Positions 1-64,000 of a stretch of 64,000 nucleotides of DNA are shown here, piece after piece. Within the stretch, counting starts at the first letter, position 1, and every line of letters starts with the position of its first letter. Source of the stretch: Daphnia pulex (lineage: Eukaryota > Arthropoda > Branchiopoda > Diplostraca > Daphniidae). The position numbers and the translations under genes are program-made. A model generated the notes under the pieces. It searched no databases and was not told where the DNA came from. It saw only the letters and a program-made list of their open reading frames with translations. The stretch covers positions 16,276,442 through 16,340,441 of the forward strand of contig NC_060026.1 of NCBI RefSeq assembly GCF_021134715.1, written 5' to 3'.

Positions 1-52
1 TTCAAAGTTTAAAATTCGATTTCATTTTCAAGTATTGACTAATAATTATTAC

Positions 53-1108
53 CAGACATTCGTCGCGATCTCCGATTAATTCGATGCGGTTGTCGAGAAA
101 TTCACGAAAGAGAAACTCTGATCTACGGCACTCCTCGATCGATGGGGGGTGGCTCTGGGTAAGTGCCAGCAAGGCGGCCAGTAGATGTTCGTGAGTCGAG
201 TCGTGATCTCGTTGAAGCAGAGCCACAAACTGCTCCACAAATCCCATATTACATAAAGTATCTAGTAAACAGGGTATTGGTTAGAGTACAAATGGAGAAA
301 CTTATGAATGTGAATAAAACCTTTGAAGGATGGATTCTCATTGCATAAACAAGTCAACAAGAATGAAGCCTTGATTTTCAGTTTCCCGAGTGATGATTGC
401 AGTGCTCTCAGTAAAGACGAGAAACCATCACAATGCACAAATGCATCCTGGGCTTCTGCACATTCTCTTGTCAAACCTATAATCAATCAATTGTTAACTG
501 AATTCCCTTAGTGTGAGTTGTAAATCTGCTCATTACATGAAATGGCGTACAGGGCTTTGATTCTCGCCTCTTCACAGTCATCGTTTTCCAGCATTTTAAG
601 CAAAATTGGCAATAGGTCTTCGTTGAGCACATGCTGTTGGCAGTATGGGTTGTTCTGGGTGAGGGTGCCAATCAACTGACAGCACCTCCAACGAACTCCA
701 TCGTGGGGAGAATTCAAACAGGGGATGAGGATGAAAAATCCTCCTATCTTGTGAAAGTCTGGAGAAACAAGCGAAACAAGTGTCAATGTTTTATTCAATC
801 AATAAAAAAAGATATCTCATACCATTAGCCGTGTCCATGGAATCGGCAAAGTCAGTAATCATTTCCAATGCTTCCTCCATCTCCTGGGGATCTTCTTCAG
901 GACTTTCGACTCGATCTGGATTGAGGATATTTAACGATTTTGATATTTCGGCTACAACGTCGACTGACAATCCTCTTAGAGCTTCTTCTAACCAGCGTCT
1001 CCTTTCTTCACTCATCGATGTGGTTGTGGTACGATCTTCAGCTGCGGTGCCTTCGATGGCAAATCTTAAAAGTCCTTGCATATCTCTTGGTTGTCGTGGG
1101 GGTTCCAT
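53..1108 (-). CDS. HSPBP1: Hsp70-binding protein 1 (nucleotide exchange factor), 3' end cut by window edge
   Basis: Cytosolic armadillo-type cofactor that binds the Hsp70 ATPase domain and drives ADP release (family knowledge, Fes1/HspBP1). Exons on the minus strand: 1108-823, 758-537, 476-321, 261-53. Frames join cleanly for 291 codons, and a GT donor follows at 52-51, so the last exon(s) lie left of the window. The N-terminus has the family's short helical lead (RRRWLEEALRGL). The body carries the Arm-like stretches GVRWRCCQLIGTLTQNNP, EARIKALYAISC and LLRALQSSLGKLKIKASFLL, which match the human protein in order. The start is the first ATG of the open frame. The gene is divergent from NCBP2. 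Confidence 0.9.
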
Positions 1109-1660
1109 TGTTTTGCTAAGGATCTCAACAACAACTTGTTATATATTTATGAAGAATAAGACGCAGTACGCAAGTTAAACCGTGAACGCATGGGGCAAGC
1201 AGACGTCAATGAAACTGTTTACTAGCAAAATCAAGAAGAGTCTGGAATAAAAAGAGCCATCTAGGCATGACTCGCATAACTTAAAAAATTTTGACATTTA
1301 CAAAACAAACCTGTTAAGTTAATTAAGATTTGGATAAAATTCATTGAGATTTTAAAAAATTATTGAAAAAATCTGCGAAAGTGTGTCATATTTTTATTTG
1401 GTTTTTAATTGTAGTTTAACGCCGGAATGGGTTTCTAGCAAGTGACGTAACCTAGCGGCCGCCATAAGCATCTTTTCGAAAGTCACTCGCGTCAGGTTTG
1501 TTGTGTCAACGCACACTTTTTTTTAGAAAAAAACCACACCAATTTTAGTAATTTAAAACGCATAAAGTTTAGCCGGTTGATTGGCTGAATACAAGGACAC
1601 TTAATTCGGAAGACACTGGGGTGAACGGTGTGATTGGTTCTCCCGAAATAATTCGTAGAA
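1109..1660. promoter_or_regulatory. Divergent promoter interval HSPBP1 / NCBP2
   Basis: The two start codons point away from each other across 552 bases, so the 5' UTRs and core promoters of both genes must lie here. It holds AT-rich sequence plus a GC-richer patch near 1420-1500. I see no TATA box at a convincing distance from either start and no other gene. Confidence 0.5.
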
Positions 1661-2446
1661 ATGGCGGTTCCAAGCACATACCGAGACCAACATTTCAAAG
1701 TAAGCCTCATGAGTTGATAGCAGAATTGAAAATGTAACTTAATATACAGTTTTGAGGCAATTAATGTTTAAATGGAAATGCATACCTTAATAATTAAAAA
1801 TATTTTGATATTTCAAGCCAAAATAACTGATTTCCATCTTTCAGGGTTCCCGGGTAGAGCAGGAGCGTCTGTTGAGTCAATCTTGCACCCTGTATGTTGG
1901 AAACTTGTCCTTTTACACAACTGAAGAACAGGTTAAATACTTCCAAGTCAACAATTGGTTCCATTTGATTTCATCTTTTCAAATATTTTAGATCCATGAA
2001 TTGTTTGGGAAATGTGGCGATGTCAAGAGAATCATCATGGGATTGGACAAGTTTACTAGGACCCCTTGTGGATTTTGTTTTGTAGAGTAAGTCATTGCAA
2101 CCAAATCCAATAACAAAATTGTGTTTAATTATTTCTAATTATCTTTCAAGGTTTTACCTGAGGAATGATTCAGAAAATGCCATCAGGTTTGTGAATGGGA
2201 CAAGACTGGATGACAGAATTGTGAGAACTGACTGGGATGCTGGCTTCATTGAAGGAAGGCAATATGGCAGAGGCAAAACTGGAGGACAGGTCAGCATTTC
2301 GTCAGCTCAAACTTATTGTTCTCAACTAATGGATTTCTGTTTTGCAGGTGAGAGATGAATACCGAACTGACTTTGATGGTGGCAGAGGAGGATGGGGCAA
2401 AATGATTCAGCAGAAGGTGGCCACATCTGCTGCTGCTAACAATTGA
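1661..2446 (+). CDS. NCBP2: Nuclear cap-binding protein subunit 2 (CBP20)
   Basis: Binds the 7-methylguanosine cap of nascent RNA polymerase II transcripts together with NCBP1 in the nucleus; acts in splicing, export and the pioneer round of translation (family knowledge). Exons: 1661-1699, 1845-1931, 1992-2086, 2151-2289, 2348-2446, giving 152 residues against about 156 in vertebrates. One RRM is clear: RNP2 [11 protein letters not shown] and RNP1 CGFCFVEFY. The cap-contacting tail [19 protein letters not shown] and the RDEYRTDFD motif follow. All introns are GT-AG and short. It is complete, with no disrupted residue seen. Confidence 0.97.
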
Positions 2447-2571
2447 TAACATTTCTAAATACTGTATTCATTCATCTCTGTGTGTTTTTTTTTTTAACAA
2501 ATGTCAACAAGTGTTATCCTCAATTAAAACAGACCATGCTGAATTGATTTCCTAAACAAAATCTTTTTTAC

Positions 2572-2761
2572 CTGTGAAAGAAGACGTTTCTCGTCATGTT
2601 TCCATCTGCCAGTCCGGTTGGCCTGGATTTTATCGATCGAAAAGTGGGGACACTAGAATCTCTTGCCATGTGATCTGTCACTCCCAAAGCTTTTTCCTTT
2701 TCAAAGCGAAGCGGGTAGTTTCCCAGAAGAGCTTTTGCGGCCGCGTGATGCACGCCATCAT
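2572..2761 (-). other. Orphan exon-like open segment, unknown
   Basis: An open stretch of about 63 codons is bounded by a good acceptor (TTTGCATGTAG before 2761) and a good donor (CACAG/GTAAAA at 2572/2571). It reads in part HHAAAKALLGNYPLRFEKEK and TFRSIKSRPTGLADGNMTR. I do not recognise the protein and find no partner exons with matching phase in the next few hundred bases on either side. It may be a real internal exon of an unannotated gene, a leftover of a lost one, or chance. Confidence 0.25.
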
Positions 2762-5539
2762 CTACATGCAAAGAAATATTTGAATATTCAATTCCCAGTG
2801 GTCGTCTGCAACTTATAACGAATGTCACAATTGAATTTGTGTCAAATGTGAAGCTAATTCAATGATCATTGATCAATTAGATGATTTCCAAAATGGAAAT
2901 GGTATCGATTTCTGATTGCTCGGTAGTTGTTTAGTTATTCCAAATTAAAACTAACTTATTTATCGTTCGAAGAAAGAATGTGCTTGACGTGACATTCAAC
3001 GTGCATCTGAACTACCAGGAAAATTGTACTGAGTGAGTGTGTGTGTATCTGGTGTTGGCTGTTTGAATATTTCTGGGCGACGGCAATCGAGTTCTCTCCC
3101 ACTGCTGCAGCCGCTGGAAGCATTCATGTCCGCGTGCCGATCCGCGTGCTCCGCCGTGAGGCTATAGCGGGACTGGTGCATGTTGGCTGGCTGCTGTACC
3201 CACCGCCCAGCACTACAGATGTTGCTTATTCAAATATTGACGTAAAACTCACGTGGAGCGACATGAACATTGCCCAGCACCTGTTGTATAATCTTCATCT
3301 TCCTCCTGGTGGCCATGCCAACAAAACGGGGCTGTTTCCCCCCCTGCGAATATCCGTTTATACATCATTTAATTCCCTCTGTTTGAAACTAGTGTAGGAG
3401 CAGGTATTGTGTCTGGCCGTTAAGTTATCGATTGGTTGGTATATTAGGTGTCGTTGACGGCCAACTGCGCATTTGGCGAAAACGATATCAAACGATACGA
3501 GTATTATAACGTCGTCTATTTATTTTTCAATTACACTTTGACAATGGCGTGAACGCCTTCAATGCCCGGCAACTTGTAGAAGGACAAAAGCAATTGGCTT
3601 TTCTTGATTTAGGACGGGCGTACGTAGTACAACTATAATATAATACGAAGCGGATGAAGCCAAATAATTGATTCCAGACGACGAAGACGTAATAGTAATA
3701 GAGCGACGAATGCGTCGCCCATTCTGGATATCAATCAACGACTTGTGACGCCGGTATGTAACACACACTGGATCGATATAATCGAAATGCGCATTGACAT
3801 GGAATTATTCGCCGTATTGGTAAAATGTTGTTGTTTGGAATGATTTTGGCGAAGCGAAAGAATATCTAATAATAATGATATCGCTAACTGCTGGGCAATC
3901 TGATGGGCTAATAGGGTGCCCATATGCGCACGTGGCGAAATAGGGATCTGCCTCGTGCTCTTTTGTGTGTGTGCAGTCAACGCCGGATGGGTGTGCAAGA
4001 TTGGTGCATTTATAATTGGCTTTCGCCTATTCACAGCAGCACATCAGCAGATCTACTAATGGACGGAGGCAAATCGGAAATTCACAGCATCCGCCGTGTT
4101 GTCATTCGACACCACCCACGTTGGTAGTCACATGTGTTATTACTCACGGTTCATTGGGTTATACCCTCGACTATCAAATTTGACGTAAACACGGTCTATC
4201 AAATTAACTGGCGATTATACAACATCCGATCAATCGAAAAATGTTCCGCCCAGGTATGTTCATTGGCCTCATCCGCCTTTATTCTCCACGTGGATTGAAT
4301 GGCCGCACTTTCTTTGATATGTGCGGAGTCATAATTCGCCACGTGCCGTGAGTTTATTCCGTCCGGTCCAGGTCGGCGTTCTCTCTCAAACCCTTTTTTG
4401 CCCAGGAACAGTTTGATGAAATAAAAAGAAAGCTGGGGTTGGGTGAGCTATTAAATGTCTTTAAGCCGAACTGAAACATTTAAGTAAAAAGAAACGCAGG
4501 GAGGAGGTCTGGCAATCAAATGTAATGACGCCCACTTAAATAAAAGGGACATATTGTGATACACGTCGCTCAGTGCTTTGATCCTTTTCACCAGTGCACC
4601 CACATGTGGGTAGCAGCGTATCTCTTTCTTCTATTTGGCTCCACGTGTGTGTGTGGTGGTAGGACATTTTTCAGTTTCATCCATCCGGAGCAGTCCAGTT
4701 ATTTGGCAGCAATTACAGCACGTGCCGCAACATTTCAAGCGTAGGAGGTGAAGAAAATGCTGGACTCTCGTCTCGATCCCGACGGTTTAAAAGTCCTGTA
4801 GATGCAGACCATCTGACCCATTTGCCTGAATTTGTTTTGATTTTATAATTGATTGAGGCTAATGAAAAGATGCCGAAATCGGATTTTTAGGCCATCACAC
4901 ACATTTATTGGGTTTGTTCTGAATTTTTGCAAATTGCTTTGATTCCATTTGGGTTTGGCCCCTGCGACAGAGAAATGGGTCGATTATTTCAGCACAACCC
5001 AACTAACACGGGCCGTGAAAAACGTGACTATTTGGAAATGGATCTATTGGCTTGATCAGTTCAAGCCAAAGGTCAACAAAGTTGAGCGATGGATGAGGGA
5101 CCGTCTCGAATTTCTCCGCGGCCTCGACCATCAATTCGCCAACTTTCTCACGTATTGGTCGGTAAACATGGTGGTCCCTATCTATAGGAAAATGCCAAAT
5201 TGTTGTATGTGTATGTATAACAGACACGAACTTGTAGAGTTTCGGCCTTGTGTGATGAGCCGAGAATCTGATCCCAAACATAACCGAATTCGATCGCTGA
5301 AAAAACCTTGAACAATTTTTCCCCCACACACGCAAATGTCGGGTACTTGGAAGTTCAGTCGATTGAATTCAGGTCTCGGATGATTTTGTTTGTTTCCTCC
5401 TTGTGAATCGATTTAGGGTTATGTAAAATAAAATCAGGGCAAATACGATTATCGTGCATTTCCCGTCAATTGCGTTGCGGGTTGGTTGCTGGATGATATC
5501 AACAGTTGACGGCTGATGCTGTGCGCATGTCCAGGCCAG
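2762..5539. other. Gene-free stretch
   Basis: Several overlapping open frames of 60-120 codons occur on both strands, for example 3041-3397 plus, 4949-5311 plus and 5003-5335 minus. None has family resemblance, a splice-consistent partner or an identifiable start. The stretch is likely intergenic and may hold upstream control elements of the GTPase gene that follows. Confidence 0.5.
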
Positions 5540-5542
5540 TCT

Positions 5543-5550
5543 TATAAAAG
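5543..5550 (+). promoter_or_regulatory. TATA box of the small-GTPase gene
   Basis: TATAAAAG in a GC-richer setting. Transcription would be expected to start near 5570-5575. That falls on or after the upstream in-frame ATG at 5568, so the ATG at 5640 becomes the likely initiator. Confidence 0.55.
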
Positions 5551-5639
5551 GGAGGCTGCATCCAGAGATGACGATCAAACCCAATCACGACTTTGCCCAG
5601 TTCTCCAACATCACGCGCCAATTTTATTTCATATCGAAA

Positions 5640-6822
5640 ATGAAGGAATCGTTGGGCAACAAATCAGCGACGACGACCAACAACAAAACCAACAACACTG
5701 GAAATAACAACAACCGATTGTGTGTCACCGTTCTAGGATCTACCGCCGTTGGCAAAACAGGTTTGTTAATTTTGAATTTTTATTTGGCGCTAATAAGTGG
5801 CGTGAATTAATTTATGCAAAATTTGATTAAACAGCGTTGACAGTTCAGTACCTGACGAGTCGATTCATCGGCGATTATTTCTCCGGGACCGACATGACTT
5901 ATCACCACTCTTTCGCTTACATGGGAGGATCGCTGAAAACCAACGTCGACATTCTCGACATTTCACGGCCATCCCGCAATGACGTAAGTCGTCATCACGG
6001 CTCACATTTTCAATTTGAAAAGCTAATTGATTTTGGGTTATAATTAAAGGTGATTGGTGAAGATGAGGAAATGTTATCGTCAGTAGTCGGCACAGAAAAG
6101 TGCATGGCTTACCTGGTCGTCTATTCGCTGACCAATTCCAAAAGTTTCGATCGAGCTCGTGAAATCCTGTCCAGGTTACCTTTCCATTCGCCGAAATATT
6201 TGGTGGCCAACCAACTCGACCTCCAACACAGACGACAGGTATGTCGAATTTTTTTCCTATTCCAGGGATTTACATTTAATTTAATTTATTGAAATTTGTT
6301 CAGGTGTCGCGACTGGAAGGTCAAACCGCAGCCGATGAATTCGGTTGTCCATTTGACGAATTCTCAGCGGCCGAGCCGCAGTACGAAGGCCAACAGTGGG
6401 GAGTGAAAATTGTTTTCCAAAAGTTGATTCGCCAATTGATTTCCAATTCGCACGTTCTTCCATATCCGCGGATGATCCGCTTTTCGTCCTTTTCGAAAAT
6501 GATTGGCGCCATCGTCTCCAAGACGCGCCACCACTCGGCCAATTCCAACAACAAATCGCAGCACCAACAGCAAAAGAATTTCGCCAACCAGCACAACCGC
6601 AAATCCTCCATGTCTTCGTGCAGCGACAGGAGCAGCAACTCGAGTGGCAACAACAGCACCGGAAGTGTCGATTCCATCGCCACACTCACGCCCGACATGA
6701 GTCTGTTGCACATCAACAGCGCCCATTTGATTCACGGAGTGAAATCTAAACCCATTCCCATCGTCCACCGAAAGCTTTTGACCAGCTCCAACTATCCGTC
6801 AAGTCAAATCGCCTCCATATGA
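5640..6822 (+). CDS. Atypical Ras-like small GTPase, RERG/RASL group
   Basis: Exons: 5640-5760, 5835-5983, 6050-6238, 6304-6822; 325 residues. The P-loop is GSTAVGKT (residues 33-40), followed by ALTVQYLTSRF as in Ras/RERG. Expected GTPase motifs are altered. The G3 DxxG is replaced by DISR (82-85), and G4 NKxD is NQLD (144-147). G5 is weak (SAA). RQVSRLEGQTAADEF resembles the RERG DHSRQVSTEEG region. The N-terminus is Asn/Thr-rich, and the C-terminal 120 residues are a Ser/Asn/His/Gln-rich tail without a CAAX box, so lipid anchoring at the C-terminus is not expected. The start at 5640 was chosen because of the TATA box; the ATG at 5568 is in frame. Exact orthology is uncertain. Confidence 0.8.
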
Positions 6823-7160
6823 ATTATATATATCGATTTTATTATCATCATCAACATTTCTTATGACTGGCACAACCAAAATATCATGCAAAATGTACAG
6901 CTACAATATATGTATTTTGATACAAATTATTTATATCTATAAACTTTGAATACAAATTTTTTGAAAAGTTAATTACTGTTTTATTCTTTAAATTGTAGTA
7001 AGGTCGTATCCGTTGATCAAAACTGTTTTGCATTTTCAAACATTTTTGAAAATCCCGCCTATTCCGTCTGCTGGAAATCAGCTGATATTCCGACTGACTA
7101 CGTTTTTCAGCTTGTTGTCATCAGTGTATTGCTCAATATTTGATTGGTAATAATAGCAAA

Positions 7161-7878
7161 ATGGAGGACGTTCTAGACGAAAGTATTTCTGAAGAGGATT
7201 TGAAGGTACGTGTAACTCTGTAACAATTGTCATTTTCAATTTATAATGTTTGGACTCTTTGGCAGAAATTCGAGCGACGTTATCACGACAGTTTGACCCA
7301 GGGAACAGTAACTCAAGACATCCAGTTCAATTATTCCTGGGCATTGATCAGGAGTAAATATCAGGCAGATATCAAGCGAGGGATTTTTCTCTTGGAGGAC
7401 TTGTCCAAAGGAGGAAATGATGAGGGCAGGAGAGACTACATCTACTACCTAGCCATTGCCAATGCCAAAATCAAGGTAATAAAAATGATCATACTTTTAG
7501 CACTTGAAGATGTCATAGTTGTCATATAAATTATCCTACACTTTGGAGAGATGACATTTTTGATCTATCCTAAAAATCGTGTTTGTTTGCTTTTGTTATT
7601 TGACAGGAGTACAGCAAAGCTTTGGGTTACACCAAAGTTCTGCTCCAAGTAGAACCAAATAATCGGCAGGTCAGAACTCTAAAAAATGTCATTGAGAAAC
7701 GAATGGAAAGAGGTATGAAGTTCTTTTGTTGTGTGCACATCTTCATATTTTTAACCCTTTATTTATTTATTTTTCATAATTATTAACAGAGGGACTTAAA
7801 GGCATTGCCATCATAGGTGGAGCAGCATTGGCTTTGGGTAGTCTGATTGGACTGGGGGTAGCTCTGGCAAGGAAGTGA
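7161..7878 (+). CDS. FIS1: Mitochondrial fission 1 protein
   Basis: Tail-anchored outer mitochondrial and peroxisomal membrane adaptor for the dynamin-related fission machinery (family knowledge). Exons: 7161-7205, 7266-7475, 7607-7712, 7790-7878; 149 residues against 152 in human. The TPR-like fold is recognisable from FNYSWALIRSKYQADIKRGI, RRDYIYYLAIANAKIKEYSKAL and LLQVEPNNRQ. The C-terminus has one hydrophobic anchor (GIAIIGGAALALGSLIGLGV) followed by a short basic tail (ALARK), the standard FIS1 topology. It is complete. Confidence 0.97.
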
Positions 7879-8395
7879 TAGCGCTCATTAATGCCACGAT
7901 ACACTTCTTATTCTGTAATCCCTTTTGTCATGCAGATTTATGTTATGTGCTGAACTGCTGTGTTGAATCTGAATGTTGATATTTTCACTATCATAAAAAT
8001 TTTCTTGTGGAAAACTATATTATACTTTCATTCCTTTCTTTTTGTTTTATTTTCATGAAATTCTAGTGTATCAGAAATGAAAGGTATAATGAACAATTAC
8101 AGATTTACAGTACATTTAGTGTTGTTAATTGTGCGTTGGTTGCGTAAAAAACAAACACTAAAGCCGCACTAAATGCGCACAACAAAAGGTTGCCGAAACC
8201 GATTACTAGACATCTAGTAGCACACACACGATTGACACATGACATTTGACAGAAGCAGCCTTGAGGGCTCGCTACGTAGAATCAGATTCTGTGGGTAGAA
8301 AAACTTTCGGGCTTACCGTGGCTCCGGTGTAAATATGCCAATCTAACATGTTTTCATGTGTTGCAACATGTAACCTTTGCTCGAGTTAACTGCGT

Positions 8396-10941
8396 ATGCC
8401 AACAAAATTACGTGTAGTTTTAGGGGACAACAGAGTAGGCGGCCAGACAAAGCAAAAGTATTATGATATTCCAATGGCAATGACTAAGACGGCCACGAAA
8501 GAAGTTTCCGAGAATGGCGCTGGCAAAGTAAACAGTTACAGAGATTTCACATCAACGATTCATAAACCAGCTGCTCAACAATTATTCATATGTCCAGGTA
8601 TCGCCTTGATTATTTTTCAGACTCTTTAAAGTTGAAAAATGACATTTTTCCAATTCTGTAAACAGAAGTTTCTCTGAAATGGGGATGTGCAATCATCTTT
8701 ATCCTGGCGTCAGTGTGCTATTTAAATTCAGTAAACGGGTCCTTTGTGTTTGACGACACAGAAGCAATAGTAAACAACGAAGATGCTAAAGGCAAGACTC
8801 CTCTCAACGAAATATTTTTCAATGACTTTTGGGGCACATCACTCAATCACAAGAGTAGTCACAAATCGTACCGACCATTGACCATTTTATCATTCAGGTA
8901 TTTTCTATACGAGACATTGAATGAATCATTTCACCAATTGACCTTGTTGTTGTTGTTGTTGTGCAGGTTAAACTACATTTTCAATGGGCTGGATCCAAGG
9001 CCCTTTCACTTGACGAATGTGTTGCTCCATTCCATCTGCTGCACCCTGAGTCTGGTGATCTTCTCAACTTTGTTGGGAGAAACTCGCCCGAGGCTGTCGT
9101 TCATCACGGCCATCCTTTTCTCGGTTCATCCCGTCCACACGGAAGCCGTCAGCGGAATAGTTGGGCGAGCGGATCTCCTCTGCGGAATCTTTTATTTTCT
9201 CTCCATCTACTCGTACGCGAAACATTTGGACGGAGGATCGCTGACGTCGTTCGCCACTTCGATGGCCAGCTGCGCCATCGCCATGTTCTGCAAAGAGCAG
9301 GGAATCACAGTCCTGGGCGTGGTCGCTGTTTACGACGTCACGAGATCCGTGACTGGCACTTTCAACTTTGGCAACGTCATGAAGCGAAGGGATATCCTCC
9401 AGCGTTTCTCTTTGATCGCCGTAGTTGGAGTGGCTCTTCTTTACGTCAGATTGAGTGTCATGGGCTCTTCCGGGGCTCCGGCCTTCCAGCGGGTCGACAA
9501 TCCAGCTTCCTTCGCCGATTCGCCGATGACCAGAGCTCTGAGTTATAACTACGTCTACTCGATCCACGCCTTGCTGCTCCTGTGGCCTCATTGGCTCTGC
9601 TTCGATTGGTCCATGGGTTGCATTCCGCTCATCCAGCAGCTGATGGATCCCCGCAATTTGGGCTCGTTATTCTTCTGGATCGTCATGTTTTCGGCCATTT
9701 TCAAAGCTCTCTTCAGTCCGTCTCAAAGGCAGCGAAAGTATCTGACCCTCGGTCTGGCCCTGATGGCCGTCCCTTTCCTACCGGCCACCAACATCTTTTT
9801 CCGCGTCGGTTTCGTGGTGGCCGAACGAGTTCTCTTCATGCCCGTCGCTGGATACTGTCTCATTCTCGTCTACGGTGCCGAGAAACTCAACACTTTCCTC
9901 TTTCCGTTTGGCCATTCCAAATTGTGGATCTTGCGGGGCTGCCTCCTGGCCGTCATCCTAACCTTTGGTTTGAAATCCTTCCGCCGGAATCTGGATTGGC
10001 AAGACGAGGGTCGGCTATTCCTGTCCGGATTGGCCGTTTGTCCGCTCAACGCCAAAGTTCACTACAACATTGGCAAAAATGCGGCGGATCGGGGATTGAG
10101 AGACGTGGCCATCGATCGCTACGAAAAGGCCCTGGAACTGAATCCGGACTACGACCAGGCCATGAACAATTTGGCCAATTTGCTCAAAGATTTGGGCCGT
10201 TTTCAGTCAGCTGAGGATTGGCTTGTCAAAGCTATTAGTGTTAGACCCGATTTCGCTGCCGCATGGATGAACCTGGGCATCGTCCAGGCACTTCTTCGTA
10301 AGCACAAAGAGGCCCGCGTGAGTTACTTGACGGCCTTGAGTCATCGTCGAAAGTATCCCGACTGCTATTACAACCTGGGAAACCTCGTAAGTTCTAATGT
10401 ATTTCATTCAAATTTGATGTTAATTACTAAATTCAATTTTTAAAAGTATTTGGAGCTGGGACAATTCCGGGAAGCGGAAGAAGCCTTCAGGAACGCAACT
10501 TTGTTGCAGCCAACCCACGTCCTGGCCTGGACCAATCTCATCGTTATGTTGGACAATACAGGTAAACTTTTAATAATTTAACATTTTAATTCAATTTAAC
10601 TAATCTTGGTTAACAAATCAGGTCAATCGCAACGATCGGAATCTACGGCGCTGGAAGCCCTGGCCATTCTACCCAACGAAGCCAATTTGCATTTCAGTCT
10701 GGCCGGAATTTTAGGCAAGCAGAGTCAATTTAAAGCGTCCGAGCTCCACTTCCTGTCGGCCATTCGACTCAATCCGCACAGTCCCATCTACCACACCAAT
10801 CTAGGTGTGCTCTATCACCGATGGAAAAAATTCCAGCTGGCCGAGCAGTCGTACCAGCGAGCCCTGTCACTGGACCCCCAATGGAAAAGTGCGACGGAAA
10901 ATCTCAAATTGCTGCAAAAGGCGAAACAGAATCAATTTTAA
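8396..10941 (+). CDS. TMTC4: Transmembrane O-mannosyltransferase with TPR repeats (TMTC4-like)
   Basis: ER membrane protein of the TMTC family, which adds O-mannose to cadherin-type domains (family knowledge). Exons: 8396-8597, 8666-8897, 8967-10386, 10447-10561, 10622-10941; 762 residues against about 741 in human TMTC4. The luminal diacidic motif of GT-C enzymes is seen in GSFVFDDTEAIVNN. SHKSYRPLTILSFRLNY, LFSVHPVHTEAVSGIVGRAD and several hydrophobic helices follow. The C-terminal third consists of TPR units, for example KVHYNIGKNAADRG, QAMNNLANLLKDLGR and AAWMNLGIVQALL. The gene converges on AFG2B, with 177 bases between stop codons. In-frame Met codons downstream of 8396 leave the start slightly uncertain. 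Confidence 0.93.
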
Positions 10942-11118
10942 AATGATCTCTCTTGCTTTTATGTTTAACTCCTCTCAATCTCTTATTTCCCAGTGTCTTT
11001 TTGTCTTTGGAATTTTTGGGGCTTAAACGGTAGCTAGTCCTAATCTTAATTGGCGAGCTTAACTAACACGAAATGGAATACAACCGCAATCTTTTGTTTG
11101 TTTTCAGTGACTGGCTTT

Positions 11119-13538
11119 TTATTTTCTCTTACCAGAGGCGTAATCCCGATAGAAATCGGCTTGTTCAAGTGTGATAGAAGGCGGGACTTTGGCCAGGGCT
11201 TGTTCGAAATGTCGCTGGAGGATTTCAAAGGCAGATAAATCTTCTTCCAGGGCTCCCAGTGCGGCCTGATAATTCCGCAAAAGTTGTTTTTATTATTCAA
11301 GAACATTTAAGGTTAAAAGTTTTGTCACCTCTTTGGTCAGGGATTCTAAATCAGCTCCTGAAAAGAGTTCCGTTCTTTCCGCCAGGATTTTCAGGTCGAC
11401 CTCCTTCAACGGCATCTTCCGGCAGAGTGACTGAAGGACGGCCAATCGTGCAGTTTCGTCTGGATGTGGGATGTGAACCAGCGAGTCGAAACGACCTGGA
11501 CGAAGTAGAGCCCCGTCGATTTTGTCGGGTCGATTGGTGGCGCCAACTACCACGACTCCTTGGCTGGATGAAATGCCGTCCATTTCTTGAAGCAGGGCCG
11601 CCACCACACCCAGTTGGGCTGTCCGGCCGTGATTGGCGTTGGTACGTCCACCAACCATTGCGTCTACAAAATCACCAAATTAAAATATTTTCAATAATAT
11701 TCCGAGGGATTGATTAAGTTACCTAATTCGTCTAGGAATAGGATAGCCGGAACTGCCTGGCGGGCTCGCCGGAAGAGATCCGAGACCATTTTCTCCGAGT
11801 CTCCGACGAACGGAGAAAAGAGTTCGGCGGCTGAAATAGACAGAAAGGAAGCCGTGCACGAAGTGGCTGCCGCTCTGACCAGGAGCGATTTTCCACAGCC
11901 TGGAGGGCCGTAAATTAAAACGCCTTTCGGCCGGGGCACATTGAGCCTCTCAAAAGCTTCAGGGTGTTTCAGCGGCCATTCAACACTGCGGCGGATGTAC
12001 ATACGGGCCTCTTCCAATCCTCCGACTTCATCCCAGCTGACTCGACGGAACTGTGCAAAATCAAAAAATTAATTTTCAAATAATTTTTTACGGAGATAAA
12101 CGTCAAAGTTATTACCTCGCCACTTCCGGTACTTTCTCTCATAGCGGATGGCCTAACACGACCAATAGCTGCCTTCCACTCTTTGAGTGTCAATAGGCAT
12201 CGATCCTGTCCCGAAAATTAGTTGGTCATCAGCTTCGTCTGGAGTAAATTATTATTACAAAATTACCAGTGAAAGATAGAGGGCTTCACGACACAAAAGA
12301 TTTAAATCTGCGCCAACGTAGCCGGGGGTCATTTCAGCCACTTGTTTCACATCTTCCAAGTCTGTGTACAATTCAATTTCTTCGCAGATGGCTTTAATGA
12401 TCTCTTCCCGTTGATGGCAATTGGGGGCATACAAATGGACCTTTTAAATCAAATCAAAATTAGACGAAAGCAAATTAGGAATCACAATTAAATTTACTTC
12501 TCTGTCGAGTCTGCCTGGCCGACGAAGAGAAGGATCGACATCTTCCAACCTGTTGGTGGCCGCCATGATGGTCAAGTTGCGGTTAGTATGAACGTCGTCA
12601 ATCAAGCCCGTTAGGCAAGTAATCAGACGATTTGTGTGGGTTTGACCACCTCGTTTAGGGCAAATGGAATCCACGCCGTCCAGAAATAGAACTGTGGGAC
12701 TCGACACGCTTAAAGTTTCCTTGAAAATGTTTCTCAATTTGTCTTCGCTGCCTCCTGGATCGGATGACGAGAGATCCGAGCAAGTGACTGGGATGAGAAA
12801 CAGGCCGTTTTCAGCGCAGAGTTGCTGGACGATTGAACTTTTCCCGCAGCCCGGTGGACCGTGTAAAAGAATTCCTCTAGGCGCGCAAAGTTGAGCAAAC
12901 ACTTGGGGATGCTGTAGAGGATACACCACTAGTTCTTTCAATTTGTTGTAGGCTTCATCTACTCCTCCCATTCTTGTCGTTTGGACTCGTTCTTGAATTT
13001 TCATCCATTTCTCTGTGATGATGTTTTCAATCTTGACTTGGGTTTTGGCAGACACTGTCAGAGCTCCACCGTCAGGTTTCGTTTCCAGGACCAAAATTTT
13101 CTCTACATTCCCTGCGGAAAAGTATTTGCCAACAGTGATTGACGAAAGCGGGGTGATGATCTTGTTTGAAAGAAGACTCTTGATCAACAGGGGCAACTTG
13201 CATTGTTTCAAATGGTTGACACTTTGAAAACTATCAGTTACGATAGTTACAGTTATACTTGTTGCCGGTTTCAGTGACAATTTTGAAACACTGAAATCCC
13301 TCGTCACTACTGGATGAGTGATGAGAAACTTTCTACGTTCACTGTAAATTTGAACGGTATTTTCAACAACTGCATCATTTTTCAAATCAGTCCTAGGGAA
13401 GAGCTTGCAAATGAAGGTTCCCTTGTTTGTCGTCACTTTCACTGGGCATCCAACTTGACAATTTAAAGTTACAAATTCCGCAACAGGAAGACAGCACTTT
13501 TGACTGCCAATCTCTGAACCAATAACGACAGTATTCAT
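11119..13538 (-). CDS. AFG2B: AAA+ ATPase AFG2B / SPATA5L1
   Basis: Tandem AAA+ ATPase which, with its partner AFG2A/SPATA5, strips factors from cytoplasmic pre-60S particles (family knowledge). Exons on the minus strand: 13538-12498, 12440-12267, 12205-12116, 12050-11723, 11663-11329, 11265-11119; 704 residues against about 750 in human. D1 has Walker A GPPGCGKS (227-234), but its Walker B reads VLFLDGVD, with Gly at residue 288 where the catalytic Glu is expected. D2 has Walker A GPPGCGKS (483-490), an intact Walker B ILFLDELD, and GATNRPDKIDGALLRPGRFD. The C-terminus ends in a helical SITLEQADFYRDYASG segment typical of the Cdc48/AFG2 group. It is head-to-head with RPF2. Confidence 0.92.
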
Positions 13539-13924
13539 TTTTACTCTTGATTTTTGCAGATATTTTCGTTTCGGGGCATGCTGTCACTGTTATTTTGATT
13601 TGAGATACGGCGTTGCCAAAGACGCTAAACAAGATGAAAAATTAAAGAAAAATTTTACAAATGTCATTAGTTATTTGATTCAAGTTCAATTTTATTTTAT
13701 CCCTTTTTTTCTGTACCATTTCAGAGAAATTGTAGCATTTTTTACAAAATTTAATTTCGCCATGTTGCAATTTGAGACTCAAGTTCTAGCAGACGAATTG
13801 TTACACTCAAACTCAAACCGCGTGTTGGTTGGGAGACGTGTCTGTCTAAAATCCTAACAAGTTATCCAAACTTGTTAAATATTACTTTGTGTGACATTTC
13901 GTACCTTAATATACTGTTAACAGA
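13539..13924. promoter_or_regulatory. Bidirectional promoter interval AFG2B / RPF2
   Basis: 386 bases separate two divergent start codons. The interval is AT-rich without an obvious TATA box at a fitting distance. Both flanking genes act in 60S subunit maturation, so shared control is plausible but is inferred from layout only. Confidence 0.55.
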
Positions 13925-15132
13925 ATGAGCGTCAGAATTACGTAAGTGAAGAAATTACAAGTATTTTTTCGTAAAATTGATTATCATCTGTTAATTGCAG
14001 GAAACCCAAGACCCACCGCGGTAAGCGGATGCTGGCAAAACGAGAGCCAAAAATCGTTGAATTGGCTAAACAAGCTTTGATGCTTCGTGGTTCTACTGCC
14101 AGCGTCACATCCCTTCAATTTGTCAAAGATTTGGTACTATTGCTACAAGCTTATAAGCTTTTGGGTTGTATGTTTTCTAACATTTCGTTCTACTTCAGTA
14201 TGCCATCAAACGGATGCAATCAACATACTTTGGTCAGAAACACCCTTACAATCCATTTGAAGATGTTAAACCGATAGAAGAACTGACTCAGAAATATGAC
14301 CATTCTTTATTTGCATTCTGCTCAGACAACAAAAAGAGGCCCAACAATGTTATTCTGGGTACAATTTGATCTCTAAATTTTGTTTGAATTTATGGCCTAA
14401 ACTAAAAGTCATCTAAATTTTCAGGAAGAATGTTTGACCACCAGTTGCTCGACATGATTGAATTTGGTGTGGAACAGTTCAAATCCTTGACTGCAATTCG
14501 CAACGCCAAAGTGATGGATGGTAACAAGCCTTGCCTGATCTTCTCTGGTGATGTCTGGCACCAAAACGAAGAGTATTCCAAATGCAAATCTTTGCTCATC
14601 GACTTTTTCCGTGGAGAAGTAGTGGAACAAGTTCGTCTTGCTGGTTTCGAACATGCTCTTTCTTTCACGGCTGTTGACGGCAAGATTTTCCTCCGCAGTT
14701 ACAAGTATTTTTCTATATTTTTCATTTCATTTTTGAGATTGTAATAATCAAGTTTTTATAAAAGGATTTTGATGACCAAAAGTGGAACTAAAACTCCTCA
14801 TATTGAATTGGAAGAAATCGGACCTTCGGCCGACTTGGTCATCAGAAGAACCAAATTGGCCTCAGCTGATCTATTCAAACGGGCGTGTCGCACACCAAGC
14901 GCTGCCAAGGTAATTTTTCTATTGGCTACTTCCATTTCAAATTTACTGAATAGTATTATTTGCTTTTAAACAGCCCAAGAAAGTCAAGAACATGTCCAAG
15001 GACGTTTTCGGTTCGAAACTCGGCCGCATTCACATGCCACGTCAAGATTACAGAAAGTTGCAAGTTAAACGCGGAAGAGCTCTGCGGACTGAAAAGTCAC
15101 CCAAAAAAGCATCAAAACTTTCCAAGAAGTGA
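13925..15132 (+). CDS. RPF2: Ribosome production factor 2 (Brix-domain protein)
   Basis: Nucleolar factor that with RRS1 recruits the 5S RNP (5S rRNA, uL18, uL5) to the pre-60S particle (family knowledge). Exons: 13925-13941, 14001-14133, 14199-14358, 14425-14704, 14765-14909, 14974-15132; 297 residues against 306 in human. Recognisable segments are KPKTHRGKRMLAKREPKI, FDHQLLDMIEFGVEQFKSL, KPCLIFSGDVW, GLEHALSFT-like GFEHALSFTA, and a Lys/Arg-rich tail ending SPKKASKLSKK. The first coding exon is only 17 bases. An AATAAA signal lies at 15145-15150, just after the stop. Confidence 0.96.
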
Positions 15133-15310
15133 ACGGTTGAAATTAATAAAGACTTTGACAAACACGACTCGTATGTACTGTGCACGATTTAAATTATCAG
15201 GCTTATTAGGTACCTCCATTTAGTGTTTTTCTCTCCTGTGGACCTGTGGTTACTCTATTGGTAATATTATTTTAAGCATTTTTGAATTAACTTTAATTTT
15301 TCCAGTATCG

Positions 15311-15400
15311 ATGGATTTGCTGGATCGGTTAGAATTTGAGAAAGAAAAGGAACTAAACAAATTTAACTGGGAATTGGTCGACTCCGCTTCTAGCACTTAA
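15311..15400 (+). CDS. Possible 29-residue microprotein exon
   Basis: An acceptor-like TTTTTCCAG ends at 15305 and is followed by an ATG opening a 29-codon frame (MDLLDRLEFEKEKELNKFNW and so on). A donor-like GTAATA lies about 50 bases upstream, which would make this the last exon of a short transcript. No family is recognised. It could also be 3' UTR of RPF2 or noise. Confidence 0.2.
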   Translation: MDLLDRLEFEKEKELNKFNWELVDSASST

Positions 15401-15637
15401 AGGCTTATGGTTTAGTGTTAAATGAATAATCACATCTTAGCTTTGCCAGAGGTATCACCACTATTTTGAATTAAAACTACAAGAATTTATCTCCCCACAA
15501 AAACTAGGTAAAATGGAAATGCCGAATTGTGTATTTTTAATTACTCGTCATTTCAATTTATTGACATATGCCTGTAATGTAATTATTTTGATCGGTAGTG
15601 GGAAAAGCAGCTACTTGCAATGTGGGAGTAATGGATT

Positions 15638-16282
15638 TCAAGCAGAAGCTTCGATGACGGTGTTGATGCCTTGCATGGTGGATGTCCAGGCTTGTTTGGC
15701 TTCCGGAGTGAAGGCGGAGCCGAGAGTGGCAGCCAAAAATACCAGCAACACGGTGGCCATGTTCTACAATTCATTGGATAAGTAATCTAAATTTTCTCAA
15801 CTACTTTGTATAAGATACTCACGTCGAAATGGGCTCGAGTTGTTCCGCGCTGTTTATGCTGGTTGGCCAGATCAACCAATTTGCCATTGAGAGCATCCGG
15901 ATTGCCCAAAGAGTCGATGATTTCCGACAATTTGGTGACGACATTGACTGACAAGGTCTGAATTGGCCGAAATCACATTTAGATTTTGTTTAATTTACAG
16001 GTTGCAAAGTGTTTTGGACTTACTATGAGAGCAGCGTTGCTCAACAGTTGGCCGGATGGAACATTGGCGATGGTGGGGAACATGGCTTGGTATTCCGGAT
16101 GAGCAGTCAACAGTCTTCCAAGTGGATTAGTCACACATGGTTAGTATCTTTCAATTATTTATAGTAAAAATTTAAGATACTTACGCCACGTAGAATTGGG
16201 GAGCAAAAGTGCTGATGTCCGATTTAATGACGGCCCAGGTGCTTTGAACGGCAGCAACGTTGACTGAGTTGAGGACGTCCAT
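15638..16282 (-). CDS. Single-domain intracellular globin, divergent heme pocket
   Basis: Exons on the minus strand: 16282-16185, 16114-16024, 15957-15823, 15763-15638; 149 residues with no signal peptide. Globin landmarks are the A-helix VQSTWAVIKSD, the C-region HPEYQAMFP, the proximal His in LANQHKQRG (His97, F8) and the H-helix PEAKQAWTSTMQGI. By ungapped alignment from HPE, the near-invariant CD1 Phe is Ile48. The distal E7 residue, 32 before F8 as in neuroglobin, is Leu65 rather than His or Gln. A 5' UTR intron is likely, with a donor near 16360 and an acceptor just before the ATG. O2 binding would be expected to be unusual; a sensor or non-transport role is possible. The gene is convergent with RPF2. 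Confidence 0.85.
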
Positions 16283-16423
16283 TGTACTGGTGATGCGACT
16301 TTTAGGAAACAATTACAGTTGAATTCAACTTGAAAGAATTGTCGGTTATCTTGCTCACCGGTTAGTTTGCTGCTGTTGGAGATTTGACAGTTGACTGATT
16401 GTCTAAGCGATGGGGAAGCCCGT

Positions 16424-16431
16424 CTTTTATA
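16424..16431 (-). promoter_or_regulatory. TATA box of the globin gene
   Basis: TATAAAAG on the minus strand, which places the transcript start near 16398-16402. That is upstream of an apparent 5' UTR intron and 140 bases before the ATG. Confidence 0.6.
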
Positions 16432-16959
16432 GGCCCACAATAGATGGGTTGGGGGGGATTCCCTCCTCTGTTCCTTTTGTAAAAAGGGACGACGTGTGAA
16501 AGAAACGCGCATCCAGTCACGTAGACATATGGAAAATAATACGCCAAAGAGAAGCCACTTGAGTGATTGACTGTCCTACCACTCAGCAGCCATGTGACAG
16601 ATGCCACGTTCAAACTGGGAATTGAGTGGCGTCCGTTTTCCTTCAAATGTCAACTTAGTTTTGTTTGTGGATTTCGACATGATGCGTCCATCAGGGTTAG
16701 CGGTGAGTGGATGGGTTTTTACCAAGCACACAGCACCTTTTGCTGCCTAAAACTCCGTCTCGAGATGATCAAGTTCAATGTGAGCAACAACCGGCGGATT
16801 TTGTCGATATGAAATTCCAACTGAATTCAACGCGGAGGTACTGGAAAGTAGATTTTCCTAAACTATTAGAATAAGTTTATATGTTGGAAAAAGGAAGAAT
16901 GGAAAAAAGTAAGATCTTTTTTAACGAATAATTACTTACGATTTGCTATTAAACATAAG
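16432..16959. other. Gene-free stretch upstream of the globin gene
   Basis: Presumed upstream regulatory sequence of the globin gene. No coding pattern or recognisable RNA was seen. Confidence 0.4.
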
Positions 16960-17460
16960 GTCGAATACCGCAGTGGTTAGCAATCTGATTTGCTACAACA
17001 TGCGTCGATGGTTCAAACCTCGGCAAAGTCTAAAAACTTTCTACGCGTAAAAAAAGCATGTTAATTAAAAACTTAAATTTCCACCACTGTGTAGGCCATT
17101 AATAAAATCCATTCCTCCGTGCTGGAGAGGGAAAACTGGCGAGTGGCTAAGGGACTTTTCGTCGATATTGGGATCGGTCCAATATTCCTTAGTCGTAAAA
17201 AGGCGAATTAAATGTGTACTGAGGTATAGGCAAGTAGTTCTGAGTATGCTACCGTTACCATTGGTTTGCGCATTTGATTCAGTTGAGCCTTCTTGATTAC
17301 ATAGTTAAGTTCCGTCGTGTTGTATGGGTGCTGTGGCGAAGCCGAGGAGCTGCACTTCGCGGACTACAAACGAATATCATCAATGATCTTATCACGTTAG
17401 ATGAGCCCGGATCGCTAATGTCGTCTGCATGGGTCCCCCCCCCCCCCCCCCCGTGTAGAT
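16960..17460 (+). mobile_element. tRNA-derived SINE-like element
   Basis: The head carries an RNA polymerase III style A box (TACCGCAGTGG, 16966-16976) followed by TTAGC. A B box GGTTCAAACC (17010-17019) follows at tRNA-like spacing, but the segment lacks a mature tRNA fold. Downstream is a non-coding body that ends near a run of 18 C (17435-17452). No target-site duplication was identified, so the right boundary is a guess. Confidence 0.5.
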
Positions 17461-18060
17461 GACCTCTTGAAAAGCGTGGTAATGTGAGGGATATTCGTGA
17501 GTAGATTCAGATCCGTTGACTCAGGTTACTTGGATAATGGTGAGATCCAAGACGCCTTTGGCCTAATTATCGTATAAGTACCACTCACTCACAGCGATGG
17601 ATCCTCTGCTATGTTAATCAAGTTCCTCCTAGATGGACCCCCTCCTTGAATTTTTTTTTCAATGGCTGCCGTTAAGTTTTACCTTTGTCCATTTGATTTT
17701 TTTTCCACATTATTCTCAGGTCTTTTCATTTGGTATTTGATTTTCGTCGTATCCCCCTATGTAGTGTTACGTTGAAAGTGATTACCGCAGCGGGATCCAG
17801 TAGATTAATTGCCTGCGTTCATCCATCCGGAGGCATTATCCTCATTCTTTGAAAATCGACTCGCCCTTATTAATGAAAGACGTGACAATTTACACGACGC
17901 CATTGATTTCTTTCTGTTTCGCAATTTCTGCCCTTTAAAGTGGTGGCTTTCCCCGCCCATTTCTTTTGATTATTGGAGTTGTTGAAGGGTTATTTCTTTT
18001 AGCCAAGTTGACCGTTGGCAATATTCTTATGAGTCTCAGTTTGTCTAAATTTAATTGGCT
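17461..18060. other. Gene-free stretch
   Basis: No open frame with coding character, no splice-consistent exons and no RNA gene recognised. Confidence 0.5.
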
Positions 18061-18135
18061 CCATTTTTCCTGTGTGACAGGAACTCAAAGATAATCCGGA
18101 AGACGAGAATAAATGAGGACGATAAGGATGGCGTG

Positions 18136-18606
18136 ATGAATCCAGCAGCAGCAGCCATGGAAATACTCTAAAACTTCATCGGGGTTATTGTCAAACGAAC
18201 TGTGGACCTTGCCATTTTCAACTCGCAACTTTGCAATGTGATGGGAGCGACGGAAGAAGAGTCACGACGTTATACCCTATCATTTGTTGTATCGGAAATA
18301 TTCATCTCGTCGGCCGCCATTTTTTCGTTGACCAAGGATCATTCCATTCTGGCCATCAAGAAACGAAGAATTTCACATACCGCCGTGGGTCCGACCATCA
18401 GAAATTCATTTCGCGTGGAATCGCCATCCATCTCTCGTACGCCATTCGGTGCTGGGCGTCTTCCGAAGAAGAGTGGCCAAAATGTCCAAAATGCTGAGGG
18501 AACGCATGGAAGAACTCGTGAAAAAATCCTGTGTCACTTGAAAGAGTCTACTACCGTCCCTCACTGCCACGAGTGCTGCTGTGAAAGTCGTTCTTCCATG
18601 TTTTAA
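18136..18606 (+). pseudogene. Possible decayed ninjurin-like fragment
   Basis: One frame reads MNPAAAAMEIL, then an in-frame TAA (18169-18171), then NFIGVIVKRTVDLAIFNSQL and RRYTLSFVVSEIFISS. The spacing of D-A, N-QL and YTLS is faintly like ninjurins, in which a helix before the first membrane segment has this pattern. The expected second membrane segment cannot be read in the same frame. The resemblance is weak; this could instead be an unrelated ORF or exon. Confidence 0.2.
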
Positions 18607-19011
18607 TCATATGGTCGACGAGGGATGTGGCTCAGACCAACCAGAAGCAAATCACTCGCAAACTGGATTCAAGTTTCTCTTGGAAATGTCTGTCGGTTGG
18701 AGGCTAAACGTTGTCATCCTGGAAAAACTAAACGTTTTTGACAAATATGCGTCCCAGCACTTCTATTATCCCACGTCATTTCTTTATTCCTTTTCCTAAT
18801 AATCCATGTATGTCTTAAACCAGCCTTAATCCTAATTTGCTTTGTCCAACATTAGCTTTACAGTTTAATTCATTATTTTAACTTATAGAGATTTCAATTG
18901 TTTTTAGATGTTGCTGTTTGAGGTGTATTGTAATAACCAAGTCCCTACACGCATACACATTCCTGCTGAATAAGAAAACCTGGATAATAGTATGTACATG
19001 GAATAGAGGAT

Positions 19012-19693
19012 TTATTCGTCCAGCATCCAGCCGTTGAAGTGAGTGTAGTGATCAGCGTCGTCGTGGAGAACAATTCCGGCCGTATCGTAATCGATTTCCA
19101 GCCAAACTTGATCGCCAGCCGCCAGGCTGAGGGTCACCTGCAGGAACAAGGGACTCCACTGATCGGCCACCGTGTTGGCCTCGTCCACCTCGCCCGATCC
19201 CACCACATTTCCGTTCAAGAAAAGCGAAGCCGAGAGCCAGACGTAAACGCCGGTCGTTTCAGGGAAATTGGCCATTCCGGTGAAAGAAAAGGAATAGATG
19301 CCGGCCCGTGGGACTGTGAACGTCCCACTGGCTGCGTCCAGGGCGTTTCCAGCGTTCAGAACGGGAGTATCGAATGGCAATTTGGCCGCTTTGGTGGAAA
19401 ACGGTGCGCTCCTTTGGGCGTAGAAATAGACGGGCGATGTTGGGTGAGCTCTTCCCTGGATTTGGGCTTCCAGTTGGCCAATTTTCGACGTCAGTTCTTG
19501 TTTCATTTCATTCTAATTATATTTGGCAATATTTTAAAATAATGTTGTAAATTAGCATGGGAAACTTTGAAATTAAACTTACGTAATTGTTAGTCAGTTG
19601 CTCCAGTTTGTCTTCCAGGGAAATGGCGGCGCCACTGGAACTTGCCGTCCAGCAAGCCAAAACCAACATCAAACCGACAGAGAGACGAGCCAT
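19012..19693 (-). CDS. Secreted C1q-domain protein
   Basis: Exons on the minus strand: 19693-19583 and 19512-19012; 203 residues. A signal peptide (MARLSVGLMLVLACWTAS) is followed by a short helical segment with heptad-like hydrophobics (ISLEDKLEQLTNNY, MKQELTSKIGQLEAQIQ) that could trimerise. A globular C1q head spans about 61-203, with the diagnostic VYFYAQRSAPFS, FTVPRAGIYSFSFTG and HFNGWMLDE. There is no collagen region. Such proteins in invertebrates are usually secreted recognition lectins (family knowledge). A TATAAG element on the minus strand near 19765-19771 fits a start just upstream of the ATG. Confidence 0.9.
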
Positions 19694-21471
19694 TTTTGCT
19701 GATCAGCTTGGAGAGTGACGAATCCTGGTTCCTGAATGAGCAATCAACGACAATGTACAGTGCCACTTATATTGAGCTATCGGCTCCCCTTCCATCAATA
19801 AGATACGCATCAAATGTCAATATACTGGACAGCCCCAGCTTGTTTTTATACAGTCCATGGCTATTATCAGTGAGTTAAACGAAGACGAATACACAAACCA
19901 AAGGTTGAAATGAATTTCAACTCACGTGGAACAAGTGAAACGATTGATGGGTGCGTTGAGACATGATCCATTGTCAAACCTTTAAACTCTCAAGTCAGTT
20001 GTTTGGTTTCACACTGATGGGCTCATTTTATCACTAGTTTATTTTGTGTTTCAGTTTTGGAGAGTGAAGAAAACAAATACAAACATTATCTGCAAGTTTA
20101 TCATTTTAAATTTAAATAGGTTTACTTTTCGAGTGGGCATGTAATTTAAAAAAAAAGAGTTTTGGTCTTTTGACGTTGATAAGAAACGCTGAATAAAACT
20201 TAATCTTAACTCAATCCTAGTTTTTAATTGTCCAGTTTTTTTTTCCTTTCTCGTCTATAGGTTTGCATTTGTGAGTAATTATGACAAGTAAAAAAGCATT
20301 TTTAATTCAAAATTCAAATGATTTTTAATTAACGAAACCACACAACCTTGTAAGTTGCGAGAATGGGCGCGAAAGTGAGTTATGGCGTCGTCTGCACTCT
20401 GCCACTTTTATTGTTGAAGGTGGTCTGGGCGTGATGGGCCTGTTGATAAGCGTGGCCTCACTAGCAAAACGTGTGCAGTCATCCTGAGTTAAGTTAATAT
20501 TCCTCAATTTTTAATTTTCTCTCGATGTTGCAAATGTATCAATGATATCAATTTTTCCTACATTTTAATGTCTTATCTGTAATATTTTAGGTATGCTGGA
20601 TTAGTGCTGGATAAAAACCTTGTTAATAAGTTTGCACATCATACATTTACCAACAAACATGGTATGGAATATTAAAAGTTTTGATTTTGATTTTAGAATT
20701 TGATGGTGTGTTGATTGGCAAACTTTCATCTCCTGTCCACATTTTGGCTTACAGTTCTGGCTTGAATTGAATCTTATCATAAGGATGTGTACCCGTTAAT
20801 AGGTATGAGGAATGGTGCAGTGCTATTTTACTTAACAAAGGCTCGTTAAATCACAGAATTTTCCCTTACTAAAGAATCCCTGCTTCTGCTCAGATATCCA
20901 CCAGATCCGAATTTGTTTCATTGAAGCCAGTCTGTGATATTCCTTCACAATCAGTAACAGTAATGTCTGGTGCACTATTTAAATTTTTCATGTCAGAATA
21001 AGATAAGACTTCATCAGATTGAAATAGAAATGCTCTGAGGCATTTAGTGCTTGCTTTATCAGCTTTGTTTACAACCAAATGATTCCCTGCTTTATTTTCT
21101 CGTTCGTTTAAAGTTGCAAACTAGATGCGTTATCTTCCACACGACCGATTCTCGTAGCACGTTCTTTGTGATGTATCATTATTTGTGTTTTCTTTTTGTT
21201 TTAGAAACCTCTTCATGTCTTCAGAGATTGAAGATCTTTTTGTGAGTAGCTTATTTTGAACCGCAAATCAATTTAGGATAGGGAAGGATTGTAATAACAG
21301 AAAATTTGCACATTTTCGAAGATGTTTCTTCTCAAAATTCTTGTAAACTCAACATTCGCTTCGCTTTATATTCTAATTCGTAGTTCAAGCAGTTCTTAAT
21401 TTTCTGATGCCAAATTGTGTATTAAACAAAATTGATTTCTTTCTAATGCTAAGTTATATTCATCTGGGTCG
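19694..21471. other. Gene-free stretch upstream of C1q gene
   Basis: No gene recognised. The segment 20650-20780 has a diverged copy at 30180-30320, and the C1q signal-peptide region has one at about 30100-30175. The two pieces are about 0.9 kb apart here but adjacent in the copy. Confidence 0.5.
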
Positions 21472-22104
21472 TTATTTCGATTCACAAATGAATTTCATAT
21501 TGCTACTGCAGAGACCGTCGAACCAATGCCCAGTTTGAAAAAAGGAAATGTCTATACAGTAGCCAGGCATGTTGAAATCGGGTTGGACAGGTTTGGTTGG
21601 GTTCCAGTTTGTGTAACTCAGCTGTTGGTACGGCTGTGTAGTTGCCCACTCCCATCGCTTGTTGCCTTCTTGCGAGTATCGTCCCGAAGTCCAGTAAATA
21701 TCTTTAGTCATTCCTGTATTTGTGTTTCCATGAAGTTAAGAATTAATTCAAAAGTAATTCAAATTGATTTGTTCATTTCTTTTCTTAGGTGGACCAGGAA
21801 ATGAGATGCAATGGCTCACCTGGCGTGTGTGTGTGGTGATAGACGATCAAATTATTTTCCTCTTTCGTTTCTATCTTGAGCAGAGTCATGCCTGCTTGTT
21901 TACAGTAAGTATCAGCCCTCGTCCAGTTTCTTACCTTTCAAGCATAATCAATAATATTCCATAGCTTAAATGGTTATCCTAGTCGGTAAAAGATATGCAA
22001 ATGCTCTAGGACCACACTTACGAATTTGGAAAAGCAATAGCATTTGTCACTCAGTGTCCAGCAGGGCATGCTTATGTTGCCTTGGAGATACTTGGGGCAG
22101 AAAA
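21472..22104 (-). CDS. Second C-type lectin exon set, no own signal exon found
   Basis: Exons on the minus strand: 22104-22022, 21934-21820, 21713-21472. They encode CPKYLQGNISMPCWTL, NWTRADTYCKQAGMTLL, RWEWATTQPYQQLSYTNW and HWFDGLCSSNMKFICESK. Together these form one C-type lectin-like domain, closely paralogous to the one encoded just upstream (23.27-22.6 kb) with the same intron phases. Only 70 bases separate it from the stop of that gene, and no signal-peptide exon fits there. The first exon begins in phase 1, the same phase as the donor at 22388. It may therefore be spliced to the upstream gene as a second domain, or be a headless duplicate. Confidence 0.6.
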
Positions 22105-22173
22105 CTAGTAAATGGAATTGAAATTAGTTTTCATGCGACAAATTGCCCAGTGATCAATTGACGAGGCGATTAA

Positions 22174-23430
22174 TTAAAAGTCATTTGATCCACAAATTCT
22201 TATCATACATGGCGTGGGTGTCGTCTCTCCTGCAGTCGTAGTCGTCTCGGAGGATTCTGTGGTTATTTCTTCAGGCCTTGCCGTCGCTTCTAAACTTTCT
22301 TCGGTGGTAGTCGACACTGTTTTGGTAATATCAATTTGGTGTTATATAAATTTGATTTAATCGAAAAGTTTTATTTTCTTGTCGTACCAGGCTCTATTGT
22401 TGTAGCTTTCGTCGTTGTGAGCTCGACGGCTTCTGTTGTTGGCTCAGTTGGAACATCTTTTTCTGTTGTTGGATTAGTGGGAACTTCTTTTTCTGTTGTT
22501 GGATTAGTGGGAACATCTTTTTCTGTTGTTGGCTCAGTGGGAACATCTTTTTCTGTTGTTGGATTAGTGGGAACATCTTTTTCTGTCGTTGAATCAGTTG
22601 GGACGTCTTTTTCTGTTGTATGGGTATCGACTGTTGTTGTTTCATCGTCAATTGACTCGCAAATGAAGAGAATGTAGGCCGACCCAAATTCATCGAACCA
22701 AATTCCGTTGGGAAACAAATAGTTGATGTAAACGAAACTTATTCCAGCTTGATTGTAGGACGGTTCTCCTGTGTACCAGTGTGTGTAAGTCAGGGGTTCA
22801 TTGTTCGCCCATTCCCACCGATTGTTTGAGAATTTGCCCGAAATCCAGTAGTAGTCGTCACTCAATTCTGTGAAATGATATCGTGTACGTCGAGATTAAT
22901 TTTCGTTTTGAAATTTGTTCAATGAAATGTGAGATGTGATTTGAAAACCTTAAAAGTGGATAACTTTTTTTAATTTTTAGATTATTTCTGACCTGATGTG
23001 GATTTGATGTGGTTGTTAATCATTTGATCCTCTTCTTTACTTTCTAGGCTCAACAGAGTCATCCCGCCTACCCTACAGAATTTATCGGCATCCAACCAGT
23101 TGACGCGCTAATGGTGAAATTAATTGATATAATTTTAGGTGCAACTAATGAATTGACTATAGAAATACCGACCTTTGTTTTTGAAAAGCAGTAGCACTTT
23201 CCGTTCAAGGTCCAGCAAGGTACTGCAGTATTGCCTTGTAGAAATCCTGGACAAGCAGCTGCTACGTTTGCTCAAATAAGTTTTGACTGTTTGAATTTGA
23301 TTCTTTTAATTTTTTTACCTTTTGTTTCGACTTTTCCCAGAGAGTTTGCTGATACGATTCCGGCCTGGCAAACGGCGACCGCAGTGGCAAGTAGAAAGAC
23401 TTTGAAAAAGTAACTGCTACTCATTTTCAT
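22174..23430 (-). CDS. Secreted C-type lectin with Thr-rich repeat tail
   Basis: Exons on the minus strand: 23430-23319, 23270-23173, 23107-22993, 22867-22388, 22316-22174; 315 residues. A signal peptide (YFFKVFLLATAVAVCQA) is followed by one C-type lectin-like domain: CWTLNGKCYCFSK, DADKFCRVGGMTLLSLESKE, DYYWISGKFSNNRWEWANNE and a final FICESI. The usual Ca/sugar EPN/QPD plus WND motifs are not evident, so sugar binding is uncertain. The next part is built from repeats of PTTEKDVPTN type and other Thr/Glu-rich sequence, likely O-glycosylated. The last exon adds TTESSETTTTAGETT and ends in CMIRICGSNDF. The donor at 22388 could alternatively join the lectin exons at 22104. Confidence 0.82.
22430..22615 (-). 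repeat. 30-base coding minisatellite in the lectin tail
   Basis: About six copies of a 30-base unit encoding variants of TTEKDVPTNP. Units differ by a few substitutions, which suggests local expansion. Lies within exon 4 of the lectin gene. Confidence 0.85.
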
Positions 23431-24937
23431 GCGCCTTATTCGACCGTGAATGTGAACTATGCCCCAAATAGTCACCTAGGCCTAGAATTTATACTCGGCG
23501 ACCAGCGTCTATGCTATTAGAAATTAACTTTTTATCAGATTTTTATTTTATTTTTCACACTTTCCCAATAGGTGGTTAAGGCGGCAAGTGTGCCTATTCG
23601 AGCCGGAAATTGCTCTTGTGAAACATGACGGAGCGCAGTTGCCCTGGTTTGTACATAATAAAAGTTTTCCTTATTATTTTACAAGTACGAACTTGTGCAA
23701 AGTCAGTAATCTATGTTTTTTTTCTCTCACCTAGTTCAAGGTTTTTGTAGTGGGCCTTGACGTAAATTAGGCCATGGTCCGTATGTGATGTCTATTGTCA
23801 CGCAGTTTTAAATCTTAATTGCGGAGCTCACTTTGATGCAAGCTTTTTAATTCGAGTGAATTAAGCACGTCTCTCTTATTCTTTTTAAAAGTCTCAGATC
23901 AATTCTTAAATATAGGCAAGATTAAATGCAACACGAGTTAGATTTTTGGCGGAAGGCGAGTTACCTTCGGTAGGTATTTTCGTTATGATACCGGTCGAGT
24001 TTAGTTTTGATTACAAGTGACAGTTGAGCGGCGCAGTGTTAAATGGTATTTATTGTGTAATCGGAGCTTGAACCAACATTTTCCTAGGTCGGTGGATGCT
24101 GTTGTGTGAACTTAAGCTCCTCGTTTCGCATGCAAGGAACATTAGTTATATGGTGAAAAGCGGGATTTAGAATTTATTCTTTCTAGTCTGTAATTTACCG
24201 AGATATTTTACTCTAGCAGAATCCTGAATTTAATCCAGTAGGTTTTTATCGGATCCAAGTCATAACTTGCTTGTAGAGTTTAGTTGTCGAATTACATTTT
24301 TCTGCGCTTTTGATTGGCTTAAATTGCAAGGTGCTGTATAACTTATTTAGCCAGTCGACATGTTTCTTTCAGTGCTTAGATAAAGAAAGGAATGGATGTA
24401 GTGTTGCCGTTAAGTCTGATGTTGTTAGCGCTATATTAACTGTTGATTTGCTAGTTAATTTAGGTTCTGTTAATGTTGCATCATTTTTTGCGCATCTTGT
24501 CCCATCAGTCATGGGCATCGTGTTAAAGTAGTGAATCATTAACAGTCCCTCCTTTTTGGGAAGAACTTAGTATACACTTAATTACTATCATAGGTGCGGA
24601 ATTTTGCTAAATTATTTGCATTTCTTTGCTAGCAGACACAAAATTTTTAAATCTTTCAATCATTAAAAAAATTTTCGACTCACCTTAGTAAATTGACTAA
24701 ATTCATATTTTACTTCATGAAATTAGTTTTCGCAACAATTATTGAATTAACATTATAACGATAGCCTGATTAGCCTCACTAAAAAAATGTATTGACGCCA
24801 TAGATATATGTTTAAATTGCCACACATCCAAAAACCCAAATGCTTGATATTGTAGAATAATTTTTATATTTGAATAATATGTGATTATATAATATTTAGA
24901 TTAAATGCGGCCGGCTTGTCCATTTTTCGTAGGTTTT
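23431..24937. other. Gene-free stretch
   Basis: AT-rich, with no coding pattern, RNA gene or clear repeat recognised. It holds the promoter of the minus-strand lectin at its left end. Confidence 0.5.
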
Positions 24938-27900
24938 TTACTTGCCTGATGCTGGAGGTGGGTTGCTGGCCATCGTGGCGGATATCCAGCCAAGGTAAGC
25001 GGACACGCGAGTAAACACGGGGACATGGGCAGGATCGGCACATCCGTTCGCGCTACCGAAGCTGACAACGCCGATTTGAACATTGCCGTTGACGAGAAGC
25101 GGTCCGCCACTGTCTCCCTGCAAGTAGAATCAATCGTTTGTTTATGTGAATAACGCGGTTGGTTGATGAAATGAATAGTTATAGGCAAAAGAGACTGACG
25201 AAACAAGTCGCTGTGTTCAATTGGGCAGCGCACAATTGTGTAGAACCGATGAATTGACGCCACTGTTGATTGCAAACGGTGTTGTCGTAGACGGTGACGT
25301 TAGCTTTCTGCAACGTCCACGAGTTACTTCCACCTTTAAATTGATTCATTGTTGTAAGGAAACTTATATAAATGGAAATTTAAAAAGTCAGAAAAAGAAA
25401 TGCATTTACTGGATGTTACTCCCCATCCTGTAATGACGGCCGACTGGTTCGAATAAGAACTGAAAGCTCTTAGATGAGCTGCAAGTTTTTTGGTGGTTGT
25501 TTTTATTGTTTTTAACGTTGACGGTTTAGGAGTTGTGATGGTAGACTTTATTGGTGTACTTTTAGTAGTGGGTTTTCCTGTCGTTTTTGTTGTCGTTGGT
25601 TTCAGTGTTGTAGTTGTCTTGGATGTGGGTTTTAATGTTGTGCTGGTTTTGGTCGTGGGTTTCAGTGTTGTAGTAGTTTTTGTTGTTGGTTTTAGAGTTG
25701 TAGTTGTCTTTGTTGTAGGTTTTAATGTTGTAGTTGTTTTGGTCGTGGGTTTTAATGTTGTGGTTGTTTTCGTTGTAGGTTTCAGTGTTGTAGTAGTTTT
25801 GGTTGTTGGTTTTAGAGTTGTAGTTGTCTTTGTTGTAGGTTTTAATGTTGTAGTTGTTTTGGTTGTGGGTTTCAATGTTGTGGTTGTTTTTGTTGTAGTA
25901 GTTTTTGTTGTAGGTTTCAGTGTTGTAGTTGTCTTTGTTGTAGGTTTTAATGTTGTAGTTGTTTTGGTCGTGGGTTTCAATGTTGTGGTTGTTTTTGTTG
26001 TAGTGGTTTTAGTCGTTGGTATTGGTGTTGTTGGTAGTGTGGTTTTTGGAGATATTGTGGTTGTTGTTGGTATTGTAGTTGTGGGCGATTGTGTTGTGGT
26101 CGATGTTGTTGATAGTGCGGTGGTTGTTCGCGATTGGGTCGTTGTCGTTGGTAATGTGGATGTAGTCGTTGTTGGCGATTGGGTTGTTGTTGTTGGTAGT
26201 GCGGATGTTGTTGTTTCTACATCTGTCGTTGGCGATCGAGTTGTTGTCGTTGGCGATTGGGTTGTTGTCGTCGGTAATGTGGTTGTAGTCGTTGGCGATT
26301 GAGTTGTTGTCGTCGATGGTGTGGTTGTACTCGTTGGTATTGTAGTTGTTTCTGCATCCGTCGTGGTTGGCGATTGGGTTGTTGTCGTTGGTAGTGTGGT
26401 TGTAGTTGTTTCTGCATCTATCGTAGTTGGCGATTCGGTCGTTGTCGTTGGTAGTGTGGTTGTAGTTGTTGGCGATTCGGTTGTTGTCGTTGGTAGTGTG
26501 GTTGTAGTTGTTTCTGCATCTGTCGTAGTTGGCGACTGAGTTGTTGTCGTTGGTAGTGTGGTTGTAGTCGTGGTTGGCGATTCGGTTGTTGTCGTTGGTA
26601 ATGTGGTTGTAGTTCTTGGCGATTCGGTTGTTGTCGTTGGTAGTGTGGTTGTAGTTGTTTCTGCATCTATAGTAATTGGCAATTGAGTTGTTGTTGTCGG
26701 TAGTGTGGTTGTAGTTGTTTCTGCATCTGTAGTAATTGGCAATTGAGTTGTTGTTGTCGGTAGTGTGGTTGTGGTTGTTTCTGCATCTGTAGTAATTGGC
26801 AATTGAGTTGTTGTTGTCGGTAGTGTGGTTGTAGTTGTTTCTGCATCTGTAGTAGTTGGCGATTCGGTTGTTGTCGTTGGTAGTGTGGTTGTAGTTGTTT
26901 CTGCATCTGTAATAATTGGCAATTGAGTTGTTGTTGTCGGTAGTGTGGTTGTAGTTGTTTCTGCATCTGTCGTAGTTGGCGATTCGGTCGTTGTCGTTGG
27001 TAGTGTGGTTGTAGTTGTTTCTGCATCTGTCGTAGTTGGCGATTCGGTTGTTGTCGTTGGTAGTGTGTTTGTAGTTGTTTCTGCATCTGTCGTAGTTGGC
27101 GATTGAGTTGTTGTTGTTGGTAGTGTGGTTGTGGTTGTTTCTGCATCTGTCGTAGTTGGCGATTCGGTTGTTGTCGTTGGTAGTGTGGTTGTGGTTGTTT
27201 CTGCATCTGTAGTAATTGGCAATTGAGTTGTTGTTGTCGGTAGTGTGGTTGTAGTTGTTTCTGCATCTGTAGTAGTTGGCGATTCGGTTGTTGTCGTTGG
27301 TAGTGTGGTTGTAGTTGTTTTTGCATCTGTAGTAGTTGGCGATTCGGTTGTTGTCGTTGGTAGTGTGGTTGTAGTTGTTTCTGCATCTGTAGTAGTTGGC
27401 GATTCGGTCGTTGTCGTTGGTAGTGTGGTTGTCGAAAATAGTATTGTTGTTGTTGATATTAAAGTTGTATCCGTTGTTACAGGGTCTGTCGTTGTTGGCA
27501 ATTGTGTTGTAGTTGTTGTCAAGTCGGGATCAATTGGAAGTTGAACAAAGGGAATGTTAGCAGTTGCGGGTACTGCTTGATTTAACACCAGTAAGGCGAT
27601 GTCGTTCAACTGTTAGCATAATATTTCATTAGATTCTCTTTGGAGACACAAAAGGCATATTGCTATTCTTACAATATGAGTCGTATTCATGAAAAATTGT
27701 TGATGTGCGACATATGATGAGACCCTTCTAACGAGGGATCCGGGTCCTCCGCCAGTTATGTTCAATGTATTGATGAACACGTAGCCATTCCCAGTATCAG
27801 TGGGCAGACTATAATAAATCAAATCAAATGATTTTCATTTCATTGTCAGACAAAACGTTTTCAATATGTGAAGTTGTCTGTAGCGTTCGTGATGCCTTAC

Positions 27901-28398
27901 CCGTCGACGCAATGGGCTGCTGTAAGAATATAAGACGATGCGATCAAGGTTCCACCACATAGGCGATATAAGCCGGCTGTTGTATTAATTGGAAATAATA
28001 GGCTAGCCTGAAAAAGGGAAATATTTTCTGAATTTGTAATTTTTGTCATAAAATTGAAAATGTCGCCGCTGTTTTACGCGCGTGACGTTACTTGTTATAA
28101 ATTAAATACCATAAAAGGAAAATCGCCGGCTTGAGCTGGGATTCCATTGATGATTGAAATCTGGGGTGGTTTTTTCAGCCTCACTTTAATCGCAAATTGA
28201 ATTAAAAGTTAGGCTATTGGAAAGAGTTATTTTATAAGCCGTTTTGTATTACCTAGTACATGTCTGTCGATTGATTTCGGACAGACGAATACGACGAAGC
28301 CAACCAAACTAGCGGCCTAATGTCGTTTTATGAAAATGAGAAATTTCGAAAATATTTTGTTGCGAAATGCTTGATATTACCAATAAAGTAAGACGCAT
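24938..28398 (-). CDS. S1 serine protease with a 676-residue Thr-rich insert inside the catalytic domain
   Basis: Exons on the minus strand: 28398-28381, 28316-28253, 28183-28110, 28007-27901, 27808-27673, 27609-25410, 25333-25200, 25117-24938; 970 residues. The signal peptide is split over two exons ([19 protein letters not shown]). The mature end starts [15 protein letters not shown] (from residue 38). The catalytic triad is complete: TAAHC His84, LNDIALL Asp136, GDSGGP Ser914. Between [10 protein letters not shown] (to 163) and the VITGWG strand lies a Thr/Pro-rich insert (about 164-839), encoded by the same 2.2 kb exon. The S1 position equivalent to 189 reads Ala, so trypsin-like Lys/Arg cleavage is not expected. 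The residue before the mature N-terminus is Ser, so activation is also not by a trypsin-type cut. Likely secreted and heavily O-glycosylated, for instance in gut or mucus; this is inferred. Confidence 0.88.
25590..26020 (-). repeat. 30-base coding minisatellite ([10 protein letters not shown] type)
   Basis: Tandem 30-base units encode [10 protein letters not shown]-like decapeptides, with a few units shortened or fused. They form the C-terminal part of the protease insert, just before the second half of the catalytic domain. Confidence 0.9.
26300..27430 (-). repeat. 60-base coding minisatellite (20-residue Thr-rich units)
   Basis: A regular 60-base period is visible from about 26640 to 27430 and is more degenerate below that. 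Each unit encodes [20 protein letters not shown] or a variant such as TTQLPITTD. Some units are shorter. Near-identity between neighbours points to recent array turnover, and the count probably varies between individuals. Confidence 0.92.
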
Positions 28399-30094
28399 GG
28401 TATAACCTGGCGTAGTGTATATATAAAACAAGAAGCAGACGGAACTCGACCGGTATACGACCACGATGAGAGAGTCCTGATGAGAGAATACCCTTCTTAC
28501 TTGCATTGGGGCAGAATTATACCTGGCAAAAAGGTGTCGATGGGATTTCGATAGACGCACTGGTCTACGTGACTATTCGTTTTCGTCGACGTGTCAGCAT
28601 CCAACTTGTGGTAAACGAAATCCAAAGCGGCGAGTGTATCTGGCATTCGAACAATTTCTTGTCGCACATGTTTTCCACGAAACTGCATGGCAGACAGACA
28701 TGTCATGAAATTCATTCCGATCAACAGCATCGGTTGCTTCGCGTCTATGCATGCATTTACCAAGGCATTTACGGAGCAGCAAACCGGATGTGTATAAGCT
28801 AGAACTGGTTTTATAAACATTAGCCTCGGAGTGTATTAGACCGTATTAGCCAGAAGGCATGCAGATGTGAGCGCTTCGTGTTTCTACTTTATTCGAGTTG
28901 CATGTATAGCGACAGTGTAGCGCCGACACACAATTTATCAGGGACGTCGGAGAAGTGGCGCACATATGTTCAATCCAATGCAGCTGCGACTGTGTTGAAA
29001 TGAATCCCCGACTGAAATATAAGTGGTTGTATCGTTTTGTGAAACTAGGCCAACAATTTTCATTACATTTAGAATTTGGTTATTATAAAATATTTCGGCG
29101 CTCGTCGTATCGTTAATTGACTTAGTTCGTTGAATCGTTGGTAAACAGGTAATCGATATGTTAGCAGTTAGCAGACGACTAAAATAAAAAAAACGATGGC
29201 ACGTCGTTTGGCGTGTGACATAAATTAGTTTTCAATTTTCATTTATTGTTTTAGTTACCCAGTCCGTGACTTGTGTAATTTTTCAACCTTTTCGTTCGTA
29301 GTATTAAAATTACGAGTCAAATGAAACCATAAAAAGCAAGAAATTTTTTGTTTAATCAGAGAAGAAGGCGTAGCTAAACGTGACGTGAGAAGCTTGCCTT
29401 TTGCCGGCCACTTTTAAGGTATCCCTTTGTTGTTAACAAAACTGGCTTGAAAAGCGTCCCTTATAAATGCACGTTTGAATTGTTTCATGGCTGAATTCAA
29501 GTTTGATGGACTAATCATGTTATACTCATAGAATTCGGCAGCACCAGGATCCAAGAAAGAAAAGGTTCAAGACTTTTGTGTATTGTTAAGGCAGAACAAT
29601 TTAAAATAGGGGCAATTTGTTGATTCAAGGTAATCAAAGTAATTTGTTCAAGGTTTTTCTATTGCAGTTGATTATATCAAGAGATTTAAAAATTAAAATT
29701 TGCCGTTTATTTACTTTCAGTTGGAAAACAAAACGCAAACTGTGTCAGGAAAACCGGACAATGAAGATGATTTCTTTCTCTACTTTGAAAACTGTTTCAA
29801 ACTGAAGGTTCTGCAGGAAAATGCCCAATCAAGTAAGCCTATACAATTTTCAAGTAATCGATGAGAATGCATCCAGAAAGTGCTGGTCTGCTATAAAATG
29901 GTTACTACCATCTTTTGAAACTGCTGACCTCTCAAGTCTCAACCTTCTTCTTTTGATATTTTCTTTCATTAAGCTTGCTTTATTATATAACTATTCCCAG
30001 AAGTTATTCTTGCTAAAAAATAGTCTAGCCAATCTTTGAAGAAGCAGCAGGTTAACTGCCAGTATGCAAGTCGTTTAATGTTTTGTTTTAACAA
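28399..30094. other. Gene-free stretch
   Basis: Short overlapping open frames occur at 28.5-28.8 kb on both strands without splice logic or family resemblance. Nothing else was recognised. The 5' flank of the protease gene lies at the left end; a TATATATA run at 28418-28425 is too close to the ATG to be its TATA box. Confidence 0.45.
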
Positions 30095-30320
30095 TCCAAA
30101 ATCAACAGCATCAAACCAACAGAGAGACGAGCTATGACAGACCTTGGTTTCTGAATGAGCGATAAACTACTTTAATTATCAACAAACATGGTATGAAATC
30201 CCCATTCAATGTTTAGCTTTTGATTTTTGAATTTTATGGTCTGTTGATGGGCATATTTCATTGCCTGGGAAAACAGTTAGGCTTTGGTTTCTGGCTTGAA
30301 TTGAATCTTACAAAAAAATA
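30095..30320 (-). pseudogene. Dead copy of the C1q gene 5' end
   Basis: The minus strand from about 30135 down resembles the signal-peptide start of the C1q gene at 19693 (GCTCGTCTCTCTGT is shared), but its ATG is ATA. The flank at 30140-30320 resembles 19710-19760 plus 20650-20780, including CAACAAACATGGTATG and TTCTGGCTTGAATTGAATCT. No C1q head follows. This is a broken duplicate. Confidence 0.6.
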
Positions 30321-30698
30321 ACATTTTTCCTCCTCGAAGAAAAAAAAAGCCTACAGCAAATAATTTTGGTCAAGAATTGGTTAGGCTAGTAGCTGATGAT
30401 GAATTCTGAAAATCAGAACTATGTCTCTGTCTGTACCATTCTGCACAAATTAATTTGCACCTAATTCCTAAATGAGAAAATTTCAAAAAGAAATGTCCAA
30501 GGTTTATTTTGAATTTTGAGCAGTTTGGATTACGGGTGAAATCGATTTTTAACTATCAATCTCTAAATTTTTAACTATCGATCGATGAATTCACATGGAT
30601 ATTCTTAAAAGAACTAATGTCGTCTGCTTTTTAATGGCAGTAGGCTTAGTAGCTACTTCCGAAACTACAGTCAAGTAAATACGCTAGAACGCTAAACA

Positions 30699-32191
30699 AT
30701 GGACATCCATAGTCTGAGAGATAGTTATCGTATGGCTGCAACCAACATGAGAATCGAGGACATAGTTAATGGTATGTGCGGGTATTTTTGTTTTCTATGT
30801 AGCTTGTATTCTCATATGAATCTTTATCATGTAGGTATCAACAGTGGTGATGAAAACATGGAAATGACTGCAACCTACGCTGTTCGTCAATTCCTCAGCA
30901 GGTATCCCAGCTCGGATACCATGGGTTATTCACACATTGACATCTTCATCAATGCCAATGTTGTTCCCAAGCTGGTAGAATTCCTCAGCCGTGTCAAGAA
31001 GTATTTCGTGTCTTTATAACTTGGTTTTCAAACCTTTCATTACATGATGCTTTTCTGTTTTAGTCCTGATCTTCAGTTTGAGTCAGTCAGGGCCCTCGGC
31101 AACATTGCATCAGGCACATCTGATCATACCAAAGCTGTCGTCAGTGCTGGGGCTGTTGGTGGTTTAATATCTTTCTTGGATTCACCTGATTCAGTTGTGG
31201 CCAACCAAGCTGTCTGGGCTCTCGGTAACATCGCCGTAGACGGACCAGAGCTTCGAGATTACGTCATCGAGCAAGGCATAATTAATCCTCTGATCGCCTT
31301 GATTAAACCCTACACCTTAGTAAGTTTAGTTTTGAATTTAATTTATACATTTCAACATTTAATAAGTGATTTTATTATTAGGATACATTATTATTGCGTA
31401 ACGTCGCTTGGACTTTGTCCTACTTGTGTCTCAACAAGATTCCTCCGCCCAGTGTCCCACTGCTTCTTCCCGCCCTGGCCCAGCTTATTCACAACGACGA
31501 CGAGGAGATTCTCGTCGACGCTTGCTCGGCTCTATCTTACCTCACTGATAGCCCCAACGAACTTATTCAAGAAGTTGTTGACGCCGGAATCGTCCCTCAG
31601 CTCATCACTTTGCTGGACAACACTAAAGTGGCCGTCATTACCGCCACTCTAAGGACCGTGTCTAAAATTGCTGCTGGCAATGCCATCCAGATCCAAGCTC
31701 TCATCACCAACAACGTTGTTCGTCCGTTGATGGACGTGCTGGGCAAAGGCGATTTCGAATGCCAAAAGGAAGCAGCTTGGGTCATCACGAACATCACCTC
31801 GGGTAATACATTTCAGTTTTGCTGGTGCTGATTGATATTTCTAAACTTTGTCTTCTCAATTTCAGGTGGCACTTTCGAGCAGATCGCTTTGTTGCAACAT
31901 TTGTTTGTTGGTGTCATGGCTCCGCTGTACACTTTGTTTGAGGACAAAGAAGACAGCAAGACTATCTCGGTCCTGTTGGATGGCTTGGCTAATATTTTGG
32001 CCGCAGCCGAAACAATGGGCGATCTGGAGAATGTTTCCCTTCACGTCGAAGAGTGTTATGTCCTGGATCGCATCGAACTTTTGCATAATCTCCACGACGA
32101 TGATGAGATTTCTGACAAGGCCCTGGCCATTCTGGAGCAGTACTTTCCATTTGACGTGGAGATGAGAAGACGTACGGGGAGAAGAGACTGA
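30699..32191 (+). CDS. Importin-alpha-like Arm-repeat protein lacking the IBB domain
   Basis: Exons: 30699-30771, 30835-31000, 31064-31319, 31382-31802, 31866-32191; 413 residues against about 520-540 for importin alpha. Arm repeats are clear: [54 protein letters not shown]. The N-terminus ([20 protein letters not shown]) goes straight into the first Arm repeat; no basic importin-beta-binding segment is seen here or in the 200 bases upstream. The C-terminus stops soon after EQYFPF, without the usual tail. Several NLS-contact Trp/Asn positions differ: [13 protein letters not shown] has Arg for Trp, ACSALSYL has Ser for Trp, and WTLSYLC has Tyr for Asn. It may be a specialised paralog; transport of classical NLS cargo is doubtful. 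Confidence 0.85.
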
Positions 32192-33490
32192 CGTAAAAGA
32201 TTCTTTTTTAATCATTTCTTTTCGGTTTTATTTCGATGATTATCACAGCAACTGTTCACATTCAGAGTGTTTGTGATGACAGCTACACCATATTACTGAG
32301 ATATTCAAACATTATTTTTATTTTGAAATCCCTTTCTTTTTTTCGATTCATGGTTTTTTGTTTTTATTTTCGGCAGTGAGGGATGCAGATTCCAAGTTGG
32401 CTTAATCTACATCGCAGAGTGGCCATTGCGAATTAAACAACCAGCCATCTCAAAAAGCCCCCGGAAGGAGGTTTCTCATTGTAAATTGTCATTTAAAATT
32501 CTTTTTTTTTCTGCCTTTACAAACGGTAAATATGTTTTTCACTTCTTTCCACGCTATCCTCACTCCATTGTGCGTTTTTTTTAAGATTTTTCAAAAAAAA
32601 TTTAAACTGAAAGTCGCCATTTGCTTTCATTTCTGTCCCTGCACACGCCGTCCTCTTTCTGAATGCGCGATGAAAAATACAAAAAAACTCGGATCAACTT
32701 TGCATTGGGTCAGTAGATGTAATTATTAACAACTTACAACACTTGTACGACTTATTATTAAAGAACAAGAAGTAATTTTTAATAGCTAGAAGTAAACTAT
32801 TTTAAATATTTGCATTCCCCTATAAATTGTGGTTTGTTTTCGGTATTTCCCAGCATAACTTCTTTGCAGTTCATCAACATCAGGTATGACGTCTTGGAAT
32901 TTCCCCCTCGAAATTTTCGAGCCGATGAACTAATGAAACTCTTGTCCTAGAAAAAGTATAGTAGCAGTCTGTCAGCCACTTTATGTCAGTCATTCAGAAT
33001 AATACTTCCGGCCGGAATAGTCTCTAAATTAGTACGTGTGTAAACTATACTCATTCACCGACGCGGATGGCTGTCTACATAGCGGACAGATGGCTGTCTA
33101 CACAGCGTTTAACTTACGAAGAACAGGTATAGTATGCTAAACAGATTGCTAATAGTCTTGCACAGCTGTTGCCTGCAAATGTCCAACAAGTTTAATATTG
33201 TCTAACGTTTGATAGATGAATGACCGAACAGTAGTAGCCAACTTCGGAAGAAAACATTCACAGTTAGACATTCGAACTACTCCGTTTATTTAGCAGAAGA
33301 AGACGTTCATTGCACATTGAATAAACAGTTTAAAAACTGCACAACGGTGGACGACCTAAAAAAATTCTACCGACAGCTGTATTACTGAAAAAATGTTTAC
33401 TCAACAGAGACGGTACAAATAGCGGCTGGAAGACTAGTGCAAGTCACAGAAGAAGCAAAGTCTCCGAACTGTGCAGACAAGTTAGTCGCC
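32192..33490. other. 3' UTR and gene-free stretch
   Basis: The first few hundred bases are probably 3' UTR of the Arm-repeat gene. A short direct duplication around GATGGCTGTCTACA occurs near 33066-33105. Nothing else recognised. Confidence 0.4.
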
Positions 33491-34422
33491 ATGCATCTTC
33501 AAAGTATTTCAACTCAATTGGCTTGGATTATTGCTGCTACATTTGTGGTGGTTTTCATGTACTGCGCTCAAGTGGAAGCTTATTTGGGTACTGCTTTTGT
33601 CACGAGCGTTACTACCGTGACTGTTACATCTACAAGCCAAGTAAGTCGAACTTTTCAAACTTCTAGACTATTTCAGTTAATATTTGATATGCTCATTATA
33701 TCTGGCAGAATCTTTGTGGAAGATTAGTCAACGTCACCGGTGCTTGTCGTCGTCGCCGCAATTTCAAATTTGAAAAACCCGAAATTCAATTATTTGGCGG
33801 AGATTATGACGATACCATCGAATTGGCTTTCCCGAATGCATACTATCGTAATCAATTTGTTCCTACAAAAACCCTCAGGTAAGTTTTATTTTCGCAAATT
33901 AATTTAAATCTGATTGCAAAAAAATTGTATTCTTCAATTAGTATGGAAGTGACACCACTGGTCATGTTGCCTCAACCCATTCCATCCGGACGTAATCCAT
34001 CGATAGTCAGCCACCACCCTGGACTCCATTCTTCTCATCCCATGTACTCCTTTATTGGCAGCCGAAACAAGAGCCCTTACCTTCACCCAAGTCTCTACCA
34101 AGACCAATTGAAACTCCAACAACAGCAAGAATTTCAACAGCAACAACAGCGCATCTTTTTCTCCGCCCTATCCCTCGCCAATTTGTTCGGCAGGACTACC
34201 GTGACCTACACGACATTTAGAACAGGTAAATCTTTAAATATTGTTCAAAATTCAAATGGCTAAATAATGACAAAAACGTTTCATTTTGACACAGAAACAA
34301 AGACTGAGGTAAAGTCCGGCACTGGCAGTTTTATCGTCGTGAGTTGCACGCCGAGCCCCTTCCCATTTAGCGTGTGCAATGCTAAAGCTCCACTACCGAT
34401 AACCATAACTCCAGTTGGATAG
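33491..34422 (+). CDS. Unrecognised secreted protein, Thr-rich start and Gln-rich middle
   Basis: Exons: 33491-33640, 33709-33878, 33942-34225, 34295-34422; 243 residues. The N-terminus has a hydrophobic signal (LAWIIAATFVVVFMYCAQVEA), then TSVTTVTVTSTSQ, then LCGRLVNVTGACRRRR, a Cys pair with a basic patch that could be a furin-type site. The middle is His/Pro/Gln-rich (LKLQQQQEFQQQQQR). The end has TTVTYTTFRT, GSFIVVSCTPSPF and VCNAKAP. I recognise no domain; it resembles lineage-specific arthropod secreted families by style only. The start was chosen at the Met directly before the signal; an upstream in-frame Met at 33437 exists. Confidence 0.7.
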
Positions 34423-35376
34423 ATTTGCTTTGAATTAAAAATAATGATTTGGCAATTGTTACATTATTAATGCTAGTAGTTTATTATAAAAGATTATTTA
34501 AATGCATATTTATGAAGCCGTGTTATCTTCAAGACTCACAAATAAAATTGCACGGCATCAAATGTTTTTATTTTTCAATCTGCAGTTGTGTAAAAAACAG
34601 TGGGAGAATTATTCTTTGTTTTAATCACAGTCATGGAAAAAGTCGGGAGAAAGAAGTGTCAGCTGCCATGTTATTCGTATTTAGGTTGTCTCCCGCCTAA
34701 ATCAAATGTACCCTCCCGCCCAATTTAAAAACAAAAGAAAAATATTAAAATTATCGCTACACTCGGCAATTTGTTTGTAAGACTTTTATTCTTAGTCGAA
34801 ATATGCAAATTTGAGTTAGTTCTGGTTGTGGTGGAGGAGGAAGGGAGAGAAAAAATTTCATGATGGCCGCCGCTTTTCAAACCCTTCCTCCTCGTTTCTT
34901 TGTTACAAAGGGGCGTTACCCACTTTCGTCTCAGACTCTTAGTTGGTCACCGAGCCTCAGTTCGAACGCATCGTTTTACTGTCGTCTCTGAGAAATGCTT
35001 AAAGTTCTTGATTTTATTTATATTATCTGTTTCTTGGTAGTCTGTGACGTATGACATGGGCAAGAATGAAAATTAATTTTGAAGGAGCATCTAGGTGTAT
35101 ATTTTGCTTCTCCTGATTTGTTGTTGTAACGTCAATTCTTTTTGTTATTCAACTGGTAAGTCGAACTCAACAGTCGAGAATTCTCACCGGCTATAATTCG
35201 GTTGGTTTTGTTTTACAGTTGTTTCTGCTTTTGCTTTTGGCGTTCCTATGGAAGTGGCAGTTGGTCACGTCTCGCCATGCTTGATTGGCTCACGGACAAG
35301 GTGCTGGACATTCAAGGCACCACACTTTTAGAATAAACCTCAAGAGGCTAAATGGTCGTCCAAGGTAATATGTCAG
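34423..35376. other. Gene-free stretch
   Basis: No coding pattern, RNA gene or repeat recognised. Confidence 0.45.
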
Positions 35377-35646
35377 TCATTCAAATTTCGTTGTCATTTG
35401 TGTGATGCAGTTATATTCTTCCAGGTTGGCCAACAACATTTGGAGAGCGAGTTGATAGTTAAGTGGTGGTGTTAAGAGAAGAATGGCCACTTTGTGGCAG
35501 CCATTCGAGTTGTCTCCTGTCTTTCTCGACTCCACATCATGGCCATCAGTTGGAGGATCCAGGGCCACTTCCTCGATGAGAGTTGAAGAAAACATACTTT
35601 GCTGAAGTATAGTCCCAAGTCTGGAGGCCGTTGTGCAGGTGTACAC
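35377..35646 (-). other. Isolated open segment, possible exon
   Basis: 89 codons including LIEEVALDPPTDGHDVESRK and KVAILLLTPPLNYQLALQML, with protein-like composition. An AG acceptor-like GGTGTGTAG lies just above its start. No family recognised and no phase-matched neighbour exon found. Confidence 0.22.
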
Positions 35647-35959
35647 AGCTACACACCGAATTTCTGAAGGTCAGGACAATTAATTGGGGTTGAATTATGA
35701 CATTAACTTCTAGTAGAGCTTATCTATAGGGTTTACTGGCTACTTTTTGTTGCTTAATTCTATCCAGTTTAAATCAAAGATTAAAATTCCACACGAATGC
35801 TGTTTATTCTGGATGGGATATTGCGTTTAATGCAGTCTGACACCAAAGTATATCACTAATAACAACTTCCGCTAAGATATCCAAGTCCCAATGGGTTACC
35901 GTAGGTGAAAATGCTTTATTAGCCTATTTTTATCCTAATCTCTTGTTAGGATATAATAC

Positions 35960-36750
35960 TAGAAAGAAAATGGGTAGACAGCAGTTCGTGATTCTTCCTC
36001 TGCCCCGTATTTTCTCAGACGGGCCTCATTCGTTTTTCTTATTGGGTAGAGACGGATGAAGAAGAATTGAATAAGAGTTAACAGGGCACACATTGGTTGG
36101 ATAGAAAAAACGTTCTCGGATGTCGCAATAACCAACACCCACCGCTTCACTGTTCAAGAGTAGCTCAAAGACGTCCGTTAATTCTGCCAGTTGAATTTGA
36201 TGGGGAACATTTATCGTAGGATTGACTCCCATTATTACCTTCGCATCCTGTTTGTTTTCTCTTTCCGCGGCGCTTTTCTTTTTCAACAGATTGGCAATTC
36301 TTTCGCCGTGCCCTTTCTTGTTGTTCATTGCTTAATCCAGCGCATTTCGCCCGGCATTGTCCAAGCGGTTGACATCCACGTCTGGATGATTGAGGAGTAA
36401 CTCGATGATTTTCTGATTGATTTCTTTCAAGTCGCCAATCAGCCCCGTGTCGGCTTCGGTTATTTGGTCGATTGTTAGCAATAATCTCATGTATATACTA
36501 CTCTTCGTAGCGATTACAGTTGAATGTGGCCTTCTCCGCCGGTCCCAGTCAATCACCACTTGACTTGGCAGCTCTTTCGAATAATTGTTTGGCCGCCTTT
36601 TTCGATAGTGCCGAACCCGCAGACGTGAATGCCTGCAGACGGGGCAAAAATGTTGAGCTTGTTTCGAATGGAAGATGGGCGATAGTTTTGAGACTCTCCC
36701 AAGTTGTTTATTTTTGTTTGATGGAACTTGTTTCTCAAGATCTTCCACGA
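35960..36750 (-). pseudogene. Ankyrin-repeat gene remnant with in-frame stop
   Basis: The frame reads IIELLLNHPDVDVNRLDNAG, then RNALD, then a TAA stop (36334-36332). It resumes in the same frame with AMNNKKGHGERIANLLKKKS. The ankyrin consensus has Leu at that position (ALDLA), so one substitution seems to have created the stop. Further down is IQLAELTDVFELLLNSEA, again ankyrin-like. No intact start or gene structure is seen. It lies downstream of, and on the same strand as, the IRE1-like kinase. Relatives of RNase L and IRE1 combine ankyrin and kinase parts, so a shared origin is possible but unproven. Confidence 0.5.
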
Positions 36751-38070
36751 GTTGGTAAAGGACGAAATAGGTGGCATAGTATTTCAGAGTGGTGCTACAG
36801 TCGCGCCAAATTGAATTCGACTATACTTTTTATTTAGAGCGACACCGTTGGGGCAGTGGTGGCCATGCCATACCGTAGTGATGGAACGTCTTGGCTGCAG
36901 TCACTTTCGAGTTGCGTCGACTGCTGTGAATGAAACTTGATCGGCGATGATGTCGGCGTGCCATTTTCTTGGGGATTGCAACATTTTCTTGGACAGTGGG
37001 TCGTTTCATTTGGTCGTGTCGTGTCAGTTGCTTTGGCCACAGTCTTTTTCCAATAAGGTCATCTGTCCTTTCTTTTATTATCCAACGCCCAGAGGCGAAA
37101 TACGTAACGTTCAAAGCATCGCAGGTATCCGCTTGAGAGCTGTTTTCTTTTCGTTCTTTTTTCTTTGTCACTCTGAAAAAGTCATTTCATAGTGAAGTTG
37201 GTGTTTCTCCTTGGTTTTCTTGAACGCTTCCCCTTTTACTTTTACTTTTTTTTGTGAATTTTAAATGATCAGCTCTTGATTCTCTCCCCTTTTTTGTGTG
37301 TGGTGGCCGCCTCGTTCGGAAATGGGGAAACCAGTAAGAAGAATCCGCAAAAAAGCTAATGATCCCGAGCGCTTATTAGTATGCAAAAAAGCTTTTTTTT
37401 TTCTCCCCTTGGCTATTTCGTGTTGTTGGCACGCACTCAGACTCAGACATGGAGAAATTTTCGGCTGCTGACGTGATATGCGACCTCTGATTTGTTGTTG
37501 TTAAATTCTGATCCGTCCACTGCCCAATCGACCAGACAGTCGGACACGAGACAGCGCCCGGGGGGGAAAGTTGGGGCCTTGACTGCGTGTGAGACGTGCA
37601 ATCGCCGTTGTTTATTTTAACTGCAAGACTACGACGAGTAAGAAGAAACGTAGAGAAAGAGAAAGAGAAAAGAAAAAGACCAAAAAACAGCATCGTCTGA
37701 CAGCCGGTCGTGACGCTTGGCGAGATTGGGTTCCCATTCTTGCAGTCCAGCTGTCCAGCACACTGCAAATCAAAACTCGCCAGAAAATCTTAGTGTGAAC
37801 GTCCCGTCAGCCATTAGACTCTCAGGGATGGAGGTATTTATCGCCAACGTCAACCGTCGGCGATTAAATTTTTGATTAGCCGCAGCATCCGCGCCGTGTC
37901 CCCAAAAAGTGGAATGAGAAAATCCACAAATGTAATCTCAACCGACCCAAATAAAAAAGAACTAAAATACAAGTGACACCTCTTTCGTCAGCATGCACAA
38001 TCCGTAGGAAGGGAAAGAAAGGAAATATGCTGGTAAAAAATCACTTTTAGTGTGTCGATTGTTTTTGCTT
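36751..38070. other. Gene-free stretch
   Basis: Open frames at 36830-37171 minus and 37376-37768 minus look random. A purine-rich AGAAAGAGAAAGAG run lies near 37650. No gene recognised. Confidence 0.4.
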
Positions 38071-39111
38071 TTAAATGTTGGTGATTCTTTTTACGACGTC
38101 GGCCGATGAAATCCTCTCGTTGGGATTGTTCTTCAACATTTCCATGATGATGGCCCACATGGGTTGTTGCTGCTCTTCTATGGCTACAATGATATGTTGT
38201 GGTTATTGCTAGTTATTGAAATCTATAGATTAAGTAATGGAACATGTATTGGCCTACCTTTCAGATTGACTGGCTTATTATTGACAATGTTGGTTGGGAT
38301 ATAGAATTGTGAGCCGTAGGGGTGACGCCCTTTCAAAAGATAATAGCCGAAAATGAGACCTGCGGAGAAGATGTCACTTTTAACGGTTCCTTCTTGACGT
38401 AGGGGAGTCGTCCGATCCAAATTTTCTTTTATTATCAATATTTCAGGGGCAAACCAATCATCTGGCCGTTTGTTGTGCTCTGTCGTCGAGTAACTTCCTC
38501 TCTCGTTGCCTGGTTTACTGAGTCCGAAATCGGCCCATTTCATCAAGACTTTTCCTCCAGTCGGATGAATTAAGACATTTTGGGGTTTGAAATCCCAGTA
38601 GATGAATCCCTTTTCGTGAATGTGTGCCAATCCCTTGGCCAACTGGAGGCAAACTTCTTTTTCTGGGGGCATTAGTCCGCAGTATTTTTTCGGGTTCGTC
38701 TCATCCAAGAATTTTTGATCCAACGATGCCTGGCACAGTTCCAGCGCATAAATTCTGATTGGGTAAAACCAAATTATTTCAGTTATTAAATTGAGCCATC
38801 ACCTGCATCAATATTCACCTGAAATCACTGTCGCTTTCAACGTGATAAAGCTTGACGACATTTGGATGACAAAGATTTTGCAGAGCCTCTTCTCCTTGGT
38901 TGTTTTCAACGTTTTCGATTTGAATTCGCTTGACGGCCACTTTTTTGCCCTTCCATGTTCCTTCGAAAACGAACCCGTAACAGCCCTGCCCTATCAACTT
39001 GCATCTGTCTATGGATATACTATTCACCATCTTCTCGACTGTCGCTCCCGGCTGTCGAGACTCGACTGCTTGACTCGCCAACTGATGGCGATCGAGCATT
39101 TGCCTTTCCAT
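38071..39111 (-). CDS. IRE1/RNase L-like protein kinase domain, no RNase domain
   Basis: Exons on the minus strand: 39111-38819, 38754-38258, 38183-38071; 300 residues. The glycine loop is GQGCYGFVFEG (41-51), with VAVKRI Lys61. The catalytic loop is IYWDFKPQNVLI, with YWD instead of HRD although Asp152, Lys and Asn are kept. ADFGLSK (DFG at 173-175) and DDWFAPEIL follow. KSDIFSAGLIFGYYLLKGRHPYGS is the pattern of IRE1/RNase L kinases. The protein stops after the kinase C-lobe (ISSADVVKRITNI), so no KEN RNase, lumenal or ankyrin domain is encoded in this frame. Kinase activity is possible but the HRD change is unusual. Met at 39111 is the longest start; Met28 could also serve. Confidence 0.8.
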
Positions 39112-40537
39112 CGCAATCCGGTCACGCCCCTCTCCAAAAGAATCTCTGTGTCAGCTGATCCGCTGATGGCTTCTTCTTTTTTTTTCGGTGTTGTTTATAG
39201 CTTAAATGGATCGACGCAGCACAATATAGATCAGGGTTTGCTCGTGCGGTTGCCTGCGTGTTTATTAACTTGTCAATTAGCTCCCTGCCCCGATTTCATT
39301 TCCTCTTTGACTTTTTTCACGCGCGTGTTTTCGTGTTCATTTTTTGGAACCCGAAGAGTTCCATCCCTATTCCCTATATAGTTGGATTGATTTTCTTTTC
39401 CACGTTCGTGAAAGGACTTCCTTGCGTTCTGGTTGTCTTTTCGTTCTTGGAAAAGGTTTGGCGCTGCTGCCAGGGGGAAACTCTCTTTCATTCTCTTTTC
39501 CTCATTATGTCATTTGATGGCACGAACAAGTCTTGCCCGCGGTCTTGACTATATTTTTAAAAGAGCAATAATCGTAAATCAATTCCGTGCCGGGAATTTC
39601 GACGTTGCTCCCCAAGGTTTCCTGTGGTTGATGGCGTTCCATCACAAGTTGTAAATTGTCGACAGCTCAATATCGCCATTCTCAATAGAGTTTTATTGCC
39701 AATATTGCCCGAAATTAGTCTTCCACATTGTCGTGTAATAGCCGAACACAGACGGACCTTTTTTGGGTCATGGTTATTAATCCAAAGTCAATCGTCTATC
39801 TTTTCGTCAAGATCTTGTGGTCTTCTTTCTGGCTTAATTTCGATCGAAAACTTCTTTCAAGTCTCGCGCAGCAAATTTTGTTTTTCTTTCTGATTGACGT
39901 CTAATGCTCTGCTGATGCAGCAGCATTGGTGTACAAATCACTTATAAAAGCCCTGGCGAAATTTGTATTTCTTTTATTAGTCTCAAGTTTTCGTCAAGCG
40001 GCAAAGTTGAATTCTTTCTCTCAGGTTTACGATAGTCACTATGTGGTTAGAATTTTTAGTTTTCAGTTGGCATTTAATTATCAGTTGATCTCAAACGGGT
40101 ATACACTTTTATGGCGATTGCAATGTCTCGGCAGAAATACTTGCGCGGTTTTTGAGAGGCTGCCTAGCTTTTTAGATTTATAGATTTATAGTTTCTTCTT
40201 GACATCTATTTTCTCCTCAATATTGGTCTTAATGGCGAAAGGTCTAGGACATTGCGAATACGGCAACCTCTTGTTGACGTAAAGAACGTGAAGAAAAACA
40301 AAATCAAAGGGTAAACCAAAGAAGACGGACTCGTTTTAGAGGGCAATGAAATCCCCCGTCAAGGAATTGGTCAACTCTACACCGGCATGCGAGTGAAGAC
40401 GATCTAATTCCTTTCACCGTGTATATTTTTTTAGATTTCTTTGACAGTGCCAACAAATGTTGTCGTAAATGGCGCGCCATAATACCGTACACCACCACCA
40501 CCACCAGAATTCCAAAAGTAAGAAAATGGGAGTTTGA
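39112..40537. other. Gene-free stretch
   Basis: 5' flank of the kinase gene and 3' flank of the C1q gene. Open frames up to about 96 codons on the plus strand (39.2-40.2 kb) lack family resemblance or splice partners. Confidence 0.4.
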
Positions 40538-41962
40538 CTACAGAGAAAGTTCTTCCTGTAGCAACCAACCAGAAAAGTGGGTAAATTGACCATCAGTGCC
40601 TCTGTCTGTCAGAATGTTTGTTGGAGATTCCTGGCCTACGATCTGCAACCAAACTGAATCTCCCGCTTTGAGTTGGATCGTCGACTGGAACGAAAGAGTT
40701 TCCCATTCATTGCCTGTATTGGAATCACAGTTTGCTCTCCCGAAGTGAACGCCATTCACCATCAACCCCACATCGAGAAAACCACGTCCAGGAGCTATTA
40801 CGCCAACTCCGCTGAAGACAAAGAAATAGACTCCTTTGCGTGGTGCTTTGAATTTGCCTGTGTTTATATCCATGGCTCCGCCGACGTTGAGTGTCTCGAG
40901 TTCGAATGGAATTGCAACTCCCAAGGTCGAGAAATCACTTCTTTTCTGAGCGTAGAAATAGGTGGGGAGGGATTTCACGTCCGTATATCCGATCCATTTT
41001 TGCAAAGCTGCTTTGTTGCGTGAACAAAATTTCATTTACACGAAATTGTTGATTATTCTAATAATTTTTAATTTTTTTTTTTAGATAAAATGCACCTGGA
41101 TCGTTTGATGGTTTAGTAAAATCGCAATAGACGTTTACGATTTTGTTGCTTTCCATGATGGAAAACAATCCGCTTTTCTTGTGGCCAATTTGCTGGAGGT
41201 CGCCGCATGAGCCGGGCATTCTGCCGATGGATGAGGCGGCCGTACTCACTGCCAAATAGTTTTTATGGTTAGTTGAAGGTAAAAAAAAAATATATATCTT
41301 TTTAAATGGAATAGGCCTACTTGTCAATTCTTCGATCTTGGACTTTGAACTTTGTGCATCTTGTTTAACGACTGTAAACAAATGGTTAATTTTTTAAAAA
41401 TGGCGATTCAAACTATATGATGACGTTATTCGCTATTTTACCGTTCAGTTCATTTTTTAAAGTTTCAATCCCGGCCAGGGCTTCGTTCAATTGGCGTTGT
41501 GTATCTGCAAAATGACTCATTGCAGTATCAATTAAATTGACGTATTTTTGCTATAACGTAGGCTATTGATTAAACATATTTTTTAAAATCTAAATTTACC
41601 TCTCCAATCCCTCAGGCTTATTGTTAGGATTACAATGTGTCGCCCCAAGAGCGTTGATGTAGGGTAATCGTGATAGGCCATGTCGTGTTCAGAGGTTGGG
41701 GAGTTTAGGGTCGGGGGCGTTGCATGATAGTAAAAATTGAAGGGAGAGGATTGGAAGCCATTGGTGCTGGACGGCAGCTGGACGGAGGCAAAAGAGGTCA
41801 TCAAACCAGACAGGGCCAAAATACACTATAGAATCCGTCAACACGTACACAGAATTTATCAAAGGTTATAGTTATTAAAGACAAATAATGGCTTATATAT
41901 TGCTATTCAAGTAGGTTGCACAATAAATTTAAAGAATTCTTTACCTTTATTAAGTTGGTCAT
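40538..41962 (-). CDS. Secreted protein with coiled coil, CxDLQ-type Cys module and C1q head
   Basis: Exons on the minus strand: 41962-41945, 41825-41600, 41504-41442, 41371-41321, 41248-41096, 41007-40538; 326 residues. The signal peptide is split over two exons (MTNLIK/CILALSGLMTSFASV). A Ser/Pro/Thr-rich part follows, then heptad-like DTQRQLNEALAGIETLKNEL and SKSKIEELT. Next is a Cys module, SCGDLQQIGHKKSGLFSI to VYCDFTK (about 133-170), similar to the start of fibrinogen-like and related arthropod extracellular domains. Residues about 185-326 form a C1q head (TYFYAQKRSDFS, FKAPRKGVYFFVFSG, HFSGWLLQEE). Likely an oligomeric secreted recognition protein. Confidence 0.88.
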
Positions 41963-42048
41963 AGTTGCGATCGAGATTGATTTAGATTATCGAACTACTT
42001 GCTTACTGAACCGTCGTCGAGCGTGTGAAATTCAGGAGTCTGTCCCGT

Positions 42049-42056
42049 CTTTTATA
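42049..42056 (-). promoter_or_regulatory. TATA box of the second C1q gene
   Basis: TATAAAAG on the minus strand, 87 bases above the ATG. It lies in CTATAAAAGACGGG, which is shared with the globin promoter at 16420-16432. Confidence 0.6.
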
Positions 42057-45000
42057 GGTCCGACTCTTCTTTGACTTGTTTGGAAGATCTTGCAAATGTG
42101 TCGTCTTTTTTTAGATATTCCCTTGTTTCCTTTAGGGACATCAGAGTACAAATAAGGTGTCAGAAGCTTATAACAGGTTGTGTCAAGTACTGAAACAAAG
42201 CGGGAGTAGTCGTGAGTTCATTGACCACCCCCCCCCCTTTTTTTCGTACGTGTTCGAGACATGCAAATGAAAAGAATCAAGGACGAAATGTCTTGCAAAG
42301 TCTTCGTCTTCGATCTATTCCATTAGAATAGATAATGATATTAGAACCAGTTAAAATAAATTTATGGATCCAAAATCTGACCAAAAGAGAATCTTGATTG
42401 GCCGCCAAATTTTTTGTAAATTATAATTGATTTTTAACAGTTTCCAATCAGCGAAAAAGGATATTCTGTTACAAACTCAGTACCCAATCCGACATTCTTT
42501 CAATCACTAGTGGCTTTATATTTAGACAATTTTTATTTTCAGGCAATTCTATTCTAGACTGTAAAATAACTATAACGCATAAAAACAAATTAATTTCGAT
42601 TCTTTAGTTAACTTGATGATTCGTGCATTCTCCATTTGAGTCTTATTCCCTTTACGTTTCCATTTGCTTTAGACCTGTTAATCAACTCATTTTAGTTGAG
42701 TTGACATTTGGACAACTTCTTTCACTTTCGACCTGCTCAGAACTTTGTCTTTTATCCATGGAAGGAGATGATCTATGTAAGGTAAATAAAGCCTTCTATT
42801 CTTTGGTACAAAGCTGATCAGTTTCTAACAGACCCGTGTCAAGGTGACTGTGAAAAATGAACTGATTACAAATTCAAATCTCGTGTAAAGTCACAAAGTC
42901 TCTGTAGAATCTAGAAGAAAACCGAAAGTGGCGATTCTCCAAGTATGGACTTGAGTGAACCAGTTCAGTTCATCCGAGTTCATCTGGTACGAAGCTGATG
43001 CTATCAACGTTGGTATGTTTTTCTGTAATCCACTGCTGGTTGTAATATTTGCCAGTTTCCAGTAATTGTTTCATTGATTTTCAATTCCAAGTTGAAGACG
43101 ACAAGAAGTTGGTCGATGGCTTCCTCACAGCACATGTGAGGCCCAGTGGTTGGCTCTAGTGGCCGTCGTTATTGAGGTTCGTTTTTGTTTTAATTGTTCT
43201 TTAATGAAATTTGATTTGTCTCAAGAGCAGGTTGAGAAAGGTCCAGCATTTGGTTTGCGTCGAGGAGAAATTATACGTCAGGATGAACTTTTCTAATAAA
43301 TTGACGCTGACAATTCCGAGCTGCCCGGCGCCATTCTGCAGAGACAGACGTCATCCGCCAGCAGTTTGCCTATCAACTGCGGCGACAGCAGCGAACACGA
43401 ATGGCCCGACAGCATTAAACAATTCCAGTTTCCTTTTATTAATTATACTTTCGTTTTAATTGTCGACTCTGTTTCTATTTTTCAGCTTCTTCGCCCGTCC
43501 CGACCCAACCGATGGAAGGGGAGAATCCATCGCTGGAACAACCAGACCAGCAACAAACAACGGAGCTGTTGCAGACGAGCCGGAGCTATTCGAGTCTGAA
43601 CGGAATCGTTATGAAATGATCAACGTCGAAAGTGAGGAAGAGCGCCATCCAGCAGCAGACGCAAACGCTCAAGGCTAGCGAGGTGGTCCCCAGCCAATAG
43701 CCGGGCAAGAAATCTCGCCACGTCCTGAAAGAAGGGTTGGATTATTTAAAAATCTCAAACTGGACGGATTTGATTTGCGGGGGTCGGGGCAATTTAAATC
43801 ACAGGCTGAAGTCACCTGTGTTGATGATTTCCAAATTAGGTTTTAAACGACAGTCATATTTTTTCAGATGATGCTAGTGTAATCGACATTCCAATCGGCC
43901 CCTCCTTCTTATACCCTCCTGTTTACACATAATCAAATGCATTTTTCTTTTTTTTTTTTAAAATCTGATTATTATTTTTGAGAGAATTTGACTTGGGGCA
44001 GAGTTGACTGTGTACTTGTGCAGCCTTCCCCTCATGACCCGTCAGACGAAAAGAAATGAAAACAAGAAATTCTATTGATGATGATTTCCATTGTTTCTGT
44101 ACACACATTTGACTTCCCACTATTTGCTTTTGCAACCCCATTCAACGACGATAAGAACCGCGCCGTTGCTTTTTTTCTTTTGCGTGTTCATTCTGTTTAA
44201 TTTCGTGTTTCCTTTCCCGTCAACAACGAAAAATATCTCCGTCCTTTTTGCGACGTCCCACATTCCATCACACACACACCAGATTTTAAAAGAAAAGTCA
44301 CAAAAAAATATTTGACCGTGTGCGCGTAGTGAGTATTTGTGTGCATCATGTAGCCCATCCCAGCAGAAAAGAGGAAATAAAAAGTTGTTGGCATTTTATG
44401 GTGTTTATATAATAATATTGTCGTCACCTCGTCAGTGTCAAATTGAAAAATTGTTTGATCGGGAAATATCAATCTCTTTGTGGGCGAACAAATAAACAAA
44501 ATATTCAAAAAAATATGAACAGTGCTTACTTATGTCAAGCACAAGATAAAGATGTATAACACGATTGGTTTTCACGTACTATTTTTTATTGCTAGAAACA
44601 AGAAGTATGGGCTTGAGCGCATTTATTGAAATCATTTAGTACAGAGATGTTTTCAATTGATTTTGGAAACCAACGAGACGAATCTAGTTTGAATTAGGGC
44701 ATTCCCCCGCTCAAAAGAGTTTCACATTTTTACCGGTAGGTGACGACTGCTGCTGTCCGGCCTGTCCTTGTCTTCGATCAAAACATCGTCTGCTACTCTT
44801 CCTTTCTGTGCTTTCTCTTTCTGGTTCCGTTCGCATGCTGTTTCGTAAAACCGAACACACCGACTCGGCGTTACAAATTGTTATTTGCTAATAACATTTT
44901 TTATAAATTCGTGAATAGGCCTACCAAATAGCAAAAGGTGCACTGTGATACAAAATCAATTGTTGCTTGAATTTCGGGACCTGGTTCAACATACTTTGAG

Positions 45001-46444
45001 TAAGTGAGATAAAATAAACCCTTTTTTCCAGCCCACCATTATACATTAACTGATTGCCTTTGATTATTCCATTTTGATGCACCATAGACTAGATGGAGAA
45101 AAAGTTTGGAGATCACACTTGGAACAACAGGGAATATAAGATAGACGATTTCCACTTTCAGCTTTCCAATTTTGTTGAGCAACATTACTCTCTTTGCCTG
45201 CGCCCAGTCTGATCAGTTCAACCACAGACCTCCAGGTAGTAGTTTCATTCTGGTTTCAAGTCAATTTATTTCACTATTTATTGAGTCTGAGTGATGAGTG
45301 GGATGTTGGAAATGCAGTCGTGCAATTCCCGCTCTTGTGCTGACTCTACATCGCTGCATTTTGTGTTAGTTTTGTCCTGTTTGACATTGGTGTCTCCATT
45401 GTCTCACTTCACTTTTAGGTTGTACTCCGGATTTTGAAGCCCTCATCAGATTCAATTCTTTGCTGCCACTTCAAAGGTTGCGGTTTCCACCGTAACGATT
45501 TCTAATTTAAGATAATCTGAAAATTGATTGATTTGAGGTAATACTTGCTGTCGCTGCAATCTTACATGGGAATTTTTTACTTTTAAATAAGTCTCCATTC
45601 TACTTTCAGGTGAATCCTTCGCCGCTGTTTAATAGCCTTTATCCATTCTTGAAACTGAAGAGAGATTGCGGAAATTCAAGACGCATCAATAAATTATTTA
45701 GTTGTAGATAAATTACAAGTGCATATCTGGGCTCCCTTCTTTTCTGTGGCCCCGTTTCCCTAACTAACCACTAACCAACGCCCGCCGGTGGTCACTCACC
45801 CGCTGTGAAACCAGGAGGAGGGGAGGGCTCTGGTCGAACGGGGACTTGGAAGGCGCATGATCCGATGAAAACTTTTGGAGGGTCATGAGTCTAACCCGGA
45901 AGCCTAGTATGACTACATCTCCCCGGTAAAACTTGCCTCGTACTTCTCTCTTCTTCTCGGTCCAGATAAATATCTCTGGGGGCCGTAGACATGTCCTATA
46001 ACAGCATGTGCGAGTTAAAACAATGCAACCCACTACCCAATGAAACAAATAGCCATGGTATATTTTTTGTGGAAATCTCCGTCAGTCAAGTTACAAAGAC
46101 GATGCAGATTTCCGCAAAATTAAACCATCGCTTTTTGTCTCATTGCCGCAGCGGTGGTGGCGGGTTGCGTTTAAACTCGTGCAGTAGTAAACCGTCTTGA
46201 ACCGGACGCTCTGTCTATTGAATTTTTTGAACATTTTAAAAGAAAAATAAAACTTGGTTCATATAGTGTATTTTTATTTATTTATTACAGATATTATATG
46301 GTTAAGGTTTAACATTGGTTTGTAGGGTTAAGGGTTGGTAGGTGAATGTTTTCGGGGTTTGAAGGATTTGGAAGGTATATGTTTGTGGGGTTTGGAGATT
46401 AATTGGTAGGGATACATTTGTAGGGTTATAGATTAACTGAATTT
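42057..46444. other. Mostly gene-free stretch with one possible decayed exon pair
   Basis: Only 43231-43676 (plus) looks exon-like. One piece reads GLRRGEIIRQDELF and, after two adjacent stops, LQRQTSSASSLPINCGDSSE. A second follows an acceptor at 43484 and reads PVPTQPMEGENPSLEQPDQQ to SYSSLNGIVMK. The stops suggest a dead gene or wrong joining, and the family is not recognised. A C run occurs near 42228. The rest shows nothing I can support. Confidence 0.25.
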
Positions 46445-47699
46445 TTATCCACACTTGAAATATCCCCCCTCCAACATCCACCACTTCACTTTCCCAACCC
46501 CAAAAACATGTTTATTATTTGTTTGACATGAACATCCCATATTTGTTTTTGTTACTTCTGAACTTATAAACGGTAAACTGCAATAGTCACGATGACAATT
46601 TAACAAAATATGATGCAACTTCGGTAACACAACATCAGAACGGCCAATTGAACTTGATGTAGAAAGATCTTTCACCAGCATAGGCTTCAACAACGTGCCA
46701 CATCGGACAGCAACAACGCGAACATAAAACACTGAACCTATAACCAAAATGAAATGAATTAATCCAGAGGAATAAATGTCACTTTACGTTACTTACAAGA
46801 GTTAAAGCCCTCAGCTGGCTGCATCAAATCCATGTGTACGTTGGGCAGCAACAAAGAAGCTCATACTTTTACTAGACTGATAATCCTATTTATTAAAAAA
46901 AAACTCAATTACTATCAACTATCAAGGAAACAATGTGTCTTAAATTACAAAAACAAAAATGACATAAGTTAAAGTAAACTATGCAAACACAATCCTTCAG
47001 AATAAAAGTTGCAAAAGAACCTACAGCTAGCAAGCATTTACAAGGTAGACAACTGAAAATTCTACAACAAATAAGTTAAGAGATAGTCACCGACTAACTA
47101 AGTCTGTAGTCTCACAGTTAGAAAGTTGAACATATTTACCTGAATAGTTCTGAAGCGTTTCTTACAAAATGTACAGCTGGTACAGGAAAAAGAGGAATTT
47201 ATCCTTGGCATGGTTGTTCAATTTCAAGGAGCTCAATTTCACCTACATGAGGGGAGAAAAGAGTTGCTTTTAAAACAGGAAATCAAATGCGGTTTTGTTT
47301 TTCTTCTATTCAGACCTGGAGTGTTACAATTCTGGCTCGGGCATCACTCAATGAAGGGAAAGAATGGAGGTAAACACTAGTTGTGATTGAATGATTTTCA
47401 ATCTTTTCGTTGATATCCAACTCTTACAGCACTCTGTGCAGAACTCTACAAACAAATAATGGTTAAAGCTTTATTAATTAAAATATCTATTATACTGCAG
47501 GGTTCTCACTTTTCAATGCTTGGCATTGTCTCTCAATAGCGGGTGGTGTAAAGTGAAGAAAGTTGGGGATCTTCATCAACTCTGCATTGGCAAATTTACC
47601 GGGTGGTGTTGCCCCCGGAACAACCCAGCCCTGATGCAAGGGCAGCAGGACACTTGCTGGATGAAAAGACCTCTGGCAACTGGCCTGACTGAGGGCCAA
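46445..47699 (-). other. Two exon-like open segments, unknown gene
   Basis: 46745-46540 is preceded by an acceptor (GGTTATAG) and reads GSVFYVRVVAVRCGTLLKPM and HHILLNCHRDYCSLPF. 47699-47512 reads KFANAELMKIPNFLHFTPPA and ends at a GTGAGA donor. I could not join them in phase and do not recognise the product. Confidence 0.2.
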
Positions 47700-48140
47700 T
47701 CTTGATCAAAAGCGCGTTATGTTGGAACGCGAACTGCTGCTCTCTTGTATACTTTACGTCCGTAAGATCTCATATTCAACGACTTGTTTGCAACTCAGAT
47801 CCAGCGAACGGAATTCGTCATCTCCTAAATTTTAACAGAAAGCCGGTTACAGCACATGCCATTCACGTGTAAATAATCTAATGATAGTAAGCGCCATTTT
47901 AAAAAGATGAAAGTTAAGTTACCATACACTTTTTGAATTTCTTCATTTTTGTTTCTTCATTTTGGCGAAATGATGTGGGACAATTAGAAATGGGTCTAGT
48001 TGACACAAACTGCTGAAATTAAGGAAAACACGTAGGTTAACAATTTCAGACATTTATTTTTGACTCTTTTTCAGCAGACTAAAATACATGTTTCATCGCC
48101 ACCTATGATTCGCATTTACAACTGCGGCGGATTAAAAGTA

Positions 48141-48214
48141 CCCGACAATAGAACTCCAATGCCCGACCAGGTAGAACCGGTAGAACTCAAAATTATTGGA
48201 GTTCTACTGTCGGG
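48141..48214. repeat. Imperfect inverted repeat / hairpin
   Basis: Arms 48141-48160 and 48195-48214 are reverse complements with one mismatch, around a 34-base loop. The loop contains another partial copy (GCCCGACCAGGTAGAACC). It could be the ends or core of a small foldback element; no open frame lies inside. Confidence 0.6.
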
Positions 48215-49149
48215 CGTGAAACCATTATTTGTTGGTTGAGTTCTGCACAGAGTCATTACCCAGCATCCATACACAGTACTTGTGCCAAAATTGCTTGCCT
48301 AATTAACTGCTCTACAAAAGGACAGGTCACTCTTTTTAATTCGTAAAAGTTACTTTTTCCTATCAATCCATCAAGTAGTTCAAGAATTTTGTCGACCCAG
48401 TGAGTTTTTTTTCCCACAATTTGAAGGAAAAATGACAAATGTCCATTAAAAACTCATTCGAATACAAAAGAAAAATTGCGACAGTTAGTTCAACCTGGCA
48501 AAATGTTTGTGTGGTGGTGGGCTGCAAACCGGATCACAGTGTCAGTCGAAAACCCACAAGGAAAACAAAATAAAATAAAAACATACCCTTGCTTCGGTGG
48601 AATGTACGTCTGGCACGCGCTTTCAAAGCAACTGATCCGCATATTCAAACCATTTTTTCAACAGTTCCCGAATCCCGATAGTACTGATACCGACTACATG
48701 GGCAGCCGCATGAGGACCGTCAATTTCTATTGTGGTGCGCTATGGTGTAAACCGGAACGTTCCGTCCAGTTCAAAGTAAAACGACGTTTTAAACTTTTCT
48801 TCTTGTGAAGACGTCGATGTGCAACATTATAAATAACACTACGATATACTTGAAGATGTGCTACTTCAAATTTTACTCGTTGATGAAACTATTTGAAAAG
48901 ACGCTGAATCTGTTAGTATTCCAAGTGGCATCAATAAACAATAGAAAAATGATTAATCAGAATCTATCACTAAAAAGTGAAGGCACTTCACGTTTTCATC
49001 ATCTTCTATACAACCGGAAAGGATACTGGTGGTCGTTGTAAAATAATTGAGAGCCCATCGTCTTTGTACCCTTGTAGCAAACAAAGTGTCGTTAAAAACA
49101 AGTTTTAAATAAAATAAATATCTTAGCGGGAAATTACCGGTTGGCAGCT

Positions 49150-50267
49150 GTTTAATTTACTCACACAACATTATCGATAGGAATGGAGTTTTTCCAGAAG
49201 AGCGAAATCTCACACGTCAAATCTTTAACAAGCATTGGAGTTGTATCCGACTTATCCGAAAGATCATTGATTCCATGACGGACTTCGCTCAACTTTATGT
49301 GAAGATTTTTCATTTCTTTCTGAATTTATATAGAAAAAAAGAATAAAAATGTAATTTTGAACTATTGAGGAAAATAAATTAGGATAATCATAACTTTTTT
49401 TATCGACGGATCATTAACGTCCAAGGTTAAACGGAGCAAAGTAACTATGCTGAACAAATGTCCGATAATTTTTTAAATTTTGCCGACTTAACAAATCAAC
49501 CAATCGATTTACGTCTTTCACCTATTAAAATTATGCTTCTTAGGCCAAATATTATACCAAGTTTTATTTGAGTTACCGAAACACGGCCGGGAAGGTCAAC
49601 TTCTTCCAAATTCATGAGATGTTGTATCGCAAAGTAGGCGGCAGACTGTTGAAACATCACTCCACGGCTTGTAGTCGTTGGTATATACTGTACGTAATCC
49701 GTTGAACCATCGCTGTAGGTTCCAGGTTCTCAAAATTACGCTGCAAAACAAGTTTCTCAATCTTAAAACCAAAAAGATAAGTTTGAGAACTTAAAACAAA
49801 ACATAATATAAAAGAAATACCATTTTGAAATTAAGTTCACTCCATTCCTCTACTGTAAAACTTTCAAGTATACGTGATATAATGTCTTTTGAGAGTTAGA
49901 AAAGTGTCTCCAGCTATAAAATTGGCCATTTAAAGGTTTAGTAAAAGGTTGCACATTCCAATTTTTTCGTTCTCGGAAAAGTAGGGGTATGTTTTCACAT
50001 GGAAACTCAAGAGAGAGAAAGGGACATGATGTTTTTCCGAATCAAAACTGTTCATGGAAAATTTCCGGAATGGGCGAGGAAAAGAAATGTCCACAGCCGC
50101 AGGCCAAAGCTTACTTTGAACAGTACCAAAATTCATCAGGACTAGAAGTAAATCAGGCACTTCAATAGCACAGAATTGTTGAGTTTTAACCAAGGTTTTA
50201 ACTGATATTGTTTCTGAAAGAATCTTAAAACACACTTCTGCCACATCTTTGCTTGTTGTCACTGACA
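49150..50267 (-). pseudogene. Frame-broken exons of an unrecognised gene
   Basis: Coding-looking pieces continue downstream of the short gene at 50.3-50.9 kb. They are 50260-49934 (VAEVCFKILSETISVKTLV), 49725-49577 (SAAYFAIQHLMNLEEVDL), 49560-49390 and 49320-49150 (LHIKLSEVRHGINDLSDK). In the third piece VKDVNRLVDLLSRQNLK must shift frame at an A run to continue IIGHLFSIVTLLRLTLDVND. The first cannot be joined in phase to the exon before it. This is either a pseudogene or homopolymer sequence errors. Confidence 0.45.
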
Positions 50268-50933
50268 TTAGAAAGAACAAATATCACATGATAATTTGCA
50301 GGTTTTCAGTGATCGTTGTAATTGATTGCCCTAAAACAAAATGAGAAACAATCAGTTAGAGCCACAACATTCATTTTTGTAAATTATACCTTTATTTCTG
50401 ACCGCAAATAGTTCACCAAATCTGAAGAAGACATCTTTGGAACTTCTTTAATACCTAGATCTTTATCAAGCCAAGAATAGTTTACTTCGTCTAAGGGAAT
50501 GAATAAAGATGATGAGTAAGATAAAACAATCAATCAATTGAGAATTTACCTTTTGAATAAAAACAATAAACTTGTGTGTCATCAAAAATATCCAGAACTG
50601 TAGCATGATTTAATTCTTCCTGTCTACTGCTTTGTGACGAAGCACTCTGAGATGATGATTCAACGAGGATGGAGTCTTTGAGTGGAAATGTGTGTAAGTT
50701 TTTTTTGGGCCAAAACAGAAAATAATCCATTATATGTTAACTGACCTGAAAAATTTGGGGTTATGGGCAAAGAATCATTGCTTTCTGACGGTAAACCATT
50801 GAGCTCCAGTTCGCGTTTTCTTCTTTCATTCCTTTCTGCCAAGATTTGAAGAACATCTAGTCTCTGATTGATAAATCAACATTTTAAAGCAATGAAATTG
50901 TAGTTCATTCGACAAAGAGTACGTTACCTTCAT
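50268..50933 (-). CDS. Unrecognised protein, 137 residues, perhaps truncated
   Basis: Exons on the minus strand: 50933-50928 (only ATG AAG), 50863-50746, 50675-50550, 50490-50390, 50330-50268. All junctions keep frame. The protein starts MKRLDVLQILAERNERRKRE, a charged helix, then has a Ser-rich stretch (VESSSQSASSQSSRQ), then VLDIFDDTQVYCFYSK and DEVNYSWLDKDLGIKEVPK. No domain is recognised. The last 20 residues look like read-through into a region whose better frame is different, so the gene may once have been longer and continued into 50.26-49.15 kb. Confidence 0.4.
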
Positions 50934-51489
50934 TCTGTTTTCCTCGATTAAATCAGATTAAAACTGTTCAAGATTCCAATCTAAACTGAGACTGCTAATA
51001 AACACATGTTTCAAAAATGTGTTTCTTTTTATTAAATCGTCTGACAAATGCAGCACAGTTGCCAGTTTAACAATTTAAAACATTTATTTTCCACTTTTTT
51101 TCAGACTTCGTTAATTTTTCTTATTCATTACGTTTTATTCTAATTATTTTACATGATATCATTGTGTTTTTTTTACTGTTAATATTTTTCCTTTTCTTTG
51201 TTATTGCTTATTGTTAATAAAATGTTTCGTCGTCAACGCGTCACCCCATACAAACCGATAAAATTTTAGTGCTCGTCAAGCTCAGCAAGAAAAGCTTCCC
51301 TTCCCTTCGATTTTAAAGAAATTAAAGAAGGAGGCGATCCAGTTCTTTGAATTGTTCAAATAAATTATTAGCAAATCGGACCATGTAAATTCACAGGACA
51401 AAGGAGATCCACCATTTAACTGGGCATTAGTAAACACATCGACTAGTGCAGCTGCAGCCCTTCCAGGAGAAATACTTCAAAAAAGCAGT

Positions 51490-51700
51490 TTAAAAATTTT
51501 CGATTGCAGCGCCATCTACTAAACAGTAAAAAAAGCAATTTTCGAAAGTGGCGCCACCTATTTGAAAACTAAAATAGCTCAGAATTTAACCAAACTAAAC
51601 TTAAAAGATGCGTCTTAACACGAGGAACAAGAATATCGGGTTTAAAAAATTATCCGACCAGTAGAAGTGCTTTAAAACTCGATTAAAAAATTCGACATCA
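51490..51700 (+). repeat. Degenerate edge of the satellite array
   Basis: It holds scattered relatives of the satellite core: GCGCCATCTACT at 51509 and GGCGCCACCTATTTG at about 51550. A diverged monomer, 51630-51720, keeps AAGAATAT and CAGTAGAAGTGC in the right order before the first clean monomer. Confidence 0.7.
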
Positions 51701-54700
51701 GCGAAATCAGCGCCACCTGGTGGCAAGTTTTGGAACTAAATTTTATTTTGATCGCATCGTGTTCAGCGTGAAATTCTGATCAAGAATATGTTTGTTTCAA
51801 ATGATTCTGAGCAGTAGAAGTGCCATTTTCTAAGTATTGAAATCAGCGCCACCTGGTGGCAAGTTTTGGCATTAAAATTTATTTTGATCGCATCGTGTTC
51901 AGCGTGAAATTCTGATCAAGAATATGTTTGTTTCAAATGATTCTGAGCAGTAGAAGTGCCATTTTCTAAGTATTGAAATCAGCGCCACCTGGTGGCAAGT
52001 TTTGGAACTAAAATTTATTTTGATCGCATCGTGTTCAGCGTGAAATTCTGATCAAGAATATGTTTGTTTCAAATGATTCTGAGCAGTAGAAGTGCCATTT
52101 TCTAAGTATTGAAATCAGCGCCACCTGGTGGCAAGTTTCGGAACTAAAATTTATTTTGATCGCATCGTGTTCAGCATGAAATTCTGATCAAGAATATGTT
52201 TGTTTCAAATGATTCTGAGCAGTAGAAGTGCCATTTTCTAAGTATTGAAATCAGCGCCACCTGGTGGCAAGTTTTGGAACTAAAATTTATTTTGATCGCA
52301 TCGTGTTCAGCGTGAAATTCTGATCAAGAATATGTTTGTTTCACATGGTTCTGAGCAGTAGAAGTGCCTTTTTCTAAGTGTTGAAATCAGCGCCACCTGG
52401 TGGCAAGTTTTGGAACTATCAGCGCCACCTGGTGGCAAGTTTTGGAACTAAATTTTATTTTGATCGCATCGTGCTCAGCGTGAAATTCTGATCAAGAATA
52501 TGTTTGTTTCACATGGTTCTGAGCAGTAAATGTGCCTTTTTCTAAGTGTTGAAATCAGCGCCACCTGGTGGCAAGTTTTGGAACTATCAGCGCTACCTGG
52601 TGGCAAGTTTTGGAACTAAATTTTATTTTGATCGCATCGTGCTCAGCGTGAAATTCTGATCAAGAATATGTTTGTTTCACATGGTTCTGAGCAGTAGAAG
52701 TGCCTTTTTCTAAGTGTTGAAATCAGCGCCACCTGGTGGCAAGTTTTGGAACTAAATTTTATTTTTATCGCATCGTGCTCAGCGTGAAATTCTGATCAAG
52801 AATATGTTTGTTTCAAATGATTCTGAGCAGTAGAAGTGCCATTTTCTAAGTATTGAAATCAGCGCCACCTGGTGGCAAGTTTTGGCACTAAAATTTATTT
52901 TGATCGCATCGTGTTCAGCGTGAAATTCTGATCAAGAATATGTTTGTTTCAAATGATTCTGAGCAGTAGAAGTGCCTTTTTCTAAGTGTTGAAATCAGCG
53001 CCACCTGGTGGCAAGTTTTGGAACTATCAGCGCCACCTGGTGGCAAGTTTTGGAACTAAATTTTATTTTGATCGCATCGTGCTCAGCGTGAAATTCTGAT
53101 CAAGAATATGTTTGTTTCACATGGTTCTGAGCAGTAGAAGTGCCTTTTTCTAAGTGTTGAAATCAGCGCCACCTGGTGGCAAGTTTTGGAACTAAATTTT
53201 ATTTTGATCGCATCGTGCTCAGCGTGAAATTCTGATCAAGAATATGTTTGTTTCACATGGTTCTGAGCAGTAGAAGTGCCTTTTTCTAAGTGTTGAAATC
53301 AGCGCCACCTGGTGGCAAGTTTTGGAACTAAATTTTATTTTGATCGCATCGTGCTCAGCGTGAAATTCTGATCAAGAATATGTTTGTTTCACATGGTTCT
53401 GAGCAGTAGAAGTGCCTTTTTCTAAGTGTTGAAATCAGCGCCACCTGGTGGCAAGTTTTGGAACTATCAGCGCCACCTGGTGGCAAGTTTTGGAACTAAA
53501 TTTTATTTTGATCGCATCGTGCTCAGCGTGAAATTCTGATCAAGAATATGTTTGTTTCACATGGTTCTGAGAAGTAGAAGTGCCTTTTCTAAGTGTTGAA
53601 ATCAGCGCCACCTGGTGGCAAGTTTTGGAACTAAATTTTATTTTGATCGCATCGTGCTCAGCGTAAAATTCTGATCAAGAATATGTTTGTTTCACATGGT
53701 TCTGAGCAGTAGAAGTGCCTTTTTCTAAGTGTTGAAATCAGCGCCACCTGGTGGCAAGTTTTGGAACTATCAGCGCCACCTGGTGGCAAGTTTTGGAACT
53801 AAATTTTATTTTGATCGCATCGTGCTCAGCGTGAAATTCTGATCAAGAATATGTTTGTTTCACATGATTCTGAGCAGTAGAAGTGCCATTTTCTAAGTAT
53901 TGAAATCAGCGCCACCTGGTGGCAAGTTTTGGCACTAAAATTTATTTTAATCGCATCGTTTTCAGCGTGAAATTCTGATCAAGAATATGTTTGTTTCAAA
54001 TGATTCTGAGCAGTAGAAGTGCCATTTTCTAAATATTGAAATCAGCGCCACCTGGTGGCAAGTTTTGGCATTAAAATTTATTTTGATCGCATCGTGTTCA
54101 GCGTGAAATTCTGATCAAGAATATGTTTGTTTCAAATGATTCTGAGCAGTAGAAGTGCCATTTTCTAAGTATTGAAATCAGCGCCACCTGGTGGCAAGTT
54201 TTGGAACTAAAATTTATTTTGATCGCATCGTGTTCAGCGTGAAATTCTGATCAAGAATATGTTTGTTTCAAATGATTCTGAGCAGTAGAAGTGCCATTTT
54301 CTAAGTATTGAAATCAGCGCCACCTGGTGGCAAGTTTCGGAACTAAAATTTATTTTGATCGCATCGTGTTCAGCATGAAATTCTGATCAAGAATATGTTT
54401 GTTTCAAATGATTCTGAGCAGTAGAAGTGCCATTTTCTAAGTATTGAAATCAGCGCCACCTGGTGGCAAGTTTTGGAACTAAAATTTATTTTGATCGCAT
54501 CGTGTTCAGCGTGAAATTCTGATCAAGAATATGTTTGTTTCACATGGTTCTGAGCAGTAGAAGTGCCTTTTTCTAAGTGTTGAAATCAGCGCCACCTGGT
54601 GGCAAGTTTTGGAACTATCAGCGCCACCTGGTGGCAAGTTTTGGAACTAAATTTTATTTTGATCGCATCGTGCTCAGCGTGAAATTCTGATCAAGAATAT

Positions 54701-57700
54701 GTTTGTTTCACATGGTTCTGAGCAGTAAAAGTGCCTTTTTCTAAGTGTTGAAATCAGCGCCACCTGGTGGCAAGTTTTGGAACTATCAGCGCTACCTGGT
54801 GGCAAGTTTTGGAACTAAATTTTATTTTGATCGCATCGTGCTCAGCGTGAAATTCTGATCAAGAATATGTTTGTTTCACATGGTTCTGAGCAGTAGAAGT
54901 GCCTTTTTCTAAGTGTTGAAATCAGCGCCACCTGGTGGCAAGTTTTGGAACTAAATTTTATTTTTATCGCATCGTGCTCAGCGTGAAATTCTGATCAAGA
55001 ATATGTTTGTTTCAAATGATTCTGAGCAGTAGAAGTGCCATTTTCTAAGTATTGAAATCAGCGCCACCTGGTGGCAAGTTTTGGCACTAAAATTTATTTT
55101 GATCGCATCGTGTTCAGCGTGAAATTCTGATCAAGAATATGTTTGTTTCAAATGATTCTGAGCAGTAGAAGTGCCTTTTTCTAAGTGTTGAAATCAGCGC
55201 CACCTGGTGGCAAGTTTTGGAACTATCAGCGCCACCTGGTGGCAAGTTTTGGAACTAAATTTTATTTTGATCGCATCGTGCTCAGCGTGAAATTCTGATC
55301 AAGAATATGTTTGTTTCACATGGTTCTGAGCAGTAGAAGTGCCTTTTTCTAAGTGTTGAAATCAGCGCCACCTGGTGGCAAGTTTTGGAACTAAATTTTA
55401 TTTTGATCGCATCGTGCTCAGCGTGAAATTCTGATCAAGAATATGTTTGTTTCACATGGTTCTGAGCAGTAGAAGTGCCTTTTTCTAAGTGTTGAAATCA
55501 GCGCCACCTGGTGGCAAGTTTTGGAACTAAATTTTATTTTGATCGCATCGTGCTCAGCGTGAAATTCTGATCAAGAATATGTTTGTTTCACATGGTTCTG
55601 AGCAGTAGAAGTGCCTTTTTCTAAGTGTTGAAATCAGCGCCACCTGGTGGCAAGTTTTGGAACTATCAGCGCCACCTGGTGGCAAGTTTTGGAACTAAAT
55701 TTTATTTTGATCGCATCGTGCTCAGCGTGAAATTCTGATCAAGAATATGTTTGTTTCACATGGTTCTGAGAAGTAGAAGTGCCTTTTCTAAGTGTTGAAA
55801 TCAGCGCCACCTGGTGGCAAGTTTTGGAACTAAATTTTATTTTGATCGCATCGTGCTCAGCGTAAAATTCTGATCAAGAATATGTTTGTTTCACATGGTT
55901 CTGAGCAGTAGAAGTGCCTTTTTCTAAGTGTTGAAATCAGCGCCACCTGGTGGCAAGTTTTGGAACTATCAGCGCCACCTGGTGGCAAGTTTTGGAACTA
56001 AATTTTATTTTGATCGCATCGTGCTCAGCGTGAAATTCTGATCAAGAATATGTTTGTTTCACATGATTCTGAGCAGTAGAAGTGCCATTTTCTAAGTATT
56101 GAAATCAGCGCCACCTGGTGGCAAGTTTTGGCACTAAAATTTATTTTAATCGCATCGTTTTCAGCGTGAAATTCTGATCAAGAATATGTTTGTTTCAAAT
56201 GATTCTGAGCAGTAGAAGTGCCATTTTCTAAATATTGAAATCAGCGCCACCTGGTGGCAAGTTTTGGAACTAAAATTTATTTTGATCGCATCGTGTTCAG
56301 CGTGAAATTCTGATCAAGAATATGTTTGTTTCAAATGATTCTGAGCAGTAGAAGTGCCATTTTCTAAGTATTGAAATCAGCGCCACCTGGTGGCAAGTTT
56401 CGGCACTAAAATTTATTTTGATCGCATCGTGTTCAGCGTGAAATTCTGATCATGAATATGTTTGTTTCAAATGATTCTGAGCAGTAGAAGTGCCATTTTC
56501 TAAGTATTGAAATCAGCGCCACCTGGTGGCAAGTTTTGGAACTAAATTTTATTTTGATCGCATCGTGCTCAGCGTGAAATTCTGATCAAGAATATGTTTG
56601 TTTCACATGGTTCTGAGCAGTAGAAGTGCCTTTTTCTAAGTGTTGAAATCAGCGCCACCTGGTGGCAAGTTTTGGAACTAAATTTTATTTTTATCGCATC
56701 GTGCTCAGCGTGAAATTCTGATCAAGAATATGTTTGTTTCAAATGATTCTGAGCAGTAGAAGTGCCATTTTCTAAGTATTGAAATCAGCGCCACCTGGTG
56801 GCAAGTTTTGGCACTAAAATTTATTTTGATCGCATCGTGTTCAGCGTGAAATTCTGATCAAGAATATGTTTGTTTCAAATGATTCTGAGCAGTAGAAGTG
56901 CCTTTTTCTAAGTGTTGAAATCAGCGCCACCTGGTGGCAAGTTTTGGAACTATCAGCGCCACCTGGTGGCAAGTTTTGGAACTAAATTTTATTTTGATCG
57001 CATCGTGCTCAGCGTGAAATTCTGATCAAGAATATGTTTGTTTCACATGGTTCTGAGCAGTAGAAGTGCCTTTTTCTAAGTGTTGAAATCAGCGCCACCT
57101 GGTGGCAAGTTTTGGAACTAAATTTTATTTTGATCGCATCGTGCTCAGCGTGAAATTCTGATCAAGAATATGTTTGTTTCACATGGTTCTGAGCAGTAGA
57201 AGTGCCTTTTTCTAAGTGTTGAAATCAGCGCCACCTGGTGGCAAGTTTTGGAACTATCAGCGCCACCTGGTGGCAAGTTTTGGAACTAAATTTTATTTTG
57301 ATCGCATCGTGCTCAGCGTGAAATTCTGATCAAGAATATGTTTGTTTCACATGGTTCTGAGCAGTAGAAGTGCCTTTTTCTAAGTGTTGAAATCAGCGCC
57401 ACCTGGTGGCAAGTTTTGGAACTAAATTTTATTTTGATCGCATCGTGCTCAGCGTGAAATTCTGATCAAGAATATGTTTGTTTCACATGGTTCTGAGCAG
57501 TAGAAGTGCCTTTTTCTAAGTGTTGAAATCAGCGCCACCTGGTGGCAAGTTTTGGAACTATCAGCGCCACCTGGTGGCAAGTTTTGGAACTAAATTTTAT
57601 TTTGATCGCATCGTGCTCAGCGTGAAATTCTGATCAAGAATATGTTTGTTTCACATGGTTCTGAGCAGTAGAAGTGCCTTTTTCTAAGTGTTGAAATCAG

Positions 57701-60700
57701 CGCCACCTGGTGGCAAGTTTTGGAACTATCAGCGCCACCTGGTGGCAAGTTTTGGAACTAAATTTTATTTTGATCGCATCGTGCTCAGCGTGAAATTCTG
57801 ATCAAGAATATGTTTGTTTCACATGATTCTGAGCAGTAGAAGTGCCATTTTCTAAGTATTGAAATCAGCGCCACCTGGTGGCAAGTTTTGGCACTAAAAT
57901 TTATTTTAATCGCATCGTTTTCAGCGTGAAATTCTGATCAAGAATATGTTTGTTTCAAATGATTCTGAGCAGTAGAAGTGCCTTTTTCTAAGTGTTGAAA
58001 TCAGCGCCACCTGGTGGCAAGTTTTGGAACTATCAGCGCCACCTGGTAGCAAGTTTTGGAACTAAATTTTATTTTGATCGCATCGTGCTCAGCGTGAAAT
58101 TCTGATCAAGAATATGTTTGTTTCACATGGTTCTGAGCAGTAGAAGTGCCTTTTTCTAAGTGTTGAAATCAGCGCCACGTGGTGGCAAGTTTTGGAACTA
58201 TCAGCGCCACCTGGTGGCAAGTTTTGGAACTAAATTTTATTTTGATCGCATCGTGCTCAGCGTGAAATTCAGATCAAGAATATGTTTGTTTCACATGATT
58301 CTGAGCAGTAGAAGTGCCATTTTCTAAGTATTGAAATCAGCGCCACCTGGTGGCAAGTTTTGGCACTAAAATTTATTTTAATCGCATCGTTTTCAGCGTG
58401 AAATTCTGATCAAGAATATGTTTGTTTCAAATGATTCTGAGCAGTAGAAGTGCCTTTTTCTAAGTGTTGAAATCAGCGCCACCTGGTGGCAAGTTTTGGA
58501 ACTATCAGCGCCACCTGGTAGCAAGTTTTGGAACTAAATTTTATTTTGATCGCATCGTGCTCAGCGTGAAATTCTGATCAAGAATATGTTTGTTTCACAT
58601 GGTTCTGAGCAGTAGAAGTGCCTTTTTCTAAGTGTTGAAATCAGCGCCACGTGGTGGCAAGTTTTGGAACTATCAGCGCCACCTGGTGGCAAGTTTTGGA
58701 ACTAAATTTTATTTTGATCGCATCGTGCTCAGCGTGAAATTCAGATCAAGAATATGTTTGTTTCACATGGTTCTGAGCAGTAGAAGTGCCTTTTTCTAAG
58801 TGTTGAAATCAGCGCCACCTGGTGGCAAGTTTTGGAACTATCAGCGCCACCTGGTGGCAAGTTTTGGAACTAAATTTTATTTTGATCGCATCGTGCTCAG
58901 CGTGAAATTCTGATCAAGAATATGTTTGTTTCACATGGTTCTGAGCAGTAGAAGTGCCTTTTTCTAAGTGTTGAAATCAGCGCCACCTGGTGGCAAGTTT
59001 TGGAACTAAATTTTATTTTGATCGCATCGTGCTCAGCGTGAAATTCTGATCAAGAATATGTTTGTTTCACATGGTTCTGAGCAGTAGAAGTGCCTTTTTC
59101 TAAGTGTTGAAATCAGCGCCACCTGGTGGCAAGTTTTGGAACTATCAGCGCCACCTGGTAGCAAGTTTTGGAACTAAATTTTATTTTGATCGCATCGTGC
59201 TCAGCGTGAAATTCTGATCAAGAATATGTTTGTTTCACATGGTTCTGAGCAGTAGAAGTGCCTTTTTCTAAGTGTTGAAATCAGCGCCACCTGGTGGCAA
59301 GTTTTGGAACTAAATTTTATTTTGATCGCATCGTGCTCAGCGTGAAATTCTGATCAAGAATATGTTTGTTTCACATGGTTCTGAGCAGTAGAAGTGCCTT
59401 TTTCTAAGTGTTGAAATCAGCGCCACCTGGTGGGAAGTTTTGGAACTAAATTTTATTTTTATCGCATCGTGCTCAGCGTGAAATTCTGATCAAGAATATG
59501 TTTGTTTCAAATGATTCTGAGCAGTAGAAGTGCCATTTTCTAAGTATTGAAATCAGCGCCACCTGGTGGCAAGTTTTGGAACTAAATTTTATTTTGATCG
59601 CATCGTGCTCAGCGTGAAATTCAGATCAAGAATATGTTTGTTTCACATGGTTCTGAGCAGTAGAAGTGCCTTTTTCTAAGTGTTGAAATCAGCGCCACCT
59701 GGTGGCAAGTTTTGGAACTATCAGCGCCACCTGGTGGCAAGTTTTGGAACTAAATTTTATTTTGATCGCATCGTGCTCAGCGTGAAATTCTGATCAAGAA
59801 TATGTTTGTTTCACATGGTTCTGAGCAGTAGAAGTGCCTTTTTCTAAGTGTTGAAATCAGCGCCACCTGGTGGCAAGTTTTGGAACTATCAGCGCCACCT
59901 GGTGGCAAGTTTTGGAACTAAATTTTATTTTGATCGCATCGTGCTCAGCGTGAAATTCTGATCAAGAATATGTTTGTTTCACATGGTTCTGAGCAGTAGA
60001 AGTGCCTTTTTCTAAGTGTTGAAATCAGCGCCACCTGGTGGCAAGTTTTGGAACTAAATTTTATTTTTATCGCATCGTGCTCAGCGTGAAATTCTGATCT
60101 AGAATATGTTTGTTTCACATGGTTCTGAGCAGTAGAAGTGCCTTTTTCTAAGTGTTGAAATCAGCGCCACCTGGTGGCAAGTTTTGGAACTAAATTTTAT
60201 TTTGATCGCATCGTGCTCAGCGTGAAATTCAGATCAAGAATATGTTTGTTTCACATGGTTCTGAGCAGTAGAAGTGCCTTTTTCTAAGTGTTGAAATCAG
60301 CGCCACCTGGTGGCAAGTTTTGGAACTATCAGCGCCACCTTGTGGCAAGTTTTGGAACTAAATTTTATTTTGATCGCATCGTGCTCAGCGTGAAATTCTG
60401 ATCAAGAATATGTTTGTTTCAAATGATTCTGAGCAGTAGAAGTGCCATTTTCTAAATATTGAAATCAGCGCCACCTGGTGGCAAGTTTTGGAACTAAAAT
60501 TTATTTTGATCGCATCGTGTTCAGCGTGAAATTCTGATCAAGAATATGTTTGTTTCAAATGATTCTGAGCAGTAGAAGTGCCATTTTCTAAGTATTGAAA
60601 TCAGCGCCACCTGGTGGCAAGTTTCGGCACTAAAATTTATTTTGATCGCATCGTGTTCAGCGTGAAATTCTGATCAAGAATATGTTTGTTTCAAATGATT

Positions 60701-63700
60701 CTGAGCAGTAGAAGTGCCATTTTCTAAGTATTGAAATCAGCGCCACCTGGTGGCAAGTTTTGGAACTAAATTTTATTTTGATCGCATCGTGCTCAGCGTG
60801 AAATTCTGATCAAGAATATGTTTGTTTCACATGGTTCTGAGCAGTAGAAGTGCCTTTTTCTAAGTGTTGAAATCAGCGCCACCTGGTGGCAAGTTTTGGA
60901 ACTATCAGCGCCACCTGGTGGCAAGTTTTGGAACTAAATTTTATTTTGATCGCATCGTGCTCAGCGTGAAATTCTGATCAAGAATATGTTTGTTTCACAT
61001 GGTTCTGAGCAGTAGAAGTGCCTTTTTCTAAGTGTTGAAATCAGCGCCACCTGGTGGCAAGTTTTGGAACTAAATTTTATTTTGATCGCATCGTGCTCAG
61101 CGTGAAATTCTGATCAAGAATATGTTTGTTTCACATGGTTCTGAGCAGTAGAAGTGCCTTTTTCTAAGTGTTGAAATCAGCGCCACCTGGTGGCAAGTTT
61201 TGGAACTATCAGCGCCACCTGGTGGCAAGTTTTGGAACTAAATTTTATTTTGATCGCATCGTGCTCAGCGTGAAATTCTGATCAAGAATATGTTTGTTTC
61301 ACATGGTTCTGAGCAGTAGAAGTGCCTTTTTCTAAGTGTTGAAATCAGCGCCACCTGGTGGCAAGTTTTGGAACTATCAGCGCCACCTGGTGGCAAGTTT
61401 TGGAACTAAATTTTATTTTGATCGCATCGTGCTCAGCGTGAAATTCTGATCAAGAATATGTTTGTTTCACATGATTCTGAGCAGTAGAAGTGCCATTTTC
61501 TAAGTATTGAAATCAGCGCCACCTGGTGGCAAGTTTTGGCACTAAAATTTATTTTAATCGCATCGTTTTCAGCGTGAAATTCTGATCAAGAATATGTTTG
61601 TTTCAAATGATTCTGAGCAGTAGAAGTGCCTTTTTCTAAGTGTTGAAATCAGCGCCACCTGGTGGCAAGTTTTGGAACTATCAGCGCCACCTGGTAGCAA
61701 GTTTTGGAACTAAATTTTATTTTGATCGCATCGTGCTCAGCGTGAAATTCTGATCAAGAATATGTTTGTTTCACATGGTTCTGAGCAGTAGAAGTGCCTT
61801 TTTCTAAGTGTTGAAATCAGCGCCACGTGGTGGCAAGTTTTGGAACTATCAGCGCCACCTGGTGGCAAGTTTTGGAACTAAATTTTATTTTGATCGCATC
61901 GTGCTCAGCGTGAAATTCAGATCAAGAATATGTTTGTTTCACATGATTCTGAGCAGTAGAAGTGCCATTTTCTAAGTATTGAAATCAGCGCCACCTGGTG
62001 GCAAGTTTTGGCACTAAAATTTATTTTAATCGCATCGTTTTCAGCGTGAAATTCTGATCAAGAATATGTTTGTTTCAAATGATTCTGAGCAGTAGAAGTG
62101 CCTTTTTCTAAGTGTTGAAATCAGCGCCACCTGGTGGCAAGTTTTGGAACTATCAGCGCCACCTGGTAGCAAGTTTTGGAACTAAATTTTATTTTGATCG
62201 CATCGTGCTCAGCGTGAAATTCTGATCAAGAATATGTTTGTTTCACATGGTTCTGAGCAGTAGAAGTGCCTTTTTCTAAGTGTTGAAATCAGCGCCACCT
62301 GGTGGCAAGTTTTGGAACTAAATTTTATTTTGATCGCATCGTGCTCAGCGTGAAATTCTGATCAAGAATATGTTTGTTTCACATGGTTCTGAGCAGTAGA
62401 AGTGCCTTTTTCTAAGTGTTGAAATCAGCGCCACCTGGTGGGAAGTTTTGGAACTAAATTTTATTTTTATCGCATCGTGCTCAGCGTGAAATTCTGATCA
62501 AGAATATGTTTGTTTCAAATGATTCTGAGCAGTAGAAGTGCCATTTTCTAAGTATTGAAATCAGCGCCACCTGGTGGCAAGTTTTGGAACTAAATTTTAT
62601 TTTGATCGCATCGTGCTCAGCGTGAAATTCAGATCAAGAATATGTTTGTTTCACATGGTTCTGAGCAGTAGAAGTGCCTTTTTCTAAGTGTTGAAATCAG
62701 CGCCACCTGGTGGCAAGTTTTGGAACTATCAGCGCCACCTGGTGGCAAGTTTTGGAACTAAATTTTATTTTGATCGCATCGTGCTCAGCGTGAAATTCTG
62801 ATCAAGAATATGTTTGTTTCACATGGTTCTGAGCAGTAGAAGTGCCTTTTTCTAAGTGTTGAAATCAGCGCCACCTGGTGGCAAGTTTTGGAACTATCAG
62901 CGCCACCTGGTGGCAAGTTTTGGAACTAAATTTTATTTTGATCGCATCGTGCTCAGCGTGAAATTCTGATCAAGAATATGTTTGTTTCACATGGTTCTGA
63001 GCAGTAGAAGTGCCTTTTTCTAAGTGTTGAAATCAGCGCCACCTGGTGGCAAGTTTTGGAACTAAATTTTATTTTTATCGCATCGTGCTCAGCGTGAAAT
63101 TCTGATCTAGAATATGTTTGTTTCACATGGTTCTGAGCAGTAGAAGTGCCTTTTTCTAAGTGTTGAAATCAGCGCCACCTGGTGGCAAGTTTTGGAACTA
63201 AATTTTATTTTGATCGCATCGTGCTCAGCGTGAAATTCAGATCAAGAATATGTTTGTTTCACATGGTTCTGAGCAGTAGAAGTGCCTTTTTCTAAGTGTT
63301 GAAATCAGCGCCACCTGGTGGCAAGTTTTGGAACTATCAGCGCCACCTTGTGGCAAGTTTTGGAACTAAATTTTATTTTGATCGCATCGTGCTCAGCGTG
63401 AAATTCTGATCAAGAATATGTTTGTTTCAAATGATTCTGAGCAGTAGAAGTGCCATTTTCTAAATATTGAAATCAGCGCCACCTGGTGGCAAGTTTTGGA
63501 ACTAAAATTTATTTTGATCGCATCGTGTTCAGCGTGAAATTCTGATCAAGAATATGTTTGTTTCAAATGATTCTGAGCAGTAGAAGTGCCATTTTCTAAG
63601 TATTGAAATCAGCGCCACCTGGTGGCAAGTTTCGGCACTAAAATTTATTTTGATCGCATCGTGTTCAGCGTGAAATTCTGATCAAGAATATGTTTGTTTC

Positions 63701-64000
63701 AAATGATTCTGAGCAGTAGAAGTGCCATTTTCTAAGTATTGAAATCAGCGCCACCTGGTGGCAAGTTTTGGAACTAAATTTTATTTTGATCGCATCGTGC
63801 TCAGCGTGAAATTCTGATCAAGAATATGTTTGTTTCACATGGTTCTGAGCAGTAGAAGTGCCTTTTTCTAAGTGTTGAAATCAGCGCCACCTGGTGGCAA
63901 GTTTTGGAACTATCAGCGCCACCTGGTGGCAAGTTTTGGAACTAAATTTTATTTTGATCGCATCGTGCTCAGCGTGAAATTCTGATCAAGAATATGTTTG
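51620..64000 (+). repeat. Satellite DNA array, 136-base monomer with 168-base variant
   Basis: Tandem copies fill the window to its right edge, at least 12.3 kb. Successive AGCGCC anchors at 51845, 51981 and 52117 give a 136-base period. About a third of units are 168 bases because the 32-base core segment around GCCACCTGGTGGC is doubled (for example anchors 52389 and 52421). Two monomer flavours alternate: CAAATGATTCTG with CCATTTTCTAAGTATTG, and CACATGGTTCTG with CCTTTTTCTAAGTGTTG. Larger blocks repeat with offsets of 2199 and 3008 bases. 136 is not a multiple of three and every frame has stops, so it is non-coding. Confidence 0.97.

Follow-up and report, generated by a model that had tools for sequence, protein, structure and literature searches.

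Can the catalytic domain of an S1 serine protease be interrupted by nearly 700 residues of mucin-like sequence and remain a single, intact domain? The question is raised by a minus-strand gene of Daphnia pulex in a 64,000-nucleotide stretch of contig NC_060026.1 (RefSeq assembly GCF_021134715.1, positions 16,276,442 to 16,340,441), hereafter called the window, in whose own coordinates all positions are given. The S1 fold is among the best-studied protein folds and is usually compact. If the arrangement described here is true, an inter-barrel linker only a few residues long can expand to almost 700, and nature would have supplied a model for proteases that are anchored in a matrix or controlled by assembly.

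Exons and start of the protease gene

Splice reconstruction places exons 2-7 at 28183-24938 on the minus strand, all joined in phase. Exon 2 (28110..28183; acceptor AAG, donor GTATTT) encodes RLKKPPQIS followed by 15 residues at the predicted mature N-terminus (the Ile16 equivalent), and exon 3 (27901..28007) runs from CGGTL to LTAAHC with the catalytic His. Exon 4 (27673..27808) continues the N-terminal barrel to NTTHI. Exon 5 (25410..27609, 2200 nt) holds LNDIALL with the catalytic Asp, then a Thr/Pro-rich insert, then VITGWG. Exon 6 (25200..25333) encodes part of the C-terminal barrel with three of its four cysteines, and exon 7 (24938..25117) extends from GDSGGP, with the catalytic Ser, through the stop codon. 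The six exons contain no stops and no frameshifts and yield a partial protein of 942 residues, lacking the first exon. Donors of exons 2-6 score from 0.66 to 9.23 (n = 5) with a simple score matrix, extended solely to admit GC; the lowest is the weak donor of exon 6, GTCAGT.

This anatomy bears out most of a sequence-only reading of the locus, which had put the insert between the catalytic Asp (LNDIALL) and VITGWG in a single open exon with protease sequence at both ends. Its triad of residues 84, 136 and 914 corresponds to our His56, Asp108 and Ser886, a shift of 28 that reflects our numbering from exon 2, and its distance of about 780 residues from His and Asp to Ser compares with a measured 830 from His to Ser and 778 from Asp to Ser. 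The insert itself, put at 676 residues, comes to 679 on recounting (25486..27522, minus strand). The splice phases, all of which had been taken to agree, do so at the five introns among exons 2-7; at the join of the first exon their agreement was not confirmed.

The 28 extra residues of that reading fit a start at ATG 28398, an exon end at 28317 and a GC donor scoring −6.3. This start is hydrophobic (best 9-residue mean 2.48; one other scanned start is higher). The one GT that precedes its in-frame stop lies in phase 0, whereas a join to either usable acceptor of exon 2 requires phase 1 or 2. In a scan of 28200-31100 that allowed one leader exon of 12-139 nt spliced straight to exon 2, 139 starts were phase-compatible, 81 with GT and 58 with GC donors. 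Among the 14 that passed a filter and the 40 most hydrophobic of the 139, judged by eye, none paired a signal-like start with a fair donor. About 1 kb upstream of exon 2, at 29221-29173 on the minus strand, lies a very hydrophobic short frame, MSHAKRRAIVFFILVV, whose phase fits exon 2 but which could reach it only by way of a very poor GC donor (−10.7).

Because no scanned start pairs a signal-like sequence with a fair donor, the first exon is a candidate only, and it is possible that the gene is decayed or incomplete. It might be non-functional as modelled, either as a decaying duplicate without a signal-peptide exon or because its true first exon lies elsewhere. The hydrophobic start at 28398 with its very poor donor would fit such a history, as would the weak donor of exon 6 and a Ser residue directly before the mature N-terminus. 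However, exons 2-7 are open throughout, the triad and cysteines are intact and the 30-nt repeat within the insert shows a synonymous bias (see below), and on this balance we regard a non-functional gene as unlikely.

At the other end of the gene, a GC-type donor, CAG/GCAAGT (24946/24945), overlaps the last codons of the protease just before the stop (24950-24941, minus strand). This sequence is a typical GC-type donor consensus; no exon joinable to it was recognised when frames were compared by eye. The next gene downstream (about 23430-21472, minus strand, exons joined by eye) appears to encode a secreted protein with two C-type lectin domains, and Pfam Lectin_C matches both lectin pieces just above its cut-off. 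A linker rich in Thr and Pro, with TTEKDVPTNP as a short repeat of its own, appears to separate the two domains, so that another Thr-rich linker lies next to the protease gene. Fusion of the two genes is rejected, since the lectin gene starts with its own signal-peptide-like MKMSSSYFFKVFLLATAVAVCQA (by eye).

Searching the window with both halves of the protease (tblastn) revealed no nearby paralogue: the best match outside the gene had an E value of 0.65, and a match of E 0.11 lay within the protease gene on the other strand. Upstream, an Armadillo-repeat ORF (31382-31831, plus strand; PF00514), which we take to resemble importin alpha, runs away from the protease gene, and ORFs at 31020-31652 and 31832-32191 look like parts of that same gene. 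The window also holds two C1q-domain ORFs (PF00386) on the minus strand, at 19512-19012 (E 6.3e-15) and 41035-40538 (E 1.6e-15), and an ORF with a TMTC protein O-mannosyl-transferase domain and TPR repeats (8662-10443, plus strand; PF08409). The remaining assignments, all on the minus strand, are an AAA-type ATPase ORF (13583-12444; PF00004), probable further AAA pieces at 12068-11691 and 11679-11293 (by eye) and a protein kinase domain piece (38798-38223; PF00069). The window gave no match to an Rfam family and no tRNA in a bacterial-code scan.

The S1 domain and its catalytic residues

In a Pfam search of the partial protein, Trypsin (PF00089) was the sole family found up to an E value of 0.01; it scored 118.5 bits against a cut-off of 20.6 and matched in two stretches. 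When the flanks of the insert were scanned apart, the left one matched positions 1-110 and the right one positions 119-220 of the 220-position profile. Since these are complementary parts of the profile, the insert lies inside a single domain, with almost no profile lost. Two separate genes, which the sequence-only reading had named as an outcome at odds with it, and likewise two separate domains, are disfavoured by this complementarity within one splice-compatible gene. The protein thus has two of the features by which PF00089 members are recognised, namely a profile match above the curated cut-off across the whole domain and His56, Asp108 and Ser886 in order with GDSGGP. It departs from a continuous catalytic domain of about 220-250 residues, a usual though not strictly defining feature of the family, by the 679 residues inserted.

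Structural alignments locate the insertion point. A query from which the insert had been removed matched 531 distinct PDB sequences, and in the best 60 of these 531 the alignment formed a single stretch, from query residue 4-39 (a few begin at 21-39) to 247-259. Alignments to 2xxl, elastase 1bru, kallikrein and elastase family member 1 place the insert after QLPIDPD and before SAVITGWG, a site which we take to be about residue 128 in chymotrypsin numbering, in the linker between the two barrels. The IINGIP of exon 2 aligns with the mature chain starts of PDB proteases; the residue before it is Ser, and the exon upstream is a candidate only. A Ser preceding the mature N-terminus is unusual for zymogen activation.

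Equivalents of Asp194 and Ser214 are present in alignments read by eye, and the protein has six cysteines, at residues 41, 57, 859, 873, 882 and 909. Judged by position, the first half probably contains one pair and the second half two, which would leave the halves without a joining disulfide. The specificity pocket reads Ala189, Gly216 and Pro226 in the alignment to 1bru (by eye, in chymotrypsin numbering). With Ala rather than Asp at the position aligned to 189, the pocket lacks the determinant of trypsin specificity, and the enzyme is predicted to be a non-tryptic S1A protease, chymotrypsin- or elastase-like by its pocket. Profile halves, alignments and motifs together support the earlier proposal of an intact triad within one S1 domain that is interrupted by mucin-type repeats.

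Repeats and reading frame of the insert

The insert is dominated by Thr (384 residues), with 72 Pro, 47 Leu, 39 Lys and 34 Ser, so that Thr and Ser make up 62% and Pro 11%. It has no Cys and no N-glycosylation sequons; the protease part carries five sequons. All 580 windows of 100 residues in the insert pass a mucin-type (PTS) criterion of at least 40% Ser plus Thr and at least 5% Pro, and tandem repeats are present. A repeat search found 13 regular units of a 60-nt repeat (20 residues each, with variants) at 26641..27420 on the minus strand, outside which irregular copies continue to about 26100. A second family comprises 13 units of 30 nt (10 residues each) at 25591..25995, also on the minus strand, with one 15-nt partial unit between units 3 and 4. 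Between and flanking the two families the sequence is Thr-rich and less regular. Neither a PDB match for a stretch of the repeat nor a match for exon 5 among phage records was found. Charge is segregated along the insert, with 46 Asp/Glu and three Lys/Arg in the first 440 residues and no Asp/Glu and 39 Lys/Arg in the last 219.

Assemblies easily go wrong at tandem arrays of 30 and 60 nt, and the array might have landed between protease exons through a misassembly, or the number of its copies might be wrong. Nevertheless, exon 5 runs on into protease sequence at both ends, and both edges of the array, though less regular, stay Thr-rich and keep to the protease frame. An array that grades at either end into imperfect Thr-rich sequence is more readily explained by an old expansion than by a misjoin. 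In the 64-kb window, moreover, no stretch outside exon 5 passed the mucin threshold (60-residue windows, six frames), which leaves no obvious local donor for a misplaced array. A misassembly therefore appears very unlikely.

Whether the insert is translated can be approached through its frame and its codons. Over the insert the protease frame contains no stops, the other two sense frames contain 22 and 3, and the antisense frames contain 37, 8 and 69. Units of the 30-nt repeat depart from their consensus 46 times, 44 of them synonymously, whereas only 25 of 90 possible changes would be synonymous; when each distinct change is counted once, 12 of 14 are synonymous. The 60-nt repeat shows 26 synonymous differences among 46, against 55 among 180 possible changes, and 6 of 13 when each distinct change is counted once, a modest excess. 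These counts cover the two regular repeat blocks, and because repeat copies share ancestry, binomial tests on them are optimistic. The 30-nt units were picked by their coding-like pattern, with no full unit dropped within 25995-25591. The 30-nt family is thus persuasive for coding and the 60-nt family only mildly so. A sole stop-free frame together with the synonymous bias of the 30-nt repeat points to selection on the encoded protein, and the insert looks to be translated in the protease frame. The same two features disfavour a chance open reading frame.

They also bear on the possibility that the insert acts as an in-frame intron which most transcripts lose, or is included alternatively, such that a protease with a somewhat longer linker remains. 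Eight of the 16 GT dinucleotides of exon 5 fall within the insert. Among eight in-frame GT/AG pairs, the one with the best flank combination, by judgement, joins a donor at 27480 (CCT/GTAACA, score 1.19) to an acceptor ending at 25444 and would remove 2037 nt in frame. This acceptor is a CAG preceded by 11 pyrimidines in 17 positions (the six used acceptors have 7-12), the donor outscores that of exon 6 (0.66), and simple scores of such pairs lie within the range of used sites. However, the donor at 27480 is weaker than four of the five used donors, and the 44 synonymous differences of 46 and the single stop-free frame speak for selection on the encoded protein. We consider it rather improbable that the insert is usually spliced out.

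Proposed role of the loop and comparison with known proteases

With moderate confidence, we favour the explanation that the gene encodes one active non-tryptic S1A protease with an expanded mucin-type, probably O-glycosylated inter-barrel loop, a proposal that draws on one sequence. A tandemly expanded Thr/Pro region would have grown within the loop that joins the N-terminal barrel, with His and Asp, to the C-terminal barrel, with Ser. In known S1 structures this linker follows the protein surface at a distance from the active site, which would still allow the barrels to pack together and build the triad. The insert would then project from the enzyme as an extended O-glycosylated loop. If the protease enters a layer of mucus or matrix on secretion, the loop would most likely serve to hold the enzyme there and to protect the linker from cleavage.

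The barrels might also pair both within and between molecules, as a mucin-tethered split protease that cross-links mucin strands into a proteolytic network. By a rough estimate, a stiff glycosylated tether between the barrels would span about 170 nm, and a rough polymer estimate with assumed length and stiffness values gives an effective intramolecular concentration of about 3 micromolar for the glycosylated tether versus about 120 micromolar for a bare one. At about 3 micromolar, a densely packed secretion would permit barrels to swap between molecules. We nonetheless regard such a network as highly improbable.

Among the papers listed in full-text searches of a literature with partial coverage and few subscription papers, none describes the arrangement, judged by titles and abstract openings (PMC2685406, PMC2678976, PMC2674882, PMC9926121 and PMC12549020 were also consulted), and the sole match to "mucin-like insertion" was a sea-anemone collagen; this silence is weak evidence of novelty. 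Among the proteases of D. pulex itself, PMC2678069 places the chymotrypsins near the C-type brachyurins and notes that pocket residues 189 and 226 are sporadically replaced; its text does not contain the word "mucin". As described there, these chymotrypsin-like, brachyurin-related enzymes resemble the present one in S1 family, non-Asp189 pocket, triad and, by position, disulfides, but their size is about 25-30 kDa and they carry both a signal peptide and a propeptide.

We also compared the spacing of the triad with that in loci found with the 52 residues of exon 7, comprising nine viral-contig loci and the best 80 of at least 179 prokaryote relatives. In 78 of these 89 loci the His motif and GDSGGP occurred in one ORF, giving 82 domains (the other 11 loci had no measurable domain), and the Asp motif was present in 65 of the 82 and absent from 17. 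Across the 65 domains the distance from Asp to Ser was 35-160 residues, with a median of 94 and a minimum that is probably a motif mis-hit, against 778 here, though a non-animal set of this kind says little about arthropods.

Porcine elastase (1bru), chymotrypsin-C, plasma kallikrein and the Drosophila serine protease 2xxl, presumably Grass, align with the protease over the whole domain apart from the insert, and none of the four has an extended insertion between the Asp strand and GWG. Mosaic S1 proteases such as Drosophila graal have mucin-like or Thr-rich sequence alongside the catalytic domain; they combine S1 and mucin-like sequence as the present gene does, but there the mucin-like part lies outside the domain and here it splits it. 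In a Trichinella protein, two trypsin-like domains flank a hydrophilic region, so that a long hydrophilic stretch again stands between protease sequences, although these are two domains there and the halves of one domain here. Mucin-like regions beside S1 domains are thus known, and what appears to be new in this gene is such a region inside the domain, at the inter-barrel linker.
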